Position numbers and translations under genes: made by a program
The notes under the pieces: generated by a model
Database searches by the model: none
Seen by the model: the letters and a program-made list of their open reading frames with translations, nothing else
What the model was told of the DNA's origin: nothing
Assembly: GCA_015067305.1 (NCBI GenBank)
Contig: SVMT01000008.1
Span: 1-64,000 of the forward strand
Direction of reading: 5' to 3'
DNA from: Oscillospiraceae bacterium
GTDB taxonomy: Bacteria > Bacillota > Clostridia > Oscillospirales > UBA644
DNA: 64,000 nt
Shown: positions 1 through 64,000 of the stretch, piece after piece
How positions within the stretch are numbered: position 1 is the stretch's first letter
How the letters are laid out: every line of letters starts with the position of its first letter

Positions 1-227
1 AGCTCAGTTAGATGCAGAAGGCGCGATTTGGTTCTCGTCGGCGTACGTGGGTACGGTAGAGAGCCAAATCGAGACTAAAAAGCCCCATATAATTGAAGGA
101 ATCCACCGAATTTTCGGTGGATTTCAACATTTTAAAAATATGGACAGTGTTTTTTAGTTAAAAATTGTCTTAAATTTCAAGGTGGGCTTTTGTTCTGCGC
201 TAAATGAGCCAGCCTCTTTTCTGTTTT
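1..227. other. Left-edge stretch without an assignable gene
   Basis: No convincing gene is seen. One frame on the plus strand stays open from base 2 to about base 158, but it has no visible start inside the window and overlaps a terminator-like hairpin, so it may be chance or the tail of a gene lying outside. Bases 1-65 are richer in G+C than the rest. GATTTGG near 25 can pair with CCAAATC near 65 to form a hairpin. Confidence 0.3.
101..122. terminator. Hairpin, probable terminator
   Basis: Perfect inverted repeat ATCCACCGAA/TTCGGTGGAT with almost no spacer, followed on the plus strand by a T-rich stretch. It probably ends transcription entering from the left, or that of the XRE gene on the minus strand. 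Confidence 0.5.
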
Positions 228-1448
228 TTAACCTCTTTTGAGAACTGTAAGCGTGGACTGTTTCGATATTTTTTCCATGGAGTAGTTTATTATTCTACCA
301 ATGGTCACGTCTGAAGATCCCGAAAGATTAATATTTGCTTCCGAAACTGTAAGCTCTTTTGCGTGAATGTCTCCTGAACCTGATACTTTGCAGTTGTATT
401 TGTCAACAGTTCCGCCAATGGTAAAATCTCCTGCGCCGTTGACCTCGGTGCTGATGTCTCCCGATACATTTTTAATGCAGATATCCCCGCATCCGTTTAC
501 ATAAGCGTTTACATTTTTGGCTGAATCCATGTTGAGATCTCCGCTGCCATTGATCAGTATTTTTGCGGATTCATATGCCGCCGTCATATCTATGTTGCCG
601 CTTCCGTTTATTGTTGCTTCAAGAATTCCTGTATTCTTTGCTGAAATGTCGCCGCAGCCGTTTATTTTGAATTTTGAATTCGTGAAATCCGTCTCTATTT
701 CCACATCGGACGCACCGTTTACCGTAATACCGATATCGTTCCCTTTTTCAAAATTTGTATAAATAGTTAATTCATTTTTTCCGCTTCCGCTGTTATTGTT
801 GTTTTCGTTTGGGTTTATGTCAACAGCAAGCATTCCATCTCTGACACTGTATTTGAGGTATTTCATGAATTTTGCGTTTCCCTTAGCTTGGATTCGGGGA
901 ATCCCGTCATCAGCTTTCAGGATTTTTGCAGTACAAGCCACGGAAAGTGTCATTGCAACAGATGTGAATTCTTCAAGGGTTTCGTTTATAGATCCTGGGA
1001 TATCTTTTTCAATATACTCATCTGATTCGTAAAATCTGATCTCGCCCTCACCTTGATTTACGACAAAACCCTCATTCAGATTTCCGACGCTTCCGTCTTT
1101 AAACCGAACATTTCCCTCATCGTCGACCTGCTCCACTTCTTTTGAAGAATAACAAGCGTTGTTTCCTTTGGAAAAAATGAAACTCAGACCGTCCAATTCC
1201 GCAGGGAATTGGGGGATTTTTATCTGATTACTCATAGGTTCATTCATGCTGAAGAGGTCGCTTATTGATATGTTCAGAATTTTTGATATCGTTGGCAAAA
1301 GGGTTATATCGGGCAGTCCCACATTGTTTTCCCATTTTGAAACAGCTTGCGGCGTGATCCCCAATTTATCGGCAAAAGCTTCCTGCGTCAAGCCTGCCTG
1401 CTTTCTTTTTTCAGCAATTATTCTGCCCATGTCTTTCATGTTGTTCAT
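228..1448 (-). CDS. XRE-family regulator fused to a GIN/DUF2807-like beta-solenoid
   Basis: A 406-residue protein. Residues about 8-64 form a helix-turn-helix of the XRE/Cro type (LTQEAFADKLGITPQAVSKW). After a linker, the C-terminal half (about 230-390) carries roughly eight spaced repeats of the form [V/I]-N-G-x-G/S-D, for example INGCGDI, INGSGNI, VNGCGDI and VSGSGDI. These resemble the putative adhesin (GIN/DUF2807) beta-solenoid normally found in exported proteins. Here there is no signal peptide or membrane segment, so the solenoid should be cytoplasmic. The ATG at 1448 follows AAGGAGATC and is the likely start. The gene is divergent from a small membrane protein, with repeats in between that could be its operator. 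The ligand or trigger is unknown. Confidence 0.8.
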   Translation of the reverse strand: MNNMKDMGRIIAEKRKQAGLTQEAFADKLGITPQAVSKWENNVGLPDITLLPTISKILNISISDLFSMNEPMSNQIKIPQFPAELDGLSFIFSKGNNACYSSKEVEQVDDEGNVRFKDGSVGNLNEGFVVNQGEGEIRFYESDEYIEKDIPGSINETLEEFTSVAMTLSVACTAKILKADDGIPRIQAKGNAKFMKYLKYSVRDGMLAVDINPNENNNNSGSGKNELTIYTNFEKGNDIGITVNGASDVEIETDFTNSKFKINGCGDISAKNTGILEATINGSGNIDMTAAYESAKILINGSGDLNMDSAKNVNAYVNGCGDICIKNVSGDISTEVNGAGDFTIGGTVDKYNCKVSGSGDIHAKELTVSEANINLSGSSDVTIGRIINYSMEKISKQSTLTVLKRG

Positions 1449-1501
1449 ATTTGATCTCCTTTTCTTTTTCAGAGATGTCGACAGCTCTTGTTTACAGTTA
1501 T

Positions 1502-1530
1502 ATTATACTATAAAATGAGAGAAAAATCAA
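1502..1530 (-). promoter_or_regulatory. Promoter of the XRE regulator
   Basis: On the minus strand TTGATT (1525-1530) is followed after exactly 17 bp by TATAAT (1502-1507), about 55 bp before the start codon. Confidence 0.6.
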
Positions 1531-1613
1531 TAACCGCGTGGTTTATTTTTCAAGAATATCTTTCATGTTCTGCAGTCGTTTTTTTCGGTTGAACCTCTTT
1601 CTTTACAACTTAG

Positions 1614-1644
1614 CGTTGAGTTGGCGTATATCAACGTAGAGTTG
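1614..1644. promoter_or_regulatory. Two direct repeats, candidate XRE operator
   Basis: CGTTGAGTTG (1614-1623) and CGTAGAGTTG (1635-1644) match at nine of ten positions and start 21 bp apart, two turns of the helix, so both would face the same side of the DNA. They lie just upstream of the plus-strand promoter at 1672-1700. Binding by the divergent XRE protein is inferred. Confidence 0.4.
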
Positions 1645-1671
1645 AGTCTGAAATTTCAATTATGTTTTGTA

Positions 1672-1700
1672 TTGACAATAAATAGTTTTTATGTTATACT
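1672..1700 (+). promoter_or_regulatory. Promoter of the small membrane protein gene
   Basis: TTGACA (1672-1677), 17 bp, TATACT (1695-1700), a near-consensus vegetative promoter ending 21 bp before the start codon at 1722. Confidence 0.7.
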
Positions 1701-1721
1701 TAAACTAAGGAGGGAAGGTAG

Positions 1722-2153
1722 ATGTTTCATATTATACTTTTATTGCTTCCGTTCATATTTTTAATACTTTTATGTATAATTGCGATTCTTATCATCGCAT
1801 ATTTTGTAATCACCATCATTTTGCTGATAATCGGTCATGTGAAGAGCCGCAGTAAACTGTTCATTGGAGCAAGTATTGCTTTAATATTCGGAATGTCCGT
1901 GGTCTTGTTCGGAGGAAGTTATCTTGTATGTAATCTGATGTATCCTACACAGTATCCCTATAAAGATATAGAGATCTTAAGTATGACTTACGAGGAGATA
2001 GTATCTGAATATGGAACTCCCGATGTGGTATCCGATGATGTTGTTAAATATAAGATTTCAAGCAGTTCATATTATGATATTTATTATGAGATAATTTTCA
2101 GGGACGGAACTGCTTCTGATATTGAAAGAAAGATCTATGAAAAAAGTGAATAG
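1722..2153 (+). CDS. Small membrane protein of unknown function
   Basis: A 143-residue protein with two strongly hydrophobic N-terminal segments (about 2-38 and 46-70) and a polar C-terminal domain of about 70 residues. I do not recognise the family. The C-terminal part contains YEEIVSEYGTPD followed by a Tyr-rich strand. This echoes the EIEDEYGKFD segment of the membrane-anchored protein at 59660-60061 and loosely the BamE/SmpA-like pattern, but the similarity is too short to name a domain. The start is supported by AGGGAAGGTAG upstream and a good promoter. Its divergence from the XRE-solenoid gene suggests it may be that regulator's target. Confidence 0.7.
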   Translation: MFHIILLLLPFIFLILLCIIAILIIAYFVITIILLIIGHVKSRSKLFIGASIALIFGMSVVLFGGSYLVCNLMYPTQYPYKDIEILSMTYEEIVSEYGTPDVVSDDVVKYKISSSSYYDIYYEIIFRDGTASDIERKIYEKSE

Positions 2154-2170
2154 AATCGTTTAAATAATTT

Positions 2171-2214
2171 AAAAGGGAAAATCTTATTACTTATTATAAG
2201 AGGTTTTCCCTTTT
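2171..2214. terminator. Bidirectional terminator
   Basis: AAAAGGGAAAAtCTTAT pairs with ATAAGAGGTTTTCCCTTTT and has A- and T-rich flanks on both sides. It separates the convergent membrane-protein gene and the rhamnosidase gene. Confidence 0.8.
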
Positions 2215-2250
2215 ATCTTGTTTAATAAAATAATTCAACCGATGGAGTTA

Positions 2251-4809
2251 TCACACTTCAAACACATGATATCCTGAGCCGATTGTCTCTGAAATTCCAC
2301 AGAATTCTATCTTTGCCGTTACACCGAAGGGTATATCGACAAACAGTCTCTTTTTTTCGTACCGTTCAGACAAGCGAATGGAAATATCTCCCTTGACAGT
2401 GTCTACAACAGCGTGTACGGAAGTAAGACCTTCAGGCATTACGGGTGCGATTCTTACAGTTTCCCATCCTGCGGACATTGGGGTTATTCCTGCAAGATAT
2501 GCGTAGAAGAAATATCCTACGGCACCGTACATCGGATGGTTGTGAGAGTTCATTCCGATACTCTTTTTCAATTCAAAACGTTCCCATATTGTTGTTGCTT
2601 CATTCTGTATCATGTAACCGTAGGATGGGTATGTTTCTTTGTTCAGAAGTGTCCATGCCACATCTTTATGTCCGTATTTTGCAAGCATATCAAACATGTA
2701 ACGTGTGCAGAGGTTTCCCGTTGTGAATTTATAATTACGTTTCACAAGGCCTTCTGCCATATGGTCAGCTACTATCTGACGTGCGTTTTTGGGTAGAATA
2801 TCAAGCCAAAGGGCAAAAGCGTGCGCTCCCTGTGAGCCGATTCCTACTGTATTCGTCTGAGGATCAAACCATTTTTTCAGAAACGCTTCTTGTACTTTGT
2901 TCCCTATGTCTGTATATTTTTCAGCTATATCTTTGCGACCGATAGCTTCTGCCATTTTGACAAGCAGCTGACAGTTATAATATGAGTAGCCCGTTGACAT
3001 GAGAATACCCTCAGTCTCCGTATTTTTTGCACCCTCATCTCCGCCTTCGCAGGCATAACCGGGAGCTGCCCAGTCCCCATAGTAGGAGTAGTTGACGATA
3101 TATCCGTCGCTTCTTTTGATCAGAAAATCTTCCCATGCGGCAAGGCCATCGATACTTTCTTCTATCAGTTTTACGTTTCCTGTGTGCATCCACGCCTGAT
3201 ATACAGCAACCAAATAAGATGAACATACAGGATCTGCGGGCAGGTTTCCGAAAAAACGCGGACAACAGCAGGAAAAAGCCCCGTCAATCTGTTCAGCTTG
3301 AATGTCTCGGACAATCTTCGGGAACATTCTCCCGATGTTGAAATTGTAAGGAGTCTCCTCAAAGCGTACCGTTGCATCATTCATCCAACCCATACGCTCG
3401 TCCCTCTGAGGACAGTCTGAAAGGATCGAATGCATATTATCCCGTTCTGTCATGACTATATTTTTTTGTATCTGATTCACAAGTGCTGAACCGCAAGAAA
3501 AAAGCGACTCATTTTTTATATCGGTATGCATAAGACATGCTGTAAGATCTTCTTTGGAAATAAAATCTAAGCCTTCAATTGAGCAATATCTGAATCCGTG
3601 GAACGTGAAGGTCGGCAGCCATTCTATAAGATCATGTTCATCGCCTGAAGCAATATATCGATCCGTGGCTTTTGCATCTCGGTATGTGGCTGAATAGGGA
3701 GTTCCGTCTTCGTCAAGTTCTTCTGCAAAACGCAGGGTAATGACCTGTCCTTTTTTCATATGTTTCGGGAGTTTTACACGAACTGCGCCTGCGATGTTCT
3801 GACCAAAATCAGCAACGAAAAGTCCTTGTTTCGGCATAGTGATCTCCTGTGCCGAATACTCTTCCGTTATTCTGATCGGCTCAAGCACTATAGGGCGCAT
3901 CTCTCCGCCGGGAGCTTCCGTCACGACTGAGGTCGTAAAGTCTTCGGGAATACGGTCAGAACTGTTCCATTCGGGTACAGATTTTCTTGCATCATATGTC
4001 TCACCGTCGAAAATATGTGCATGTGTGATGGCACCATAGCCAACTGACCAGCTCTCATCGGTTGAGATAATTTCTCTGTGACCGTCGGCATAAGTAAGTA
4101 CAAGCATCGCCCAAAGCTGTGCTTTTCCGAAGAATTCTGGGGTTCTCGGTGCTATTGCATTTCGCGTCATCTCCGTTTCGTTGTTTCGCCAACCGTCTGC
4201 AACTTCTGTACATATAATGTTTTTTCCGTTTGCCAAGGCTTGTGTTATTTGCGGATATACAGAATAATATACAACTTTTGCGTAATTTGAGTGTGCGGGT
4301 TCAAGTCTTGCATCGGTTATTTCTTTTCCGTTGACAGTAACGTGATGATATCCGAGTCCGCAGACATACAGGCAAGCCGCTGAGGGAATTTCTTTCAGCC
4401 TGATATACTTTCTGAAACAGAGAACTTTACGGTCATTGGGCTGAGGTGAAGTTATCCATTTGCCCGACAGTTCATTTTTATCAAGCAATCCCGAAACGAA
4501 TTTTGCACTATGTACTTCACTTTCTTCTCTAAAACGATCCCGAATCTGTACGGAGAGTATGATCTCCTTTCCATGAGGCAGGCGTGGACCTTTGTAATTC
4601 ATTGACTGTTCCTTTTGTTCAGTCCAGCCGCTGTCCCATATAACCGAGTTTTCAGACGAAACAGTAACACGGCAAGCCGTCTGTTCGTTGTCTGAATTTG
4701 TGGACGATACAGCCCAGGAAAATACGGGCTCTTCCGTGTCTATGATGCAGTTCTGAATGTTTTCTGTCAGTTTACCGCTGTCAATATAAATATTCTTTAT
4801 TTTCAGCAT
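2251..4809 (-). CDS. Alpha-L-rhamnosidase, GH78 family
   Basis: An 852-residue protein with the GH78 plan: N-terminal beta-sandwich domains (about 1-330, including WITSPQP and the YVCGLGYHHVTVNGK stretch) and an (alpha/alpha)6 barrel from about 430 with DCPQRDERMGWMNDA, the conserved acidic patch of the family. A C-terminal beta domain follows (KGDISIRLS). It releases terminal L-rhamnose from plant or bacterial glycans or glycosides. No signal peptide is visible, so it probably acts on imported oligosaccharides or glycosides in the cytoplasm. It is the last gene of a minus-strand run with a TIM-barrel isomerase and a beta-propeller protein, 34 nt after the isomerase. AAGGGGG precedes its ATG. 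The family assignment is firm; the exact substrate is open. Confidence 0.9.
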   Translation of the reverse strand: MLKIKNIYIDSGKLTENIQNCIIDTEEPVFSWAVSSTNSDNEQTACRVTVSSENSVIWDSGWTEQKEQSMNYKGPRLPHGKEIILSVQIRDRFREESEVHSAKFVSGLLDKNELSGKWITSPQPNDRKVLCFRKYIRLKEIPSAACLYVCGLGYHHVTVNGKEITDARLEPAHSNYAKVVYYSVYPQITQALANGKNIICTEVADGWRNNETEMTRNAIAPRTPEFFGKAQLWAMLVLTYADGHREIISTDESWSVGYGAITHAHIFDGETYDARKSVPEWNSSDRIPEDFTTSVVTEAPGGEMRPIVLEPIRITEEYSAQEITMPKQGLFVADFGQNIAGAVRVKLPKHMKKGQVITLRFAEELDEDGTPYSATYRDAKATDRYIASGDEHDLIEWLPTFTFHGFRYCSIEGLDFISKEDLTACLMHTDIKNESLFSCGSALVNQIQKNIVMTERDNMHSILSDCPQRDERMGWMNDATVRFEETPYNFNIGRMFPKIVRDIQAEQIDGAFSCCCPRFFGNLPADPVCSSYLVAVYQAWMHTGNVKLIEESIDGLAAWEDFLIKRSDGYIVNYSYYGDWAAPGYACEGGDEGAKNTETEGILMSTGYSYYNCQLLVKMAEAIGRKDIAEKYTDIGNKVQEAFLKKWFDPQTNTVGIGSQGAHAFALWLDILPKNARQIVADHMAEGLVKRNYKFTTGNLCTRYMFDMLAKYGHKDVAWTLLNKETYPSYGYMIQNEATTIWERFELKKSIGMNSHNHPMYGAVGYFFYAYLAGITPMSAGWETVRIAPVMPEGLTSVHAVVDTVKGDISIRLSERYEKKRLFVDIPFGVTAKIEFCGISETIGSGYHVFEV

Positions 4810-4843
4810 AATTATCTTATTTCCCCCTTAAATCAGTATTATA

Positions 4844-5695
4844 TCAGTAGGATAATTTTTCTGCGAAATCAGCTATTATATTTGCGGTTTGGATCTGTTC
4901 TTCTTCCGTAGTAAGTTTGTGGATCTCAAGATTCAGAACTCCGTCAAATTCAATGTCTTTGAGAGCTTTTATAAATGAGTTCCAATCAATATTTCCTTGT
5001 CCCGGAGTCAGATGCTGGTCTGAATTTCCGTCATTGTCATGTATGTGAAGAGTTCCCAAAAGGTCTTTCCCTATAAGGCGAATGCTGTCGGCGATATTTT
5101 CAGAGCAATAGTTGGCATGACCCGTGTCAAAGCAAACCTTATACATGTCGCCTCTGCTAATTTCATTAAGCTCTTTTACGAATTCAACTACCTGATGAGT
5201 GTAATTTATTGGTAGGTGTTTGAATGGCAGGTTTTCGATGTTAATATGCTTGACTCCGTATTCCGTTGCTACTTTCCCAAGCCCAATCATGAATTCTGTA
5301 TTGAGCTTTTTCATTTCTTCGGGGTTTTCGGGACTGTCTACGCCAAAAGGCATAATAACATGAATCACAAAGTTCGGACAACCGAGATATGAGCAACCTC
5401 GTATAGCTTTAGACATCGCTTCGAATCTCTCTTTTCGGGTCTCCTCGGTTGAGTCGTTTACTGGCCATCTCCACGGTGCGTGTGCTTGAAAAACGGTAAT
5501 TCCCTCCGATTCGTAAGCCTTTTTTATGCGGCGCAGTTCTGCTTTGAATTCTTCTTCGGGCAGACGGAAAAAGCTTGTATCCGTGTCTGTAAAATCGCTG
5601 AAATCAAAGCATGAAAAACCGTGTTCCTTTGCCTTTTTTGCACCTTCTTTAATGCCGTATCTTATATATTCGTTTGAAGATGTACCGGTTCTCAT
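4844..5695 (-). CDS. Sugar phosphate isomerase/epimerase (xylose isomerase-like TIM barrel)
   Basis: A 283-residue AP-endonuclease-2/xylose isomerase-like TIM barrel. Typical metal-ligand stretches are visible: NIENLP (about 150), CFDTGHANYC (about 188), LHIHDNDGNSDQHLTPGQG (about 215) and LNLEIH near the end. Relatives include IolI, hydroxypyruvate isomerases and 3-keto-sugar isomerases. It lies between the GH43-like gene (18 nt upstream) and the rhamnosidase gene (34 nt downstream), so it is probably co-transcribed and acts on a sugar released by that set. The substrate cannot be deduced. Confidence 0.8.
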   Translation of the reverse strand: MRTGTSSNEYIRYGIKEGAKKAKEHGFSCFDFSDFTDTDTSFFRLPEEEFKAELRRIKKAYESEGITVFQAHAPWRWPVNDSTEETRKERFEAMSKAIRGCSYLGCPNFVIHVIMPFGVDSPENPEEMKKLNTEFMIGLGKVATEYGVKHINIENLPFKHLPINYTHQVVEFVKELNEISRGDMYKVCFDTGHANYCSENIADSIRLIGKDLLGTLHIHDNDGNSDQHLTPGQGNIDWNSFIKALKDIEFDGVLNLEIHKLTTEEEQIQTANIIADFAEKLSY

Positions 5696-5713
5696 TTGTT
5701 TTAAATCCTTTCC

Positions 5714-6652
5714 TTATTCAAAATATGATTCAAGGAATTCTTGGTTTGTGCCTTCGAATTCGGCTTCGCAAAGGTAGTAAAATCCTAATTGATTTCCTGC
5801 GTTGTATGTAATAAGAGTTTTTCCGTCTCTTTCGCACATATCTATATCCGAATTGCTTGAAATGAACCCTGTTTTCATTTCTTCAAGAAGTTCGGGAGAG
5901 ATGTCATAAGCGTAAGGGGATATCTTTCTATCATCTTCGTCGGGCATGAGAATCGGGTTATATTTGCCGACTTCCCACGTGTCGAGGTCTTTTGTTCGGA
6001 AGATATAATTTGTATATCTTTGGCAGGGAAGTTCTGTTACGGAGATGAAGTAATAGTAGCCGTTGCAATATCTGAACCACGGACCTCCGTTATAACGATC
6101 CTTGCTGTAGCATTTTTCGTAGTCTACAAACTTCCAGTTTATCATGTCGGTAGATGTTACAAAAAAGCAGGTAAAAGGATTATTCCCTACAAATTCACGT
6201 GGCTCATTTGCTTCAATGCACACAACATAACCGTCAGGACCTTTTGTCAGAGAAGTGTTGTAGTATTTCCAGCCGGGATTTGTAAAAAGCTTTCGTTGTG
6301 ACCAGTTTATAAGATCTTTACTTTCGTATATCATTACGGTGTCGCCGCATGCTGCAGGCTTTTGCGATAGTGTTCCGAGAACGTAAGCTGTTCCGTTTTC
6401 CTGATAAAAAGACTGATAATAGCAGCCCTCCGCAAAACGGGAAAGAATTTCTCCAGTTTCTCTGTCTCTGATAATCGCACAGATAGGTACGTTCATGTCT
6501 GTACCTCTGCTCGGGTCGCTAAGCTCAAGACGGTAAAGTCTTCCGTTGAATTCAAAAGGAGTGGACTCTCCGTTCGGACTGACTGCTCCCAGTTTTTTTA
6601 TTAAGGGGAACCCTTTCATCATACGGGATTTGTTATCGTAGTTTATTTCCAT
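5714..6652 (-). CDS. Five-bladed beta-propeller protein, GH43/GH32-like
   Basis: About 312 residues with repeated propeller signatures of the GH43/GH32/GH117-type superfamily: STPFEFNGRLYRLE, YESKDLINWSQRKLF, FFVTSTDMINWKFVDY and YIFRTKDLDTWEVG. The repeated S/T-x-D-hydrophobic-x-x-W motif marks successive blades. No signal peptide is seen. The start is put at the ATG preceded by AAGGAG six to seven nt upstream, six codons inside the longest open frame. It starts the run that continues with the isomerase and rhamnosidase. Whether it hydrolyses a glycan is unknown because the catalytic acids cannot be assigned with confidence. Confidence 0.75.
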   Translation of the reverse strand: MEINYDNKSRMMKGFPLIKKLGAVSPNGESTPFEFNGRLYRLELSDPSRGTDMNVPICAIIRDRETGEILSRFAEGCYYQSFYQENGTAYVLGTLSQKPAACGDTVMIYESKDLINWSQRKLFTNPGWKYYNTSLTKGPDGYVVCIEANEPREFVGNNPFTCFFVTSTDMINWKFVDYEKCYSKDRYNGGPWFRYCNGYYYFISVTELPCQRYTNYIFRTKDLDTWEVGKYNPILMPDEDDRKISPYAYDISPELLEEMKTGFISSNSDIDMCERDGKTLITYNAGNQLGFYYLCEAEFEGTNQEFLESYFE

Positions 6653-6671
6653 TATTATGCTCCTTCGCAAA

Positions 6672-6705
6672 AACTGTTCAGCATAAGATGTTACGCTGAA
6701 CAGTT
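6672..6705 (-). terminator. Terminator or processing hairpin between galE and the propeller gene
   Basis: AACTGTTCAGC pairs with GCTGAACAGTT over 11 bp. On the minus strand it is followed by TTTTTG, directly before the next ribosome binding site. It probably ends the galE transcript, at least partly. No separate promoter is visible for the next gene, so partial read-through is likely. Confidence 0.6.
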
Positions 6706-6714
6706 ACGATTTTA

Positions 6715-7731
6715 TTAGTCCTTAAATCCGTTGGGATTATTTTTCTGCCAGTTCCATGTGTCGCGGCACATATCGTGGATATCTTTTTCAGCTTTCCAGC
6801 CGAGGAGTTTTTCAGCTTTTTCTACTTTTGCAAAAACAGCATCGGGGTCACCGGGACGGCGAGGTGCAATAACAAAGGGAATAGTAACTCCGGAAGCTTT
6901 TTCAAATGCGTCTTTTACCTGGAGAACGGAGTAACCGCAACCTGTACCGAGGTTTACAGCTTCACAACCGTTATGGTCAGCCGCATATTCGAGAGCTTTG
7001 ATATGTCCCTGTGCGAGGTCAACTACGTGAATGTAGTCACGAATACCTGTGCCGTCGGGAGTGTTGTAATCGTCACCGAAAACATTGAGTTTTTCAAGTC
7101 TGCCTACAGCTACCTGAGAGATATAGGGCATGAGATTGTTGGGGATACCGTTGGGGTCTTCACCGATAAGTCCGCTTTCGTGTGCGCCGAGGGGATTGAA
7201 GTATCTGAGGAGAACTACAGACCATTCAGGATCGGAATATGCAAGGTCTTTGAGAATGTGTTCAATGAAAACTTTTGTTCTGCCGTAAGGGTTGATAGCA
7301 GAAGTGGGAAGTTCTTCGTCAAGAGGTTTGCCGCTTGTATCGAGACCGTATACTGTAGCTGAAGAGCTGAAAACGATCTTTTTTACGTTGTGTTCTCTCA
7401 TCGCTTCAAGGAGAACTATTGTGCTGATGAGATTGTTATCGTAGTATTCAAGGGGTTTGCTTACGGATTCACCGACCGCTTTAAGCCCTGCGAAGTGGAT
7501 AACTTCATCGATCTTGTTTTCTGTGAAGATCTTATCGAGAGCCGCTCTGTCACGGACATCTGCCTGATAAAACTTAGGTTCTTTACCTGTGATCTGCTTA
7601 ACTCTTTCAATGGATTTGATATTACTGTTATCGAGGTTATCAATGATAACAACTTCATATCCTTTATTGAGCATTTCAACGCAGGTGTGGCTTCCGATGT
7701 AGCCTGCACCGCCGGTTACAAGAATAGTCAT
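6715..7731 (-). CDS. galE: UDP-glucose 4-epimerase GalE
   Basis: A 338-residue short-chain dehydrogenase-type epimerase that interconverts UDP-glucose and UDP-galactose in the cytoplasm, for galactose entry and for building surface glycans. Visible motifs are the NAD-binding [11 protein letters not shown] at residues 7-17, SSSATVYG (about 122-129) and the catalytic pair in YGRTK (about 149). The product-binding RPGDPD is near the C terminus. Length is typical. AAGGAG precedes the ATG. It follows the phosphoribosyltransferase gene by 17 nt, so the two are probably co-transcribed. Confidence 0.95.
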
Positions 7732-7748
7732 ATTATGGGTCTCCTTAA

Positions 7749-8297
7749 TTATTTATTTTTAATGAAAAGGGGAAGTGGTTCGAGGAAAATAATGTCATCT
7801 CTGTCTTTTGCTCCGCCTTCTGCAAGAATGGCAGCCTTACCTACGATATTTCCGCCTGAAAGTTCAACGAGCTTTTCAACTGCTTTTATACTTTCACCTG
7901 TGCTGATAACGTCGTCAACTATGAGAACTCTTTTTCCGTTCATAGCCTCGGCATCTGATTTATCAATATAGAGAGTCTGAACGGCTTCTGTCGTTATTGA
8001 TTTTACAGATACGTGCATGGGGTCGTGCATGTAAAGTTTGGGAACTTTACGGGCAATGATGTATTTATTTACGCCCATCTGACGAGCCATTTCGTGAATA
8101 AGAGGGATACTTTTCGCTTCCGCAGCGATCATAATGTCGTGTTCGGGAATTTTTTTGATGAGTTCTTCTGCGCATTTGCAGGTAAGCTCCACATCTCCGA
8201 AGATAACAAAAGCTGCGATTGAGAGTTCTTCATTTACGGGACATATGGGAAGATCTCTTTCCACACCCGCAACATTCATTTTGTAGGTTTTTTCCAT
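7749..8297 (-). CDS. Purine-type phosphoribosyltransferase
   Basis: About 182 residues of the type I phosphoribosyltransferase fold. The PRPP-binding signature is [13 protein letters not shown] (about 130-142), and [15 protein letters not shown] earlier resembles adenine phosphoribosyltransferase. It probably salvages a purine base to a nucleotide, but the regulatory PRT proteins of Firmicutes look similar. I place the start at the internal ATG (MEKTYKM) with GAGG upstream, ten codons after the longest-frame start. A consensus promoter lies about 40 bp upstream. galE follows at 17 nt. Confidence 0.8.
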
Positions 8298-8337
8298 TTT
8301 GCAGTACCTCGATTTATAATTTTTCATTTCAATTTAC

Positions 8338-8366
8338 ATTATATCACTTTCAACTCAATTTGTCAA
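8338..8366 (-). promoter_or_regulatory. Promoter of the phosphoribosyltransferase-galE transcript
   Basis: On the minus strand TTGACA (8361-8366), 17 bp, TATAAT (8338-8343): a full consensus vegetative promoter. Confidence 0.75.
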
Positions 8367-8427
8367 TAGAAATAAAATTTTTCACAAAGGAATATTTTGT
8401 AAAGTTACGTGTTTGAGAAGAAAATAA

Positions 8428-8462
8428 TAGGTGGAAAGCTCTTTTGAAAAGACTTCCACCTA
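8428..8462 (-). terminator. Terminator of the first solute-binding-like lipoprotein gene
   Basis: TAGGTGGAAG(t) pairs with CTTTCCACCTA around a short A/T loop, just after the stop codon at 8470 on the minus strand. Confidence 0.65.
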
Positions 8463-8469
8463 TAATATA

Positions 8470-9840
8470 TTATTTTCCTTTGTTTATTCCCTCATCAAGC
8501 TTTGCATTTACCTGGGACTGGAGCTTTTCGACATTTTCACGGACAGATCCTGTTTCTGCGGCTTTTAAGAGCATTTCATAAATAGTATCGTTCTGATATG
8601 CAAAAACAACATGGTCAAATATTGTGTTTTCAAATTTGGTCATGAAAACTTCTTTTGATTCTTCATCATAGAAATTCATTGTAAGGAAAGTATCTACCCA
8701 GTCATTAGGTTCTTCTCCAAGGGGATGGAACAGAATATCAATAAATGAGCCGAGCGCATTTTCTTCTGCTGCTTTGTCGATAGTTGCTACGATATATTGG
8801 TTTTCATTGGAGATGAGACCTGTTGTTTGGTCTAAACTGTTGGGCCCTTTCGGATTGAATGCCCAGCCGTAAGCGCCTTGCATTTTTGATCCAATAACGC
8901 CACCATCTGTTGAAATACCTTGGACAGAATATTCTGCAATAAGGGCGATTTGGTTTTTTACAAAGAGATCAAGTGCTTCGGCTACAGAACCGGGATATTT
9001 GAACAAGTAGCCTTGTGTGTAAAAATTGTGTGATTTTTCAATTGCGGTAATCGTTTCATCTGTGAGCATTCCGTATTCATATCTGCCGTCAGCTGTTTCG
9101 GAAATGTATTCACCTCCGTTAGAGAGAATCATCATTCGTACGAAATAGTTGTTGAGTGTAGACAGATAAACGGGTCTGTCTTCCGTTGAAATAGACGAGC
9201 AAGCCTTGCCGATCTGTTCAAGTGCTTTCCAGTCCCAAGAATCCGTTTCGTAAAGTTCATGAGGTGTGGGGATATTTATCATTGTGAAAACTTCGGGGTT
9301 GAAGTATACAGCATCACAAAAGTTTGGAGTCATTATTCCCCAATACTGCGGGAAGATCGCAACCGTATCTCCGTTCCAAGTGAGAGCTTCGATCAACTGT
9401 TGTGAACCGTAGTTTCCGGAGGAAAGGTCTATTTTAGGTATTTCATTGAAAGGGAAGAGGTATCCTGAGTCAAACTGTTCATATACCGTATTGAGACGGA
9501 GATTCATCAGGTCTGCATAAGCTTCGCCTGTTGCTTTTTTTATTGTAAGGATCTCTCCTAAATACATAATGATTTCAACTTCGCAGTTATAAGTCTCTTC
9601 AATTTCATCATAACGCGAGAAAAGCATTTCCGACCGTACTGATGGAACGATATCTTCATTGGGCATCAGGAGACAAGTACCACCCGCGCTTCCTGAGTCC
9701 GCTATGGTGAAAGTCATTCCTTCGTAGTCGATTTCTCCTGTATTTTTGTCGAGAAAGTCGATCAGTTCAACGGGTTGTGCTGCGCAAGATGTGAGCATGA
9801 GAAGTGCTATTCCGAGTAATGCTAATTTCTTGAGTTTCAT
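8470..9840 (-). CDS. Solute-binding-protein-like lipoprotein, copy 1
   Basis: A 456-residue lipoprotein: basic N terminus, hydrophobic core and lipobox LTSC with Cys19, then the motif LIDFL. Like its three neighbours it contains WNG (about 150), YFNPEVF, a TPHELYE-x-D-x-WDWKAL block, IST-x-D-x-PVYLS and a SNGGEYI stretch. These recall family 1 (sugar) ABC solute-binding proteins, in which W-T-W-D is common. The protein should be anchored on the outer face of the membrane. No permease or ATPase gene is near any of the four copies. This copy is the most diverged and is transcribed away from the others. Its promoter is the special TAGACA type. The ligand is unknown. Confidence 0.7.
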   Translation of the reverse strand: MKLKKLALLGIALLMLTSCAAQPVELIDFLDKNTGEIDYEGMTFTIADSGSAGGTCLLMPNEDIVPSVRSEMLFSRYDEIEETYNCEVEIIMYLGEILTIKKATGEAYADLMNLRLNTVYEQFDSGYLFPFNEIPKIDLSSGNYGSQQLIEALTWNGDTVAIFPQYWGIMTPNFCDAVYFNPEVFTMINIPTPHELYETDSWDWKALEQIGKACSSISTEDRPVYLSTLNNYFVRMMILSNGGEYISETADGRYEYGMLTDETITAIEKSHNFYTQGYLFKYPGSVAEALDLFVKNQIALIAEYSVQGISTDGGVIGSKMQGAYGWAFNPKGPNSLDQTTGLISNENQYIVATIDKAAEENALGSFIDILFHPLGEEPNDWVDTFLTMNFYDEESKEVFMTKFENTIFDHVVFAYQNDTIYEMLLKAAETGSVRENVEKLQSQVNAKLDEGINKGK

Positions 9841-9881
9841 AATGTTTCTTCCTTAATTATATTGTTTTTCTGTTTATATTT

Positions 9882-9934
9882 ATTATATCAGAATAAAATT
9901 ATGTTGTCTACTCCCTATTGTGGCTTTTTTGTAA
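9882..9934 (-). promoter_or_regulatory. TAGACA-type promoter with upstream TTACAAAAAA element
   Basis: On the minus strand: TTACAAAAAA (9934-9925), then GGGAG joined to TAGACA (9910-9905), 17 bp, TATAAT (9887-9882). This architecture recurs at 9962-10016, 11505-11533, 19495-19547 and 58673-58728, always before a lipoprotein gene. Confidence 0.65.
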
Positions 9935-9961
9935 ATTTTATAATGATTTAAATCTTAAATG

Positions 9962-10016
9962 TTACAAAAAAGTCGTAACGGGAGGGGTAGACAAGAATGT
10001 CTAAATATGTTATAAT
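9962..10016 (+). promoter_or_regulatory. TAGACA-type promoter with upstream TTACAAAAAA element
   Basis: TTACAAAAAA (from 9962), then GGAGGGG joined to TAGACA (9988-9993), 17 bp, TATAAT (10011-10016). It is back-to-back with the similar promoter of copy 1; their TTACAAAAAA elements face away from each other about 30 bp apart. Confidence 0.65.
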
Positions 10017-10071
10017 AATTATATATTAAAAATTTATATTTTCATATGATATTTTTTATTTGAGGTGCATC

Positions 10072-11439
10072 ATGAATAAGAAAATAATTGCAAAAATCGC
10101 TTTGTTTCTGGCTTTGATCTTTGTTTTGTCTTCCTGTGCGGGGGACGCTCCGACGCTTTTGCCATTTATCAATGAGGCATCCGGCGAAAAGGATTTCGGC
10201 GGCATGGTGTTCAGAGTTCTTTCTCATGCAGATCCGGGGGAGGGACTTGACTATATTGCCGATGGTGAATCTCCATCTGTACGTAAGGAAATGTTTATAG
10301 AACGCATGGCTGAGATCGAAAAAGAATATAACTGCGATATCGAGTTTAACGGTGATACAGACAGCAACTATCCCACATATTATATTTCCGGTATTGACAG
10401 AGCCGATATCTTCCAGTGCCGAATGAAACATGCTTACGGAATGTATCAGCAGAATTATTTCATTCCGATTACCGATATTCCATATGTTGATATTTCCGAC
10501 GGTAAATACGGTACTGAAGCTTTCGTAGAGTCATTCACATGGAACGGTGATCTTATCGGTTCCTGGCCTGTACATTGGGGTTATATCTTCACAGGCTTCA
10601 GTGACGGTATGTTCTACAATCCCGTGATCTTTACAGAGATCGGTCAGCCTACACCCAATGAACGCTATGAACAGGGCGATTGGACATGGGATTCTCTCCG
10701 GGAGATATCCGACGCTTGCCAGTCTATTGCTACAGGCGATAACCCCAAATATCTGACTGCTCTTAACAGTTATTTCCCCAGAATGCTTATCCGTTCCAAC
10801 GGTGGCGAATTCGTAAGATTGGGCGATGACGGTAAATACAGATACGGTCTTAACTCTCCCGAAGTTATTGAGGCAATGCAGTTTGCAAACGATCTTCTCA
10901 ATGAGGGGGCTATCAATCCCAGCGGCAGCGACCATACTGTTGTTACCGATGATTTCGGTAATGGTAAATATGCAATTATGTGCGAATACGGCGGATATTA
11001 TGATACATATATTATGAATATGGAAACAGGTGTAGGCGTTTGCTATCCTCCTATGGGTCCAAAATCTACAGAATTTATAACGACAGGTCTTATGTCCATA
11101 GAAAACAGCATGTGGTATGTAACAAGAGAAAAGTCTGAGGATCTTGATTCTCTCGGACAGTTTATGGAAATTTTCTATGCACCTCTTGACGGCAGTACCG
11201 AAGACTGGAAGTATGAATATGTGAATATGAACTTCCTTGATGAAACTTCCGGTGAAGTATTCCTTTCAAAAATGATAAACAGTGACTTTGACAATGTTAT
11301 TTTTGCTTATGATAACGGAACTCTTTTCGATATAATCGAACAGGGCACAAAGCAGGGAACTATCGCAGAAAGCCTTCAGAAATATCAGCAAGCTGTAAAT
11401 ACAAAACTTGATGAAACCATAAATGCCTGGAATGACTGA
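10072..11439 (+). CDS. Solute-binding-protein-like lipoprotein, copy 2
   Basis: About 455 residues. Signal peptide with lipobox LSSC (Cys22), then AGDAPTLLPFI, the shared post-cysteine motif of this family. The blocks FTWNGDLIGSWPVHWG, FYNPVIFTEI, GDWTWDSLREI, YFPRMLIRSNGGEF and a C-terminal region ending near LDETINAWND match the neighbouring copies. The ATG at 10072 is chosen because GAGG lies six nt upstream; the open frame extends four codons further. It is expected to be a lipid-anchored surface binding protein. No transporter partner is encoded nearby, so ligand capture, signalling or use of a distant permease are all possible. Confidence 0.7.
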   Translation: MNKKIIAKIALFLALIFVLSSCAGDAPTLLPFINEASGEKDFGGMVFRVLSHADPGEGLDYIADGESPSVRKEMFIERMAEIEKEYNCDIEFNGDTDSNYPTYYISGIDRADIFQCRMKHAYGMYQQNYFIPITDIPYVDISDGKYGTEAFVESFTWNGDLIGSWPVHWGYIFTGFSDGMFYNPVIFTEIGQPTPNERYEQGDWTWDSLREISDACQSIATGDNPKYLTALNSYFPRMLIRSNGGEFVRLGDDGKYRYGLNSPEVIEAMQFANDLLNEGAINPSGSDHTVVTDDFGNGKYAIMCEYGGYYDTYIMNMETGVGVCYPPMGPKSTEFITTGLMSIENSMWYVTREKSEDLDSLGQFMEIFYAPLDGSTEDWKYEYVNMNFLDETSGEVFLSKMINSDFDNVIFAYDNGTLFDIIEQGTKQGTIAESLQKYQQAVNTKLDETINAWND

Positions 11440-11443
11440 TTTT

Positions 11444-11475
11444 AAAAGAGACGGATCTTCGGATCTGTCTCTTTT
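11444..11475 (+). terminator. Intrinsic terminator
   Basis: AAAAGAGACGGATC-TTCG-GATCTGTCTCTTTT, a long stem with a UUCG tetraloop followed by GATTTTT, directly after copy 2. Confidence 0.9.
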
Positions 11476-11504
11476 GATTTTTCATAAATGTCACATTGCA
11501 AGGG

Positions 11505-11533
11505 TAGACATTTTCTTCAAACTGTGATATAAT
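11505..11533 (+). promoter_or_regulatory. TAGACA-type promoter
   Basis: AGGG joined to TAGACA (11505-11510), 17 bp, TATAAT (11528-11533). The upstream TTACAAA element is degenerate here (TCACATTGCA), so this is the weakest of the five matches. Confidence 0.6.
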
Positions 11534-11569
11534 TATACTACAATATTTTATACTAGAGGATGTATATTT

Positions 11570-12955
11570 ATGAAATTCAAAAAATTAGCCCTTGTTGCGG
11601 CTATCATGGTCTTTGTTACAGCTTGTGCGGGCGATGTCCCCCAGTTGTTACCATTTATCAGTACAGCACCTTCAGATATTGATTTTGAGGGTCTGACTTT
11701 CAGAATTTTTAAAGAAGGTCAGGATGATGCAAACTTCGACCTTTCTGTTGAAAAGGAACCCGATTATTACACTTCGGCTCGTGATGAAATGTATCTTGAA
11801 AGAATTGACGAACTTGAAAAGACTTATAACTGTAATATCGAGTCTTCTTACGGTGAAGTTGGTGATCTGACAGGTGCTTTTGCGGCTGATCTTCCCATTG
11901 CGGATATTTTTCAATGTCGTCTTAAACACTTCTTCAATGTTTATCAGGCAGGGTATATTCTTCCTTTGAATGAAATTCCCAACGTAGATACTTCAGACGG
12001 TAAGTACGGTTCTCAGGAATTCCTTGATTCTTTCACATGGAACGGCGATATCGTTGGTACATACGGTCAGTATTGGGGCTTTTCTCCTCTCGGATTTACA
12101 AACGCACTTTATTATAACCCTGAAATTTTTATTCAGATCAATGAAGCCAACCCCGCTGAACTTTACGAAGCAGGCGAATGGACTTGGGATTCCTTTGAAA
12201 GGATCGCAGAGGCTTGCGCTTCTATTTCCACAGAAGATAAGCCTGTCACAGTTTCCGTTCACAGCCAGTATTTCCCCAGAATGCTTTTCCTTTCAAACGG
12301 TTGTAACTATATCGAAATGAACGAAAACGGCAAATTCTATTACGGTCTTACAACTCCCGCCGCTATCGAAGCTCTTAACTTCTCCGCTGAATTCGGCAGA
12401 AAAGGTTACCTCGCAAATGACCCGGGTGACCATACGAAGATTGTTGAAAATTTCTCACAGGGACACTATGCTATCGTTTGTGAAGTTTCAGGTTACGGTG
12501 TAAGAACAGGTACTCTTGCTACCTCAATGGAAAAAGGTCTCGGTTATATGTATGCTCCCATAGGTCCGTCCGGTACAGTTGAAGATGTTACACGCGGTCT
12601 TATGTCTCAGGATAATGCTATCTGGAGTATAATAAAAGAAAAAACAGATGACCTTGATTCTCTCGGTAACTTCCTTGAGCTCTTCTATTCACCTCTTTCC
12701 GATGAAGAAGATCCCATGGCATGGCTTGAGGAGTATAAGACCTTCAATTTCTTTGATGATATGTCCGCAGAAGTATTCGTAACACAGAGTACAAATATCG
12801 GCTTTGACAGAGTTGCATTTTACGATTACGGCAGTTACCGTATATTTGATGCTATCCATGCGGCGTCCAAGTCAGGTGCTGTTGTCGAAAATCTCCAGAG
12901 TCTTGAATCTGCTGTAAATGCGGTTTTGGATCAGGGTATCAACGCAGGTAAATAA
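11570..12955 (+). CDS. Solute-binding-protein-like lipoprotein, copy 3
   Basis: A 461-residue lipoprotein with lipobox VTAC (Cys19) and the following AGDVPQLLPFI. Family blocks are FTWNGDIVGTYGQYWG, YYNPEIFIQIN, GEWTWDSFERIAEAC, YFPRMLFLSNG and FYYGLTTPAAIEALNF. Its signal peptide is nearly identical to that of copy 4, pointing to recent duplication. It is closed off by terminators on both sides and has its own promoter, so each copy can be expressed separately. AGAGGATG lies upstream of the ATG. Probable role: lipid-anchored ligand-binding protein; the ligand is not known. Confidence 0.7.
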   Translation: MKFKKLALVAAIMVFVTACAGDVPQLLPFISTAPSDIDFEGLTFRIFKEGQDDANFDLSVEKEPDYYTSARDEMYLERIDELEKTYNCNIESSYGEVGDLTGAFAADLPIADIFQCRLKHFFNVYQAGYILPLNEIPNVDTSDGKYGSQEFLDSFTWNGDIVGTYGQYWGFSPLGFTNALYYNPEIFIQINEANPAELYEAGEWTWDSFERIAEACASISTEDKPVTVSVHSQYFPRMLFLSNGCNYIEMNENGKFYYGLTTPAAIEALNFSAEFGRKGYLANDPGDHTKIVENFSQGHYAIVCEVSGYGVRTGTLATSMEKGLGYMYAPIGPSGTVEDVTRGLMSQDNAIWSIIKEKTDDLDSLGNFLELFYSPLSDEEDPMAWLEEYKTFNFFDDMSAEVFVTQSTNIGFDRVAFYDYGSYRIFDAIHAASKSGAVVENLQSLESAVNAVLDQGINAGK

Positions 12956-12971
12956 TTAAGTATATATAATG

Positions 12972-13000
12972 AGGGAAACACCTTTTGAAAGTGTTTCCCT
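12972..13000 (+). terminator. Intrinsic terminator
   Basis: AGGGAAACAC pairs with GTGTTTCCCT and is followed by TTTTATTTT, just after copy 3. Confidence 0.85.
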
Positions 13001-13094
13001 TTTTATTTTCAATTTTTTGTAACAGCAGTTTTACCCACCCCGTGGAGAAAAATTAACCAAATTCGCAATTTTAAATTTCTAATCAATCTATCTG

Positions 13095-13123
13095 TTGACT
13101 TATATTATGCTTTATGATATAAT
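13095..13123 (+). promoter_or_regulatory. Promoter of copy 4 (ordinary type)
   Basis: TTGACT (13095-13100), 17 bp, TATAAT (13118-13123). Unlike its relatives it has no G-run and no TAGACA. Confidence 0.65.
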
Positions 13124-13156
13124 TATACTGAAATAAACTTTGAAAGGATTTGTTTT

Positions 13157-14521
13157 ATGAGATTAAGAAAATTTGCATTAGTGGCTGCAATAATGATGTT
13201 TATGACAGCTTGTTCGGGGGAAGCTCCTCAGCTTTTGGATTTCTTGAGCAATGAACCTTCGGAATTGAATTTTGAAGGAATGATCTTCAGAATTTATCAG
13301 GACGGAGACAGGGATCTGCGTTATATCGACGAAAACGGAGGCGCAACATCCGCCAGACATGAAAGTATTATTCAACGTCTTTCTGATGTTGAAACAAAGT
13401 ATAATTGTACTATAATTACCGATTGCGGTGAGCCTACAGACGCAGGATTGAAATTTGCTTCAGGTATTCCTTGCGCTGATTTCTTTAATTCAACTCTGAA
13501 GTATGCGTATCCGATGTTTCTTGCAGGTTATTTTATTCCGGTAAATGAAATTCCTACCATTGATCTTTACAGCGGCAAATACGGTACAAAACAGCTTATA
13601 GATTCTCTCACATGGAACGGTAAAACTTACGGTTTTTATGCTCAGCAGTGGGGTCAGGGTCCGATGCGATTCAGCAATGCAATGACTTATAATCCCGAAA
13701 TATTCACATTGATAAATCATCCTACACCCAATGAATATTATGAGCAAGGTAATTGGAATTGGGAAACTCTCAGAGCTGTCGGCAGAGATTGCGTTTCAAT
13801 ATCGACTCCCGACCATCCCGTTTACCTTTCATCTTCAAACTCACATTTCTTCAGAATGTTGATGCACTCCAATGGCGGTGAATACATTATCGAAGATGAT
13901 AACGGAAAATATTCTTACGGTCTCCTTGAATCCAAAGTTATTGAGGCTCTTCAGTTTGCTCATGATATCTATGCGGAAGGTCTTCTTGAAAAAGGTTCAG
14001 GCGGTCATGAGGAATACGTAAATAAATTTTCCAATAATATGTATGCTGTATTGTGTGAATATGCGGACTACGGTGTTGACGGTCTGATCTCTTCAACCAA
14101 TGAAGATTACAGCGAAATGAAATCTGTTGGATATTGTTATGCACCTGAAGGTCCCCGTGTTGAAGATAACACCAGAGGTATTATTTCCAACTATACATCG
14201 TTCTATCACATTACAAAAGAAAAAGAGGATGATGTTGAACTCCTCGGTCATTTGATGGAAGTTTTGTTTGCTTCTATTGATGAGGATCCGAATGAATGGA
14301 AAGAAGAATTTATGACAATGAATTTCTTCGATCCCATGTCTGCGGAAGTGTATATGACACAGGCAGAAAATGCTTATTTTGATAAAGTTATTTTCTCCAG
14401 CGATCAGATCTTTGACACTATCGCTCAGGCAGTCACTAAGGGAAATATTATGGAGTCACTCCAGAGTATTGAAAGTATGGTAAATTCACAGCTCGATGCC
14501 GGCATCAATAAGGGAAGATAA
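13157..14521 (+). CDS. Solute-binding-protein-like lipoprotein, copy 4
   Basis: A 454-residue lipoprotein, lipobox MTAC (Cys19), then SGEAPQLLDFL. It shares LTWNGKTYGFYAQQWG, TYNPEIFTLIN, GNWNWETLRAVGRDC, FFRMLMHSNGGEY and KYSYGLLESKVIEALQF with the other copies. It differs from the first three in its promoter, which lacks the TAGACA/G-run arrangement, so its control may differ. AAAGGATTT precedes the ATG. As for the other copies, no ABC permease is found nearby and the ligand is unknown. Confidence 0.7.
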   Translation: MRLRKFALVAAIMMFMTACSGEAPQLLDFLSNEPSELNFEGMIFRIYQDGDRDLRYIDENGGATSARHESIIQRLSDVETKYNCTIITDCGEPTDAGLKFASGIPCADFFNSTLKYAYPMFLAGYFIPVNEIPTIDLYSGKYGTKQLIDSLTWNGKTYGFYAQQWGQGPMRFSNAMTYNPEIFTLINHPTPNEYYEQGNWNWETLRAVGRDCVSISTPDHPVYLSSSNSHFFRMLMHSNGGEYIIEDDNGKYSYGLLESKVIEALQFAHDIYAEGLLEKGSGGHEEYVNKFSNNMYAVLCEYADYGVDGLISSTNEDYSEMKSVGYCYAPEGPRVEDNTRGIISNYTSFYHITKEKEDDVELLGHLMEVLFASIDEDPNEWKEEFMTMNFFDPMSAEVYMTQAENAYFDKVIFSSDQIFDTIAQAVTKGNIMESLQSIESMVNSQLDAGINKGR

Positions 14522-14544
14522 TCAATATATAAGTAAATTTAACG

Positions 14545-14574
14545 GGGAAACATTTTTTTGTAAAAAGTGTTTCC
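14545..14574. terminator. Probable terminator between convergent genes
   Basis: GGAAACA and TGTTTCC pair around an A/T-rich loop containing TTTTTTTGTAAAAA. The same loop type recurs in the hairpins at 29740-29773, 30115-30152 and near 35063-35097. Confidence 0.55.
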
Positions 14575-14586
14575 ACATAAAAAATA

Positions 14587-15339
14587 TTATTTTATAAGAT
14601 TTTCAATAGCCTTGACTGCGATCTTTATTGCGTCCTCGGTGCTTTCGTATGTCGGATTCGGTAGTCCCAATTTTTCACGTTCCTGATTCCAGAGAACATG
14701 AAGAACTGCGCCTGTTTTTACGCCTCTTATTCCACCTACAACAAAAACAGTAGAACATTCCATTTCACTTGCAAGAACCCCTGCTTTTTTCCACGCTTCC
14801 CATTTCGATTCAAGCTCATTAGAAACGGGCATTATTTCAGGGCTGTGCTGACCGTAAAATGAATCTTTTGATTGTATTATTCCAGTGTGATAAGTTTTGT
14901 TTTCGCTTTCAGCAGCTTGGATAAGTGCGTTTACCACTTCATGATCTGCCACAGCAGGGTATTCAGCAGGCACATATTGTAAAGTAGTCCCTTCCTGACG
15001 TATCGCACCTGTAGGAATTACCACATGTCCGCCTTCAACTTTTGTGTTTATTCCTCCGCAGGTCCCGATACGTATCATAACTTCCGCGCCGCATTTGCAA
15101 AGCTCTTCAACGGCGATTGCAGTGGATGGACCACCTATCCCTGTAGAGCAAACGGAAACTTTTTCATCGCATAGTTTACCGGTGAATATCCTGTATTCTC
15201 GGTTATTTGCTACTAATACGGGAGCTTCAAAGTATTCTGCTATCTGATCGGTTCTTTGAGGATCTCCTGTGAGGATAACATATTTTCCAATGTCTCCTTT
15301 TTTACATTTTATGTGGAATTGAAGTTCTTCAGGGAGCAT
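14587..15339 (-). CDS. Uridine phosphorylase-type nucleoside phosphorylase
   Basis: A 250-residue NP-I family phosphorylase that splits a nucleoside with phosphate into base plus (deoxy)ribose 1-phosphate. Motifs: TGDPQRTDQIA (about 24-34, phosphate binding), STGIGGPSTAIAVEEL (about 66-81), RIGTCGG (about 91-97), the QSKDSFYG segment and ASEMECST (about 190-197) that contacts ribose. These favour uridine phosphorylase over purine nucleoside phosphorylase, but specificity is not proven. It is divergent from the DUF4364 gene. AAAGGATG lies upstream of the ATG. Together with the nucleoside hydrolase at 17953 it points to nucleoside salvage. Confidence 0.85.
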   Translation of the reverse strand: MLPEELQFHIKCKKGDIGKYVILTGDPQRTDQIAEYFEAPVLVANNREYRIFTGKLCDEKVSVCSTGIGGPSTAIAVEELCKCGAEVMIRIGTCGGINTKVEGGHVVIPTGAIRQEGTTLQYVPAEYPAVADHEVVNALIQAAESENKTYHTGIIQSKDSFYGQHSPEIMPVSNELESKWEAWKKAGVLASEMECSTVFVVGGIRGVKTGAVLHVLWNQEREKLGLPNPTYESTEDAIKIAVKAIENLIK

Positions 15340-15431
15340 ACTTTACATCCTTTCTTTGTGTGAGATATTTGTATCAATACTCACAGTGTGTGAATTATAA
15401 CGAAACTTATTATGTATTCATTCAATATGAC

Positions 15432-15460
15432 TTGATTTTTTTTTCAAAATATGGTATATT
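15432..15460 (+). promoter_or_regulatory. Promoter of the DUF4364 gene
   Basis: TTGATT (15432-15437), 17 bp, TATATT (15455-15460). Confidence 0.6.
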
Positions 15461-15494
15461 ATATACCAAAGAAAAAATATATATGGAGAACCTT

Positions 15495-16022
15495 ATGCTT
15501 TTAAATACAAATCAAACAAAAATCCTCGTTCTTTACATCCTTGATGTTGCAAACTGTCCCATGCCTTTGCATACAACCAATGACATAATTGCAATGTGCG
15601 ACATCAATGGCTTTACTATAATGGAAGCTCTCAGCGAACTTATCGAGCAGGGGACCATTGAACAGTACACTTATGAAGGAGAGCCTTATATTCAGCCTAC
15701 AATATCGGCAAAAAGCATTGTCGATGCTATCGGTAAGGAAATACCTCTTTCCGTAAGGGAAAAGGCTTCCGTGTATACCATGCGTGAGATCGCAAAAATG
15801 CGTAAAAAACTTGGTGTTTCAACATCTATCCGTCAGGACGGAGACGATTTTTACGTAACTGTTTCAATCAATGATAACGGTCTTGTTCTTTATAAAGCGG
15901 AACTGTATGCTCCCACAAAAGATCAGGCACTCAGAATGGGTCGTTCTTTTGAAAGCAAACCCTATGAGATCTACGGCAAACTTATTGACAGTCTTACAGA
16001 AATGAAAGACTATACACCTTAA
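15495..16022 (+). CDS. DUF4364 family protein
   Basis: About 175 residues. The N-terminal part (LNTNQTKILVLYILDV and ALSELIEQGTIEQY) looks like a winged helix-turn-helix, and the C-terminal part is a mixed alpha/beta domain, as in the DUF4364 family of Clostridia. The start is the ATG with GGAG six nt upstream; the open frame runs further back but through the promoter. The family has no settled function; a small DNA-binding regulator is plausible from the N-terminal fold. Confidence 0.75.
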   Translation: MLLNTNQTKILVLYILDVANCPMPLHTTNDIIAMCDINGFTIMEALSELIEQGTIEQYTYEGEPYIQPTISAKSIVDAIGKEIPLSVREKASVYTMREIAKMRKKLGVSTSIRQDGDDFYVTVSINDNGLVLYKAELYAPTKDQALRMGRSFESKPYEIYGKLIDSLTEMKDYTP

Positions 16023-16061
16023 TTATACTGTAGTTTTTTGAAAATGTCAATAGCATAGACT

Positions 16062-16847
16062 ATGGATTTTGTGAATTTTATTTATGATGGGACTTTTGAA
16101 GGTCTTCTGACAGCTGTTTTTGATGCTTATAACGAAAAGATACTTCCTGCAAAGATCATATCGGAAGAAGAGTCTCAACTTGGTATGTTTGAAGACAACA
16201 GAATTATAACTACCGATACCGAAAAAGCCTCCCGTGTTCTTAACGGGGTATTACGTGAGATTGGAAGCTACGGTGTTGAAGACCTTAAAATTGCTGCCTG
16301 TTCAGGTCAGGAAGATAAAGGTATCATCATTTTCAACTATCTTCGGGCGGTTTTTAAATTCGGTAAAAAAGTTGAGTCCATGTATAATCTTCCTCAGGTT
16401 ATGGACTACGCAACTCTTGTTCAGCGAGTCGGCTATGAGATAGAGCGATGTAAAGGTTTTATCCGATTCAGAGAATTGAAAAACGGAATACTTTATGCGG
16501 AGTACGAGCCTGACAATGATATTACAGAGTATCTCATGTCATATTTTTCCAAAAGGAATAATGACGATCTTTTTATCATTCGAGACGTTGAACGAGATAT
16601 TTTCGGGCTTTACAACAGGGAAGAGTATATAGTCGGGCATTGGACGGTTCAAAATGAAGAAGACTCCGAAGCTCTTGCTGAATCCCGTCAGAATTTTTAT
16701 TCCGATGCTGATCTGATTTTTGCAGACCTTTGGAAACAGTATTATAAAACGGTATCCATTGCTTCACGCAAAAATGAACGGCTCAGGAGACAGTACATGC
16801 CTCGAAGATATTGGAAATATTTGATAGAAACGGAAGGGGAGAACTGA
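16062..16847 (+). CDS. TIGR03915-type putative DNA repair protein (DUF4130)
   Basis: A 261-residue protein beginning VNFIYDGTFEGLLTAVFDAY, the hallmark of this family, and ending in the conserved basic YMPRRYWKYL. The middle part (KGFIRFREL, YEPDNDI) also fits. The family is usually paired with a radical SAM partner (TIGR03916), and a role in nucleic-acid repair or modification has been proposed from context only. Here the next gene, overlapping by one base, is hemW instead; the usual partner is not in the window. Confidence 0.75.
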   Translation: MDFVNFIYDGTFEGLLTAVFDAYNEKILPAKIISEEESQLGMFEDNRIITTDTEKASRVLNGVLREIGSYGVEDLKIAACSGQEDKGIIIFNYLRAVFKFGKKVESMYNLPQVMDYATLVQRVGYEIERCKGFIRFRELKNGILYAEYEPDNDITEYLMSYFSKRNNDDLFIIRDVERDIFGLYNREEYIVGHWTVQNEEDSEALAESRQNFYSDADLIFADLWKQYYKTVSIASRKNERLRRQYMPRRYWKYLIETEGEN

Positions 16848-17938
16848 TGAGTATTTCAATTTATATTCACATTCCTTTCTGTGCGTCAAAGTGTAAATAT
16901 TGCGATTTTTATTCTGCACCTGCCACCGAAGAAATCCGAGAAAAGTATGTTTCTGCGCTTATTTCTCAAATAAATTCATCTGAAAACAGTTCAAAAACTG
17001 TGAAAAGTGTTTATTTCGGAGGCGGAACTCCGTCTGTTCTGACAGAAAAACAGCTGTTTTCCGTGTTGGAAGCGCTTGATAAAAAATACAATATCTCATC
17101 TGCTGAGAAAACTTTAGAAGTCAATCCCGACAGCGTTTTTACTGCAAGGTCTGAAAATCTTCTTTGGTTCAACCGCTTCAGTATGGGAGTACAAAGTTTT
17201 GACGATGAAGAACTTAAACTCCTCGGACGAAGACATTCTTCGGCTGAAGCTGTAAAAGCATATGAGTTTTTGCGTGAATTTGCTTCTAATATTAACCTTG
17301 ATCTTATTATAGGTATTCCATCGGAAGATCATACAAAAAAACTTGAAAATTCTTTAAATACCCTTCTTTCGCTTGAACCGGAACATTCGTCTGTTTATAT
17401 TCTGAAATATGAAGAGGGTACGCCTATGTTCAAAATGGCAGATGAGGCTTTATCTGATGACATCGTGTCTGATCTGTATCTTTATGTTTCCGAAAAAATG
17501 CAGGAACACGGATATGAACATTACGAGATCTCAAATTACGCAGAACACGGGTTTCGTTCCGTTCACAACTGCGCTTATTGGGAGCAGGAAAAATATCTTG
17601 CATTCGGTACGGGCGCTTACGGATTTGACGGGGAAAGACGCTACCATTTTGAAAAAAATGTTTCCGAATATATCTTGCAGAACGGCAATGTTTCTCCTAT
17701 TACAGATGAAATTCTCGATGCTGATCAGATCGCTTCCGAAAAGATCGTTTTAGGCTTGCGGATGTCAGACGGTATTGATAAAAAGATATTCGAAAATATA
17801 TGCAAAGACAAGTATAAAAATCGTTTTTGCGATAATTTGATAAAAAACAGAATGGCAAATATTTTGCCTAATGGTAATTTTGCACTTACGCCAAAGGGTT
17901 GGCTTGTTTCAAATACAATAATTGAAGAGCTTATGTGA
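16847..17938 (+). CDS. hemW: HemW-like radical SAM heme chaperone
   Basis: About 363 residues. The radical SAM cluster motif with the HemW spacing is seen as CASKCKYCDF (about 12-21), followed by VYFGGGTPSVL, EVNPDS, MGVQSFDDEELKLLGR and IGIP. HemW-type proteins resemble oxygen-independent coproporphyrinogen oxidase but act as heme chaperones. The ATG overlaps the preceding stop (TGATG) and has GGGGAG upstream, so translation is coupled. The longer frame of 12 extra codons is not used. Confidence 0.85.
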   Translation: MSISIYIHIPFCASKCKYCDFYSAPATEEIREKYVSALISQINSSENSSKTVKSVYFGGGTPSVLTEKQLFSVLEALDKKYNISSAEKTLEVNPDSVFTARSENLLWFNRFSMGVQSFDDEELKLLGRRHSSAEAVKAYEFLREFASNINLDLIIGIPSEDHTKKLENSLNTLLSLEPEHSSVYILKYEEGTPMFKMADEALSDDIVSDLYLYVSEKMQEHGYEHYEISNYAEHGFRSVHNCAYWEQEKYLAFGTGAYGFDGERRYHFEKNVSEYILQNGNVSPITDEILDADQIASEKIVLGLRMSDGIDKKIFENICKDKYKNRFCDNLIKNRMANILPNGNFALTPKGWLVSNTIIEELM

Positions 17939-17952
17939 AAGGAAATCTTATC

Positions 17953-18840
17953 ATGAAAAAATTTGAACCTCTCAGCCTCAAAAAAAGAAAGGTTATTCTC
18001 GATACAGATATCGGTCCCGATTGCGATGATGTTGGTTCTATCGCGTTATTGAACCGTTGGGCAGATGAATACGGTTTTGAAATCGCAGGTATAGTAAACT
18101 GTACTTCAAATAGATACGGAACAGCTTGTATTGATGCTCTTTGCACGTATCTCGGTAGACCCGATGTTCTTATCGGGGAATACAAACCTGATGGTTTCAA
18201 TACCGAGGGCTTGAAATACAATAAATACATTGCTGAAAATTTCCCAAACAAATATATCAACGGCGAAAAATCTGCCATGGATTCCACGGAGCTTTATGAA
18301 AAAGTCCTTTCCGAGTCCGAAGACGACGGCGTTATCGTTATTACTATTGGTATGCTCAACACCGTTTGGTATGCTTACGAGAAGAATCCCGAACTGTTCT
18401 CCAAAAAGGTTCACGCAGTAATTTCCATGGCTGCCGAATATAAAAAAGGACATGAATATAATATTTTCTGCCATACTGAAGCCGCAAAGGATTTCTGCGA
18501 AAAATTTCCGGGTGATGTTTTCTTCTCAGGTTACGAACTCGGTGTGGATATAATGACAGGTTTTGAATCAGCCGACGATTCCAATCCTTTAGTTAAAGCC
18601 TATGAACTTTATTGCGGCGAAAACCGTATCCGCAACAGCTGGGATCTTGTAACCGTTATGTTTGCCGTGTTTGGAACTGAAAAATATTTCGGTTTGACAG
18701 AAACAGGTAAGGTTATTATCGACGCAGATGGTAATAATACATACGAAAGTTCCGAAAACGGAAACCATGTTTTCATAACATCTGTTGTTCCCAAAAGTGA
18801 ATTGGAAAATGTTATAAACGGCATTTTGAGAAAAAAATAA
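17953..18840 (+). CDS. Nucleoside hydrolase family protein
   Basis: About 295 residues of the inosine-uridine-preferring nucleoside hydrolase fold. The calcium-binding aspartate motif is seen as ILDTDIGPDCDDVGSI (about 15-30), and the later VIVITIGMLNTV and MAAEYKKGHEYNIFCHTEAAKDF blocks match the family. It hydrolyses a nucleoside to base and ribose, though many relatives of this subtype have unknown substrates. Start chosen at ATG 17953 with AAAGGAAATC upstream. It begins 14 nt after hemW, so it is probably in the same transcript. Confidence 0.8.
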   Translation: MKKFEPLSLKKRKVILDTDIGPDCDDVGSIALLNRWADEYGFEIAGIVNCTSNRYGTACIDALCTYLGRPDVLIGEYKPDGFNTEGLKYNKYIAENFPNKYINGEKSAMDSTELYEKVLSESEDDGVIVITIGMLNTVWYAYEKNPELFSKKVHAVISMAAEYKKGHEYNIFCHTEAAKDFCEKFPGDVFFSGYELGVDIMTGFESADDSNPLVKAYELYCGENRIRNSWDLVTVMFAVFGTEKYFGLTETGKVIIDADGNNTYESSENGNHVFITSVVPKSELENVINGILRKK

Positions 18841-18850
18841 AATAAACCTC

Positions 18851-18879
18851 TTGACAAGAAGGCAAATATAGTGTATAAT
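18851..18879 (+). promoter_or_regulatory. Promoter of the DUF1292 gene
   Basis: TTGACA (18851-18856), 17 bp, TATAAT (18874-18879): full consensus. Confidence 0.75.
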
Positions 18880-18915
18880 ATATACAGAGATAAAAATCTG
18901 AAAGGGTAAGTCATT

Positions 18916-19215
18916 ATGAATAACGAAAACAATATGGACGAAATCGTAACCCTCTATGACGAAGACGGTCAGGAAACTGATTACGTTGTTGTCGAAGCTG
19001 TTGAGTACAACGGCAAATGCTATCTTGCACTTGTTGAAGCGGCTCATATAGATGACGAAGAATGTGAATTCACTATCCTCCGTATGGATGACGATGAAGA
19101 AGGCGGCGTTCTTTCCACCATCGAAGATGAAAAAGAATTTGATGCTGTAATGGATCTTTTCGATGCAAAACTCGACGAAGAGTATGATCTTGAAGTAGAA
19201 GACGGCATTGAATAA
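18916..19215 (+). CDS. DUF1292 domain protein
   Basis: A 99-residue, very acidic protein with the DUF1292 core (IVTLYDEDGQETDYVVVEAV ... YLALVEA) and a DDDEEGG stretch. Members are small cytosolic proteins widespread in Firmicutes, often near alaS and ruvX, with no known role. Here it stands alone with its own consensus promoter and is followed by a structured RNA candidate. Confidence 0.85.
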   Translation: MNNENNMDEIVTLYDEDGQETDYVVVEAVEYNGKCYLALVEAAHIDDEECEFTILRMDDDEEGGVLSTIEDEKEFDAVMDLFDAKLDEEYDLEVEDGIE

Positions 19216-19273
19216 AATTAAAAAAACGAAATATTCTTCCTGCGCGATGCGTGTTTTATGGTATAATTAAAAC

Positions 19274-19420
19274 CTACATTTCAATCAAGGGATTCCGACT
19301 TCTGCTGTGGGGTTGCAGACCTCCCGTGTTCAGCTATTGCACCTGTTCTACGGACGTTGGGAGCACAAAGCAGTGGAGCGGTCTTACCCGCCCTGCCGAA
19401 GCAGGGTTTGAGTTTATCAT
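19274..19420 (+). ncRNA. Structured RNA candidate, possibly 6S RNA
   Basis: A TATAAT lies at 19262-19267 and the following bases fold into a long rod. UCAA/UUGA, GGG/CCC, CCG/CGG, CUGCU-GUG/CAC-AA-AGCAG and CUCCC-GU/ACGUUGGGAG nest with small, nearly symmetric internal loops. A perfect hairpin CCCTGC-CGAA-GCAGGG sits on the 3' side of the lowest junction. A rod with a large bubble and a 3' side hairpin is the plan of 6S RNA, the RNA polymerase regulator. No reading frame fits. The -35 box is poor and I could not compare with a 6S model, so the name is tentative. Confidence 0.45.
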
Positions 19421-19494
19421 AAGATAGCTTGTACACATTGTGTACTTGTGTTCCTCACGGTCGGGTGGGAGTTTATTTTATACTCATTTATATG

Positions 19495-19547
19495 TTACAA
19501 AAATGTTAAATGTGGGGGTAGACAAACCCCTTATTTTATACTATAAT
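19495..19547 (+). promoter_or_regulatory. TAGACA-type promoter with upstream TTACAAAAA element
   Basis: TTACAAAAA (from 19495), then GGGGG joined to TAGACA (19519-19524), 17 bp, TATAAT (19542-19547). It has the same architecture as the solute-binding-like lipoprotein promoters. Confidence 0.65.
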
Positions 19548-19586
19548 AAATATGTATATATATTCCATTTTATTGGAGGTAATCTT

Positions 19587-21902
19587 ATGAAATTTAAACG
19601 CATTTTATCGGCGGCATTGGCTACAATTGTTTCGGGAACGACTTTGGTATCATGCTCTCAGACGAACCTTGATGCACTTATTCCTTTTAACGAGGAAAAG
19701 GTTTCAACCTACACATCCGAAGTCAAGGGCTCTGCGCTGACACTTTATGTTGACGCAAACGCTGAGGATAGCGGCAACGGCAGCGAATCCGCACCGTTCA
19801 AAACAATTCCCGAAGCTCAGGCAAAGATTCGTGAACTGAAAGCAGGGGAAGGACTTCCCGCAGGCGGTATTACTGTTTTCGTCAAGGACGGCGAATACAG
19901 AATTACAGAGGGACTTGTATTTACGGAAGCTGACTCCGGTACAGCTGAATGTCCCATTACATACGTTTCCGAAAGCGAATTTGGCGCAAAAATTACAGGA
20001 GCATTACTCCTTTCCGCAGAAGATTTTGAACCCATAAACGAGGAAGAAAAATCCCGCCTTATGGACAAGTCTGCCGCAGACAATATTGTAAAAGTTGACC
20101 TTGCAAAATATGGCTTGACTTCCGAAGATTGGGGCGACTATGTCGTTTCAGGTTCACACCATACAGGTGAATTTTACGACGAATATGCGGAAGCTTATGA
20201 AAAAGCCGAAGCTGAAGGTATTCTTGGAGCAAACGCACAAGTTCCGGTTACTCCCGAAGCTGAAGTATTTATCGGCGACAGAGTTTTAAATTGTGCCCGT
20301 TGGCCTAATGAAGATTATGTTTATGCGAAAAGTCTGGTTTATTTCGGACAGTCAACCTGGGATAAAAAACGCGGAGACATAGTCAATCCCGACGGTCCTA
20401 TCTTGGGTGTAGACGAAAGTGTCTTGGAACATGTTTCAAAATGGTCTACTCATGAAAACATCTGGTCTTTCGGTTATATTTCCACAACTTGGGCTGACTC
20501 AAGAAATAAAGTTGTAAAGTTTGATTATGAAAACAACACCGTTCAGTTCAGATACAGTGAAACTTTCCTTTCTGACGCTGGTATCAACGGACAAACCACA
20601 AGATGGTATTTCTTTAATATCTTTGACGAACTTGATACCGAAGGCGAATTCTACATCGACAGAGAAAAGGGTATCCTTTATATTTATAAAACAGATGATT
20701 TCTATTCCGAAAGAATCAAAATGTCTACCATTGCAGATGATCTTATAACTTTTGATAATGCTTCAAACCTTACTCTGAAAGGCTTTTATATCAGCGAAAC
20801 GAGGGCTAACGGAGTTAAAGGTACGGCTGAAAATGTTATCATTGATAACTGTAAGATATGTAATATCAGAAGCGGTGCTATCCGTATCATTGGCAACAAA
20901 ATAACCATTCAGAATAATGAAATCTGCAATATGGGTACTTACGGTATTTATCTTGAAGGTGGTGACATGGAAACTCTTACAAGATCGGAAAATGTCATCT
21001 ATAATAACCTTATTCATGATTGGGCAAGGGTCGTTACTACTTACCAGACTGGTATTCAGGTCGAAGGCGTAGGCAGCCTTGTTTCTCACAATGAGCTTTA
21101 TAATTCACCCCACCAGGCTATTACATGGCATGGTCCATACCATATCATGGAATACAATGAAGTCTATAATGTTTTGACTGAAACTGCTGACTGCGGTGCT
21201 TTCTATTCAGGCAGAAACTTTTGGTCTTACGGTTGTGAGATCAGATATAACTATATCCACGATGTTGGTGCCGAGGGTGCCTTTGCAATCGGTATCTATT
21301 GGGACGACGGTCTTTCAGGACAGAAAGCATACGGAAACTTAGTTGTAAACACTGCAAGTTATGCGTTCCTTATTGGTGGCGGCAGAGACTGCTATGTGTA
21401 CAATAACGTGATAATAGAGTCAGGCGACTCTCCCATTCACCATGACGCAAGAATGAGACAGTATACCATGAACTATCATAATGCATGGTTCAGCCATATT
21501 CCCGTAATGTGTAATGAATTGAAACCCTATATTGAAAATGAAACATGGATGAAGGCTTTCCCCGAATACGAAGGACTTATTATGTATGATAATTCCTATA
21601 CAGGAGACCTTAACGACCCCATGCTTGTTGCAAACCCCACGGGCGCGGTTTATAACAATATCGCATATCTTAATATCCCCGAGGGCGCATTCGACGAGGA
21701 TAACATTAAGAACTTCTTCAGATACGAATTTGACCTTGCCGACTATTGTGAAATCAAAGATAATCCTATTATATACAACGACTTTAGCGATTTCCCCGGT
21801 TGGCATCAGGGTGAATACTTCATGAAAGAAAATTCCAAAGCAAAAGAAAAGATTCCCGGTTTTGAAAATATTCCATTTGACAAAATGGGCAGGATCGACT
21901 GA
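19587..21902 (+). CDS. Right-handed parallel beta-helix lipoprotein, copy A
   Basis: About 771 residues. Lipobox LVSC (Cys23) is followed by SQTNLDALIPFNEE, the same short motif as in the solute-binding-like lipoproteins. Then come LYVDANAEDSGNGSESAPF, a cap domain, and a long stretch of beta-helix coils (about 400-640: LTLKGFYIS, IIDNCKICNI, ITIQNNEICNMG, VIYNNLIHDW, NYIHDVGA). Such proteins include polysaccharide hydrolases and lyases (for example GH141-like), but no catalytic residues can be named. It is expected on the outer cell surface. The ATG at 19587 has GGAGGT upstream; the frame upstream of it runs through the promoter and is not coding. It is paralogous to the gene at 56271-58559. 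Confidence 0.8.
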   Translation: MKFKRILSAALATIVSGTTLVSCSQTNLDALIPFNEEKVSTYTSEVKGSALTLYVDANAEDSGNGSESAPFKTIPEAQAKIRELKAGEGLPAGGITVFVKDGEYRITEGLVFTEADSGTAECPITYVSESEFGAKITGALLLSAEDFEPINEEEKSRLMDKSAADNIVKVDLAKYGLTSEDWGDYVVSGSHHTGEFYDEYAEAYEKAEAEGILGANAQVPVTPEAEVFIGDRVLNCARWPNEDYVYAKSLVYFGQSTWDKKRGDIVNPDGPILGVDESVLEHVSKWSTHENIWSFGYISTTWADSRNKVVKFDYENNTVQFRYSETFLSDAGINGQTTRWYFFNIFDELDTEGEFYIDREKGILYIYKTDDFYSERIKMSTIADDLITFDNASNLTLKGFYISETRANGVKGTAENVIIDNCKICNIRSGAIRIIGNKITIQNNEICNMGTYGIYLEGGDMETLTRSENVIYNNLIHDWARVVTTYQTGIQVEGVGSLVSHNELYNSPHQAITWHGPYHIMEYNEVYNVLTETADCGAFYSGRNFWSYGCEIRYNYIHDVGAEGAFAIGIYWDDGLSGQKAYGNLVVNTASYAFLIGGGRDCYVYNNVIIESGDSPIHHDARMRQYTMNYHNAWFSHIPVMCNELKPYIENETWMKAFPEYEGLIMYDNSYTGDLNDPMLVANPTGAVYNNIAYLNIPEGAFDEDNIKNFFRYEFDLADYCEIKDNPIIYNDFSDFPGWHQGEYFMKENSKAKEKIPGFENIPFDKMGRID

Positions 21903-21920
21903 CAACCGAATAATTAAAAC

Positions 21921-21947
21921 GGTCACGTTCTTTTTCGGAACGTGACC
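21921..21947. terminator. Bidirectional terminator
   Basis: GGTCACGTTC pairs with GGAACGTGACC and is followed by TCTGTTTTT. It separates the convergent beta-helix and pyridoxal kinase genes. Confidence 0.85.
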
Positions 21948-21954
21948 TCTGTTT

Positions 21955-22788
21955 TTATTTACTTATTCTTTGTACGAGATAAGGAATCGTTTCTTCAAAG
22001 TTTACGCCATACCAGCGACTGTCTTTGTCTTCGCATGTTGCTCTGATGCACTCAACTGTGTAGTCAACGGCGATCTGCAAAGAGTCTTCAAATGAATATC
22101 CTTTTACAAGTGCGCCTGTCAGAGTGCTTGCGAAAACATCTCCCGTTCCGTGGTAACTTGCGTTTATCCTGTCTCTGAAATAGGTGTAGTAAGAGTCTTT
22201 TTGAGGGTCGTAGCACATAACGCCGATCTTTCCCTCAACGTAATTTATGCCCGTAAGAACTGCCTTTTTTGCGCCTTTTGCACAGAGTTTTTTCAAAATG
22301 TCTTTAGCGTATTCTTCGTCGTAGGTTTCTTTGTATTCGATTCCGAGCATGAATGCCGCTTCCGTCATATTGGGTACGATAATATCTGCTTTTCCGCAGA
22401 GTTCAGCCATTTTATCGGCAAATTTCTGAGTAAATCCCGGGTAAAGCTTTCCGAAGTCTCCCATTACGGGGTCAACGATTATCATGTTTTCATCGGTGTT
22501 GAAGTCATCGAAAAACTTTGAAACCAATTCAAGCTGTTCAAATGAGCCTAAATAACCTGTATAAATTGCGTCAAATCCAAGATGTTCCTTCTTCCAATGC
22601 TCTGCAATGGGGCTGATGTCGGAGGTGAGGTCTCTGAATGTGAAGCCCTTGAATGCCGTATGGGTGGAAAGTACAGCTGTTGGGATAACTGCAGCCTCTA
22701 CACCCATGGCGCTGATTATGGGCAAAGCCACAGTCAAAGAGCATTTTCCGATACAGGATATGTCTTGTATTGTAACTATTCTTTTCAT
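21955..22788 (-). CDS. Pyridoxal/pyridoxamine kinase (PdxY/ThiD-like)
   Basis: A 277-residue ribokinase-superfamily kinase: TIQDISCIGKCSLTVALPII at the N terminus, YTGYLGS (about 95), VDPVMGDFGKLY (about 125), PNMTEAAFML (about 150) and the GTGDVFASTLTGAL anion-hole motif with catalytic Asp (about 227). It phosphorylates pyridoxal, pyridoxine or pyridoxamine to PLP-pathway vitamers. It lies 34 nt downstream of the TrpB-like gene on the same strand with no terminator between, so it probably shares the tryptophan-responsive leader. A PLP-making enzyme next to a PLP-using one is a sensible pair. Confidence 0.85.
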   Translation of the reverse strand: MKRIVTIQDISCIGKCSLTVALPIISAMGVEAAVIPTAVLSTHTAFKGFTFRDLTSDISPIAEHWKKEHLGFDAIYTGYLGSFEQLELVSKFFDDFNTDENMIIVDPVMGDFGKLYPGFTQKFADKMAELCGKADIIVPNMTEAAFMLGIEYKETYDEEYAKDILKKLCAKGAKKAVLTGINYVEGKIGVMCYDPQKDSYYTYFRDRINASYHGTGDVFASTLTGALVKGYSFEDSLQIAVDYTVECIRATCEDKDSRWYGVNFEETIPYLVQRISK

Positions 22789-22822
22789 TTAAAAAAGACT
22801 TGCCTTTCGTTTTGAGATTTGC

Positions 22823-24190
22823 TTATTGGATCTTTGGGAGAGAGTCGTAGCCCTTTTTGAGGTCGTCATCTGTGGGAATATAGTCTCCCATGTTTTTGTT
22901 GAGGAAGTTTGTGTATGCGGTCATGTCGAAGTAACCTGTACCCGTGAGCCCGAAGAGGATAGTCTTCGTTTCGCCTGTTTCTTTGCATTTGAGAGCTTCG
23001 TCGATTGCGGCTCTGATAGCGTGAGAGCTTTCGGGGGCGGGGAGTGTACCTTCGCAACGTGCGAACTGGACTGCGGCGTCAAAGATGTCTGTCTGAACAT
23101 AAGATTTCGCTGTCATATAACCGTCATGGTAGAGTTTGGAAAGTGTTGTGTTCATACCGTGGTATCTGAGACCACCTGCATGGTTGGATGCGGGAATGAA
23201 GCCGTGACCGAGAGTGTACATCTTCATGAGAGGTGTTGTTCTGCCTGTGTCTCCGTAGTCGAATTCATAGAAACCTCTTGTGAGGCTGGGACAGCTTGCA
23301 GGTTCAACGGCGATAAATTCAATATCATTCTTGCCTCTGATCTTGTCTGCCATATAGGGGGAGATGAGACCTCCGAGGTTTGAACCGCCACCTGCGCAAC
23401 CGATCACGATATCGGGCTGCACACCGTATTTGTCAAGAGCTGTTTTTGCTTCAAGACCAATGATTGACTGATGCATAAGAACATGGTTGAGAACGCTACC
23501 AAGAACGTATTTGCAGTTAGGTGTTTTGAGGGCTGTTTCAATAGCTTCGGAGATCGCACAACCGAGAGAACCGCTTGTTCCGGGGAACTGTTCGAGGATC
23601 TTTCTGCCAACTTCTGTTGTGTCTGAGGGTGAATGGATAACATCTGCTCCGTATGTCTGCATAACGGCTTTTCTGTGGGGCTTGAGTTCTGCGGAACCTT
23701 TAACCATATAAACGGTAAGATCAAGTCCGTAGTATGCGCAAGCCATTGAAAGGGCTGTACCCCACTGACCTGCACCTGTTTCTGTTGTAACGCTTGTAAG
23801 ACCCTGTTTTTTAGCGTAGTAGATCTGCGCTGCGGCACTGTTCAGCTTATGTGAGCCTGAAGTGTTGTTTCCTTCGAATTTGTAGTAGATATGTGCGGGG
23901 GTGTCAAGAAGTTTTTCGAGATTATAAGCTCTTACGATGGGAGCAGGTCTGTACATCTTATAGAAAGATCTGATCTCTTCGGGGATCTCGATATATTCGT
24001 CTGTGACATTGAGTTCCTGGTCAACGAGTTCTTCGCAGAAAACGTTGCAAAGTTCATCTCTTGTGCTGGGTTTGAATGTTTCGGGATTAAGGAAGGGTTC
24101 GGGCTTATCTTTCATAACGGCTCTTACGTTGTGCCATGCGTGAGGTATCTCATTTTCACTTAAATAAATTTTGTAGGGGATCTCTGCCAT
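22823..24190 (-). CDS. TrpB2-type tryptophan synthase beta chain
   Basis: A 455-residue PLP enzyme of the fold II family, longer than TrpB1 (about 400) and typical of TrpB2. The PLP lysine lies in SGSHKLNSA (about 122), the catalytic Glu in TTETGAGQWGTALS (about 145), and the phosphate loop in IGCAGGGSNLGGL (about 250). TrpB2 condenses indole with serine to tryptophan, usually without a TrpA partner; no trpA or other trp gene is in the window. A leader peptide with two adjacent Trp codons and an attenuator hairpin precede it, supporting a tryptophan-related role. AAAGGATG lies upstream of the ATG. Confidence 0.9.
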   Translation of the reverse strand: MAEIPYKIYLSENEIPHAWHNVRAVMKDKPEPFLNPETFKPSTRDELCNVFCEELVDQELNVTDEYIEIPEEIRSFYKMYRPAPIVRAYNLEKLLDTPAHIYYKFEGNNTSGSHKLNSAAAQIYYAKKQGLTSVTTETGAGQWGTALSMACAYYGLDLTVYMVKGSAELKPHRKAVMQTYGADVIHSPSDTTEVGRKILEQFPGTSGSLGCAISEAIETALKTPNCKYVLGSVLNHVLMHQSIIGLEAKTALDKYGVQPDIVIGCAGGGSNLGGLISPYMADKIRGKNDIEFIAVEPASCPSLTRGFYEFDYGDTGRTTPLMKMYTLGHGFIPASNHAGGLRYHGMNTTLSKLYHDGYMTAKSYVQTDIFDAAVQFARCEGTLPAPESSHAIRAAIDEALKCKETGETKTILFGLTGTGYFDMTAYTNFLNKNMGDYIPTDDDLKKGYDSLPKIQ

Positions 24191-24227
24191 TGTAATTCAT
24201 CCTTTCGATCTGATTCGTGTTCGATAT

Positions 24228-24262
24228 AAAAAACGCTTACGGTTCATCTCTGTCCGTAAGCG
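24228..24262 (-). terminator. Attenuator terminator of the trpB2 leader
   Basis: On the minus strand CGCTTACGG, an 11-nt loop, CCGTAAGCG and TTTTTT form a classic intrinsic terminator, 38 nt before the trpB2 start codon and downstream of the leader peptide. Confidence 0.85.
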
Positions 24263-24311
24263 AAATTTGCTTTTAAAATGACCTCATTTTATTCGGAGCA
24301 TCAAGATTAAA

Positions 24312-24338
24312 CCTTATAAACTTTCAATGTTCATAAGG
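24312..24338 (-). promoter_or_regulatory. Pause-type hairpin of the attenuator
   Basis: On the minus strand CCTTATGAAC pairs with GTTTATAAGG over ten positions (one G-U). It starts just after the two Trp codons and includes the leader stop codon. A ribosome stalled on the Trp codons would cover or open it, as expected of the 1:2 hairpin in transcription attenuation. Confidence 0.65.
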
Positions 24339-24376
24339 CGCCACCATCTGAAATTAACAGAAGCGGACAATTTCAT
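24314..24376 (-). CDS. Tryptophan leader peptide (20 residues)
   Basis: A 20-codon frame from ATG (24376-24374) to TAA (24316-24314) with GGAGAG nine nt upstream. It encodes a peptide with FRWWRL at positions 9-14, that is, two adjacent Trp codons among only 20. It sits between a consensus promoter and a Rho-independent terminator. This is the arrangement of transcription attenuation: when charged Trp-tRNA is scarce the ribosome stalls at the Trp pair and allows read-through into trpB2 and the kinase gene. The mechanism is inferred from the layout. Confidence 0.8.
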   Translation of the reverse strand: MKLSASVNFRWWRLMNIESL

Positions 24377-24426
24377 GATATAAGCTCTCCTGTCGAAATA
24401 GTTTCTGACTTTAAAATGATATTGTG

Positions 24427-24455
24427 ATTATAGCATAGGCTTAAATTTTTGTCAA
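24427..24455 (-). promoter_or_regulatory. Promoter of the trpB2 leader transcript
   Basis: On the minus strand TTGACA (24455-24450), 17 bp, TATAAT (24432-24427). Transcription would start about 45 nt before the leader peptide. Confidence 0.8.
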
Positions 24456-24517
24456 GGGGTTATGTTGCATTTTGCGTTTTTTGTAACAAAATACAGACGG
24501 TTTATACTCAAAAAAAG

Positions 24518-24546
24518 TTGACTTTTCTATGGTTTTCTGATATAAT
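24518..24546 (+). promoter_or_regulatory. Promoter of cimA
   Basis: TTGACT (24518-24523), 17 bp, TATAAT (24541-24546). About 40 bp upstream is the palindrome-like TTTTTTGTAACAAAA, which resembles the TTACAAAA element of the lipoprotein promoters. Confidence 0.65.
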
Positions 24547-24582
24547 TATAATGGAATGCTATTGAACAAAGGAAATTCTGTG

Positions 24583-26157
24583 ATGGAAAAAATATATACT
24601 TTGGATACGACTCTCCGTGACGGGCTTCAGGCTCAGACGGTCTCGTTTTCGCTGAAAGATAAATTGAATATAATCGGACTGCTTGATAAGCTTGGTGTTG
24701 ATTTTATCGAGGTGGGAAATCCCGCTTTCGGGAAAGCTGATGAGGAGTTCTTTAAGAAATTGGAATCTGTGAAGACTGTTAATTCCAAACTCATAACATT
24801 TACTCCGACTTGTAGAGTGGGTGAGGCAGCCACAGACTCTGTGGCTCTCAATGCTTTGGCTGGGACTAATATAAAATACTGTACGGTATTCGGTAAGACA
24901 TGGAAACTTCATGTCGATGAAGTTCTTAAAACTACTGAAGAAGAAAATCTCCGCATGATAAAGGACAGTATTGAATATCTGAGAAGTAAGGGCAAAACTG
25001 TATTTTTCGACGGAGAACATTTCTTTGACGGGTACAAGCATAACCATGATTATGCCATAGAGGTCCTTCGTACTGCCGCTTCCGCAGGGGCTGATACTCT
25101 TATTTTATGTGATACTAACGGCGGATGTTTCCCCGATGATATTAAAAAAGCTGTTCGTGAAGTTACAAAGCTTTTTGGCGTAAAGGTCGGTGTCCATGTT
25201 CATAACGACTGTGATATGGCTGTTGCGAATTCCGTTACGGCGGCTCTTTGCGGCTGTGTCCATGTTCAGGGTACTCTGAACGGTATCGGAGAACGGTGCG
25301 GAAACGCAAATCTGTCTACCATAATCGCAAATCTTCAGCTTAAAAAGAATTTTAAGGTCCTTCCTGACGGACATATCAGCCGTTTGACTGAAATTTCCCG
25401 TGCTGTTGCTCAGATCACAAATCTTTCCACAACCTCAATGCCTTATATCAGCCGTAACGCTTTTGCACATAAAGCGGGAATGCATGTTGACGGTGTTATG
25501 AAAAATCCCGCAACCTTTGAACATATTGACCCTTCTCTTGTTGGAAACAAACGTAATTTTATCCTTTCCGAGATCAGCGGAAAAAGCGCACTTGTGAATT
25601 CCGTTAAAAAAGTTATTCCCGATATGGAAAAAGATGACCCCAGAATGGATGGACTTTTAAAAGTTCTCAAACAAAAAGAGTCTGACGGTTATCATTTTGA
25701 AGCAGCTCAGGAATCCCTTGAGTTGGTGATCAAAAGACAGCTTGGGCTTTGTAAACCGTTTTTTGAGGTTGAAAAACTCAAACTTATTGACGAACAGATC
25801 ACCGAAACCAGCGCAAATACAAGTTATGCCTTCATCAAAGTTTCTGTCAACGGTGTTGAAGAGATCGCCGCCGCTGAAAGTGACGGTCCTGTTCATGCTC
25901 TTGACCAGGCACTCAGAAAGTCTCTGTATAATATTTATCCATCCTTGCAGAATGTCAGCCTTACGGACTATAAAGTTCGTGTTCTTGACGGAAGATCTTC
26001 TACCGGATCAAAAGTCCGAGTTCTTATTGAAAGCTCCGACGGGGTCGATGTATGGAATACTGTTGGTGTTTCTGTTGACATTATTGAAGCATCCAAAATG
26101 GCAATAGTTGATTCTATAGAATATAAATTGATGAAAGATATGAATAAAAATCACTAA
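24583..26157 (+). CDS. cimA: (R)-citramalate synthase CimA
   Basis: About 524 residues. The N-terminal HMGL/isopropylmalate synthase-like barrel has TLDTTLRDGLQAQTVSFS (about 5-22), FDGEHFFDGYKHN (about 148-160) and the metal ligands in GVHVHNDCDMAVANS (about 204). The C-terminal LeuA-type regulatory domain spans about 390-520. These and the length match citramalate synthase, which joins pyruvate and acetyl-CoA as the first step of threonine-independent isoleucine synthesis. The start is the ATG with AAAGGAAATT upstream. It is divergent from the tryptophan attenuator unit. The C-terminal domain suggests isoleucine feedback. Confidence 0.9.
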   Translation: MEKIYTLDTTLRDGLQAQTVSFSLKDKLNIIGLLDKLGVDFIEVGNPAFGKADEEFFKKLESVKTVNSKLITFTPTCRVGEAATDSVALNALAGTNIKYCTVFGKTWKLHVDEVLKTTEEENLRMIKDSIEYLRSKGKTVFFDGEHFFDGYKHNHDYAIEVLRTAASAGADTLILCDTNGGCFPDDIKKAVREVTKLFGVKVGVHVHNDCDMAVANSVTAALCGCVHVQGTLNGIGERCGNANLSTIIANLQLKKNFKVLPDGHISRLTEISRAVAQITNLSTTSMPYISRNAFAHKAGMHVDGVMKNPATFEHIDPSLVGNKRNFILSEISGKSALVNSVKKVIPDMEKDDPRMDGLLKVLKQKESDGYHFEAAQESLELVIKRQLGLCKPFFEVEKLKLIDEQITETSANTSYAFIKVSVNGVEEIAAAESDGPVHALDQALRKSLYNIYPSLQNVSLTDYKVRVLDGRSSTGSKVRVLIESSDGVDVWNTVGVSVDIIEASKMAIVDSIEYKLMKDMNKNH

Positions 26158-26161
26158 AGAT

Positions 26162-26190
26162 GAATAATTCTTTCCTCTTTCGCATATAAT
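26162..26190 (+). promoter_or_regulatory. Sigma-E-like promoter of spoIIP
   Basis: GAATAAT (26162-26168), 14 bp, CATATAAT (26183-26190). This fits the mother-cell sigma-E pattern (ATA-rich -35, 14-15 bp, CATA...T) better than a vegetative one, and agrees with spoIIP being a sigma-E gene in Bacillus. Confidence 0.5.
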
Positions 26191-26227
26191 TAAATTGTGA
26201 AATATTAAAGGAAGAGGGAAGATTCTG

Positions 26228-27298
26228 ATGTTTTGGGCAAAAAATATTGACGGAGACAAGCAATACAGTCAAAGAATTGCAAATCCCGCGGTTTCACTTC
26301 TCTCTGCTGTTTTGGTTTTATGCGGAGTTGCAACGGTGACGGTTGGTGATGCTCCGTTGGTACCTCGCAGTACATCTGATTTTTCCGAGGTTTGCAATGT
26401 CAGACTTCCACTATGTCTGCCTGCGGCAGGGAAGATACCTATGCTGATGTTTCTTCCCAATTTCGGAAACATTGAGGTTCCTGATATTTCCCAAAATGTT
26501 TTGCCCGAAAACGCTCTTCCCGTGGTTTCATTAACGCTTCAGCCTCCGGCAACAATGAACGGCGAGGATGGCGTTTACATAAATAATGAAGCGAAAAAAG
26601 AAATAGATGTACGGAGTCTTCTTGATTCCGAACTTGATATCAAGTTGAAAAAAGACGGTTCCGTTCAGGTCATAATTTACCATACACATGGTTCGGAGAG
26701 CTACAACAAGGAAGGACTTCCTTATTACGGTGACGGATTTTACGATGTCCATACCGACGATATGACTGAGAATGTTGTTCATATTGGGCAAAAGATCACG
26801 GAAAAACTTCGTGAAAAAGGTATAGGTGTGGTTCATGATACCACGATGTACGACCTTGACGGCTATAATGACGCATATGCACGTTCATGTGATGGGGTTG
26901 AGAATCTGCTTTCTTTGTATCCTGATGCCAAAATAATTCTCGATATCCACCGTGACACAATCGTTCTTGAAAACGGTTCAAAGTACCGTCCTGTAGTTGA
27001 ATATAAAAATAAAAATGCAGCGCAGATGATGATCCTTGTCGGAACAGGTAAGGCTTCAGCTCCAAACGATCATTGGATGGAGAATCTTTCTTTTGCTGTC
27101 AAAATACAGCGTGAAGCTGAAGCTATCTGCAAAAATGTAATGCGCCCGATATTATTGCGAAATTCTGGATATAATCAGCATCTTACAAACGGTTCTCTTC
27201 TTGTTGAAATGGGGACTTGTGGCAACTCTCTTGAAGAAGCGGAGCTTTCCGCAGAAATACTCTCAGAAGCCATTATCAGAGCTTTTGATATGAATTAA
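26228..27298 (+). CDS. spoIIP: Stage II sporulation protein P
   Basis: A 356-residue protein with an N-terminal membrane segment (about 23-40) and a C-terminal amidase/endopeptidase domain marked by VIIYHTHGSESYNKEG (about 151-166), LDIHRDTI (about 238) and MMILVGTG. SpoIIP degrades septal peptidoglycan together with SpoIID and SpoIIM during engulfment. The length and key His/Glu motif are intact. Start ATG with GGAAGAGGGAAG upstream. The next gene follows at 15 nt. Its presence shows that the organism can make, or descends from makers of, endospores. Confidence 0.92.
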   Translation: MFWAKNIDGDKQYSQRIANPAVSLLSAVLVLCGVATVTVGDAPLVPRSTSDFSEVCNVRLPLCLPAAGKIPMLMFLPNFGNIEVPDISQNVLPENALPVVSLTLQPPATMNGEDGVYINNEAKKEIDVRSLLDSELDIKLKKDGSVQVIIYHTHGSESYNKEGLPYYGDGFYDVHTDDMTENVVHIGQKITEKLREKGIGVVHDTTMYDLDGYNDAYARSCDGVENLLSLYPDAKIILDIHRDTIVLENGSKYRPVVEYKNKNAAQMMILVGTGKASAPNDHWMENLSFAVKIQREAEAICKNVMRPILLRNSGYNQHLTNGSLLVEMGTCGNSLEEAELSAEILSEAIIRAFDMN

Positions 27299-27313
27299 AA
27301 CGAAAGGAATGAT

Positions 27314-28453
27314 TTGAAAATGAAGAAAAGTGATTGGATAATAATCATACCTTTTTTGATGTTCATTTTTACTTTCGGACTTCTATATTTTGTTCTTCCT
27401 GATATAGAGTTCTCTGAAACAGAGAATAAATATCTCCAGCAGTTTCCGAAAGTTACTTTTAAAAATATATTTAACGGTGATTTTGAATCCGATTTTGAAA
27501 CTTATCTTTCCGATCAGATAGCGGGAAGAGATATGTGGGTCGCAAGTAATACGGTTTTGCTTTCAGCGTCGGGAAAAAAGGATATCAACGGCGTTTATAT
27601 GGGCGACAACGGTTATCTTTTGGAGGTCTTCGACAATATTGATATGGATCGCTATCATAAGCAGATCTCTGCATTGAATAAGTTTTCATCCTATGTTGAT
27701 GTTCCCGTTTACTTTACGATAGTACCGAATTCGGTAAGTATACACGAAGACAAGCTTCCTGAATTTGCAGTGAATTACAGTCAGGACAAGTATATTTCCG
27801 AATTTTACTCAGCACTTTCTTCGGAAATTACAACCATAGATGTTTCAACGGTTCTGAAAGAACATTCAGACGAATACATTTTTTACAGAACAGACCACCA
27901 TTGGACAACTTACGGTTCGCTTCTGGCGTTTAATAAAATTGCCGAGGTCATGAATATTGAGCCTGTCCAAGAGTCTGACTTGATCTCTGTGGATGTTTCC
28001 TCTGAATTTCTCGGAACATTTTTTTCAAAGGGTAATTTTATTGTTGAATCGGACATTATCACCCGTTATGATTTCAAAGAACCTGTTTCTTTTACCGTGA
28101 CTTTAGATGATGGAACAGTTTCAGAGACTCTTTATGACGAGTCATATCTTGCGAAAAAGGACAAGTATGCGTATTTTGCCCACGGAAATCCTGCTCATCT
28201 GACAGTGAAATCGGAGTCTGAAAGTGAAAAAACTCTTGTTATTGTCAAAGATTCCTACGCCCATTGTATGCTGCCGTTTTTTGTTTCTCAATACAGCGAG
28301 ATACATATGCTTGACCCTCGTTATATCAAAACGAATCTGACGGAATACATCAAGGCTCTTGAACCTGATGAAATATTGATCTTGTACAACGCAAAGACCC
28401 TTTCCGATGACGTTAATTTTACCCGTCTCGGAACCGCACCGACTGAAAAGTAA
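27314..28453 (+). CDS. DHHW family protein (SGNH/AlgX-like)
   Basis: A 379-residue protein with one N-terminal membrane anchor (about 10-32) and an extracytoplasmic SGNH-hydrolase-like domain carrying YRTDHHWTTYGS (about 195-206), the signature that names the DHHW family and is shared with AlgX/AlgJ-type acetyltransferases. LVIVKDSYAHCMLPFF (about 310) and LDPRYIK match the other conserved blocks. It may modify a cell-wall or spore polysaccharide; co-transcription with spoIIP (15 nt gap) suggests a sporulation role. Two starts are possible: TTG at 27314, five nt after AGGA, or ATG at 27320. Confidence 0.8.
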   Translation: MKMKKSDWIIIIPFLMFIFTFGLLYFVLPDIEFSETENKYLQQFPKVTFKNIFNGDFESDFETYLSDQIAGRDMWVASNTVLLSASGKKDINGVYMGDNGYLLEVFDNIDMDRYHKQISALNKFSSYVDVPVYFTIVPNSVSIHEDKLPEFAVNYSQDKYISEFYSALSSEITTIDVSTVLKEHSDEYIFYRTDHHWTTYGSLLAFNKIAEVMNIEPVQESDLISVDVSSEFLGTFFSKGNFIVESDIITRYDFKEPVSFTVTLDDGTVSETLYDESYLAKKDKYAYFAHGNPAHLTVKSESESEKTLVIVKDSYAHCMLPFFVSQYSEIHMLDPRYIKTNLTEYIKALEPDEILILYNAKTLSDDVNFTRLGTAPTEK

Positions 28454-28471
28454 ATGTTTGAGATTTTTTAT

Positions 28472-28555
28472 GGGAAAACCTTATTTTCGCGGAAAAATAA
28501 GGTTTTCCCCAACTAATACCCGAAGGGTATTTGTGCCCTTATCCAACAAAACCGA
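28472..28555 (+). repeat. Left arm of an 84-bp inverted repeat, with a terminator
   Basis: Starts with a terminator hairpin (GGGAAAACCTTATTTT ... AAATAAGGTTTTCCC) after the DHHW gene, then CCAACTAATACCCGAAGGG and CCTTATCCAACAAAACCGA. The reverse complement occurs at 32379-32463 with only two or three differences, all inside the hairpin loop. Confidence 0.85.
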
Positions 28556-28690
28556 GCTGGGTGTATTTATAAAAAATAACAGCTAACGAATGAGGTAGCT
28601 GTTGAAATTTTTAGTTTGGTTTTTTGAAATTTGAAAAAGGGTACATGGAAAATAATTTTACAAAAAATGGTTTCCCGTATATAACTATAT
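28556..28690 (+). repeat. Intergenic composite repeat, copy R1 (degenerate)
   Basis: GTATTTATAAA, a hairpin AACAGCTA ... TAGCTGTT, then TTTTTTGAAA and a terminator-like GGAAAATAATTTTACAAAAAATGGTTTCC. The order of parts is the same as in R3 (29985-30155) and R4 (34968-35100). Confidence 0.6.
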
Positions 28691-28770
28691 ATCAAATTTC
28701 GGGTAAATAGCGAATTAAATGTGGTAATTCTGCAAAGGTTCTTGACTTTGCCGAAATTTCGGGTTAATAT
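28691..28770 (+). promoter_or_regulatory. Promoter of the DnaJ-like gene with palindromic spacer
   Basis: TTGACT (28742-28747), 17 bp, TAATAT (28765-28770). The spacer contains the perfect palindrome CCGAAATTTCGG (28751-28762). AAATTTCGGGT occurs again exactly 60 bp upstream (28694-28704). This looks like an operator pair; the binding protein is unknown. Confidence 0.5.
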
Positions 28771-28811
28771 AGATATATTGAAAATAATTCATCGCAGAGG
28801 AAAGGTGAAAA

Positions 28812-29279
28812 ATGCAGGATCCATATCAGGTTCTCGGAGTGGCGAATACTGCCACAGATGACGAAATAAAAAAGGCTTACAGAAAGCTTGCGGCAAAGTA
28901 TCATCCCGATCTGAATCCGGGAGATAAGGTCGCAGAGCAGAAGATGCAGGAAGTGAACAGTGCGTATGAGTTGATAAAAGATATACGCAGCGGCAAAAGA
29001 TCTGAAGCTTCGGCATACGGTAGTGCAGGTTCGACTTATGGGCAGAATCCCAATTACGGAGGGTATTGGTACGGAGGCTATGGTCAGAACGGTTATGGCA
29101 GAAGTTATACTCAGAATTCTCAGAGTTATGAAGACGAAGAAGCCGATTATGAGGATATCTGGCAGAGCTACCGCAGAAATGTTCGCGTCGTCACGTTCCC
29201 GTTTTGGAAGATAATCCTGGGACTTATGGCTTTCAGACTGTTGAGCAGGATCTTTTTCGGCTTTTTATTCGGAATATAA
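28812..29279 (+). CDS. J-domain (DnaJ-like) protein with C-terminal membrane segment
   Basis: A 155-residue protein. Residues 2-62 form a J-domain with the Hsp70-stimulating HPD in KYHPDLNPG (about 31-39). A Gly/Tyr-rich stretch (about 70-100: [18 protein letters not shown]) follows, as in DnaJ linkers. The C-terminal end (about 130-155: [23 protein letters not shown]) is hydrophobic. There is no zinc-finger or C-terminal substrate domain, so it is not DnaJ itself but probably a membrane-tethered cochaperone. AGAGGAAAGGTG precedes the ATG. A zinc-ribbon membrane protein gene follows 34 nt later. Confidence 0.85.
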
Positions 29280-29313
29280 AATATTTTATAATTACATTTA
29301 AAGGAACATCATC

Positions 29314-29721
29314 ATGGGAAAATTAAGAGAAAAATTTTATAAGTTTATGATTGGAAGATACGGTACTGACATACTTAATAAGGATATGCTTTGGCTGACG
29401 ATAATTCTTGTTTTGCTGAATCTGTTTATCAGGTCCACGATCGTTTATCTCCTTGTTTATGCTCTGTTTTTTATTTCACTTTATAGAATGTTTTCTAAAA
29501 AAGTGGTGAAACGCCGTGCTGAAAATGCAAAATATATCATTCACAGAAATAAGGTTGTGAAGTTTTTCAAGCTTCAGTATAATAAGATCAAATATTTCAA
29601 GGAATTCAAATATGTGACTTGCAAAAACTGCAAGGCTGTCATTCGTGTTCCCCGCAAAAAGGGCACACGCAACATCTCCTGCCCCGGCTGCGGAAATCCG
29701 ATTACTGTAGTGATCAAATGA
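29314..29721 (+). CDS. Small membrane protein with C-terminal zinc ribbon
   Basis: A 135-residue protein with two hydrophobic segments (about 25-37 and 41-58), a basic stretch, and a C-terminal zinc ribbon CKNCKAVIRVPRKKG ... SCPGCG (two CxxC pairs). It follows the J-domain gene by 34 nt with its own AAAGGAA, so the two probably work together at the membrane. I do not know a characterised homologue. Confidence 0.75.
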   Translation: MGKLREKFYKFMIGRYGTDILNKDMLWLTIILVLLNLFIRSTIVYLLVYALFFISLYRMFSKKVVKRRAENAKYIIHRNKVVKFFKLQYNKIKYFKEFKYVTCKNCKAVIRVPRKKGTRNISCPGCGNPITVVIK

Positions 29722-29739
29722 AAAGTAAATAATAGTTTT

Positions 29740-30155
29740 GCGGGGGAACATTTTTGTAAAATTGTTCCCCCGCACCTCTTCAAAAAACTTTTACCGAGCA
29801 AAGCTCAAAAATTAAAGCAAAAAAACTCCAACAGCTACCGTGAAATAATATATAAGCTTATCTGTTGATATTTATTTTTTTGTTATTCACCCCAAGTATC
29901 GGTTTTCTTTTTTGGATGGGGTATGGGGAAACCCTTTTTTCTTTTCGCGGAAAAAGGTATCTGCCCCCAAACCCCCACCCGGAAAACCGAGTTTGGAAAT
30001 ATTTATAAATCATCCCCAATAACTGCCGTAAATAAGAAATAAAATGCGGTAGCTGTTGGGGTTTTAGGTTGGATATTGGAGCTTTGCTCGGTAAAAGTTT
30101 TTTGAAAGGGGTACGGGGAAAACTATTTTACAAAAATGTTTTCCCCGTTAAAATA
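29740..30155. repeat. Pair of inverted intergenic composite repeats, R2 and R3
   Basis: R2 (about 29740-29870, minus orientation) and R3 (about 29985-30155, plus orientation) are inverted copies. Each has an outer terminator (GCGGGGGAACA/TGTTCCCCCGC; GGGGAAAAC/GTTTTCCCC), then TTCAAAAAACTTTTACCGAG with CAAAGCTC, then an inner block with CCAACAGCTACCG. Between them lie TCGGTTTTCTTTT and GGAAAACCGAGTTTGG modules also seen near 28545 and 62420. This 441-bp gap between convergent genes holds no coding sequence; the hairpins act as terminators for both sides. Confidence 0.75.
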
Positions 30156-30162
30156 CTCTAAC

Positions 30163-31236
30163 TTATATTATCTCAAGCTCGTCTGCGGAGGGAAACTTCG
30201 GGAACGTCTTGCAGATAGAATCCTGATACCAGAAAGATACAGAGGATATGTCGTCCTGCAAGGGCAGATATCTGCCGTCTTTTCTCCAACCGAGAGCCTG
30301 TATCGTGACTCGTATATCTTTTTTGAAGTAGATCGGATCGCAAATGTGCCATCTGTAGAGCGAGAATCTTGTGTTTGCGGAATAGAGACCGTTTGGTCTG
30401 ATGACTTTCGGCATACCTGCATATGGGGTACAGTATTCAACGTATTTTCCGTCCACATCCCAGTCATATGCGCCGCAGAAATAGTCTTCCGTTCCTGTTC
30501 CGCAGATAGTGGGATAATCTGTATCCCCGTCAAGGTAGAATTTTATTTCACCTTCGCCCCACCAGTTGTTATTGTTTACACCCCAAAACATATATGTTCC
30601 GACATAGTGACCGTTGCCCTGAACATTGTCAAGAAGTGTGTATACTTCTTTGTATGGTAGAGGATTTGTGCGTCTGAACTGCGCGTGGAAATATCCGCAG
30701 TCAGTGGGGACTTCCGTCAGTACATAGTCGATCTGATAATAGAGAATTATTGGTGCTGTATGTATATTTTCAATGGTTATCTTGCAATTTTTGCGGAAAG
30801 GCATGTCCCAATAACAGTTGAAACCTCTTTTGGGGTTCACACAAACCGCAAGAGACGTTACCTGAGTGTAGCCTCCATACAGCGCATTTGCGAAAAAGTC
30901 GCCCAGGGGAACTTCCACTGAGGGCGTATCACTATCGTCCCAATACATTCTGATGATAAGATCTCTGTTTCCGCTGCTGTTGTCCGTCATCCAGATGTGC
31001 TTAATGATGCCTGATTCTTTGATGTTGGCTATCTCAAAAGTCTCGCCCGCTTTGATCTCTATTGAGGGAGATATCTTCCAGCCTTTGCCTAAGTCTCTTG
31101 CACAGGATGCTCCCGTGCCTGTTTCAGCCATTCCGCCTTTGCCTTTTTCTCCTGTGAAATTTTCGGCAGAAATTGACCTCGATTCGCAATCGCTGAGTTT
31201 TGATAATCCAAACATTTGAGGAAATAAATTGTTCAT
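30163..31236 (-). CDS. GH172 / DUF2961 family glycoside hydrolase
   Basis: A 357-residue protein of the DUF2961 (GH172) family: SRSISAENFTGEKGKGG at the N terminus, IKHIWMTD, EVPLGDFF (about 110), GFNCYWDMPFRK (about 135), GEGEIKFYLDGD and CGTGTEDYFCGAYD (about 235-248). The acidic residues in these blocks are those expected of the family, whose members include difructose-dianhydride- and D-arabinofuranose-processing enzymes. No signal peptide is visible. AAGGAGG precedes the ATG. It is divergent from an AraC regulator, its probable activator. The substrate is unknown. Confidence 0.85.
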   Translation of the reverse strand: MNNLFPQMFGLSKLSDCESRSISAENFTGEKGKGGMAETGTGASCARDLGKGWKISPSIEIKAGETFEIANIKESGIIKHIWMTDNSSGNRDLIIRMYWDDSDTPSVEVPLGDFFANALYGGYTQVTSLAVCVNPKRGFNCYWDMPFRKNCKITIENIHTAPIILYYQIDYVLTEVPTDCGYFHAQFRRTNPLPYKEVYTLLDNVQGNGHYVGTYMFWGVNNNNWWGEGEIKFYLDGDTDYPTICGTGTEDYFCGAYDWDVDGKYVEYCTPYAGMPKVIRPNGLYSANTRFSLYRWHICDPIYFKKDIRVTIQALGWRKDGRYLPLQDDISSVSFWYQDSICKTFPKFPSADELEII

Positions 31237-31349
31237 ATATTGAAAACCTCCTTATTTTATACTATAATAATTATACTGTAAAGCTAAAAAAATTACAATT
31301 ACAGTATTTTGCATAATATTTGTCTATTATTGTCATTGGAGGTTCACTC

Positions 31350-32225
31350 TTGGATAAAAACTACTTTTCACCTTATGTTCGTTTAGCCATGTTTTCGACT
31401 ATTCAACCGCCATTCCTTATCCGTGAACGTATCATATATGATTATGAACTGATATTTGTCCGTGACGGAAAGAGCCGTTTGACTGTTGCGGGCACGGAAT
31501 ATATTTGCCAGAGAAATGATATTATATTTATTCGTCCCGGTATTCCGCATAAGTTTGAAAATTTCGGTGACTGTGTTTTTGAACAGCCACACATTCATTT
31601 TGATGTCTGTTATTGGGAACACAGTCTGAAAACTCCTGTTTCTTTCAAGAATATAAACGAAATGTCTGCTGAGGAGCGTTCTTGGATCCAAAGTGATGTT
31701 TTTCAGGACTGTGATATACCTTTTGTTTTCAGAGCTGCCGATCCTGAAGCGTTTCAAAAAGTTTTCTTTGATGTGTTGAGAACATTTATTTCAAACGGTG
31801 TGGGAAAGGAACTTTTATTGAAAGCTAAAATGCTGGAGCTTCTTCAGATCATTCTTGCACAATTTGAACGTAAAGGGACTGAGTTCGACGGTTCATATAT
31901 ACGCCCTGAAGTCCTTGTCAGGGATTATATAGACAATAATTTCCTGAATCCCTTGACCCTTGACCAAATTACAGGACTATTTCATGTGAACGTATATACT
32001 TTGCTCAGGAATTTCAAAAAGCATTACGGATGTTCCGTAATTGCATATTACAACAGTAAACGCTTTGAATACGCAAAACATCTTCTTGAAACTACGAATA
32101 TGTCCGTCAGCGCAATAAGTGAGCAGTTGAATATGGCTGATGTTTACGTGTTCAGCAAATTTTTCAAAAAATATGGGGGCATTTCCCCTCGTGAATATCG
32201 TAAAAAAACAGGATATGAGGCTTAA
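31350..32225 (+). CDS. AraC-family transcription regulator
   Basis: About 291 residues. N-terminal cupin-like sensor domain (YICQRNDIIFIRPGIPHKFE, about 50-70) and C-terminal double helix-turn-helix (about 190-290: LTLDQITGLFHVNVYTLLRNF and ending GGISPREYRKK). It should bind a sugar or glycan signal and control the divergent GH172 gene. I choose TTG at 31350 as start because a strong GGAGG lies seven nt upstream; the open frame runs ten codons further without such a site. Confidence 0.85.
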   Translation: MDKNYFSPYVRLAMFSTIQPPFLIRERIIYDYELIFVRDGKSRLTVAGTEYICQRNDIIFIRPGIPHKFENFGDCVFEQPHIHFDVCYWEHSLKTPVSFKNINEMSAEERSWIQSDVFQDCDIPFVFRAADPEAFQKVFFDVLRTFISNGVGKELLLKAKMLELLQIILAQFERKGTEFDGSYIRPEVLVRDYIDNNFLNPLTLDQITGLFHVNVYTLLRNFKKHYGCSVIAYYNSKRFEYAKHLLETTNMSVSAISEQLNMADVYVFSKFFKKYGGISPREYRKKTGYEA

Positions 32226-32378
32226 GAGTCCCCATTCCAAAAAGAAAAGCAAATTTGGTATTTTAAAAATATCAAATATGATTCAATATATTATGTCTTT
32301 AAAAATTAGTAATAGGAATGTCTCAAATGTTTGATTCTATACGTTAGTTGTTTGCTTTTGCTGAAAAAGATCTTTAAA

Positions 32379-32463
32379 TCGGTTTTGTTGGATAAGGGCA
32401 CAAATACCCTTCGGGTATTAGTTGGGGAAAACCTTATTTTTTCGTGAAAATAAGGTTTTCCCG
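32379..32463 (-). repeat. Right arm of the 84-bp inverted repeat, with terminator
   Basis: Reverse complement of 28472-28555. It includes the hairpin GGGAAAACCTTATTTT ... AAATAAGGTTTTCCC (32425-32463), which serves as terminator for the convergent AraC and Gfo/Idh genes. The rest of the 264-bp gap (32226-32378) shows nothing clear. Confidence 0.85.
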
Positions 32464-32489
32464 CAAGAATTATATTATTTAACTATATA

Positions 32490-33578
32490 TTAGTCAAAGT
32501 AAACAGTTTTGCCTGTTCTGTAAGATGTGTAGATAGCTTCGAGGATCTGAGAAACAACGAGAGCCTGTTCGGGTTTAACGCAGGGTTCTTTGTCGTTTAT
32601 AACTGCATCGATCCACTGAGCCATGTCGAGATCTGAAGGATTACCGTCGTCTACGCCGTCATAGAAAGCAACGCCGCCTGTAGAGAGGTCGATCTTCTTG
32701 AGGTAGAGTTTGGAGAATTCTTCGCCGTTAACTCTCATACCGTCGAGGAAGTCAACACCTGCTTCTGTACCTGCGAGAGTACATGTAGCTTCTCTGGGGT
32801 TAGCAAGGTTGATAGCCCAACTGGATTCAAGAATGATAGTAGCGCCGTTCTTCATTTTGATGAAACCGAAAGCGGAGTCTTCAACTGTGTACTTTTCAGG
32901 ATCCCAGGGTCCCCAAGCGTTAGCGGAGTTAGGTCTCTTACCAAGTTTGTAGTGGCAGTTACCGGAAACGGATTCAACTTCGTAGTTGTCCATCATGTAA
33001 AGTGTAAGGTCAAGAGCGTGTGTACCGATATCGATGAGGGGTCCGCCGCCCTGTTCTTCTTCGTTCATGAATACGCCCCAAGTGGGAACAGCTCTTCTTC
33101 TGATAGCGTGAGCTTTACCGAAGTAAATATCACCGAATACGCCTGCTTCACACATTGTTTTGAGGTGACGCATTTCTCTTGTCTGTCTGTTCTGATAACC
33201 GATTGTAAGTTTTTTGCCTGTTCTCTTTGCAGCTTCAAGCATCAATTTAGCATCAGCAACTGTTTTAGCCATGGGCTTTTCGCACATAACGTGTTTGCCT
33301 GCTTCGAGGGAAGCTACTGTGATAGGACCGTGAGATTTGTTGGGAGTGCAAACGTGGATAACGTCAACTTCGGGGCAGTCTGCGAGCATTTCCTTGTAGT
33401 CAGCGTATACTTTTGCGTCTTCTGTACCGTAATCTTTTGCAGCCTTTTCAGCTCTTTCAACGATGATATCGCAGAATGCAACCATTTCAACGTTGGGAAG
33501 TTTTGCGAGAGAAGGCATATGTTTACCGTTTGCGATACCGCCGCAACCGATAATACCGATCTTGAGTTTCTTTTCCAT
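32490..33578 (-). CDS. Gfo/Idh/MocA family oxidoreductase
   Basis: A 362-residue NAD(P)-dependent sugar or inositol dehydrogenase-like protein. Rossmann motif IGIIGCGGIANGKH (about 8-21), the VIHVCTPNKSHGPI and CEKPMAKTVADAKLM blocks (about 75-108) with the catalytic Lys of EKP, and GGGPLIDIGTHALDLTLYMM (about 175) with the conserved Asp-xxx-His. It oxidises or reduces a sugar-type substrate; which one is not visible. AAAGGAG precedes the ATG. It is divergent from the ROK kinase gene, and the two promoters share spacer sequence, so they are probably co-regulated. Confidence 0.88.
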   Translation of the reverse strand: MEKKLKIGIIGCGGIANGKHMPSLAKLPNVEMVAFCDIIVERAEKAAKDYGTEDAKVYADYKEMLADCPEVDVIHVCTPNKSHGPITVASLEAGKHVMCEKPMAKTVADAKLMLEAAKRTGKKLTIGYQNRQTREMRHLKTMCEAGVFGDIYFGKAHAIRRRAVPTWGVFMNEEEQGGGPLIDIGTHALDLTLYMMDNYEVESVSGNCHYKLGKRPNSANAWGPWDPEKYTVEDSAFGFIKMKNGATIILESSWAINLANPREATCTLAGTEAGVDFLDGMRVNGEEFSKLYLKKIDLSTGGVAFYDGVDDGNPSDLDMAQWIDAVINDKEPCVKPEQALVVSQILEAIYTSYRTGKTVYFD

Positions 33579-33650
33579 TTTTAATCGACTCCTTTGAGTT
33601 TATTTTGTTAAATTGGGTTTCTTGATAGTAAGAGATTAACTCACATATAT

Positions 33651-33679
33651 AGGATACCAAAAAAATCGTTATTTGTCAA
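33651..33679 (-). promoter_or_regulatory. Promoter of the Gfo/Idh gene with shared operator-like spacer
   Basis: On the minus strand TTGACA (33679-33674), 17 bp, TATCCT (33656-33651). From the -35 box to the start of the -10 box it matches the divergent ROK promoter at 23 of 26 positions, including CGATTTTT. Confidence 0.65.
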
Positions 33680-33740
33680 GGGGTTATTTGCTTAAAAAAA
33701 GAAAAATTCTATGAGTTTTAATTATTTCTTTTTGTTATTA

Positions 33741-33769
33741 TTGACAATTAGCGATTTTTGTGGTATTAT
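33741..33769 (+). promoter_or_regulatory. Promoter of the ROK kinase gene with shared operator-like spacer
   Basis: TTGACA (33741-33746), 17 bp, TATTAT (33764-33769). The spacer contains GCGATTTTTGTGG, nearly the same as ACGATTTTTTTGG in the divergent promoter. Confidence 0.65.
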
Positions 33770-33865
33770 TATAGTGGAAGTATTAGATATTATCTGAAAA
33801 AGAGAAAGATGATATATAATTAAAAAAATATTTTGCCGTTAACTACGGCATGGAGGTTATCAATT

Positions 33866-34810
33866 ATGTATAGAATTGGTGTTGACCTTGGCGGTACAAA
33901 TATCGCTGTAGGTATCGTAAACGAAGAAGGTTCTATCGTTGCGAAAAAATCTGTAAAAACAGGCGCATCCAGACCTTTCGCTGAAATTATGAAGGATATG
34001 GCTGACTGCGTTCTCTCTCTTCTTGCAGAACAGAATATCAGCCTTGACGATGTTGCTTGCATCGGTATCGGTACACCCGGTTCCGTAAACAATGAAACAG
34101 GTATGCTTGTTTATGCAAACAACTTCAAAGACGGCGAAAATGTTCCTATGAGAGAACTTCTCCAGAAGTACATCGACAAGCCCGTATACCTTGGCAACGA
34201 TGCTAACGTCGCAGCTCTCGGTGAAGTTATCTCCGGTGCAGCTAAAGGTGTTGACAACGCTATCATGATCACTCTCGGCACAGGTGTTGGCGGCGGTATC
34301 GTAATTGACGGTAAAATTTACGAGGGTCAGTACGCAGCAGGCGCAGAACTCGGTCATATTCTCCTCGTTAAAGACGGCGCTCAGTGCAGCTGCGGCAGAA
34401 AAGGCTGTTGGGAAGCTTACGCATCCGCTACAGGTCTTATCCGTCAGACAAAACATGCTATGATCGACAACCCCGACTCCATCATGAATGAAATGACAAC
34501 TATCGAAAACGTAAGTGGCAGAACAGCTTTCGACGCAATGAGAAAAGGCGATGCTGTAGCTAAACAGGTTTGCGATACATACATCGAATACATTGCCGCA
34601 GGTATGGTAGACCTCATGAACATTTTCCGTCCCGAAGTATTCATCATCGGCGGCGGTATCTGCAACGAAGGCGATACACTCCTCAACCCCATCCGTGCAT
34701 ATGTTAACGAACACATTTACGGCGGAAACAGAAATCCCGAACAGAAGATCGCCATTGCACAGCTTGGTAACGATGCGGGAATTATAGGCGCAGCTTTCAT
34801 CGTAAAATAA
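33866..34810 (+). CDS. ROK-family sugar kinase (glucokinase-like)
   Basis: About 314 residues. ATP phosphate-binding motif GVDLGGTNIAVGIV (about 5-18), catalytic-region LGNDANVAALGE (about 105), TLGTGVGGGIVIDGKI, the substrate/zinc motif ELGHILL ... CSCGRKGCWEAYAS (about 155-185) and GGGICNEGD near the end. ROK kinases of this type phosphorylate glucose, or fructose, mannose or GlcNAc, in the cytoplasm. The zinc cysteines are intact, so it is a kinase rather than a degenerate regulator, and it has no helix-turn-helix. The ATG with GGAGG upstream is the start. Confidence 0.88.
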   Translation: MYRIGVDLGGTNIAVGIVNEEGSIVAKKSVKTGASRPFAEIMKDMADCVLSLLAEQNISLDDVACIGIGTPGSVNNETGMLVYANNFKDGENVPMRELLQKYIDKPVYLGNDANVAALGEVISGAAKGVDNAIMITLGTGVGGGIVIDGKIYEGQYAAGAELGHILLVKDGAQCSCGRKGCWEAYASATGLIRQTKHAMIDNPDSIMNEMTTIENVSGRTAFDAMRKGDAVAKQVCDTYIEYIAAGMVDLMNIFRPEVFIIGGGICNEGDTLLNPIRAYVNEHIYGGNRNPEQKIAIAQLGNDAGIIGAAFIVK

Positions 34811-34967
34811 TTTTGAGTCGTTAATCGGGGGTATAATCTCTTTTTCCTTAGCTCGACGTATAAACATACGCCTTCGCACGGAGAAAAGCAATTCTGCATC
34901 CCACTGAAAGATCTCAAAAACGATCGGAGATTTTGTTTTTGAAATCTTTTGAATTCAAGATTTTCAC
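34811..34967. other. Gap between the ROK and RluA-type genes, left half
   Basis: No gene is seen. It contains A/T-rich short inverted segments around 34909-34955 but no clean terminator. The right half of the gap is repeat R4. Confidence 0.3.
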
Positions 34968-35100
34968 AGCTAACGCATTGAAAAAATATCGGTGCGTTAG
35001 CTATTGGAAGTTATGATTATGTAGATTGAGCGAAAGCTCGCTAAAAGTTTTTGGGAGGGGGTTCGGGGGAACGCTTTTTTACAAAAAAGGTTCCCCCGTT
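34968..35100 (+). repeat. Intergenic composite repeat, copy R4
   Basis: Inner hairpin CAGCTAACGCA ... TGCGTTAGCT, then GAGCGAAAGCTCG, TAAAAGTTTTTGGGAGGGGG, and an outer hairpin CGGGGGAAC ... GTTCCCCCG around TTTTTTACAAAAAA. It has the same order of parts as R1 and R3. Confidence 0.7.
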
Positions 35101-35118
35101 AAACCCGTATATAAAATT

Positions 35119-36087
35119 ATGAGAGAACTCCACGCAGGGGTAAACGACGCAGGTCAGAGACTGGATAAATTTATGGGAAAGACTTTCCCTAAAATGCCGC
35201 AGTCGTTGCTGTACAAATACCTCAGACAAAAATGCGTAAAAGTAAACGGAAAACATGAAAAGGCGGAGTACCGACTTCAGGCGGGTGATGTGCTTCGCTT
35301 TTATATCAGCGACGAATTTTTTGAGGATAGTGGCGAAAAAACACAAAATCTGGATAAGATCAAACCCTCATTCGGCGTCATTTATGAAGACGAAAATATT
35401 CTTATAGTCGATAAACCCATAGGACTTCTTTGTCAGAGCGATGAAAAGGAAAGTTTTAATACATTGGATAATCATGTCCGTGCATATCTCAGAGCAAAAG
35501 GTGAATATGACCCCGAAAAAGAAAATGCTTTTGCACCATCTCTCTGCAACCGAATAGATAAAAATACTCAGGGACTTGTGATCGCCGCCAAAAATGCGGA
35601 AGCCTTGCGTATTATGAATGAAAAGATCAAAGCCCGTGAGCTCGACAAACGTTATCTGTGCCTTGTTTTCGGCGTTCCCAAGCCCAAGGAAGGCGTTTTT
35701 ACCGCATACCTTTATAAAGATAATAAGACAAATACAGTTACTGTTTCCGAAAAAAGCAAGCCTTACAATAAGGATATTAAAACAGGTTATAAAACTTTAC
35801 GTACAGACGGAAAGATATCTCTTCTTGAAGTTCAGCTCTTTACTGGCAGAACTCACCAGATACGCGCTCATATGGCGTATCTTGGTCATCCTCTTCTGGG
35901 TGACGGAAAATACGGTTCTGCGGCGAAGAATAAAGAATTTTTCAAAGATAAAAAATTCTCTTTTGAATATCAGGCTCTTTGTTCCTATAAACTGACATTT
36001 GAATTTACAACACCGTCGGGACTTTTGGAATATCTCAACGGCAAAACTTTTGAAACCAAGCCCTATTGGGGTAACGACCTTGTATGA
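35119..36087 (+). CDS. RluA-family pseudouridine synthase
   Basis: About 322 residues. N-terminal S4 RNA-binding domain (about 10-65: QRLDKFMGKTFPKMP ... GDVLRFYI), then the RluA catalytic domain with CNRIDKNTQGLVIAAK (about 138-153, catalytic Asp) and TGRTHQIRAHMAYLGHPLLGD (conserved C-terminal block). It converts a uridine in rRNA or tRNA to pseudouridine (RluC/RluD type). The first ATG matching the domain has no Shine-Dalgarno sequence and lies only about 20 nt after the R4 hairpin, so its translation start is unusual. The next gene overlaps its end by four bases (ATGA). Confidence 0.88.
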   Translation: MRELHAGVNDAGQRLDKFMGKTFPKMPQSLLYKYLRQKCVKVNGKHEKAEYRLQAGDVLRFYISDEFFEDSGEKTQNLDKIKPSFGVIYEDENILIVDKPIGLLCQSDEKESFNTLDNHVRAYLRAKGEYDPEKENAFAPSLCNRIDKNTQGLVIAAKNAEALRIMNEKIKARELDKRYLCLVFGVPKPKEGVFTAYLYKDNKTNTVTVSEKSKPYNKDIKTGYKTLRTDGKISLLEVQLFTGRTHQIRAHMAYLGHPLLGDGKYGSAAKNKEFFKDKKFSFEYQALCSYKLTFEFTTPSGLLEYLNGKTFETKPYWGNDLV

Positions 36088-36773
36088 AATACGTATTTTT
36101 ATCCAATCGTTCCTACGGTTCAACGTTGAAACTGTTGAAAACTTCAATTCTGATACCCGAATTACCTTTAATAGACTCGAAAACCGCATATCATGCAGAT
36201 CTTTCAATGTGTGTTTTAGGTGAAAACGTGGTTTGCGCTCCGTCACTTTATGAAAAATTTAAAGAAATCAGAGATCCTGATTTTATAAAAGGCGTTAATT
36301 TTATCAAGGGAAATTCCGAACCTTGCGAGCCATATCCTAATGATATTTTGTACAATGCGGCTGTGGTTGGAAAATATATTTTCTGTAAAAAAGATAAAAC
36401 AGATAAAAAGCTTCTCGAAATTGCGGAAGATAACGGCTACAAGATCATAAATGTTAATCAGGGTTATGCGAGATGCAGCACCCTACCCGTGACAGATTCT
36501 GCTCTTATTACTTCCGATCCCGGTATTTATTCAGCCGCTTTGAAAAACGGATTTGATGCCCTTTTTGTAACTAATGAGGGCGTTTTATTGGAGGGGTATC
36601 CCCATGGTTTTATCGGCGGTTGCGGCGGTCTTTATGAAAACAAACTAATTTTCAGCGGTAATGTTTCCATGCACCGTGATTATAAAAAAATAAAGGATTT
36701 CTGTGAGAAAAAATTTGTTGAAGTCCTTTTTACTGCCGAGCCGCTTTATGATTTCGGCTCGATATTGTGTTGA
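36084..36773 (+). CDS. Hypothetical protein, possibly DUF6873 (GME fold)
   Basis: A 229-residue protein overlapping the preceding stop codon (ATGA), so translationally coupled to the pseudouridine synthase. Features: VFLSNRSY at the start, INVNQGYARCSTLPVTDSALITSDPG (in parts, about 130-155), FIGGCGGLYENKLIFSGNVSMH and a final LYDFGSILC. The Gly/Met-rich C-terminal blocks recall the guanidine-modifying-enzyme-like fold of DUF6873 proteins, which I name only tentatively. No signal peptide or membrane segment. Confidence 0.6.
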   Translation: MKYVFLSNRSYGSTLKLLKTSILIPELPLIDSKTAYHADLSMCVLGENVVCAPSLYEKFKEIRDPDFIKGVNFIKGNSEPCEPYPNDILYNAAVVGKYIFCKKDKTDKKLLEIAEDNGYKIINVNQGYARCSTLPVTDSALITSDPGIYSAALKNGFDALFVTNEGVLLEGYPHGFIGGCGGLYENKLIFSGNVSMHRDYKKIKDFCEKKFVEVLFTAEPLYDFGSILC

Positions 36774-36837
36774 ATAGAAACACTTTTGCATAGAATATAT
36801 ATGACATTTATTTTTACCGAAAAGGGGAGTGTCATAT

Positions 36838-37476
36838 ATGAAAAGAATGGGCAAAAGCAAGAAAATATGCTTGTTTTTTGCGGTAATTATTGCTGTTTCG
36901 CTATTAGTCGTTTCTTATGTCGAAAGATTTTTTGCCCCGATAATCAGAACAATGGCGGTGTCTCGTTCGGAAGTTCTTCTTTCCCAGGAGATTGCCAACG
37001 AAATAAATGAGACTATGTCTGAAAACGGCATAACTTACGGTGATATTATTTCTTTCGTTCTTGATAAGGACGGCAGGATAAATGCAATGACTACGAACAT
37101 CGTCACGGCAAACAAGCTGAAATCATTTCTTGCCCTTTCGATTTTAACAAGAATAACAAATGTAGACGAAACAGAACTGAGTATTCCTGTGGGAAACCTG
37201 ACGGGAATTTCAATTCTTTCAGGCAGAGGCCCCGAAATGAAGGTTAAGGTCATTCCCATCGGAAGCGTACAGACTGAGCTTTCTTCCCAGTTTGTTTCCG
37301 CAGGTATAAACCAGACACAGCATCGGATAATAATGGAAGTAACTTCCAATGTAGATATAATTTTGCCTTCGGAAACTGTTTCCACCACCGTATCAGTAAA
37401 CGTAGTAATTGCAGAGACGGTAATAGTGGGCAGCGTTCCCGACAGCTATGCGGAGATTCGGGTTCCAATTGAGTAA
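36838..37476 (+). CDS. yunB: Sporulation protein YunB
   Basis: About 212 residues: an N-terminal membrane anchor (about 10-30), then FFAPIIRTMAVSRSEVLLSQ, NEINETMSENGITY, a DKDGRINAMTTN block and SILSGRGPEMKVKVIPIGSV, the well conserved core of YunB. Its role in sporulation is known only broadly (required for efficient sporulation in Bacillus). The ATG with GGGGAG eight nt upstream is chosen over an upstream GTG. Confidence 0.88.
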   Translation: MKRMGKSKKICLFFAVIIAVSLLVVSYVERFFAPIIRTMAVSRSEVLLSQEIANEINETMSENGITYGDIISFVLDKDGRINAMTTNIVTANKLKSFLALSILTRITNVDETELSIPVGNLTGISILSGRGPEMKVKVIPIGSVQTELSSQFVSAGINQTQHRIIMEVTSNVDIILPSETVSTTVSVNVVIAETVIVGSVPDSYAEIRVPIE

Positions 37477-37498
37477 AAAACAGGAGTATTGAAATCAA

Positions 37499-40498
<3,000 letters not shown>

Positions 40499-40567
40499 TT
40501 TACCGAGGTATTAAATTTTTGTTTTTCTTGACTAAAGGGATAAAGGTTTTTCGTCAAAAAACGTCTT

Positions 40568-40587
40568 GTACACAAAAAAATGTGTAC
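40568..40587. promoter_or_regulatory. Palindrome GTACACA-N6-TGTGTAC
   Basis: The same seven-base arms in the same CTT...CTT context occur at 19431-19445 (with one base between). Here it sits about 60 bp upstream of the promoter of the flavoprotein gene. It may be a regulator site. Confidence 0.35.
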
Positions 40588-40645
40588 TTTGATGTCTTAA
40601 TAAGGTTTACTTTGTAATATTTCATGGTTTTTTTGATGAAGTCTC

Positions 40646-40674
40646 TTGATTTTCTATTCTGTTTTTGGTACAAT
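40646..40674 (+). promoter_or_regulatory. Promoter directly abutting the flavoprotein start
   Basis: TTGATT (40646-40651), 17 bp, TACAAT (40669-40674). The start codon at 40681 would coincide with the transcription start. Confidence 0.55.
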
Positions 40675-40680
40675 ATATCT

Positions 40681-41922
40681 ATGGGTAATTTTAATGCGAA
40701 AAAATACGACGCTGTCGTTATAGGTGCAGGTGCTGCGGGGATGATGTGCGCAGGCACTGCTGCCGAGTTTGGTTGCGGCAAAATAGCACTTATCGAGAAA
40801 AATAATATTTACGGAAAAAAACTTCTGATCACAGGTAAGGGTCGGTGTAATGTCACTAATAATTGTGATGTGAGGACTCTTGTTGAGAATACCGTACGCA
40901 ACGGACGTTTTCTGTACTCAGCTTTCAGTTCTTTTTCATCTTATGATACCATGGCTTTTTTTGAAGAGCTGGGAGTTCAGCTCAAGACTGAAAGAGGTAA
41001 CAGAGTTTTTCCTGTAAGTGACAAGTCTTCGGACATAACCGAGGCAATGAAAAGATATGTCTCTTCAAAAAATATAGATCATATCAAAGGTGATGTTGTA
41101 TCTCTCATTATTGAAGACGGGGAACTTAAGGGTTGCAGACTTTCCGACGGTCGTAATATCTTTGCGGATAGAGTCGTTGTTGCAACGGGCGGAAAATCAT
41201 ATCCGTTGACAGGTTCTACAGGGGCAGGGTATATCCTTGCGGAACAGGCGGGACATACGGTCGTTCCTCAGAAAGCGTCTATAGTCCCTCTTGAAGTTGA
41301 AGAACGTGAGGTTTGTAATGCCCTTATGGGCTTGTCTCTCAGAAATATATCCGTAACTGTGGTTCGTGGGCAAAAAACTGTTTATACGGACTTTGGTGAA
41401 CTGATGTTTACCAATTACGGTGTTTCAGGGCCTGTTATTCTTTCTGCTTCAGCCCATGTCAATGATGGCGATAAGATCATAATTGATATGAAGCCTGCTC
41501 TTGATGAAAAAACTCTTGATAAACGTATCCTTTCAGATTTTTCAAAATATATAAATAAAGATTTCGGTAATTCCTTGGGGGATCTTTTGCCAAAGAAGAT
41601 GATTCCCGTTGCCGTTGAACTTTCGGGAATAGACCATGATCTCAAGGTCAATTCCGTAACAGCGGTTCAAAGAGCTTCCCTTGTCAGACTTTTGAAGAAT
41701 TTCACTTTGACTGTAAAGGGTAAACGTCCCATTGAGGAAGCGGTTGTAACTTCCGGTGGCGTTGCGGTTAATGAGATAGACCCGAAAACGATGGAATCAA
41801 AAATACTTCCCGGTCTTTATTTTGCCGGTGAGGTTATAGATGCCGATGCATATACAGGTGGTTTTAACTTACAGATAGCTTTTTCAACAGGCAGAGCCGC
41901 AGGGAAAAGCATAGTATATTAA
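40681..41922 (+). CDS. NAD(P)/FAD-dependent oxidoreductase, BaiN/HI0933 family
   Basis: About 413 residues. FAD-binding GAGAAGMMCAGTAAEFG (about 15-31), KLLITGKGRCNVTNNC (about 47-62), VVATGGKSYPLTGSTGAGY (about 160-178) and the C-terminal ATSGG-like VTSGGVAVNEIDP and LYFAGEVIDADAYTGGFNLQ blocks are hallmarks of the HI0933/BaiN family. Members reduce C=C bonds of bile-acid intermediates in some gut Clostridia, but most have no known substrate. The start ATG has no Shine-Dalgarno sequence and lies seven bases after a -10 box, suggesting a leaderless mRNA. The longer frame upstream overlaps the promoter. Confidence 0.85.
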   Translation: MGNFNAKKYDAVVIGAGAAGMMCAGTAAEFGCGKIALIEKNNIYGKKLLITGKGRCNVTNNCDVRTLVENTVRNGRFLYSAFSSFSSYDTMAFFEELGVQLKTERGNRVFPVSDKSSDITEAMKRYVSSKNIDHIKGDVVSLIIEDGELKGCRLSDGRNIFADRVVVATGGKSYPLTGSTGAGYILAEQAGHTVVPQKASIVPLEVEEREVCNALMGLSLRNISVTVVRGQKTVYTDFGELMFTNYGVSGPVILSASAHVNDGDKIIIDMKPALDEKTLDKRILSDFSKYINKDFGNSLGDLLPKKMIPVAVELSGIDHDLKVNSVTAVQRASLVRLLKNFTLTVKGKRPIEEAVVTSGGVAVNEIDPKTMESKILPGLYFAGEVIDADAYTGGFNLQIAFSTGRAAGKSIVY

Positions 41923-41947
41923 TTAAAAATGAAATGAGGATTCTCCG

Positions 41948-42370
41948 ATGCAGGAAAAAGGAAGCAGAACAGTTGCCGCTGCGGCATTGAAAATGGTTGC
42001 AGCTGAAGAACGGGCTGAAGAGGTTCTTCTTAAAGAACATCTTTTAAAAAATGATATAAAAGCTTCCGCAACAGATTTTGGCGGAGATTTTATCGCATCT
42101 GTCAGCAAGGTTATTGAAAGAGCCCTGCTTTTGGCAAAGCGTGACGGTATAATCAATGATTCTCATGCAGAAGAGGGTGGCGTTGCAGGTGCGGCACGTG
42201 ATGCAATGTCTCAGATCACACAAAAAGCCATGGGGCTTAATATCGGCGGCAAGATAGCTGTTGCAAGAAGCGGAGAACATATTGCGGTTGCAGTATTTTT
42301 CGGTGTCGGTATGCTGAATCTTAATGAAGTTGCCGTAGGTCTCGGACACAGAGCCGTTTTTAATGTATGA
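41948..42370 (+). CDS. HutP-family RNA-binding-type protein
   Basis: A 140-residue protein of HutP size and pattern (VAAAALKMVAAEERAEEVLLKE, GGVAGAARDAM and NIGGKIAVARSGEHIAVAVFFGVGMLNLNEV). Bacillus HutP binds L-histidine and hut mRNA to prevent termination. In Clostridia such proteins occur without hut genes, and none are in this window; here the neighbours are a flavoprotein gene and cmk. GAGG precedes the ATG. Confidence 0.8.
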   Translation: MQEKGSRTVAAAALKMVAAEERAEEVLLKEHLLKNDIKASATDFGGDFIASVSKVIERALLLAKRDGIINDSHAEEGGVAGAARDAMSQITQKAMGLNIGGKIAVARSGEHIAVAVFFGVGMLNLNEVAVGLGHRAVFNV

Positions 42371-42385
42371 TACAGGAGAAAAGAA

Positions 42386-43054
42386 ATGATAAATATTGCT
42401 ATTGACGGTCCTTCCGGTGCAGGAAAAAGTAGTCTCGCAGGTTTTATTGCAAAAGAGCTTTCTTTTGTTCATGTTGATACCGGAGCACTTTACAGAGCTG
42501 TTGGCTATTATGTGGTTTGCAATAAAGCAGATCCTTCTGATCCCGAATCAGTGGTTCCTCTTTTGGATTCGCTGAAAGTAGATGTTGAATATGACGGAAC
42601 AAAAAAACAACATGTTTTTATTAACGGTAAAGAAGTTTCAGAAGAACTTCGTACAAATGATGTTTCAATGGCTGCGTCTGCGGCATCGGCAATTCCCGAA
42701 GTTCGTGAATTCCTTCTTGATCTTCAGAGAAATATAGCTGAAAAAGAGAATATCATAATGGATGGCAGAGATGTCGGTACTGTTATTTTGCCGAATGCGG
42801 ATATTAAATTTTTCCTTTCTGCTTCTCCCGAAAAACGTGCTGACCGCAGAGTTAAAGAATATGAGGCTAAAGGTATAGATATCTCTTACGAAAAGGTCCT
42901 TGAAGATATCATTCAGCGAGATAAAAACGATTCAACCCGTAAGATATCGCCGTTAAAACAGGCAGAGGATGCTATACCCGTTGATAATTCAGACATGACG
43001 GAAGAAGAAACAAAAAGATTTATATTAGATATTATTAAGGAAAAACTTTTATAA
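42386..43054 (+). CDS. cmk: Cytidylate kinase
   Basis: A 222-residue kinase: P-loop IDGPSGAGKSSLAGFIAKEL (about 5-24), DTGALYRA (about 34-41), MDGRDVGTVILPNADIKFFL (about 128-147) and the lid ERRADRRxxE-like PEKRADRRVKEYE. It phosphorylates CMP/dCMP. AGGAGAAAAG precedes the ATG. The last base of its stop codon is the first base of plsC, and the cmk-plsC-ispH/rpsA order is common in Clostridia. Confidence 0.95.
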   Translation: MINIAIDGPSGAGKSSLAGFIAKELSFVHVDTGALYRAVGYYVVCNKADPSDPESVVPLLDSLKVDVEYDGTKKQHVFINGKEVSEELRTNDVSMAASAASAIPEVREFLLDLQRNIAEKENIIMDGRDVGTVILPNADIKFFLSASPEKRADRRVKEYEAKGIDISYEKVLEDIIQRDKNDSTRKISPLKQAEDAIPVDNSDMTEEETKRFILDIIKEKLL

Positions 43055-43638
43055 TGTATACATTTGCTAAGATAGTTTTAGGCTTTTACATCTATGTTTT
43101 TAACAGAATAAAGATCATCGGTAAAGAAAACATCGCACCCGACGGTGCTTTGATAGTATACGGAAATCATCAGTCCATAATGGACATCTTCTGTTTGAAC
43201 CTGGCTTTCGGAAGCAGAAAAATAATTTTTATGGCAAAGAACTCTCTTTTTAAAATACCTATCATCAAGAGCGTTGTAAAGGCTTACGGAGCATTTCCCG
43301 TTGATAGAAGCAGGGCAGATCTTTCCGCAATAAAAAATGCGCTGAGGGTTCTTAAAGAAGGTAAAACCTTAGGTATTTTCCCCGAAGGAACAAGGATCGC
43401 TTCTGAATCGGACAGCGATGCAAAAGGCGGTATTGCTATGATAGCGGAAAAAACAAAAGCGACGCTCCAGCCTGTACGTATTATTTACAAAAGAAAGAAA
43501 ATGATCTTTAATTCCATGACTGTTATAATTGGTAAAAGCTTTTCATACAGCGACATAGAGATTCCCGAAGATTCGGAAGATCCAAGAAAAGCTGCAGGTA
43601 AAATACTCATGGAGAAAGTTTACGAATTAAAAGCATGA
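43054..43638 (+). CDS. plsC: 1-acyl-sn-glycerol-3-phosphate acyltransferase
   Basis: A 194-residue membrane-associated acyltransferase with the NHxxxxD motif as NHQSIMD (about 34-40) and the substrate motif FPEGTR (about 109-114). It adds the second acyl chain in phosphatidic acid synthesis. Its end overlaps ispH-rpsA by four bases (ATGA), so the two are translationally coupled. Confidence 0.92.
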   Translation: MYTFAKIVLGFYIYVFNRIKIIGKENIAPDGALIVYGNHQSIMDIFCLNLAFGSRKIIFMAKNSLFKIPIIKSVVKAYGAFPVDRSRADLSAIKNALRVLKEGKTLGIFPEGTRIASESDSDAKGGIAMIAEKTKATLQPVRIIYKRKKMIFNSMTVIIGKSFSYSDIEIPEDSEDPRKAAGKILMEKVYELKA

Positions 43639-45572
43639 ATATATACAAAACAGAGACGATAGGTTTTTGCTTCGGTGTTGAAAGAGCAGTAAATGCTGTT
43701 TACAAAATTCTCCAAAACGAAAAGTTTGACGGTAAAAAAATTTTTACTTGGGGAGAGCTTATCCACAACCCCGATATCGTTCGTGAACTTGCCGAAAAAG
43801 GTGTTTATGCGACTGAAAATATCGATGATATCAATGAGGGCGATGTGGTCGTTATCCGATCCCACGGTGTTCCCAAAGCTGTATCAGATGCTCTTGAAGC
43901 CAAAAAAGCAGTGGTTTTTGATGAAACTTGTCCAAAAGTTAAAAAGATTCATAAAATTGCCACAAATGCAAAAAACCTTATAATTGCGGGAAATATTGAG
44001 CATCCGGAGGTCAAAGGGATCGTCGGAAATTGTGAAAAAAAATTTTATGTTGCAAAAGATATTGACGAATTGAAAAAAATAGTGCATAATATATATGATA
44101 CGGAAGATACATATACTTTTGTTTCTCAGACAACTTTTTCCGTGAAAGCATTTGAGAAAATGAAAGAATTTCTTTCTCAATATGAAAATATTACTGTTGA
44201 AAATACAGTTTGTCACTCCACTGAAGAGCGCCAGAAACAGGTAAGAGATCTTGCTCAGAATGTGGACATGTTTATCGTAGTTGGAGGCAAAGGAAGTTCC
44301 AACACGAAAAAGCTTTACGATATTGCTTCTGAATACTGCGAAGCTCTTCATATCGAAAGCGTAAAGGAGTTACCCTATTATATTAAAAAATATAAAAAAA
44401 TAGGACTGTCGTCAGGTGCATCTACACCTGCCAGAGCAGTCGAGGAGGTTATTTTTAACATGATTAGCGAAATCGACAACAAAGACGTCATTGAACAGGA
44501 CGTTGACTTTATCGAGGCCCTCGAAGAGTCTCTCAAGACAATTCGTAACGGCCAGAGGGTAAAGGGTATCATCAGTGCCATCAACGGTACAGAAGTTCAG
44601 GTGGATCTCGGAGTAAAATATTCCGGTATTATCCCCACAGCAGAATTTGCTGATGACGAAGCACCCAAGATCGGTGACGAAATTGAGGCGTTTGTTGTCA
44701 AGGTAACGGACAGCGAAGGCACTGCACAGCTTTCCAAGAAACATCTTGATATGGCAAAAGGTCTCGAAAAAATCACCGAAGCGTATGAACAGAAAACTGT
44801 TCTTACAGGCAAAGTTTCTGAGGTTGTAAAGGGAGGCGTTATCATATCTGTTAACGGTGTCAGAGTGTTCGTTCCCGCATCTCAGGCTACACTTAAGAAA
44901 GACGAAGAACTCGAACCTCTTAAGAACACAGAAGTTCAGTTCCGCATCATCGAAGTTGATGACAGCAACAGCAGACGTAAGAGAGTTATCGGTTCTATCC
45001 GCAGCGTTCTTAGAGAAGCAAGACAGGCAGAAGTTGAAAACTTCTGGAATTCTCTCGAAGAAGGCAAGAAATATGACGGTGTTGTTAAGTCCCTTACAGC
45101 ATTCGGCGCATTTGTTGACATCGGCGGCGTAGACGGCCTTGTACATATCTCCGATATGACATGGACAAGAGTTAAGAACCCTGCTGAACTCGTTTCTGTT
45201 GGCGAAAAAGTAAGCGTTATCGTTAAGAGCTTTGACAAAGAAAAGAAGAGAATCTCTCTTACTATGAAGAATCCCGAAGAAAATCCTTGGGATATTCTCA
45301 AAGCTAACTACAGCGCTGACGACGTAGTTGAAGCTACAGTTGTAAAACTCATGCCCTACGGCGCATTTGTGAACGTTATCCCCGGTATCGACGGTCTCGT
45401 TCATATTTCTCAGATTTCCAAAGAAAGACTTGCTAAAGTTGCTGACGCTCTCACAGTTGGTCAGAAAGTTAAAGCTAAGATCACAGACATCGACTTCGAA
45501 GCTCAGAAGATCAATCTTTCTATCAAAGCTGCTGCTGAAGAAGCTGCAGAAGAAGTATCCGAGGAAGAATAA
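43635..45572 (+). CDS. ispH-rpsA: IspH - ribosomal protein S1 fusion
   Basis: A 645-residue two-part protein. Residues 1-280 are HMBPP reductase (IspH): GFCFGVERAV with the first cluster Cys (about 12), SHGVP, DETCPKVKKIH (about 97), NTVCHSTEERQ (about 195) and SSGASTPARAVEEV, making IPP/DMAPP in the non-mevalonate pathway. Residues about 300-640 hold four S1 RNA-binding domains (GQRVKGIISAING, TVLTGKVSEVVKGG, YDGVVKSLTAFGAFVDIGG, VVEATVVKLMPYGAFV) and an acidic tail. The fusion is a known feature of many Clostridia, so it is not an error. Codons in the S1 half look more optimised than in the IspH half. Confidence 0.95.
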   Translation: MNIYKTETIGFCFGVERAVNAVYKILQNEKFDGKKIFTWGELIHNPDIVRELAEKGVYATENIDDINEGDVVVIRSHGVPKAVSDALEAKKAVVFDETCPKVKKIHKIATNAKNLIIAGNIEHPEVKGIVGNCEKKFYVAKDIDELKKIVHNIYDTEDTYTFVSQTTFSVKAFEKMKEFLSQYENITVENTVCHSTEERQKQVRDLAQNVDMFIVVGGKGSSNTKKLYDIASEYCEALHIESVKELPYYIKKYKKIGLSSGASTPARAVEEVIFNMISEIDNKDVIEQDVDFIEALEESLKTIRNGQRVKGIISAINGTEVQVDLGVKYSGIIPTAEFADDEAPKIGDEIEAFVVKVTDSEGTAQLSKKHLDMAKGLEKITEAYEQKTVLTGKVSEVVKGGVIISVNGVRVFVPASQATLKKDEELEPLKNTEVQFRIIEVDDSNSRRKRVIGSIRSVLREARQAEVENFWNSLEEGKKYDGVVKSLTAFGAFVDIGGVDGLVHISDMTWTRVKNPAELVSVGEKVSVIVKSFDKEKKRISLTMKNPEENPWDILKANYSADDVVEATVVKLMPYGAFVNVIPGIDGLVHISQISKERLAKVADALTVGQKVKAKITDIDFEAQKINLSIKAAAEEAAEEVSEEE

Positions 45573-45609
45573 TTTCAAGATACTTGATTAAATCTGAAAT
45601 CTAATCATG

Positions 45610-45671
45610 CAGAGGTGAAGCAGTGTTCGGTCTCATAAAATTTTGCTGACCGTTTTCCTGTTACACCTCTG
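45610..45671 (+). ncRNA. Rod-like RNA hairpin between ispH-rpsA and hprK
   Basis: CAGAGGTG/CACCTCTG (8 bp), an AAG/TTA internal loop, CAG/CTG, a TGTT/TTTTC loop, and CGGTC/GACCG nest in order around a 15-nt A/T-rich apical loop. There is no U-run after it, so it is not an ordinary terminator. It could be a 3'-end element of the S1 mRNA, a protein-binding site, or a leader element of hprK. Confidence 0.45.
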
Positions 45672-45763
45672 TGTTTGATATTTACAAAGAAAAATTTTTT
45701 TATAAATTCCCCGTAAACGGTAGGGATCTATGAATATTTTTGAGCGAGAAAGGATATTTTTTA

Positions 45764-46711
45764 ATGGAACAGTATAAAGTAAGTCTTGCGACTCTCATAA
45801 AAGGGCTTTCCCTTGAATCTGTGTATCTCCCCGAAGGAGAAAAAGGTGACCCTGAAAAAATATTTATCACTTCAACGGAAATAAACCGTCCGGCACTCCA
45901 GCTTGCGGATTTTTATGATTGTTTCGATCCCAAACGTATTCAGATCTTGGGTAGGGAAGAGGCTTCTTATGTCGCAAAGATGTGTCCTGAGAAGCGGGCT
46001 ATAGTTTTTGACAGACTTTTTGCAACATCTGTCCCCGTAGTATTTCTCGCCCATAAGATCGAAGTTTTCCCTGAGATCGTAGCTGCTGCGAAAAAATATC
46101 AGGTTCCTGTTTATGAATCTGATGATACTACTTCTGAGCTTTCTTATGCTCTTATCAGCGCTTTGAATGTTCATCTTGCACAAAGGATAACCATGCACGG
46201 GGTCCTCATTGAGGTTTACGGTGAAGGTATTCTTATGATCGGCGACAGTGGGGTAGGTAAGAGTGAAACTGCCATGGAGCTTCTTAAGAGAGGTCACCGT
46301 TTGATTGCAGACGATGCTGTAGAGATCAAACGTGTTTCCAATAAGACATTGGTAGGTTCTGCACCCGAAATGATAAAATATCTTATCGAACTTCGCGGTA
46401 TCGGTCTTGTTGACGTACGCCGTATATTCGGTATGGGTGCTGTTAAAGAAACGGAAAAGATCGACCTTGTTGTTCAGCTTGAACCCTGGAGTGCTGACAA
46501 ACAGTATGAACGTCTCGGTCTCGATAATAATTATTATGATATTTTAGGTCTGAAAAAGCCCACAGTTACTATTCCCATCAGACCCGGCAGAAACCTTGCC
46601 ATTATTATCGAAGTTGCAGCTATGAATAACAGACAGCGCAGAATGGGCTACAACGCTGCCGAGGAGCTTAATAAACGCCTCATGCAAAACATGGGCTTAT
46701 CTCTTGATTGA
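45764..46711 (+). CDS. hprK: HPr(Ser) kinase/phosphorylase
   Basis: About 315 residues of usual length. P-loop MIGDSGVGKSETAMELLKRG (about 157-176), the catalytic EIKRVSNKTLVG region and the family signature LRGIGLVDVRRIFGMGAV (about 207-224). It phosphorylates HPr on Ser46 and controls carbon catabolite repression with CcpA. The ATG with GAAAGGA upstream is chosen, eight codons inside the open frame. murB follows after 33 nt. Confidence 0.95.
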   Translation: MEQYKVSLATLIKGLSLESVYLPEGEKGDPEKIFITSTEINRPALQLADFYDCFDPKRIQILGREEASYVAKMCPEKRAIVFDRLFATSVPVVFLAHKIEVFPEIVAAAKKYQVPVYESDDTTSELSYALISALNVHLAQRITMHGVLIEVYGEGILMIGDSGVGKSETAMELLKRGHRLIADDAVEIKRVSNKTLVGSAPEMIKYLIELRGIGLVDVRRIFGMGAVKETEKIDLVVQLEPWSADKQYERLGLDNNYYDILGLKKPTVTIPIRPGRNLAIIIEVAAMNNRQRRMGYNAAEELNKRLMQNMGLSLD

Positions 46712-46744
46712 TATATTTAATTTACGAAAGGCACGGGCAAATAT

Positions 46745-47647
46745 ATGAACGAAAATTTATACTCGGAAGCTGTTCACGAACTCTTTGATGCAGGCATTGA
46801 AGTTTCCGAAAATGTTGCTCTCTGCAATTATACCACTTTTAAGATCGGCGGCTGTACACCGCTGATGGTAAGTCCTGCATCGACTGAGGAAGTTTCCCGT
46901 ACAGTTAAAATTTTTAACAAACATAACATTTCTTATTTCACACTTGGTAACGGTTCAAATCTGCTTGTTCCCGATGAAGGTATTTCAAAAGCTGTTATTT
47001 TTACGGGTAAATTACTGAATATTTCCGTTGAGGATACCAGGGTCGTTGCTGGTTCGGGTTGCGTTCTTGCGAAGGTCGCATCTGTTGCGGCTAAAAATTT
47101 ACTTTGCGGAATGGAAGCTCTTCATGGAATTCCAGGAACGGTAGGCGGCGCTGTCATAATGAATGCAGGCGCATACGGCTCTGAAATGTCGCATGTGGTT
47201 GAATATACCGAGTATGTTGATGAATTCGGAGATATCCACCGTGTAACAGGTGATGAGCATCAATTTGGTTACAGAAAGTCTTGTTTTATGAGTAGCGACA
47301 TTGTTACTTCCGTTTGTTTTGCGCTTGAAAAAGGTAATTCCGATGATATCTATGCGAAAATGAACGAATTTGCGAAGAAACGACGTGATTCCCAGCCACT
47401 GGAATATCCTTCGGCAGGAAGTGTATTCAAACGCCCGGAAGGCTATTTCGCGGGAAAACTCATTCAGGACAGCGGTTTGAAGGGAAGGACCGTCGGTGGC
47501 GCTCAGGTCAGCGAAAAACACGCAGGATTTATCATAAATATCGGCGGTGCGACTTGCTCCGATGTCCTTGGACTTGTGAAAATAATTCAGGATACCGTTT
47601 ATGAAAACTACGGTGTGCATCTTGAAATGGAAATCAAAACACTTTAA
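46745..47647 (+). CDS. murB: UDP-N-acetylenolpyruvoylglucosamine reductase
   Basis: A 300-residue flavoenzyme. FAD-binding LGNGSNLLVPDEG (about 75-87), GIPGTVGGAVIMNAGAYGSEM (in the 125-147 region), YRKSCF (about 178) and the catalytic Ser in PSAGSVFKRPEG (about 224-235). It reduces enolpyruvyl-UDP-GlcNAc to UDP-MurNAc in the cytoplasm. The hprK-murB order is typical of Clostridia. whiA follows after 12 nt. Confidence 0.95.
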   Translation: MNENLYSEAVHELFDAGIEVSENVALCNYTTFKIGGCTPLMVSPASTEEVSRTVKIFNKHNISYFTLGNGSNLLVPDEGISKAVIFTGKLLNISVEDTRVVAGSGCVLAKVASVAAKNLLCGMEALHGIPGTVGGAVIMNAGAYGSEMSHVVEYTEYVDEFGDIHRVTGDEHQFGYRKSCFMSSDIVTSVCFALEKGNSDDIYAKMNEFAKKRRDSQPLEYPSAGSVFKRPEGYFAGKLIQDSGLKGRTVGGAQVSEKHAGFIINIGGATCSDVLGLVKIIQDTVYENYGVHLEMEIKTL

Positions 47648-47659
47648 CGGAGTAGGATA

Positions 47660-48532
47660 GTGTCTTATACTTCAGATATAAATAGAAAAATTATAAATAT
47701 AAAAAATCATAAATGCTGCTCTTTTGCCTGTATTTACGGACTTTTGCTCTTCGGAGGAAGACTCAGCGATGGTATAAAGTATGTGACTTCCCACAAGGAA
47801 AAGTGCGAATTCCTGACTAGATCTTTTCTCACTTTTTCTTCGGGAACGCCAATAGTTTCTGAGCATGGAGATGTTTTTGAAACGGAAATACTTTCCGAAA
47901 CTGATGATTCTGTGCTTTCAAATTTGTTGAGCGTTTCTCCTCACAGGATAGAAATGAAATATTTGAATTCCGATTGCTGTAAAAAAGCTTTCATGCGCGG
48001 AGTTTTTATTTCCACGGGATTTGTTTCGGAACCCGAAAAACCATACCACCTCGAACTTAAAACGTCACATCATTCTGCGGCTGAGGACTTTAAAAAGCTT
48101 GCGGCAGAATATGATATACATTTCAAGTCTCTTGTGCGAAGCGGTCGAACTGTACTTTATCTCAAAAGTTCCGACAGCGTAAAGGATTTTTTGACCCTTA
48201 TCGGTGCACAGACTTTTACCTTCGATTATGCAAATGCAGAACTTGAAAAGGGTCTGCGAAACGATATAAACAGGGCTCTCAACTGCGAATCTGCCAACGA
48301 GGACAAGCGGCTTGATGCAGCCGGAAAACAGATAAAAGATATTACCGTTTTAAAGGAAGACGGTTACCGAGATGTTCCCCTTAAACTTGTGGAACTTTCG
48401 GAGATCCGTCTCAAAAATCCCGAAATGGGACTTGCTGATCTTGGTCAGCTTCTTAAACCTCCGCTTTCAAAGGCGGGAGTATCTCACCGCATGAGAAAAA
48501 TTGCGGAACTTGCTTCTGAAAGGAAAAAATAA
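47660..48532 (+). CDS. whiA: WhiA DNA-binding protein
   Basis: A 290-residue WhiA protein: N-terminal LAGLIDADG-like part (CSFACIYGLLLFGGRL, RGVFISTGFVSEPEKPYHLEL) and C-terminal helix-turn-helix (about 245-290: LVELSEIRLKNPEMGLADLG ... LSKAGVSHRMRKI). It is involved in cell division and, in actinobacteria, sporulation control. The start is GTG with GGAG upstream. In most Clostridia rapZ and a yvcK-type gene lie between murB and whiA; here they are missing. Confidence 0.92.
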   Translation: MSYTSDINRKIINIKNHKCCSFACIYGLLLFGGRLSDGIKYVTSHKEKCEFLTRSFLTFSSGTPIVSEHGDVFETEILSETDDSVLSNLLSVSPHRIEMKYLNSDCCKKAFMRGVFISTGFVSEPEKPYHLELKTSHHSAAEDFKKLAAEYDIHFKSLVRSGRTVLYLKSSDSVKDFLTLIGAQTFTFDYANAELEKGLRNDINRALNCESANEDKRLDAAGKQIKDITVLKEDGYRDVPLKLVELSEIRLKNPEMGLADLGQLLKPPLSKAGVSHRMRKIAELASERKK

Positions 48533-51500
48533 ATGGGATTTGTTCATCTCCACGTTCATACAGAATACAGCTTGCTCGACGGTGCCTGCAAAATTAAAAA
48601 AATGCTTCCCCGTCTTAAAGAAATGGGACAGGATGCTGTTGCAATGACCGACCACGGCAATATGTATGCCACTATTTATTTTTACAAATACTGTAAAGCC
48701 GCAGGTATTAAACCTATTATCGGCTGTGAAGTTTATACTTCCCAGAGAACCCGATTTGACAAAGTCAGCAGAGAGCTTGACGGCGAGATCGGACACCTTG
48801 TGTTGCTTTGCAAAGATAATGTAGGCTATAAAAATCTTATTAAAATAGTTTCGTTCAGTAATACGGAAGGTTTCTATTACAAACCCCGTGTAGACATGGA
48901 TCTTCTTCGTGAAAACAGCGAAGGTCTTATTGCTCTTTCTGCCTGCCTTGCAGGTGATATACCTCGTCTTCTTGTTGCGGGGGATTATGAGGGTGCAAAG
49001 AAAAAGGCTCTTGAATACAATGAGATATTCGGTCAGGGTAATTTCTATCTTGAAATGCAGGACCACGGAATCGAAGAACAGAAAGTTGTAAATGAAGGTG
49101 TTATTCGACTTTCAAGAGAAACAGGTATACCTCTTGTTGCAACAAACGACGCTCATTACATTCAGAAAAAAGATGCAAAAGCTCAGAAAGTGCTTATCTG
49201 TGTTCAGATCCAGAAAACATTCAATGAAGAGAACGGAATGGGCTTCTCCACCGATGAATTCTATCTTAAATCCGAAGATGAAATGCGCAGTCTTTTTGAA
49301 TATGTTCCCGAAGCCATTGAGAATACGGTGAAAATTGCGGAACGGTGCAATGTTGTTTTTCCCGAGATCGACGACGCAAAGAACAGAGTTTATTTCCTTC
49401 CCGTTTTTAAATGGACGGAGGGACTTTCTCATTATGATTATTTAAGAAAACTTACCTTTGAAGGTTTCGATAAACGTTATACAAAAGAACAGCAGACTCC
49501 CGAACTTATTGAACGTGTGGAATATGAACTCAGTATCATCAATAAAATGGGCTTCGTGGACTACTTTCTCATCGTTTGGGACTTCATAAACTATGCAAAA
49601 GAACACGGTATTCCCATTGGTCCCGGTCGAGGCTCGGGTGCGGGAAGTATCGTTGCGTACTGTATACGAATTACAAACATCGAGCCTATCGGTTATAACC
49701 TCATTTTTGAGAGATTCCTCAACCCTGAACGTATCTCAATGCCTGACTTTGACGTTGATATGTGTCCCGTAAGAAGACATGAGGTCTTTGAATATGTTCA
49801 GCGTAAATACGGCAAAGAATGTGTTGCGAACATTGTAACTTTCGGTACGATGAAAGCTAAACAGGCGCTGAAGGACGTTGCCCGAGTTCTCGGTTTCCCT
49901 TCCCCCGAAGCCAATGCTATCACAAAGTTGATGCCTGATAAAATGACCATTACCGATGTCATTGAAAAAGTTCCCGAGATCAAGAATATGTACGAGACAG
50001 ATATGCGCCTGAAAGAACTTTTCGATATGGCAGAATCTGTTGAAAATATGCCGAGACACGCTTCCGTTCACGCCTGCGGTATCGTTATCGGTGAAAACCC
50101 GATATACACTTATGTTCCCCTTGCGGTAAATGAAGGTGTAACGGTAACTCAGTTCGATATGAAGATCGTTGAAGAGGTTGGTCTTGTAAAAATGGACTTC
50201 CTCGGTCTGCGAAACCTCACCGTTATTGAAGATGCCTGCAAGCTTATCAGAAAAAATATTCCCGATTTCAGTATGGATAAGGCTGATATCAATGACCCCG
50301 CGGTGTATGACCTGCTTTCAAACGGTGATACAGACGGTATCTTCCAGCTTGAATCGGGCGGTATGAAAAAGACTCTCATGTCTCTTCGTCCAAGATCAAT
50401 AGAAGATGTTACGGCTATTATTTCTCTTTACCGTCCGGGCCCTATGGACAGTATACCCCAGTATATTGCCAACAAAAACCACCCCGAAAGTATTAAATAC
50501 AAGCATCAGATGCTTGAAAATATCCTCAGAGTCACATACGGCTGTATGGTTTACCAAGAACAGGTAATGCAGATAGTCCGTGAACTTGCGGGTTACAGTT
50601 TCGGACGAGCAGATATTGTGCGTAAAGCCATGGGTAAAAAGCAGATGGATGTTATGACCCGAGAAAGAGAATTCTTTATCAACGGTAAAAAACGAGACGA
50701 CGGTTCTGTAGAGATCCCGGGTGCGGTCTCAAACGGCGTTCCTGCTGAAATTGCAAACGAAATATTCGACGAAATGATCAAATTTGCCGAATATGCTTTC
50801 AATAAATCCCATGCGGCGGCGTACTCATACGTTACTTATTATACAGCATATCTTAAAACACATTTTACAAAAGAATATATGGCTGCTCTTCTCACCAGCG
50901 TTCTCGGTAAGACAGAAAAAATGGTTGAATATATCAATGCCGCAACAGCTAAAGGAATTAAAGTTCTCCAGCCTGACGTTAATGAATCCCTTGACGTGTT
51001 TACCGTAAGCGGTGAAAATATCCGTTTCGGACTTAATGCCGTAAAAAATGTCAGCACAAACGTTATTGCTGATCTTATTACAGAAAGAGAACAGAACGGT
51101 CCATTCAAGAGTTTCTACGATTTCTGCAAACGTATGCTTGACGGTAAAAATATGGACTCCAGAACAGTTGAAAACCTTGTAAACTGCGGTGCTTTTGATT
51201 CTTTCGGAACTGAAAATCGCCGTCAGATGATAATTGCCTTCCCTGAGATCAAGCGCAGCCTTGATGCTTATTTCAAAGAAAAAAGCGGTGGCCAGCTTAC
51301 ACTTTTCGGTGAAGTTGAACCTGACGAGGAATTTAATTACCCCAAAGTGGAAGAGTTCCCCAAGAAGCAGAAGCTTGCCCTTGAAAAAGAAGTTACAGGT
51401 CTTTACCTTACAGACCACCCAATGAGAGAGTATGCTCACATGGCTGAAAATCTTGACAGCGTAAATGCCGCACTCCTTTCAACTGAAGACAGCGGATACA

Positions 51501-52069
51501 CAAATAACAGCAAAGTCCGTCTTTTTGGTATTCTTACAAAAGTTACAAAGAAGCTCACGAAAAATGAGACAATGATGGCTATCTGTGTCCTTCAGGACCT
51601 CAGTGGCTCTATTGAAGTATTGGCATTCTCCAAGTCTTATGAGAAATATGCCCATATGCTTGAAGAGGATAGGGTCGTTGTTGTTGACGGTAAACTCAGT
51701 ATCCGTGAAGAAAGCTTCGGCGATGACGAAAGCGGTGAAGGCGGTCAGATATCTGCATCGGTTATTATCAACGAGGTCACTCCGATAGATTCCCCTGACA
51801 GCAATATTCCTGTTTTGGAAGTGCAGCATTCAGATGATCCGAGAAATAAGTGTTTGCTTCTCACAGTCCATGACAGGGACGGCGCAAATCTTGATAAGAT
51901 AATCGAATGTCTGATGAGTAATCAGGGGCAGAGCGAGGTTTATTTCAACTTTGTCGATAAGCGTAAAACTGCGAGATTTTCAAAATGTTGTGTTGATATT
52001 TCTCCTGCAGTTCTCGTACGTCTCAGAAGTCTTATCGGTGAAGATTATGTTCAGATAAGAACTAAATAG
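48533..52069 (+). CDS. dnaE: DNA polymerase III alpha subunit DnaE
   Basis: A 1178-residue replicative polymerase. PHP domain at the N terminus (HLHVHTEYSLLDGACKI, MTDHGNM), palm motifs GPGRGSGAGSIVAYC (about 364) and PDFDVDMCP (about 405) with the catalytic aspartates, FEYAFNKSHAAAYS-like block near 760, tandem HhH and an OB-fold domain (about 995-1090: VRLFGILTKVTKKLTK). Length fits DnaE1. It starts directly after the whiA stop codon. The following glycyl radical enzyme gene begins 28 nt later. Confidence 0.96.
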   Translation: MGFVHLHVHTEYSLLDGACKIKKMLPRLKEMGQDAVAMTDHGNMYATIYFYKYCKAAGIKPIIGCEVYTSQRTRFDKVSRELDGEIGHLVLLCKDNVGYKNLIKIVSFSNTEGFYYKPRVDMDLLRENSEGLIALSACLAGDIPRLLVAGDYEGAKKKALEYNEIFGQGNFYLEMQDHGIEEQKVVNEGVIRLSRETGIPLVATNDAHYIQKKDAKAQKVLICVQIQKTFNEENGMGFSTDEFYLKSEDEMRSLFEYVPEAIENTVKIAERCNVVFPEIDDAKNRVYFLPVFKWTEGLSHYDYLRKLTFEGFDKRYTKEQQTPELIERVEYELSIINKMGFVDYFLIVWDFINYAKEHGIPIGPGRGSGAGSIVAYCIRITNIEPIGYNLIFERFLNPERISMPDFDVDMCPVRRHEVFEYVQRKYGKECVANIVTFGTMKAKQALKDVARVLGFPSPEANAITKLMPDKMTITDVIEKVPEIKNMYETDMRLKELFDMAESVENMPRHASVHACGIVIGENPIYTYVPLAVNEGVTVTQFDMKIVEEVGLVKMDFLGLRNLTVIEDACKLIRKNIPDFSMDKADINDPAVYDLLSNGDTDGIFQLESGGMKKTLMSLRPRSIEDVTAIISLYRPGPMDSIPQYIANKNHPESIKYKHQMLENILRVTYGCMVYQEQVMQIVRELAGYSFGRADIVRKAMGKKQMDVMTREREFFINGKKRDDGSVEIPGAVSNGVPAEIANEIFDEMIKFAEYAFNKSHAAAYSYVTYYTAYLKTHFTKEYMAALLTSVLGKTEKMVEYINAATAKGIKVLQPDVNESLDVFTVSGENIRFGLNAVKNVSTNVIADLITEREQNGPFKSFYDFCKRMLDGKNMDSRTVENLVNCGAFDSFGTENRRQMIIAFPEIKRSLDAYFKEKSGGQLTLFGEVEPDEEFNYPKVEEFPKKQKLALEKEVTGLYLTDHPMREYAHMAENLDSVNAALLSTEDSGYTNNSKVRLFGILTKVTKKLTKNETMMAICVLQDLSGSIEVLAFSKSYEKYAHMLEEDRVVVVDGKLSIREESFGDDESGEGGQISASVIINEVTPIDSPDSNIPVLEVQHSDDPRNKCLLLTVHDRDGANLDKIIECLMSNQGQSEVYFNFVDKRKTARFSKCCVDISPAVLVRLRSLIGEDYVQIRTK

Positions 52070-52097
52070 AATGATATCATAGAAAGGAAATGATTTT

Positions 52098-54206
52098 ATG
52101 GGACCTTTTGCTAAGGGTTATTTTGAAAATGAAAAAGATTCTACTGTAAAAAAAATTGCAAGAGGACTTTTGCGTTTTGCGGAGGAGTTGCCCATTGACA
52201 TTGATCCGAAGATTGGTTTGGCACGTATACACCGCGGTGCAAATAATATAGTCGAACCTCTTGATATGAGACTTGATTGCGGTAACGGTATTGTTGTCAA
52301 CGGCGAAATAGACGAAGTTTATACCTCAGGTTATCATTTTGAAAAAACAAAAAGTGAAAATGAAAAGAAACTCTGCGCCAATAAGACCCTTTGGGGTGGC
52401 GGCTGGGGAGGTCACGCAAACCCCGACTACGGAACACTTATCCGCATAGGTACTGACGGTTACCGTGAGCTTATCGAAAAATACAGAAAAATAAATGATG
52501 CTGATGACCATTACGATGCAATGCTCATGACTCTCGATGCCCTTGATATCATTGCGGAAAGATTCAGAAAGCTTGCTCTTGAAGAAGCCGCAAAAGCTTC
52601 CGCTGAAGATGCTGCAAAATTTAACCGTATCGCTGAAGCTCTTGCGGTAGTACCCAAGAAACCTGCTTACGACTTTTTCAGCGCAATTCAGAGCTTCTAT
52701 CTTGTATTTTCTTTTGACGGAAAGGACTCTCCGGGACTTTTCGATGTCTATATGTCTGATTTTTACAAGATCGGCGACCGTGAAGAAAACAAAGATATTC
52801 TCCGCGGACTTTGGCTCGGTTTCCATCAGACACGTGCGTGGAATCTTTGCCTTTCCGGTAGTGATGAAAACTGGAATGACCTTTCTTCCGAACTTACATA
52901 CGATATCCTTGATATAATTCAGGAACACAAATATCATACCCCCAATGTTACCATGAGAGTTCACAGAAATACTCCCGATTGGGTTTGGAAAAAGGCTGCG
53001 GAAGTTATCGGTTCAGGTTGCGGTATGCCTGCTCTTTATAATGACGAGGTCGTTTGTCCTGCGCTGGAAGCCCTCGGAATTCCGCCCTGCGACTCTCATC
53101 TTTATGCAATGAACGGCTGTAACCAGATAGATATTCAGGGTAAATCCCACATGGGTCTTGAAGACGGTGAGATATGTCTTGCAAAATGTCTTGAATATGC
53201 CATCACAAACGGCGAATGTCTTTATTTCAATGAGAAAGTTTCCATCGAAACAGGAGATCCCTGCAAGTGCGAAACTTTCGAGGAGTTCTTTGAGCTTTAT
53301 AAAAAACAGGTTGAAAATGCCGTTGAAATAACAGTTTCCCTTTCCAACAGATCACAGGAAGCTCAGGCTACATATTCTCCCAATCCTCTCCGTTCTATCC
53401 TCATTCAGGGCTGTATCGAAAAAGGTAAGAACTACAGATCTGGCGGTCCCATTTACAATCACGGTCAGATCCTCACAGAAGGTCTTGCCGATACCATAGA
53501 TTCACTTGCTTCTATCAAACATTTCGTATTTGATACCAAAGAAGTTACAATGGCTGAACTTGTGGATGCTATCAAAAATGACTATGCGGGCAGAGATGAT
53601 CTCTTTATTAAATTCCGCAAATATCCCGCAAAATTCGGCAACGACGAACCCGAAACAAATAAGATCGCCAAGGATGTTCTTGATCACTACTTCAAGTATC
53701 TTATGAATTTCCGTACATTCCGTGATCCCGTAAACGGTATTTTCGGCGGCGGTCTCAGTACATTCGTCAGAACAGGTGAATACGGCAGAAAGCTGGGTGC
53801 TACAGCAAACGGCAGACATGCGTTTGATATTTATCTTGCGGACAGCATTGGTGCTGTTCCCGGTTTCGATAAGAACGGTCCCACATCGGTTATCAAATCA
53901 TGTATGAATTACGATCAGACCCTTGCAAAGAGTGGTTTTGTTCTTCAGTTGAAGTTTGACTCCGCACTTTACAACACCGAAAAGGGCTATGAATCCTTTA
54001 TCTCCCTTGCGAAGGCATATTTTGCAAACGGCGGTCAGCAGCTTTCTATAAATGTTACCAATTCCGCTGATCTTCTTGATGCAAAAAAACATCCTGAAAA
54101 TTACAGAAGCCTTATGGTTCGTGTTGGCGGTTTCAGCGCTCCCTTTGTTGACCTTGACCCCGATCTTCAGGATAATATTATCGCAAGAACTATGCATAAT
54201 GTATAA
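52098..54206 (+). CDS. Glycyl radical enzyme of unknown substrate
   Basis: A 702-residue PFL-like protein. The C-terminal glycyl radical loop is intact: VRVGGFSAPFVDLDPDLQD with the radical Gly at about 678. The active-site cysteine is Cys341 in MNGCNQIDIQG, where diol dehydratases and related lyases have GCVE, so the usual Glu is replaced and neither the PFL Cys-Cys pair nor the standard GCVE is present. No activating radical SAM enzyme is adjacent (the only radical SAM gene in the window is hemW). It sits 28 nt after dnaE and 20 nt before a DUF4965 protein. AAAGGAAATG precedes the ATG. Function unknown; a carbohydrate-derived substrate is only suggested by the neighbour. Confidence 0.85.
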   Translation: MGPFAKGYFENEKDSTVKKIARGLLRFAEELPIDIDPKIGLARIHRGANNIVEPLDMRLDCGNGIVVNGEIDEVYTSGYHFEKTKSENEKKLCANKTLWGGGWGGHANPDYGTLIRIGTDGYRELIEKYRKINDADDHYDAMLMTLDALDIIAERFRKLALEEAAKASAEDAAKFNRIAEALAVVPKKPAYDFFSAIQSFYLVFSFDGKDSPGLFDVYMSDFYKIGDREENKDILRGLWLGFHQTRAWNLCLSGSDENWNDLSSELTYDILDIIQEHKYHTPNVTMRVHRNTPDWVWKKAAEVIGSGCGMPALYNDEVVCPALEALGIPPCDSHLYAMNGCNQIDIQGKSHMGLEDGEICLAKCLEYAITNGECLYFNEKVSIETGDPCKCETFEEFFELYKKQVENAVEITVSLSNRSQEAQATYSPNPLRSILIQGCIEKGKNYRSGGPIYNHGQILTEGLADTIDSLASIKHFVFDTKEVTMAELVDAIKNDYAGRDDLFIKFRKYPAKFGNDEPETNKIAKDVLDHYFKYLMNFRTFRDPVNGIFGGGLSTFVRTGEYGRKLGATANGRHAFDIYLADSIGAVPGFDKNGPTSVIKSCMNYDQTLAKSGFVLQLKFDSALYNTEKGYESFISLAKAYFANGGQQLSINVTNSADLLDAKKHPENYRSLMVRVGGFSAPFVDLDPDLQDNIIARTMHNV

Positions 54207-54225
54207 TTGAAAGGAAACAGACTAA

Positions 54226-56211
54226 ATGAAACTCAGAGCTCCCGCAGTACCTCTTATCACAGTTGACCCTTATTTTTCTGTGTGGTCCCGTGCAGATAAA
54301 TTGACTGACGAAACCACTTACCATTGGACAAATAATACCGTTTCCATTCTCGGAACAGTTGAGATCGACGGTAAACCTTACAGATTTATGGGCGTAAATG
54401 CTCTTGAACCTATCCCTCAGACAGATCTTCAGATCGACGCACTTTCAACGGAATATACTTTTGAAACTGATTCGGTTCGTATCAAAGCGTCTTTCCTTGC
54501 GCCAATGCTTCCCGATGACCCAGAACTTGTCAGCCGACCTGTAAACTATCTCAAGCTCACATCGGAATCTAAAGACGGAAAAGATCATTCTGTAAAGTTC
54601 ACGCTTTCAGTTTCTGAAGAGATCTGCCTTGACGATCCCGGTCAGGCCCCCGTTGTCAGAGAAAATATCGCTCTTGACGGAATGAAATGTATCCGTATGG
54701 GTAATTCCGTTCAGAATATTCTTAATAAATCAGGCGACAATGTCCTCATCGACTGGGGCTATTTCTATCTTGCAGTTGCTTCCGAAGATGCAGAACTTTT
54801 CCCTGAAGAGGTTACATATATAGATCCTTTCAAACCTCGTTTCACCGTTCCCGAAATAAATCATAACATAGATTCCAAGGAAAGGACGCTTCCGTCTGTT
54901 ACAGCGAAATTTGAAAACGAAGCTCTTGTTCTTTTCGCTTATGACGATATCGACAGCCTTATTTATTTTGAAAAACCCATCAAGGCGTGGTGGAACAGAA
55001 ACGGTAAAAAGATCGAAGATGCAATTATCGAAGCTGCAAACGATTACGAAACCCTCGTACCCCTTTGCAAGGGCTTTTCCGACAAACTTATGGTAGACGC
55101 TGTCAAGGCAGGCGGAGAAAAATACGCAGACCTTCTTGCTCTTGCTTACAGACAGGTATTTGCTGCCCACAAGATCGCTTGTGACGACAACGGGGATATG
55201 CTGTTTGTCTCAAAGGAATGTTATTCCAACGGATGCGCCGCTACAGTTGACGTAAGCTATCCCTCTATCCCCATGTTCCTGCATTTCAACCCCGAATTTG
55301 TAAAGGGTATGATGCGCCCCATTCTCCGCTTTACAAAGCATGAAAAATGGCCCTATGACTTCGCACCTCATGATATGGGGCAGTATCCTATTCTGAATTA
55401 TCAGGTCTACGGTTACGATCACGAAAAGGGCGAGTACAGATATGATGAGCAGATGCCCGTTGAAGAGTGCGGAAACCTCCTCATAATGGCTGCTTCAACC
55501 GCTGTAGCTCAGGGCAACACTTCTTTTGTGGAAGACTACATGGATATATGGGAACAGTACGCAAAATACCTCATGGAATACGGTACAGACCCTGAAAATC
55601 AGCTTTGTACCGACGACTTCGCAGGTCATCTTGCTCATAACTGTAATCTTTCCCTCAAAGCTATCATGGGTCTTGCATCACTCGGAATAATCTACCGTAT
55701 GCTTGGAAATTCCGAAAAGGAAGCTTTCTACATGGCAAAAGCCAAAGAAATGGCTGATATCTGGGTGAAGACAGCCGCAAACGGAGACGGAAGCTTTAAG
55801 CTTGCTTTTGACCGTCCCGGAACATTCTCCATGAAATACAATGCAGTCTGGGATAAACTCTACGGAACGGCAATTTTCGACAAGTCCATCTGGAAAGGCG
55901 AAATTGCTTCAAACATGAGCAAAATTAACCCCTACGGTATGCCTCTCGACAACAGAGCAATGTACACAAAATCTGACTGGCTCGTATGGACCGCAACAAT
56001 GGCTGAAACAGACAGCGAATTCCGCACATTTATCGAACCTCTCTGGCTGATGTACAACTACACACGCCACCGCGTACCCATGACAGACTGGTACGACACA
56101 GTGTCTGCGATCCACCATTATTTCCAGAACAGAACAGTTCAGGGCGGACTTTTCATCAAACTTATGGAAAAAGATTTCCACGAAAAGAGCCGCATTATCT
56201 TGGGCAAATAA
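54226..56211 (+). CDS. DUF4964/DUF5127/DUF4965 glutaminase-like or glycoside hydrolase-like protein
   Basis: A 661-residue protein. The N-terminal RAPAVPLITVDPYFSVWS (about 3-20) marks the DUF4964/DUF5127 beta domain, and the C-terminal (alpha/alpha)6-like part has FVSKECYSNGCAATVDVSYP and PYDFAPHDMGQYP (about 330-390) typical of DUF4965/DUF1793. The family is called glutaminase-like from a fungal enzyme, but bacterial members fit glycoside hydrolases better. No signal peptide is visible, so it is probably cytosolic. It follows the glycyl radical enzyme by 20 nt and must share its transcript. Confidence 0.82.
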   Translation: MKLRAPAVPLITVDPYFSVWSRADKLTDETTYHWTNNTVSILGTVEIDGKPYRFMGVNALEPIPQTDLQIDALSTEYTFETDSVRIKASFLAPMLPDDPELVSRPVNYLKLTSESKDGKDHSVKFTLSVSEEICLDDPGQAPVVRENIALDGMKCIRMGNSVQNILNKSGDNVLIDWGYFYLAVASEDAELFPEEVTYIDPFKPRFTVPEINHNIDSKERTLPSVTAKFENEALVLFAYDDIDSLIYFEKPIKAWWNRNGKKIEDAIIEAANDYETLVPLCKGFSDKLMVDAVKAGGEKYADLLALAYRQVFAAHKIACDDNGDMLFVSKECYSNGCAATVDVSYPSIPMFLHFNPEFVKGMMRPILRFTKHEKWPYDFAPHDMGQYPILNYQVYGYDHEKGEYRYDEQMPVEECGNLLIMAASTAVAQGNTSFVEDYMDIWEQYAKYLMEYGTDPENQLCTDDFAGHLAHNCNLSLKAIMGLASLGIIYRMLGNSEKEAFYMAKAKEMADIWVKTAANGDGSFKLAFDRPGTFSMKYNAVWDKLYGTAIFDKSIWKGEIASNMSKINPYGMPLDNRAMYTKSDWLVWTATMAETDSEFRTFIEPLWLMYNYTRHRVPMTDWYDTVSAIHHYFQNRTVQGGLFIKLMEKDFHEKSRIILGK

Positions 56212-56221
56212 AAAACATAGC

Positions 56222-56260
56222 AAAAAAACCGATATCGGAGTTTTCCAATATCGGTTTTTT
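56222..56260. terminator. Bidirectional terminator
   Basis: AAAAAACCGATAT ... ATATCGGTTTTTT, with A- and T-runs on both sides, between two convergent genes. Confidence 0.9.
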
Positions 56261-56270
56261 ATTTTATTTA

Positions 56271-58559
56271 TCAGTCAATTCTGCCGATCTGATCGAATGG
56301 GATAGGTTCAAAGTCTGGGCAGAGTTCCTTTGCTTTTGAATTTTCAATCATTGTATAGTCTCCGTTGTGCCAACCTGGGAAGTCGGAACTGTCACGCAAA
56401 ATGAACGGATTATTTTCAACTTCGGAGAATCTGACAACATCGTCATAATCAAATTTATGATAAACCTTTTCAAGGTCTATATCCTGATAATTTGTTGAGA
56501 AATTATAAGTAATATTATTTTTAACAATACTACCTGCAGGATTTGCCATAAAATTGGGATCCTCAGGATCTATGACAGCATTTTCCGTATAAGGAATCAA
56601 CTTTGCAAGAATCGGGAATTTTTCAGTCCAATATTCGTTCTGTTGGATTCGAATCAAATCATTAGCCATGGTCTTAATATGATCAAGTCTTCCGTCCAGA
56701 TAAGTATGTCTCATATGGCTTGAATAATGAATACTTCCACCGCAGTTGATTATGATATTGTTTTCGATAATATTATCACGACCGCCGTTAGCCAAAAAAG
56801 CGCGTCCTGCCGCATTTACAATTACGTTTCCGTAAGCTGTCTGACCTGAAACGCTTCCGTCCCAGTAAATTCCAAACGCCATTTTATCTCCTGTACCTAT
56901 ATCGTGAATATAGTTATATCTGAAAACAGTACCGTAGTCATCCATTGATTGATAATGATAAAAAGCACCTGCGTCGGAAGTTTCCATACAAACATTATAG
57001 ATCTCATTGTATTCAAAAACATGGAGAGGTCCGCCGTAAGGAACTGCCAAGTGCGGAGCGTTCGCCATTTCGTTGTGAGAAACCGTAACACCACAGCCAC
57101 CGACGTGGATAGCACCGTAATATGTTCTGTCAACTACACCAAAATCGTGGATATAGTTGTTATAAACAAGGTTTCCCGATGGTGTAAGCGTAGACGCATC
57201 ACCGCCGCTGATAGACATTCCGTAACTACCAATGTCGGATATCTCACAGTTCTGAATTGTGATATTGCTACCGCTTGCGGAAAGACCTCCACCCCTGATA
57301 TTATATATTTTGCAGTTATCAACTGTAAAATCATGACCAGACAGTGAAAAACCGTTGCTTCTTGTAGCGCACGCACTGAAGCCTTTTAATGTAATATATG
57401 AAATGTTTTTAGCATTAAGAAGATTTTCCAATGTGCAAGACATCACGATTTCCGAAGATTCAAAATCATCTGTCTTATACACATACAGAATACCTTTTTC
57501 ACGGTCAATGAAGTATTCCTTATCCGAATCGAGTTCTGCGAATACATTATAGAAATAGAAAGGCGCGCCTTTTGAAACGCCGTACTGCTGAGCCTGAGCA
57601 AGTTCGATCGATTTCGCGTCAAGATCAAAGACTTTTACGGGAATGGAAGCTTCAGCCCATGCCCATTTAAAGTATCCGAAAAGCCAAAGATCGTCCAATG
57701 AAGACCACTGTTCAGCCCTTGCAACTACGCTGTCCGTAACAGTAAAAATACCGCCTTGCGCATTCATAATATTTCTGTCTTCGGGCGCATATCTACTGTC
57801 TGTTGCGCTGTGAAGATTATCATATTCATCGTTGGTAAAATACTCAGCGGCAACACCGTTATCAATGACCGAATAAGTTTTTATGTAATCATCATTTGGC
57901 CATCTTGCAATATGAAGTCTTTTGCCGTTCATAAACACTTCGGATTCTTTAGGTCCTGTGCCGTTTTCGTAATTACTGCCCCACGCAACACCGCTTGAAT
58001 AAAGCAGACCCCAGTCGTCGGAAGTCAAACCGTATTTGGTAAGGTCAACCTTAACAACTCTGTCTTTTGCGTGTTCTTCAACAAGGGAATCTCTTTCTTC
58101 TGCTGAAAGAGGCTCAAAGTCATCAGCGGAAAGAATAATACCACCCGTGAGGATCGCACCGAATTCATTTTCGGAAACATATGTAATGGGACATTCTTCT
58201 GTACCTGAATCAGCTTCAGTAAATACAAGTCCTTCGGTTATTCTGTATTCGCCGTCTTTAACAAAAACAGTAATACCGCCTGCGGGAAGTCCTTCTCCTG
58301 ATTTCAGTTCACGAATTTTTGCCTGAGCTTCGGGAATTGTTTTGAAAGGTGCAGATTCAGAGCCGTCGCCACAGTCCTTTGCGTTAGCATCAACATAAAT
58401 CGTCAGCGCTGAACCTTCAACAACAGAAGAATATTCTTTCATCTTTGGTTCCTCTATGTATGGCAAAAGGTTTTCCAAATTTGGCTGTGAACATGATGCC
58501 AATGTAGTTCCTGTCATAATTGCAGCTATCGCAGCTGCTGTAAATTGTTTAAAATTCAT
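56271..58559 (-). CDS. Right-handed parallel beta-helix lipoprotein, copy B
   Basis: A 762-residue lipoprotein: lipobox LASC (Cys23), then SQPNLENLLPYIEE with the motif shared with the solute-binding-like lipoproteins. Residues about 45-175 are almost identical to copy A (for example SAPFKTIPEAQAKIRELK, AGGITVFVKDGEYRITEGL), the middle is diverged, and the end (SDFPGWHNGDY ... IPFDQIGRID) is again close. The beta-helix coils are visible as repeated I-x-N-x-I patterns (TVDNCKIYNI, ITIQNCEISDIG, LVYNNYIHDF). It is expected on the outer surface, possibly binding or cleaving a glycan. The promoter is of the TAGACA type. GAGGAGG precedes the ATG. Confidence 0.8.
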   Translation of the reverse strand: MNFKQFTAAAIAAIMTGTTLASCSQPNLENLLPYIEEPKMKEYSSVVEGSALTIYVDANAKDCGDGSESAPFKTIPEAQAKIRELKSGEGLPAGGITVFVKDGEYRITEGLVFTEADSGTEECPITYVSENEFGAILTGGIILSADDFEPLSAEERDSLVEEHAKDRVVKVDLTKYGLTSDDWGLLYSSGVAWGSNYENGTGPKESEVFMNGKRLHIARWPNDDYIKTYSVIDNGVAAEYFTNDEYDNLHSATDSRYAPEDRNIMNAQGGIFTVTDSVVARAEQWSSLDDLWLFGYFKWAWAEASIPVKVFDLDAKSIELAQAQQYGVSKGAPFYFYNVFAELDSDKEYFIDREKGILYVYKTDDFESSEIVMSCTLENLLNAKNISYITLKGFSACATRSNGFSLSGHDFTVDNCKIYNIRGGGLSASGSNITIQNCEISDIGSYGMSISGGDASTLTPSGNLVYNNYIHDFGVVDRTYYGAIHVGGCGVTVSHNEMANAPHLAVPYGGPLHVFEYNEIYNVCMETSDAGAFYHYQSMDDYGTVFRYNYIHDIGTGDKMAFGIYWDGSVSGQTAYGNVIVNAAGRAFLANGGRDNIIENNIIINCGGSIHYSSHMRHTYLDGRLDHIKTMANDLIRIQQNEYWTEKFPILAKLIPYTENAVIDPEDPNFMANPAGSIVKNNITYNFSTNYQDIDLEKVYHKFDYDDVVRFSEVENNPFILRDSSDFPGWHNGDYTMIENSKAKELCPDFEPIPFDQIGRID

Positions 58560-58672
58560 AAATTTTCCTCCTCTTATATTATACCATAAATTTTATAATT
58601 TATCTATATGGTTTTTATTCTTTTTACACGCCGTCAGGAATAAAAACCATACAAATTGCAATATTTTATAAT

Positions 58673-58728
58673 ATTATAGCATAAAAAGAGGGGGCTGTCT
58701 ACCCCCCAAAAATTTCAGGATTTTGTAA
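58673..58728 (-). promoter_or_regulatory. TAGACA-type promoter with upstream TTACAAAA element
   Basis: On the minus strand TTACAAAA (58728-58721), GGGGGG joined to TAGACA (58701-58696), 17 bp, TATAAT (58678-58673). This is the fifth member of the lipoprotein promoter set, almost 40 kb from the others. Confidence 0.65.
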
Positions 58729-58773
58729 TAAATTGGAAGAAAAATAAAGACAAAAAATACCTGCAAAATCAAA

Positions 58774-58803
58774 TGAATATTGGCGCTTTAAAATCACATA
58801 ATA
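58774..58803 (+). promoter_or_regulatory. Sigma-G-like promoter upstream of the SASP gene
   Basis: TGAATA (58774-58779), 17 bp, CATAATA (58797-58803), matching the forespore sigma-G pattern (GMATR, 17-18 bp, CATNMTA). It is the only such match before the SASP gene. Confidence 0.6.
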
Positions 58804-58808
58804 CTTTT

Positions 58809-59014
58809 GCGACAGAAAACGAGTCGCACGAAAGAAAAGGACCGATACGGTATTTTGCCGAATCGATCTCGGCAAAGAACCGTGTTGACAAAGGTACGAT
58901 GCCCTTTCGAATTGATATAAAATGAGAGTGTTCACGCGGCTCTGTATTGCGGTTTTTGTTCTGATCTTACACGTCAGACTTCTGATGCACTTTTCAAACT
59001 TCGTGAACACCCTC
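58809..59014 (+). ncRNA. Hairpin-rich leader of the SASP gene
   Basis: Between the sigma-G-like promoter and the SASP ribosome binding site lie successive hairpins: TGCGAC/GTCGCA (58809-58828), ACGGTATTTTGCCGA/TCGGCAAAGAACCGT (58847-58883), a small AAAGG/CCTTT, and GAGAGTGTTCACG/CGTGAACACCCTC (58924-59014) closing a 65-nt loop. The leader would be about 235-240 nt. It could be a regulatory leader or an independent forespore RNA. Confidence 0.5.
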
Positions 59015-59046
59015 GGAAAAAGCAACCGAAAGGAGTGTAACAAATT

Positions 59047-59241
59047 ATGGCTTCAAGAAAAAATCTTGTTCCCCAGGCTAAAGAAGCTCTCAACAAATTC
59101 AAAATGGAAGCAGCTTCCGAAGTCGGCGTAAACCTCAAGGAAGGTTACAACGGCGAACTCACATCCAAGCAGGCAGGTAGTGTCGGCGGTCAGATGGTCA
59201 AAAAAATGATCCAGGCTTACGAAGACGGCATGAAGAACTAA
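59047..59241 (+). CDS. Alpha/beta-type small acid-soluble spore protein
   Basis: A 64-residue SASP that coats and protects spore DNA. Both family signatures are present: the GPR protease site region KMEAASEVGV (about 19-28) and NGELTSKQAGSVGGQMVKKMI (in parts, about 36-55). AAGGAG lies about ten nt upstream of the ATG. A sigma-G-like promoter lies about 245 bp upstream, and strong terminators follow. Confidence 0.95.
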   Translation: MASRKNLVPQAKEALNKFKMEAASEVGVNLKEGYNGELTSKQAGSVGGQMVKKMIQAYEDGMKN

Positions 59242-59269
59242 TTATACTTTGAAATAAAGTTGAAAGATA

Positions 59270-59310
59270 TACGGAAAAACTCTTTGCATAAGCGGATAGT
59301 TTTTCCGTAC
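59270..59310 (+). terminator. SASP terminator
   Basis: TACGGAAAAACT pairs with AGTTTTTCCGTA, followed by CCTTTTTGT. Confidence 0.85.
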
Positions 59311-59328
59311 CTTTTTGTATATGGAAAC

Positions 59329-59359
59329 AGGGGCTTATTCGTTGATGAATAAGCCCCTT
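59329..59359. terminator. Second terminator, probably for the minus-strand genes
   Basis: AGGGGCTTATTC pairs with GAATAAGCCCCTT around a six-base loop; it stands between the SASP gene and the convergent 49-residue protein gene. Confidence 0.75.
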
Positions 59360-59393
59360 TGAAGGAAAAATTATGAAAACGTAATCGTAAAAA

Positions 59394-59543
59394 TCAAATG
59401 TTAGCGGAATGGGAATAAACTATTACAGTTTCGGGTGAATAGTATTTGGGCTGAGGTTTGCGGATATAATTGTCGTAAACGCCCACCACGGCAGCCATTG
59501 CGAAAAGCACGAGAATTACGATAAATCTTTTTGAAATTGTCAT
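59394..59543 (-). CDS. 49-residue membrane or exported small protein
   Basis: A short frame with GGAG nine nt before its ATG. Residues 6-23 are hydrophobic (FIVILVLFAMAAVVGVY), followed by a polar tail with PQPKYYSPETVIVYS, giving a bitopic anchor or signal-peptide-like product. A terminator lies right after the stop. I do not recognise a family. It may be co-transcribed with the gene at 59660. Confidence 0.5.
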   Translation of the reverse strand: MTISKRFIVILVLFAMAAVVGVYDNYIRKPQPKYYSPETVIVYSHSANI

Positions 59544-59659
59544 TGTGACCGTCTCCGTTCTTATTATTTTCGGCAAAAGTTCTTTCCTCATTGCCTTACA
59601 TTTTAATAGACGACGGAATCTCCAAAATGTTCCACAGGATTTGTGAACTTTTTTAGAAA

Positions 59660-60061
59660 TCATTTTTCGTATGTAGCAATAGGATCCATACTCCACCATT
59701 CGCCGTAGTCTCCGTAATACTCCAATTCGCAATAAACGGCAATTTCATGTTCGTTAAAATGCACGCAGTATCTTGTGCCGGGTTCTTCTCCGAACCAGCC
59801 GGGATAACATTCTTTAATTATATAGTATCCCGTATTTGTCAATGTGTCACTTATGAATGGATAATCTGCGTAGCTGTCGAATTTTCCGTATTCGTCTTCG
59901 ATCTCGGATTTTGACCTTCCGATGATCCATTCGTGATCGTAACCTGTAGTATCGGAATCATTGAACGCGGTTGCGACAGCGATTATTATGACGGAGAGTA
60001 TAGTTAAGACACAAAGCGCAAGTATCGCAGTAAAACAGATATTTTTCTTGTTTTCGATCAT
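59660..60061 (-). CDS. Membrane-anchored hypothetical protein
   Basis: A 133-residue protein with one N-terminal membrane segment (about 10-33) and an outside domain of about 100 residues: WIIGRSKSEIEDEYGKFDSYAD, YYIIKECYPGWFG, CVHFNEHEIAVYCELEYYGDYG. The I-x-G-x-S/T-x-x-E-I-x-x-x-Y-G-x-x-D stretch recalls the BamE-like fold and the similar segment in the protein at 1722-2153. Function unknown. AAAAGGAG precedes the start region. Its transcript begins with three hairpins (60106-60182). Confidence 0.65.
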   Translation of the reverse strand: MIENKKNICFTAILALCVLTILSVIIIAVATAFNDSDTTGYDHEWIIGRSKSEIEDEYGKFDSYADYPFISDTLTNTGYYIIKECYPGWFGEEPGTRYCVHFNEHEIAVYCELEYYGDYGEWWSMDPIATYEK

Positions 60062-60105
60062 TTTATCATGATCTCCTTTTTATTTTATTATAATGATTAT
60101 CGAAA

Positions 60106-60182
60106 GTCGAAACGCTAAACCGTTTCGACAAGCCGATAAAATCGGCTTTTGTTAATTCAAATTGATAACAATTTGAATTAAC
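60106..60182 (-). promoter_or_regulatory. Three stacked hairpins in the 5' leader of the 59660 gene
   Basis: In transcript order: GTTAATTCAAATTG-N4-CAATTTGAATTAAC (14-bp perfect arms, 60151-60182), AGCCGA-N5-TCGGCT (60131-60147) and GTCGAAACG-N6-CGTTTCGAC (60106-60129). They follow the predicted start site directly and fill most of the roughly 120-nt leader. Confidence 0.6.
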
Positions 60183-60191
60183 TCTACATTC

Positions 60192-60220
60192 ATTATAACA
60201 AATTCCACCTCATTTGTCAA
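60192..60220 (-). promoter_or_regulatory. Promoter of the 59660 gene
   Basis: On the minus strand TTGACA (60220-60215), 17 bp, TATAAT (60197-60192): full consensus. Confidence 0.7.
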
Positions 60221-60329
60221 TATACTGACAGTTTATTATTCACAAAAGGATTTTCCTGTTTCTACAAAATTTTGTTGCAAATGTGTAGTATAATATAATT
60301 GAATAAATAAAGTGAAAGGGAGCTTTGCC

Positions 60330-62333
60330 ATGTACAGAATTTTTGAATTTAATCCTCAGCTTATACCATATGAAAAAGATATAGAACTTCGAATGGAGCT
60401 TTATCTCAAAACTAAAAAACGTCTTTTGGCTAAAGGTCAGACATTGAACGATTTTGCCAATGCTCACAATTACTACGGTTTTCATCATGTGAAAGGTGGC
60501 TGGTATTACCGCGAGTGGGCTCCAAGTGCGCAGCAGCTTTATCTTGAGGGAGAGTTTAACGATTGGAAAAAGACTTCTCATCCTTTGACTAAGCTTGAAG
60601 GCGGAAACTGGGAAATATTCCTTGAAGGTGACGATTCTCTCTGGGATGGCTGTAAGGTCAAAGTTGTTGTGGATACAAAGTTTGAACGCACGGAACGTTT
60701 CCCTTTGTATACAAAAAGGGTTGTCCGTGACCCTGTTTCCCTTGTTTTTGATGCAGTTGTTGTTGATGATAAGAAAACTTTCAAATGGACAGATAAAAAA
60801 TTCAAGGGTGAAAATGAACTTTATATTTATGAAGCTCATGTGGGTATGGCTCAGGAAGAGGCTCGTATCGGTACTTATATCGAATTTGCCGATAAAATTC
60901 TGCCCAAAGTAAAGCAGGCCGGATATAACACGATTCAGCTCATGGCTATCATGGAGCATCCTTATTACGGTTCCTTCGGTTATCAGGTTTCCAATTTCTA
61001 TGCCGCGTCAAGCTGGTTCGGCGCTCCCGATGACCTCAAGTATCTTGTAAACAAGGCTCACAAAATGGGCATCCGTGTGCTTCTTGATGTTGTACATTCC
61101 CATGCTGTGAAAAATACCGCCGAAGGTATAAATATGTTTGACGGTACTGTATGGCAGTTCTTCCATGATGGCGAAAAGGGTGAACATCCTGCATGGGGCA
61201 CAAAGTGCTTCAATTACGGAAACGACGGCGTTTTGCATTTTCTGCTTTCAAATCTGAAATTCTGGATGGAAGAATACCATTTTGACGGTTTCCGTTTTGA
61301 CGGTATTACTTCAATGCTTTATCATGACCATGGTCTCGGTACGGATTTCAACAGTAATGACAGATATTTCTCTCTTAATACTCATACAGAAGCCATTACA
61401 TATTTGCAGCTCGCAAATGAACTTATCCGTCAAGTGAATCCAAATGCGATAACCATCGCTGAAGATATGTCGGGGATGCCCGGTATGTGTTTGCCCATTG
61501 AGGACGGTGGAATCGGTTTCGATTACCGTCTCGGAATGGGACTTCCCGACCTTTGGATAAAAACTGTAAAGGAACTGAGGGACGAAGACTGGAACATCTT
61601 CAAGATCTGGTGCGATATGTGTCTGCGTCGTCCCGGTGAAAAGACTATTGCATATGTTGAATCCCATGATCAGGCTCTTGTAGGTGACAAGACCATGATC
61701 TTCCGTCTCGCAGATGCGGCAATGTATACCGATATGAACAAGGATTGTCATAATCCCGTCATTGACCGTGCTGTAGCTCTCCACAAAATGATACGCCTTC
61801 TCACTTTAGGCGGTGGGGGAGAGGGATACCTTAACTTTATGGGTAATGAATTCGGTCATCCCGAATGGATAGATTTCCCACGTGAGGGCAACGGCTGGAG
61901 TTACCATTATTGTCGCCGTCAGTGGAGTCTGAAGGATAACGGTTTCCTGAAATATCAGTGGCTTGGTGATTTCGACGAGGAAATGATCTCTCTTGCCAAA
62001 AATAATGACCTCTTTGTTCAGCAGATGGGAGATCTCATGCTGAATAAAGAAAAAGAGCAGATACTTGTTTTCTATCGCCACGGACTTCTTTTTGCTTTCA
62101 ATTTCAATCCCGATCAGTCCATGGCAAATATTCTTGTTCCCGTTCATCAGCCCGGTGAATACACGGTAGTTCTTTCGACCGATGATGAAAAATTCGGCGG
62201 TTGGGACAGGATAGAACATATGACTTATCCCACAAAAAAATTTGACGGCAAGCACTACGTGGAGCTTTATCTCCCCGCACGTACCGCAGTTGTACTCAAA
62301 GAACTTGTAATTCTTCCCTCGGAAGAGGCGTAA
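60330..62333 (+). CDS. glgB: 1,4-alpha-glucan branching enzyme (GH13, eukaryote-like type)
   Basis: About 667 residues. N-terminal CBM48 (YGFHHVKGGWYYREWAPSA, about 48-66), then the GH13 barrel: LLDVVHSHAV (about 251), FDGFRFDGITSMLYHDHG with the nucleophile Asp (about 317), IAEDMSGMPG with the acid Glu (about 371) and YVESHDQALVGDKT (about 437). The C-terminal domain is complete. The short form and these motifs resemble the eukaryotic GBE1-like branching enzymes more than E. coli GlgB. It makes alpha-1,6 branches in glycogen; no other glycogen gene is nearby. Start with GGGAG seven nt upstream; a TATAAT is at 60289-60294 with a poor -35. Confidence 0.88.
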   Translation: MYRIFEFNPQLIPYEKDIELRMELYLKTKKRLLAKGQTLNDFANAHNYYGFHHVKGGWYYREWAPSAQQLYLEGEFNDWKKTSHPLTKLEGGNWEIFLEGDDSLWDGCKVKVVVDTKFERTERFPLYTKRVVRDPVSLVFDAVVVDDKKTFKWTDKKFKGENELYIYEAHVGMAQEEARIGTYIEFADKILPKVKQAGYNTIQLMAIMEHPYYGSFGYQVSNFYAASSWFGAPDDLKYLVNKAHKMGIRVLLDVVHSHAVKNTAEGINMFDGTVWQFFHDGEKGEHPAWGTKCFNYGNDGVLHFLLSNLKFWMEEYHFDGFRFDGITSMLYHDHGLGTDFNSNDRYFSLNTHTEAITYLQLANELIRQVNPNAITIAEDMSGMPGMCLPIEDGGIGFDYRLGMGLPDLWIKTVKELRDEDWNIFKIWCDMCLRRPGEKTIAYVESHDQALVGDKTMIFRLADAAMYTDMNKDCHNPVIDRAVALHKMIRLLTLGGGGEGYLNFMGNEFGHPEWIDFPREGNGWSYHYCRRQWSLKDNGFLKYQWLGDFDEEMISLAKNNDLFVQQMGDLMLNKEKEQILVFYRHGLLFAFNFNPDQSMANILVPVHQPGEYTVVLSTDDEKFGGWDRIEHMTYPTKKFDGKHYVELYLPARTAVVLKELVILPSEEA

Positions 62334-62499
62334 TTTAATAAATGTTTATAGGGGAAACCTTTCCGGTACAACCGAGCTTGGGAGAGTCGATAGTTTGGCT
62401 TTATTTATCTCTCCACAATTCGGTTTTCTTTTGAAGTAGGTTTAAGGGGGAAATTTTTTCTTTTTTGCGAAAAGAAAAGTTTCCCCCTTCTTTTTTTTA
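62334..62499. terminator. Convergent gap with terminator and repeat-like modules
   Basis: AAGGGGGAAA (62443-62453) pairs with TTTCCCCCTT (62480-62489) as terminator for glgB and the convergent amidase gene. Upstream, ACCGAGCTTGGG and TTCGGTTTTCTTTT resemble modules in the repeats at 28545 and 29895, so this gap is a partial member of the same repeat group. Confidence 0.65.
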
Positions 62500-63189
62500 T
62501 TATACGTCTTCAAACATATCTGTGATATATGCCGCAACGCCCACGTTTTTCAGCTTTTCCACCATTTCTGCCGCATCATCAAGCTTTCTGTAAAGCCCAA
62601 CTTGCACGCAGTAAAGCGGTGACCTGTCTATTTCAATAGGTGTTTCTTCTTTTGAATTCAGATTTTTGATGAATCTTTCAAAAGGAAAATCCTTTCCGGG
62701 ACAGTCTGCTTTTTGCGTGGGATTTATCTCAGAATGACCGATAATATGCTCCCTGTCGACCTGAAAATCCAAACCGTAGATGTTTTTCAGCTCATTTATT
62801 ATATGTTTCATTAATGAAAGCCCTGATCTGTATTGAGGTTCTGTCAGAATTCCCGTGTCATCGTTTTCAAATTCAATGGAGACTGTGTAGAAATTCGCAT
62901 TTGTCTTTCTTTCACGTACGATCTCTGATGTCGATTTTGAAAAATGGTAGGGAAGTGTTTCGTCTGTTGTATTTGAACCGTTTGCCCAAGCCATTTTTTC
63001 TATGGGAACAAAATTGAAGATATTTCCGCTTTTGTCCACAAGAAAATGTGCGCTGACTTTACTTGTCGGATTTCTGAACCAGTTTATCGCACTTTTCGCA
63101 GCCCCTGAAGTCTGATGACAGCAGATCATATCAGGTATCCAACCCTGACGAGAACTCATATTCGTAGTCGTATATTCAGTTATTTTCAT
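62500..63189 (-). CDS. N-acetylmuramoyl-L-alanine amidase with SPOR domain
   Basis: About 229 residues. Amidase_2 (PGRP/T7 lysozyme-like) domain with the zinc ligands in ICCHQTSGAA (about 24) and GHSEINPTQKADCPG (about 152-166; the last ligand position is Cys as in many phage amidases). The C-terminal end (about 195-225: YCVQVGLYRKLDDAAEMVEKLKN) is a SPOR peptidoglycan-binding domain. It cuts the MurNAc-L-Ala bond. There is no signal peptide, and it follows a holin gene with a 14-nt overlap, so it is probably a phage-type endolysin released by that holin. Start taken at the ATG in the holin end. Confidence 0.85.
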   Translation of the reverse strand: MKITEYTTTNMSSRQGWIPDMICCHQTSGAAKSAINWFRNPTSKVSAHFLVDKSGNIFNFVPIEKMAWANGSNTTDETLPYHFSKSTSEIVRERKTNANFYTVSIEFENDDTGILTEPQYRSGLSLMKHIINELKNIYGLDFQVDREHIIGHSEINPTQKADCPGKDFPFERFIKNLNSKEETPIEIDRSPLYCVQVGLYRKLDDAAEMVEKLKNVGVAAYITDMFEDV

Positions 63190-63598
63190 CTGTTTCAACT
63201 TCTTTCTTTTCAGCGTTTTCGTTTACTTTTTTCAAGAATCCTGTAAGTGCCGCAGGAACGGGGATCCCGATCTCCACAGCGTTTTCAACGATGGAAAGTC
63301 CTTCGTTTGAAAGATAGAAAAAGATCACCGCTGAGCGAAGCACCTGCCCCGAACCGACCATGTAAACATCGAGAAGATTTGCCATGCCGACAAAGATGAA
63401 TATCAGCATTTTTTTCATCAGCCCCTTGAATCCCGTCTCGGAGCTTAGTTCTTTTTTGATTATGGCGGCGATGACTCCCGTAATATAGTCAAGTACGGAA
63501 AATACGCACAGAACTATAAGCAGACCGTCAAGTTTTCCGAAATAAAACCCAAGTATCGCCCCAATAACAGCAAAAATGCTGTCAAAAACCGTTTTCAT
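63176..63598 (-). CDS. Phage holin family protein (Holin_4/TcdE-like)
   Basis: A 140-residue protein with about three hydrophobic segments and the conserved GLLIVLCVFSVLDYITGVIA (about 24-43) and SSETGFKGLMKKMLIFI blocks of the toxin-secretion/phage-lysis holin family. The C terminus is charged (ENAEKKEVETDENN). It forms membrane lesions that let the neighbouring amidase reach the wall. It overlaps the amidase gene and lies 22 nt after a further phage-like gene. Confidence 0.88.
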   Translation of the reverse strand: MKTVFDSIFAVIGAILGFYFGKLDGLLIVLCVFSVLDYITGVIAAIIKKELSSETGFKGLMKKMLIFIFVGMANLLDVYMVGSGQVLRSAVIFFYLSNEGLSIVENAVEIGIPVPAALTGFLKKVNENAEKKEVETDENN

Positions 63599-63620
63599 TT
63601 CTGTTTATCCATTCCTTTCT

Positions 63621-64000
63621 TTAAATTCCCGATACGGTTATCACGTTTCCGCTTTCGTCCGTCAAAGAAGACAGATTTCCCTCAGAGTCGAATCCGAAAC
63701 TGTAAGTGCATACCGCGCCGTTTTCAAGTGTATATGAAACTCCGTTTTCGGTAAATTCGGCTTTTTTCAGGGCAAGAAGTTTCTCCTGTACCGCATGTAT
63801 CGTCACCGTTTTTGCCGTTTTATCGAGAGTAATATTTTTTCCTGCGAGAATGTCATAGGGACTCATTCCTCCGCCTGAACCGCTTCCTGAGCCCTGGACA
63901 TTACCGTCATTTTTGTTGACCAACTGCCCGAACTGTTCTGTCCAACCGTCGGGCGGTCTGTATCCGATCTCCGCATCCGAACTGAAACGGGCACTGATTT
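63621..64000 (-). CDS. Partial phage-like protein running off the right edge
   Basis: The frame is open on the minus strand to the end of the window, with no start inside it: at least 125 residues of C-terminal part. It has a Gly/Ser-rich linker (GSGSGSGGG) followed by SPYDILAGKNITLDKTAKTV and a beta-rich end (ENGVSYTLENGAVCTYSFG). Such pieces occur in tail-fibre or tail-associated proteins next to holin/amidase cassettes, but I cannot name the family. A shorter version starting at a TTG near 63923 is unlikely because the frame continues without a stop. Confidence 0.6.
   Translation of the reverse strand, partial: ISARFSSDAEIGYRPPDGWTEQFGQLVNKNDGNVQGSGSGSGGGMSPYDILAGKNITLDKTAKTVTIHAVQEKLLALKKAEFTENGVSYTLENGAVCTYSFGFDSEGNLSSLTDESGNVITVSGI

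Follow-up and report, generated by a model that had tools for sequence, protein, structure and literature searches.

Organization of the trpB2 leader

The DNA analysed here, called the window, is a stretch of 64,000 nucleotides (positions 1 to 64,000 of contig SVMT01000008.1, assembly GCA_015067305.1) from an Oscillospiraceae bacterium of the class Clostridia. Its minus strand carries trpB2, which is preceded by a structured leader and followed by a pyridoxamine/pyridoxal kinase gene that is likely part of the same operon (Table 1). The trpB2 product matched the families NF009057 (655 bits, cut-off 366) and TIGR01415 (575.9 bits, cut-off 518.85). A sequence-only reading had described a promoter, a Shine-Dalgarno (SD) sequence, a 20-codon peptide with adjacent Trp codons, a hairpin containing the stop codon, a terminator and trpB2, and we recovered all of them at the positions given, on the minus strand.

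Table 1. Features of the trpB2 leader and the genes behind it
Feature	Coordinates	Strand	Details
Sigma-70 promoter	24427..24455	minus	-35 TTGACA 24455-24450, 17-nt spacer, -10 TATAAT 24432-24427
SD of leader ORF, AGGAGAG	24385..24391	minus	read from sequence; AGGAGA retained in G007
Leader-peptide ORF, 20 codons, MKLSASVNFRWWRLMNIESL*	24314..24376	minus	UGG UGG 24346-24341; UAA 24316-24314
Protector hairpin B, GCCUUAUGAAC / GUUUAUAAGGU	24311..24339	minus	11 pairs; UAA stop within 3' arm
Antiterminator 5' strand (GUUUAU, GGUUUA, UCUU, UG, UCCG)	24294..24321	minus	overlaps 3' arm of hairpin B; from folding
Small hairpin AAAAUGA/UCAUUUU in antiterminator domain	24275..24290	minus	from folding and species comparison
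Antiterminator 3' strand, CGGACAGAGAUGAACC..GUAAGC	24235..24256	minus	end of terminator 5' arm, loop, 3' arm; from folding
Intrinsic terminator CGCUUACGG / CCGUAAGCG, then UUUUUU	24228..24262	minus	9-bp stem 24262-24254 / 24242-24234; U6 24233-24228
trpB2 (TrpB-like PLP enzyme)	22823..24190	minus	own SD AAAGG 24205-24201
Pyridoxamine/pyridoxal kinase gene	21955..22788	minus	34 bp after trpB2; NF005491 310.6 bits (cut-off 231)

The promoter agreed with the consensus at 12 of 12 positions and ranked top of nine promoter-like sites in the scanned region, with a predicted transcription start at about 24420; it was also found in G007, a sister species. Between this promoter and trpB2 lie a leader ORF that has its own ribosome binding site and adjacent Trp codons and, behind it, an intrinsic terminator. 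Hairpin B begins one base past the second Trp codon. The leader folded better than dinucleotide shuffles (z -2.5; 4/200). When the same genome was searched for further sites coding for Arg-Trp-Trp-Arg, 10 were found, against 11 for a control pattern, and the leader-like layout was seen only at the trpB2 leader. Divergent from the leader, a citramalate synthase gene (24583-26157, plus strand) follows a near-consensus promoter (24518-24546, plus strand, 11/12), with SpoIIP next.

Conservation and distribution of the leader

Among the genomes of the genus, G007 is the one other that has the same locus (completeness 84.7% for the window genome and 57% for G007). Measured from the start codon to the end of the U tract (149 nt), the leaders of the two genomes were 94% identical, with nine substitutions and one inserted base. 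Identity was 64% at the third codon positions of trpB2, where 162 of 453 differ, and 71% in the spacer ahead of the leader, so the leader is more strongly constrained than the sequence around it. Promoter, peptide and stems were retained, and the differences, which lie mostly in loops and linkers, include two amino-acid changes (the G007 peptide is MKQSASVNFRWWRLMNVESL*), one silent change, and changes in a hairpin loop, in linker bases and in the terminator loop. The sole change in hairpin B falls in its loop, the small hairpin differs at two loop bases with the same stem, and the terminator stem is identical. The Trp codons and the hairpins are thus conserved in the one existing orthologous leader, and the stems are so nearly identical across these only two homologues that no covariation signal is readable.

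A covariance model of the leader, run on 394 genomes of the order, returned only the two known copies and three weak matches. On inspection, these three were not Trp leaders, the best being a terminator after a trpB1 gene. Because no further copy was found in the 394 genomes, the leader is young or fast-evolving.

Folding of the leader in three ribosome states

Folding was computed for the part of the RNA that remains accessible when a ribosome occupies the Trp codons, when it stands at the stop codon and when it is absent. In the stalled state, modelled with the A site on the second Trp codon and a footprint of +14, the antiterminator had a probability of 0.81 in the window and 0.85 in G007. 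The terminator prevailed, with a probability of 0.97-0.98, both for a ribosome at the stop codon and for naked RNA. The antiterminator, which was missing from the sequence-only reading and emerged when competing states were folded, consists of GUUUAU and GGUUUAAUCUUgAUGCUCCG, located at the stop codon and behind it, paired with CGGACAGAGAUGAACC..GUAAGC, which covers the inner part of the terminator 5' arm, the loop and the 3' arm. Antiterminator and terminator are mutually exclusive, and in the computation the former was favoured only when the ribosome occupied the Trp codons. The stalled-state margin of the antiterminator over the terminator was 1.7 kcal/mol in the window and 1.9 kcal/mol in G007, which is within the error of the energy model, and because this gap is small, switching in the stalled state is a prediction, not a measurement. 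Under the assumption of a short footprint, +12 counted from the first Trp codon, the balance tipped slightly towards the terminator (P 0.60).

As a control, we kept both hairpin stems and shuffled the linker and the terminator loop, taking as thresholds the native stalled value together with termination in the other two states. None of 900 shuffles in the window and none of 900 in G007 reproduced the three-state behaviour. The likeness to the layout of E. coli trp attenuation that had been proposed for this site extends to its logic, which the three-state folding gave in both species.

Several SD-led short ORFs with two Trp codons also occur in the upstream regions of other trpB2 genes, so such an ORF alone is weak evidence. 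It is the combination that carries weight, namely the identity with the sister species over the 149 nt and a three-state fold unmatched by shuffles.

T-boxes of related trpB2 genes

We then compared 101 related trpB2 loci, 21 from whole-genome searches and 80 from a genome scan. At least 71 of the 101 had a T-box motif within 650 nt upstream, and 68 of the T-box-bearing loci showed AAUGGR at the expected UGG specifier position, which bears out, as regards T-boxes, the general remark in the sequence-only reading that Firmicutes more often use T-boxes or TRAP for Trp genes. These UGG-type T-boxes independently support trpB2 as a Trp-controlled gene. In G003, a genome of the same genus, the T-box heads the trpB2 operon, one gene further upstream, and reads AAUGGG at the specifier position. 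The closest same-genus trpB2 relatives (L003 in G003 and L004 in G008) both lie behind another gene in an operon with a Trp-type T-box at its head; G003 additionally has TrpA, indole-glycerol-phosphate synthase and further TrpB copies.

The T-box model RF00230 gave no match at the window trpB2 leader, although the same model finds the T-boxes of the relatives, and no known Rfam leader was found at this site. In the TrpB2 tree, T-box-bearing rows were scattered, and the two rows of the window type formed one fully supported pair in a small mixed group. The simplest history would be that a Trp T-box was replaced by a leader peptide within one genus. A Trp T-box before trpB2 and the window leader share the gene and would share the signal (tRNA-Trp charging) and the outcome; the T-box differs in binding tRNA directly, without translation. 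The window genome keeps at least one T-box elsewhere. On contig C55 of this genome, G000 (106042-106287, L130), a T-box whose specifier looks like UUC (Phe) precedes a phenylacetate-CoA-ligase-like gene, behind which lies an ACT-domain-like ORF.

Other arrangements were observed upstream of a few trpB2 genes. At L016, from a different family of the order (G022), two mini-ORFs lie about 330 and 140 nt upstream, encoding MRNVSAKYWRYFNFTFYGFAAGV* and MRIILYWRWRVRAVNKA*. The MRNVSAKYWRYFNFTFYGFAAGV* mini-ORF, behind which a terminator lies, is present in G046 too and in an altered form in G081. Folding suggests read-through with ribosomes on some of the Tyr/Phe codons, and this region is possibly an aromatic leader-peptide attenuator. 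At L033, the region about 200 nt upstream has no T-box and contains NAG triplets with a 5-nt period (ATGAG TTCAG ATCAG ATTAG ACAAG ACCAG), followed by a terminator, a run that is reminiscent of a TRAP binding site. L035 has a similar stretch and also a mini-ORF, MNSAYFTRWRSR*.

TrpB2, the kinase and tryptophan supply

Family searches detected neither TrpA nor indole-glycerol-phosphate synthase in the window genome, which is of gut type. Of the five genomes of the genus with a completeness of 90% or more, four likewise gave neither in these searches. Both were found in 14 of 14 control genomes. A second TrpB was not found in the window genome. The sequence-only reading had argued that this TrpB2 really makes tryptophan. 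The TrpB-like family matches, together with the Trp-type T-boxes on related trpB2 genes, point to trpB2 as a supplier of tryptophan, so that this part stands; because TrpA and indole-glycerol-phosphate synthase are not detectable, the enzyme probably does so by salvage, making tryptophan from scavenged external indole. The kinase gene adjoins trpB2 only in the window genome and G007 among the 101 loci, and its product likely supplies PLP.

Relation to the RF04312 trpB motif

RF04312, the 'trpB motif' of lactic-acid bacteria, was presented as a strong riboswitch candidate with more than 900 representatives, and its discoverers left a classic attenuator possible (Narunsky et al. 2024, PMC11109978). 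We considered the window leader as a member of this family and rejected it, since the RF04312 model, aligned full length to 24337-24223 and along both window hairpins, scored 21.0 bits against a gathering score of 59 (E 0.84). In both elements, a hairpin (P1 in RF04312) carries the antiterminator in its right shoulder and is followed by a terminator and Trp genes, and a Trp-codon upstream ORF (uORF) comes directly before it. RF04312 differs in its peptide end, WQ[S/N]WRR*, in a stop codon that usually lies 9-30 nt before P1, and in extra alternating helices between the uORF and P1.

To characterize the motif itself, we sampled 102 members from the order to which genome G636 belongs. In 96 of them, an SD-led ATG uORF that contains at least one Trp codon ends shortly before the motif, compared with 2/102 in the reverse complement of the same stretch and 2/102 in genic stretches. 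Ninety of these uORFs contained Trp-Gln and 68 had at least two Trp codons, and the peptides usually ended in WQ[S/N]WRR*, or in RWQSR with one Trp. The uORF falls immediately beyond the boundary of the Rfam model; in examples such as L164, L167, L192 and L204, it lies about 90 nt upstream of the motif. The genes that follow encode mostly TrpX-like transporter proteins and sometimes trpB.

Equilibrium folding of complete members showed no switching, as the terminators always won. In transcripts cut at the terminator 5' arm, on which switching was then computed, the pairing probability of this arm was 0.68 with the first Trp codon in the A site, 0.36 at the stop codon and 0.35 without a ribosome. 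On stalling it rose by more than 0.2 in 75 of 100 members and fell in one. In a swap test, the proposed alternative helices paired better with their own partners than with swapped ones in 74, 67 and 73 of 100 cases, and P1, the positive control, did so in 97; these figures count members as if unrelated and rest on crudely cut segments. RF04312 is thus most likely a Trp leader-peptide attenuator. We found no prior report of RF04312 in this role in the openly accessible literature.

Discussion

The trpB2 leader is, very probably, a ribosome-mediated leader-peptide transcription attenuator that would sense charged tRNA-Trp and control trpB2 and the PLP kinase gene. When tryptophan is plentiful, the ribosome would pass the UGG UGG codons, reach UAA and cover the antiterminator strand, so that the terminator forms and transcription stops. 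When Trp-tRNA is scarce, it would stall at the Trp codons and mask the 5' arm of hairpin B. The 3' arm of this hairpin and the bases after the stop codon would then be free to pair with the arms and loop of the terminator, so that RNA polymerase would enter trpB2. Without translation, the protector hairpin would form and the terminator would be made. We infer stalling, read-through, the response to tryptophan and co-transcription of the kinase gene from this model.

A terminator switch sensing a small molecule or a protein (a riboswitch, a divergent RF04312 or a TRAP-like site), with the short ORF incidental, is quite improbable. The full-length alignment of RF04312 and the riboswitch proposed by the authors of that family (PMC11109978) speak for it, but the alignment scored far below threshold, the SD and the two Trp codons are conserved along with the ORF, the fold changes with ribosome position, RF04312 members themselves have Trp uORFs, and by eye no NAG-triplet run was seen in the window leader. 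Still less credible is a TnaC-like arrest peptide that senses free tryptophan rather than uncharged tRNA-Trp: a Trp-induced stall would switch a Trp-making gene on at high tryptophan, the opposite of what biosynthesis requires, the orthologues have T-boxes, which sense tRNA, and tandem Trp codons directly before a hairpin fit codon stalling, even though the leader peptide is short and contains Trp, and free-tryptophan sensing exists, as TnaC shows (PMC8429421). The equally slim case for an unregulated arrangement, in which the promoter is ordinary, the short ORF due to chance and the terminator constitutive, and to which SD-led ORFs with two Trp codons arising by chance in upstream regions and the chance numbers of terminator-like and promoter-like sites in the scan would lend some weight, founders on the selective conservation of the leader relative to its surroundings, the perfect promoter and the failure of any shuffle to reproduce the three-state fold.

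In E. coli trp attenuation (trpL of trpEDCBA), a leader ORF with tandem Trp codons is followed by a protector hairpin, an antiterminator and a terminator that exclude one another. The attenuator proposed for trpB2 shares with it the tandem Trp codons, the protector hairpin, the exclusive antiterminator and terminator, and the same predicted outcome in the stalled, stop and naked states. Unlike in trpL, the protector hairpin has the stop codon within its 3' arm and directly adjoins the Trp codons, the antiterminator contains a small hairpin, and the target is a lone trpB2 with a kinase gene. The proteobacterial Rfam Trp_leader model gave no match at the window leader even at E up to 10. Trp attenuators have been described for trp operons of Corynebacterium and Streptomyces, including trpB2A of C. 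diphtheriae (PMC1262725). They resemble the window element as Gram-positive leader peptides, there with double or triple UGG codons, and in their intrinsic terminators, whereas they belong to Actinobacteria, have GC-rich terminators and control whole trp operons. In bacilli, hisS*/hisZ genes carry His leader peptides in place of T-boxes (Naville and Gautheret 2010, PMC2965389). These are likewise Firmicute leader peptides where relatives have a T-box, but they concern histidine, aminoacyl-tRNA synthetase paralogues and Bacilli.

Taken alone, the trpB2 leader represents a known mechanism in an unexpected lineage: Trp leader-peptide attenuation, with all its parts, in a member of the Clostridia, which as a rule use T-boxes. 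What makes it valuable is the exchange of sensors within one genus, where it appears to have replaced a T-box while reading the same signal, together with the reinterpretation of RF04312, for which a search for a ligand would probably be misdirected, given the conserved Trp-codon uORF in nearly all sampled members. On balance we consider it likely that Trp leader-peptide attenuation, overlooked behind T-boxes, is widespread and has evolved repeatedly in Bacillota, that RF04312 is such an attenuator and not a riboswitch, and that the window element is an independent, lineage-specific invention replacing a Trp T-box before an orphan, indole-salvaging trpB2. That the same orphan enzyme is under two unrelated sensors of tRNA-Trp is a strong argument that TrpB2 in the absence of TrpA provides tryptophan, probably from indole of the community.
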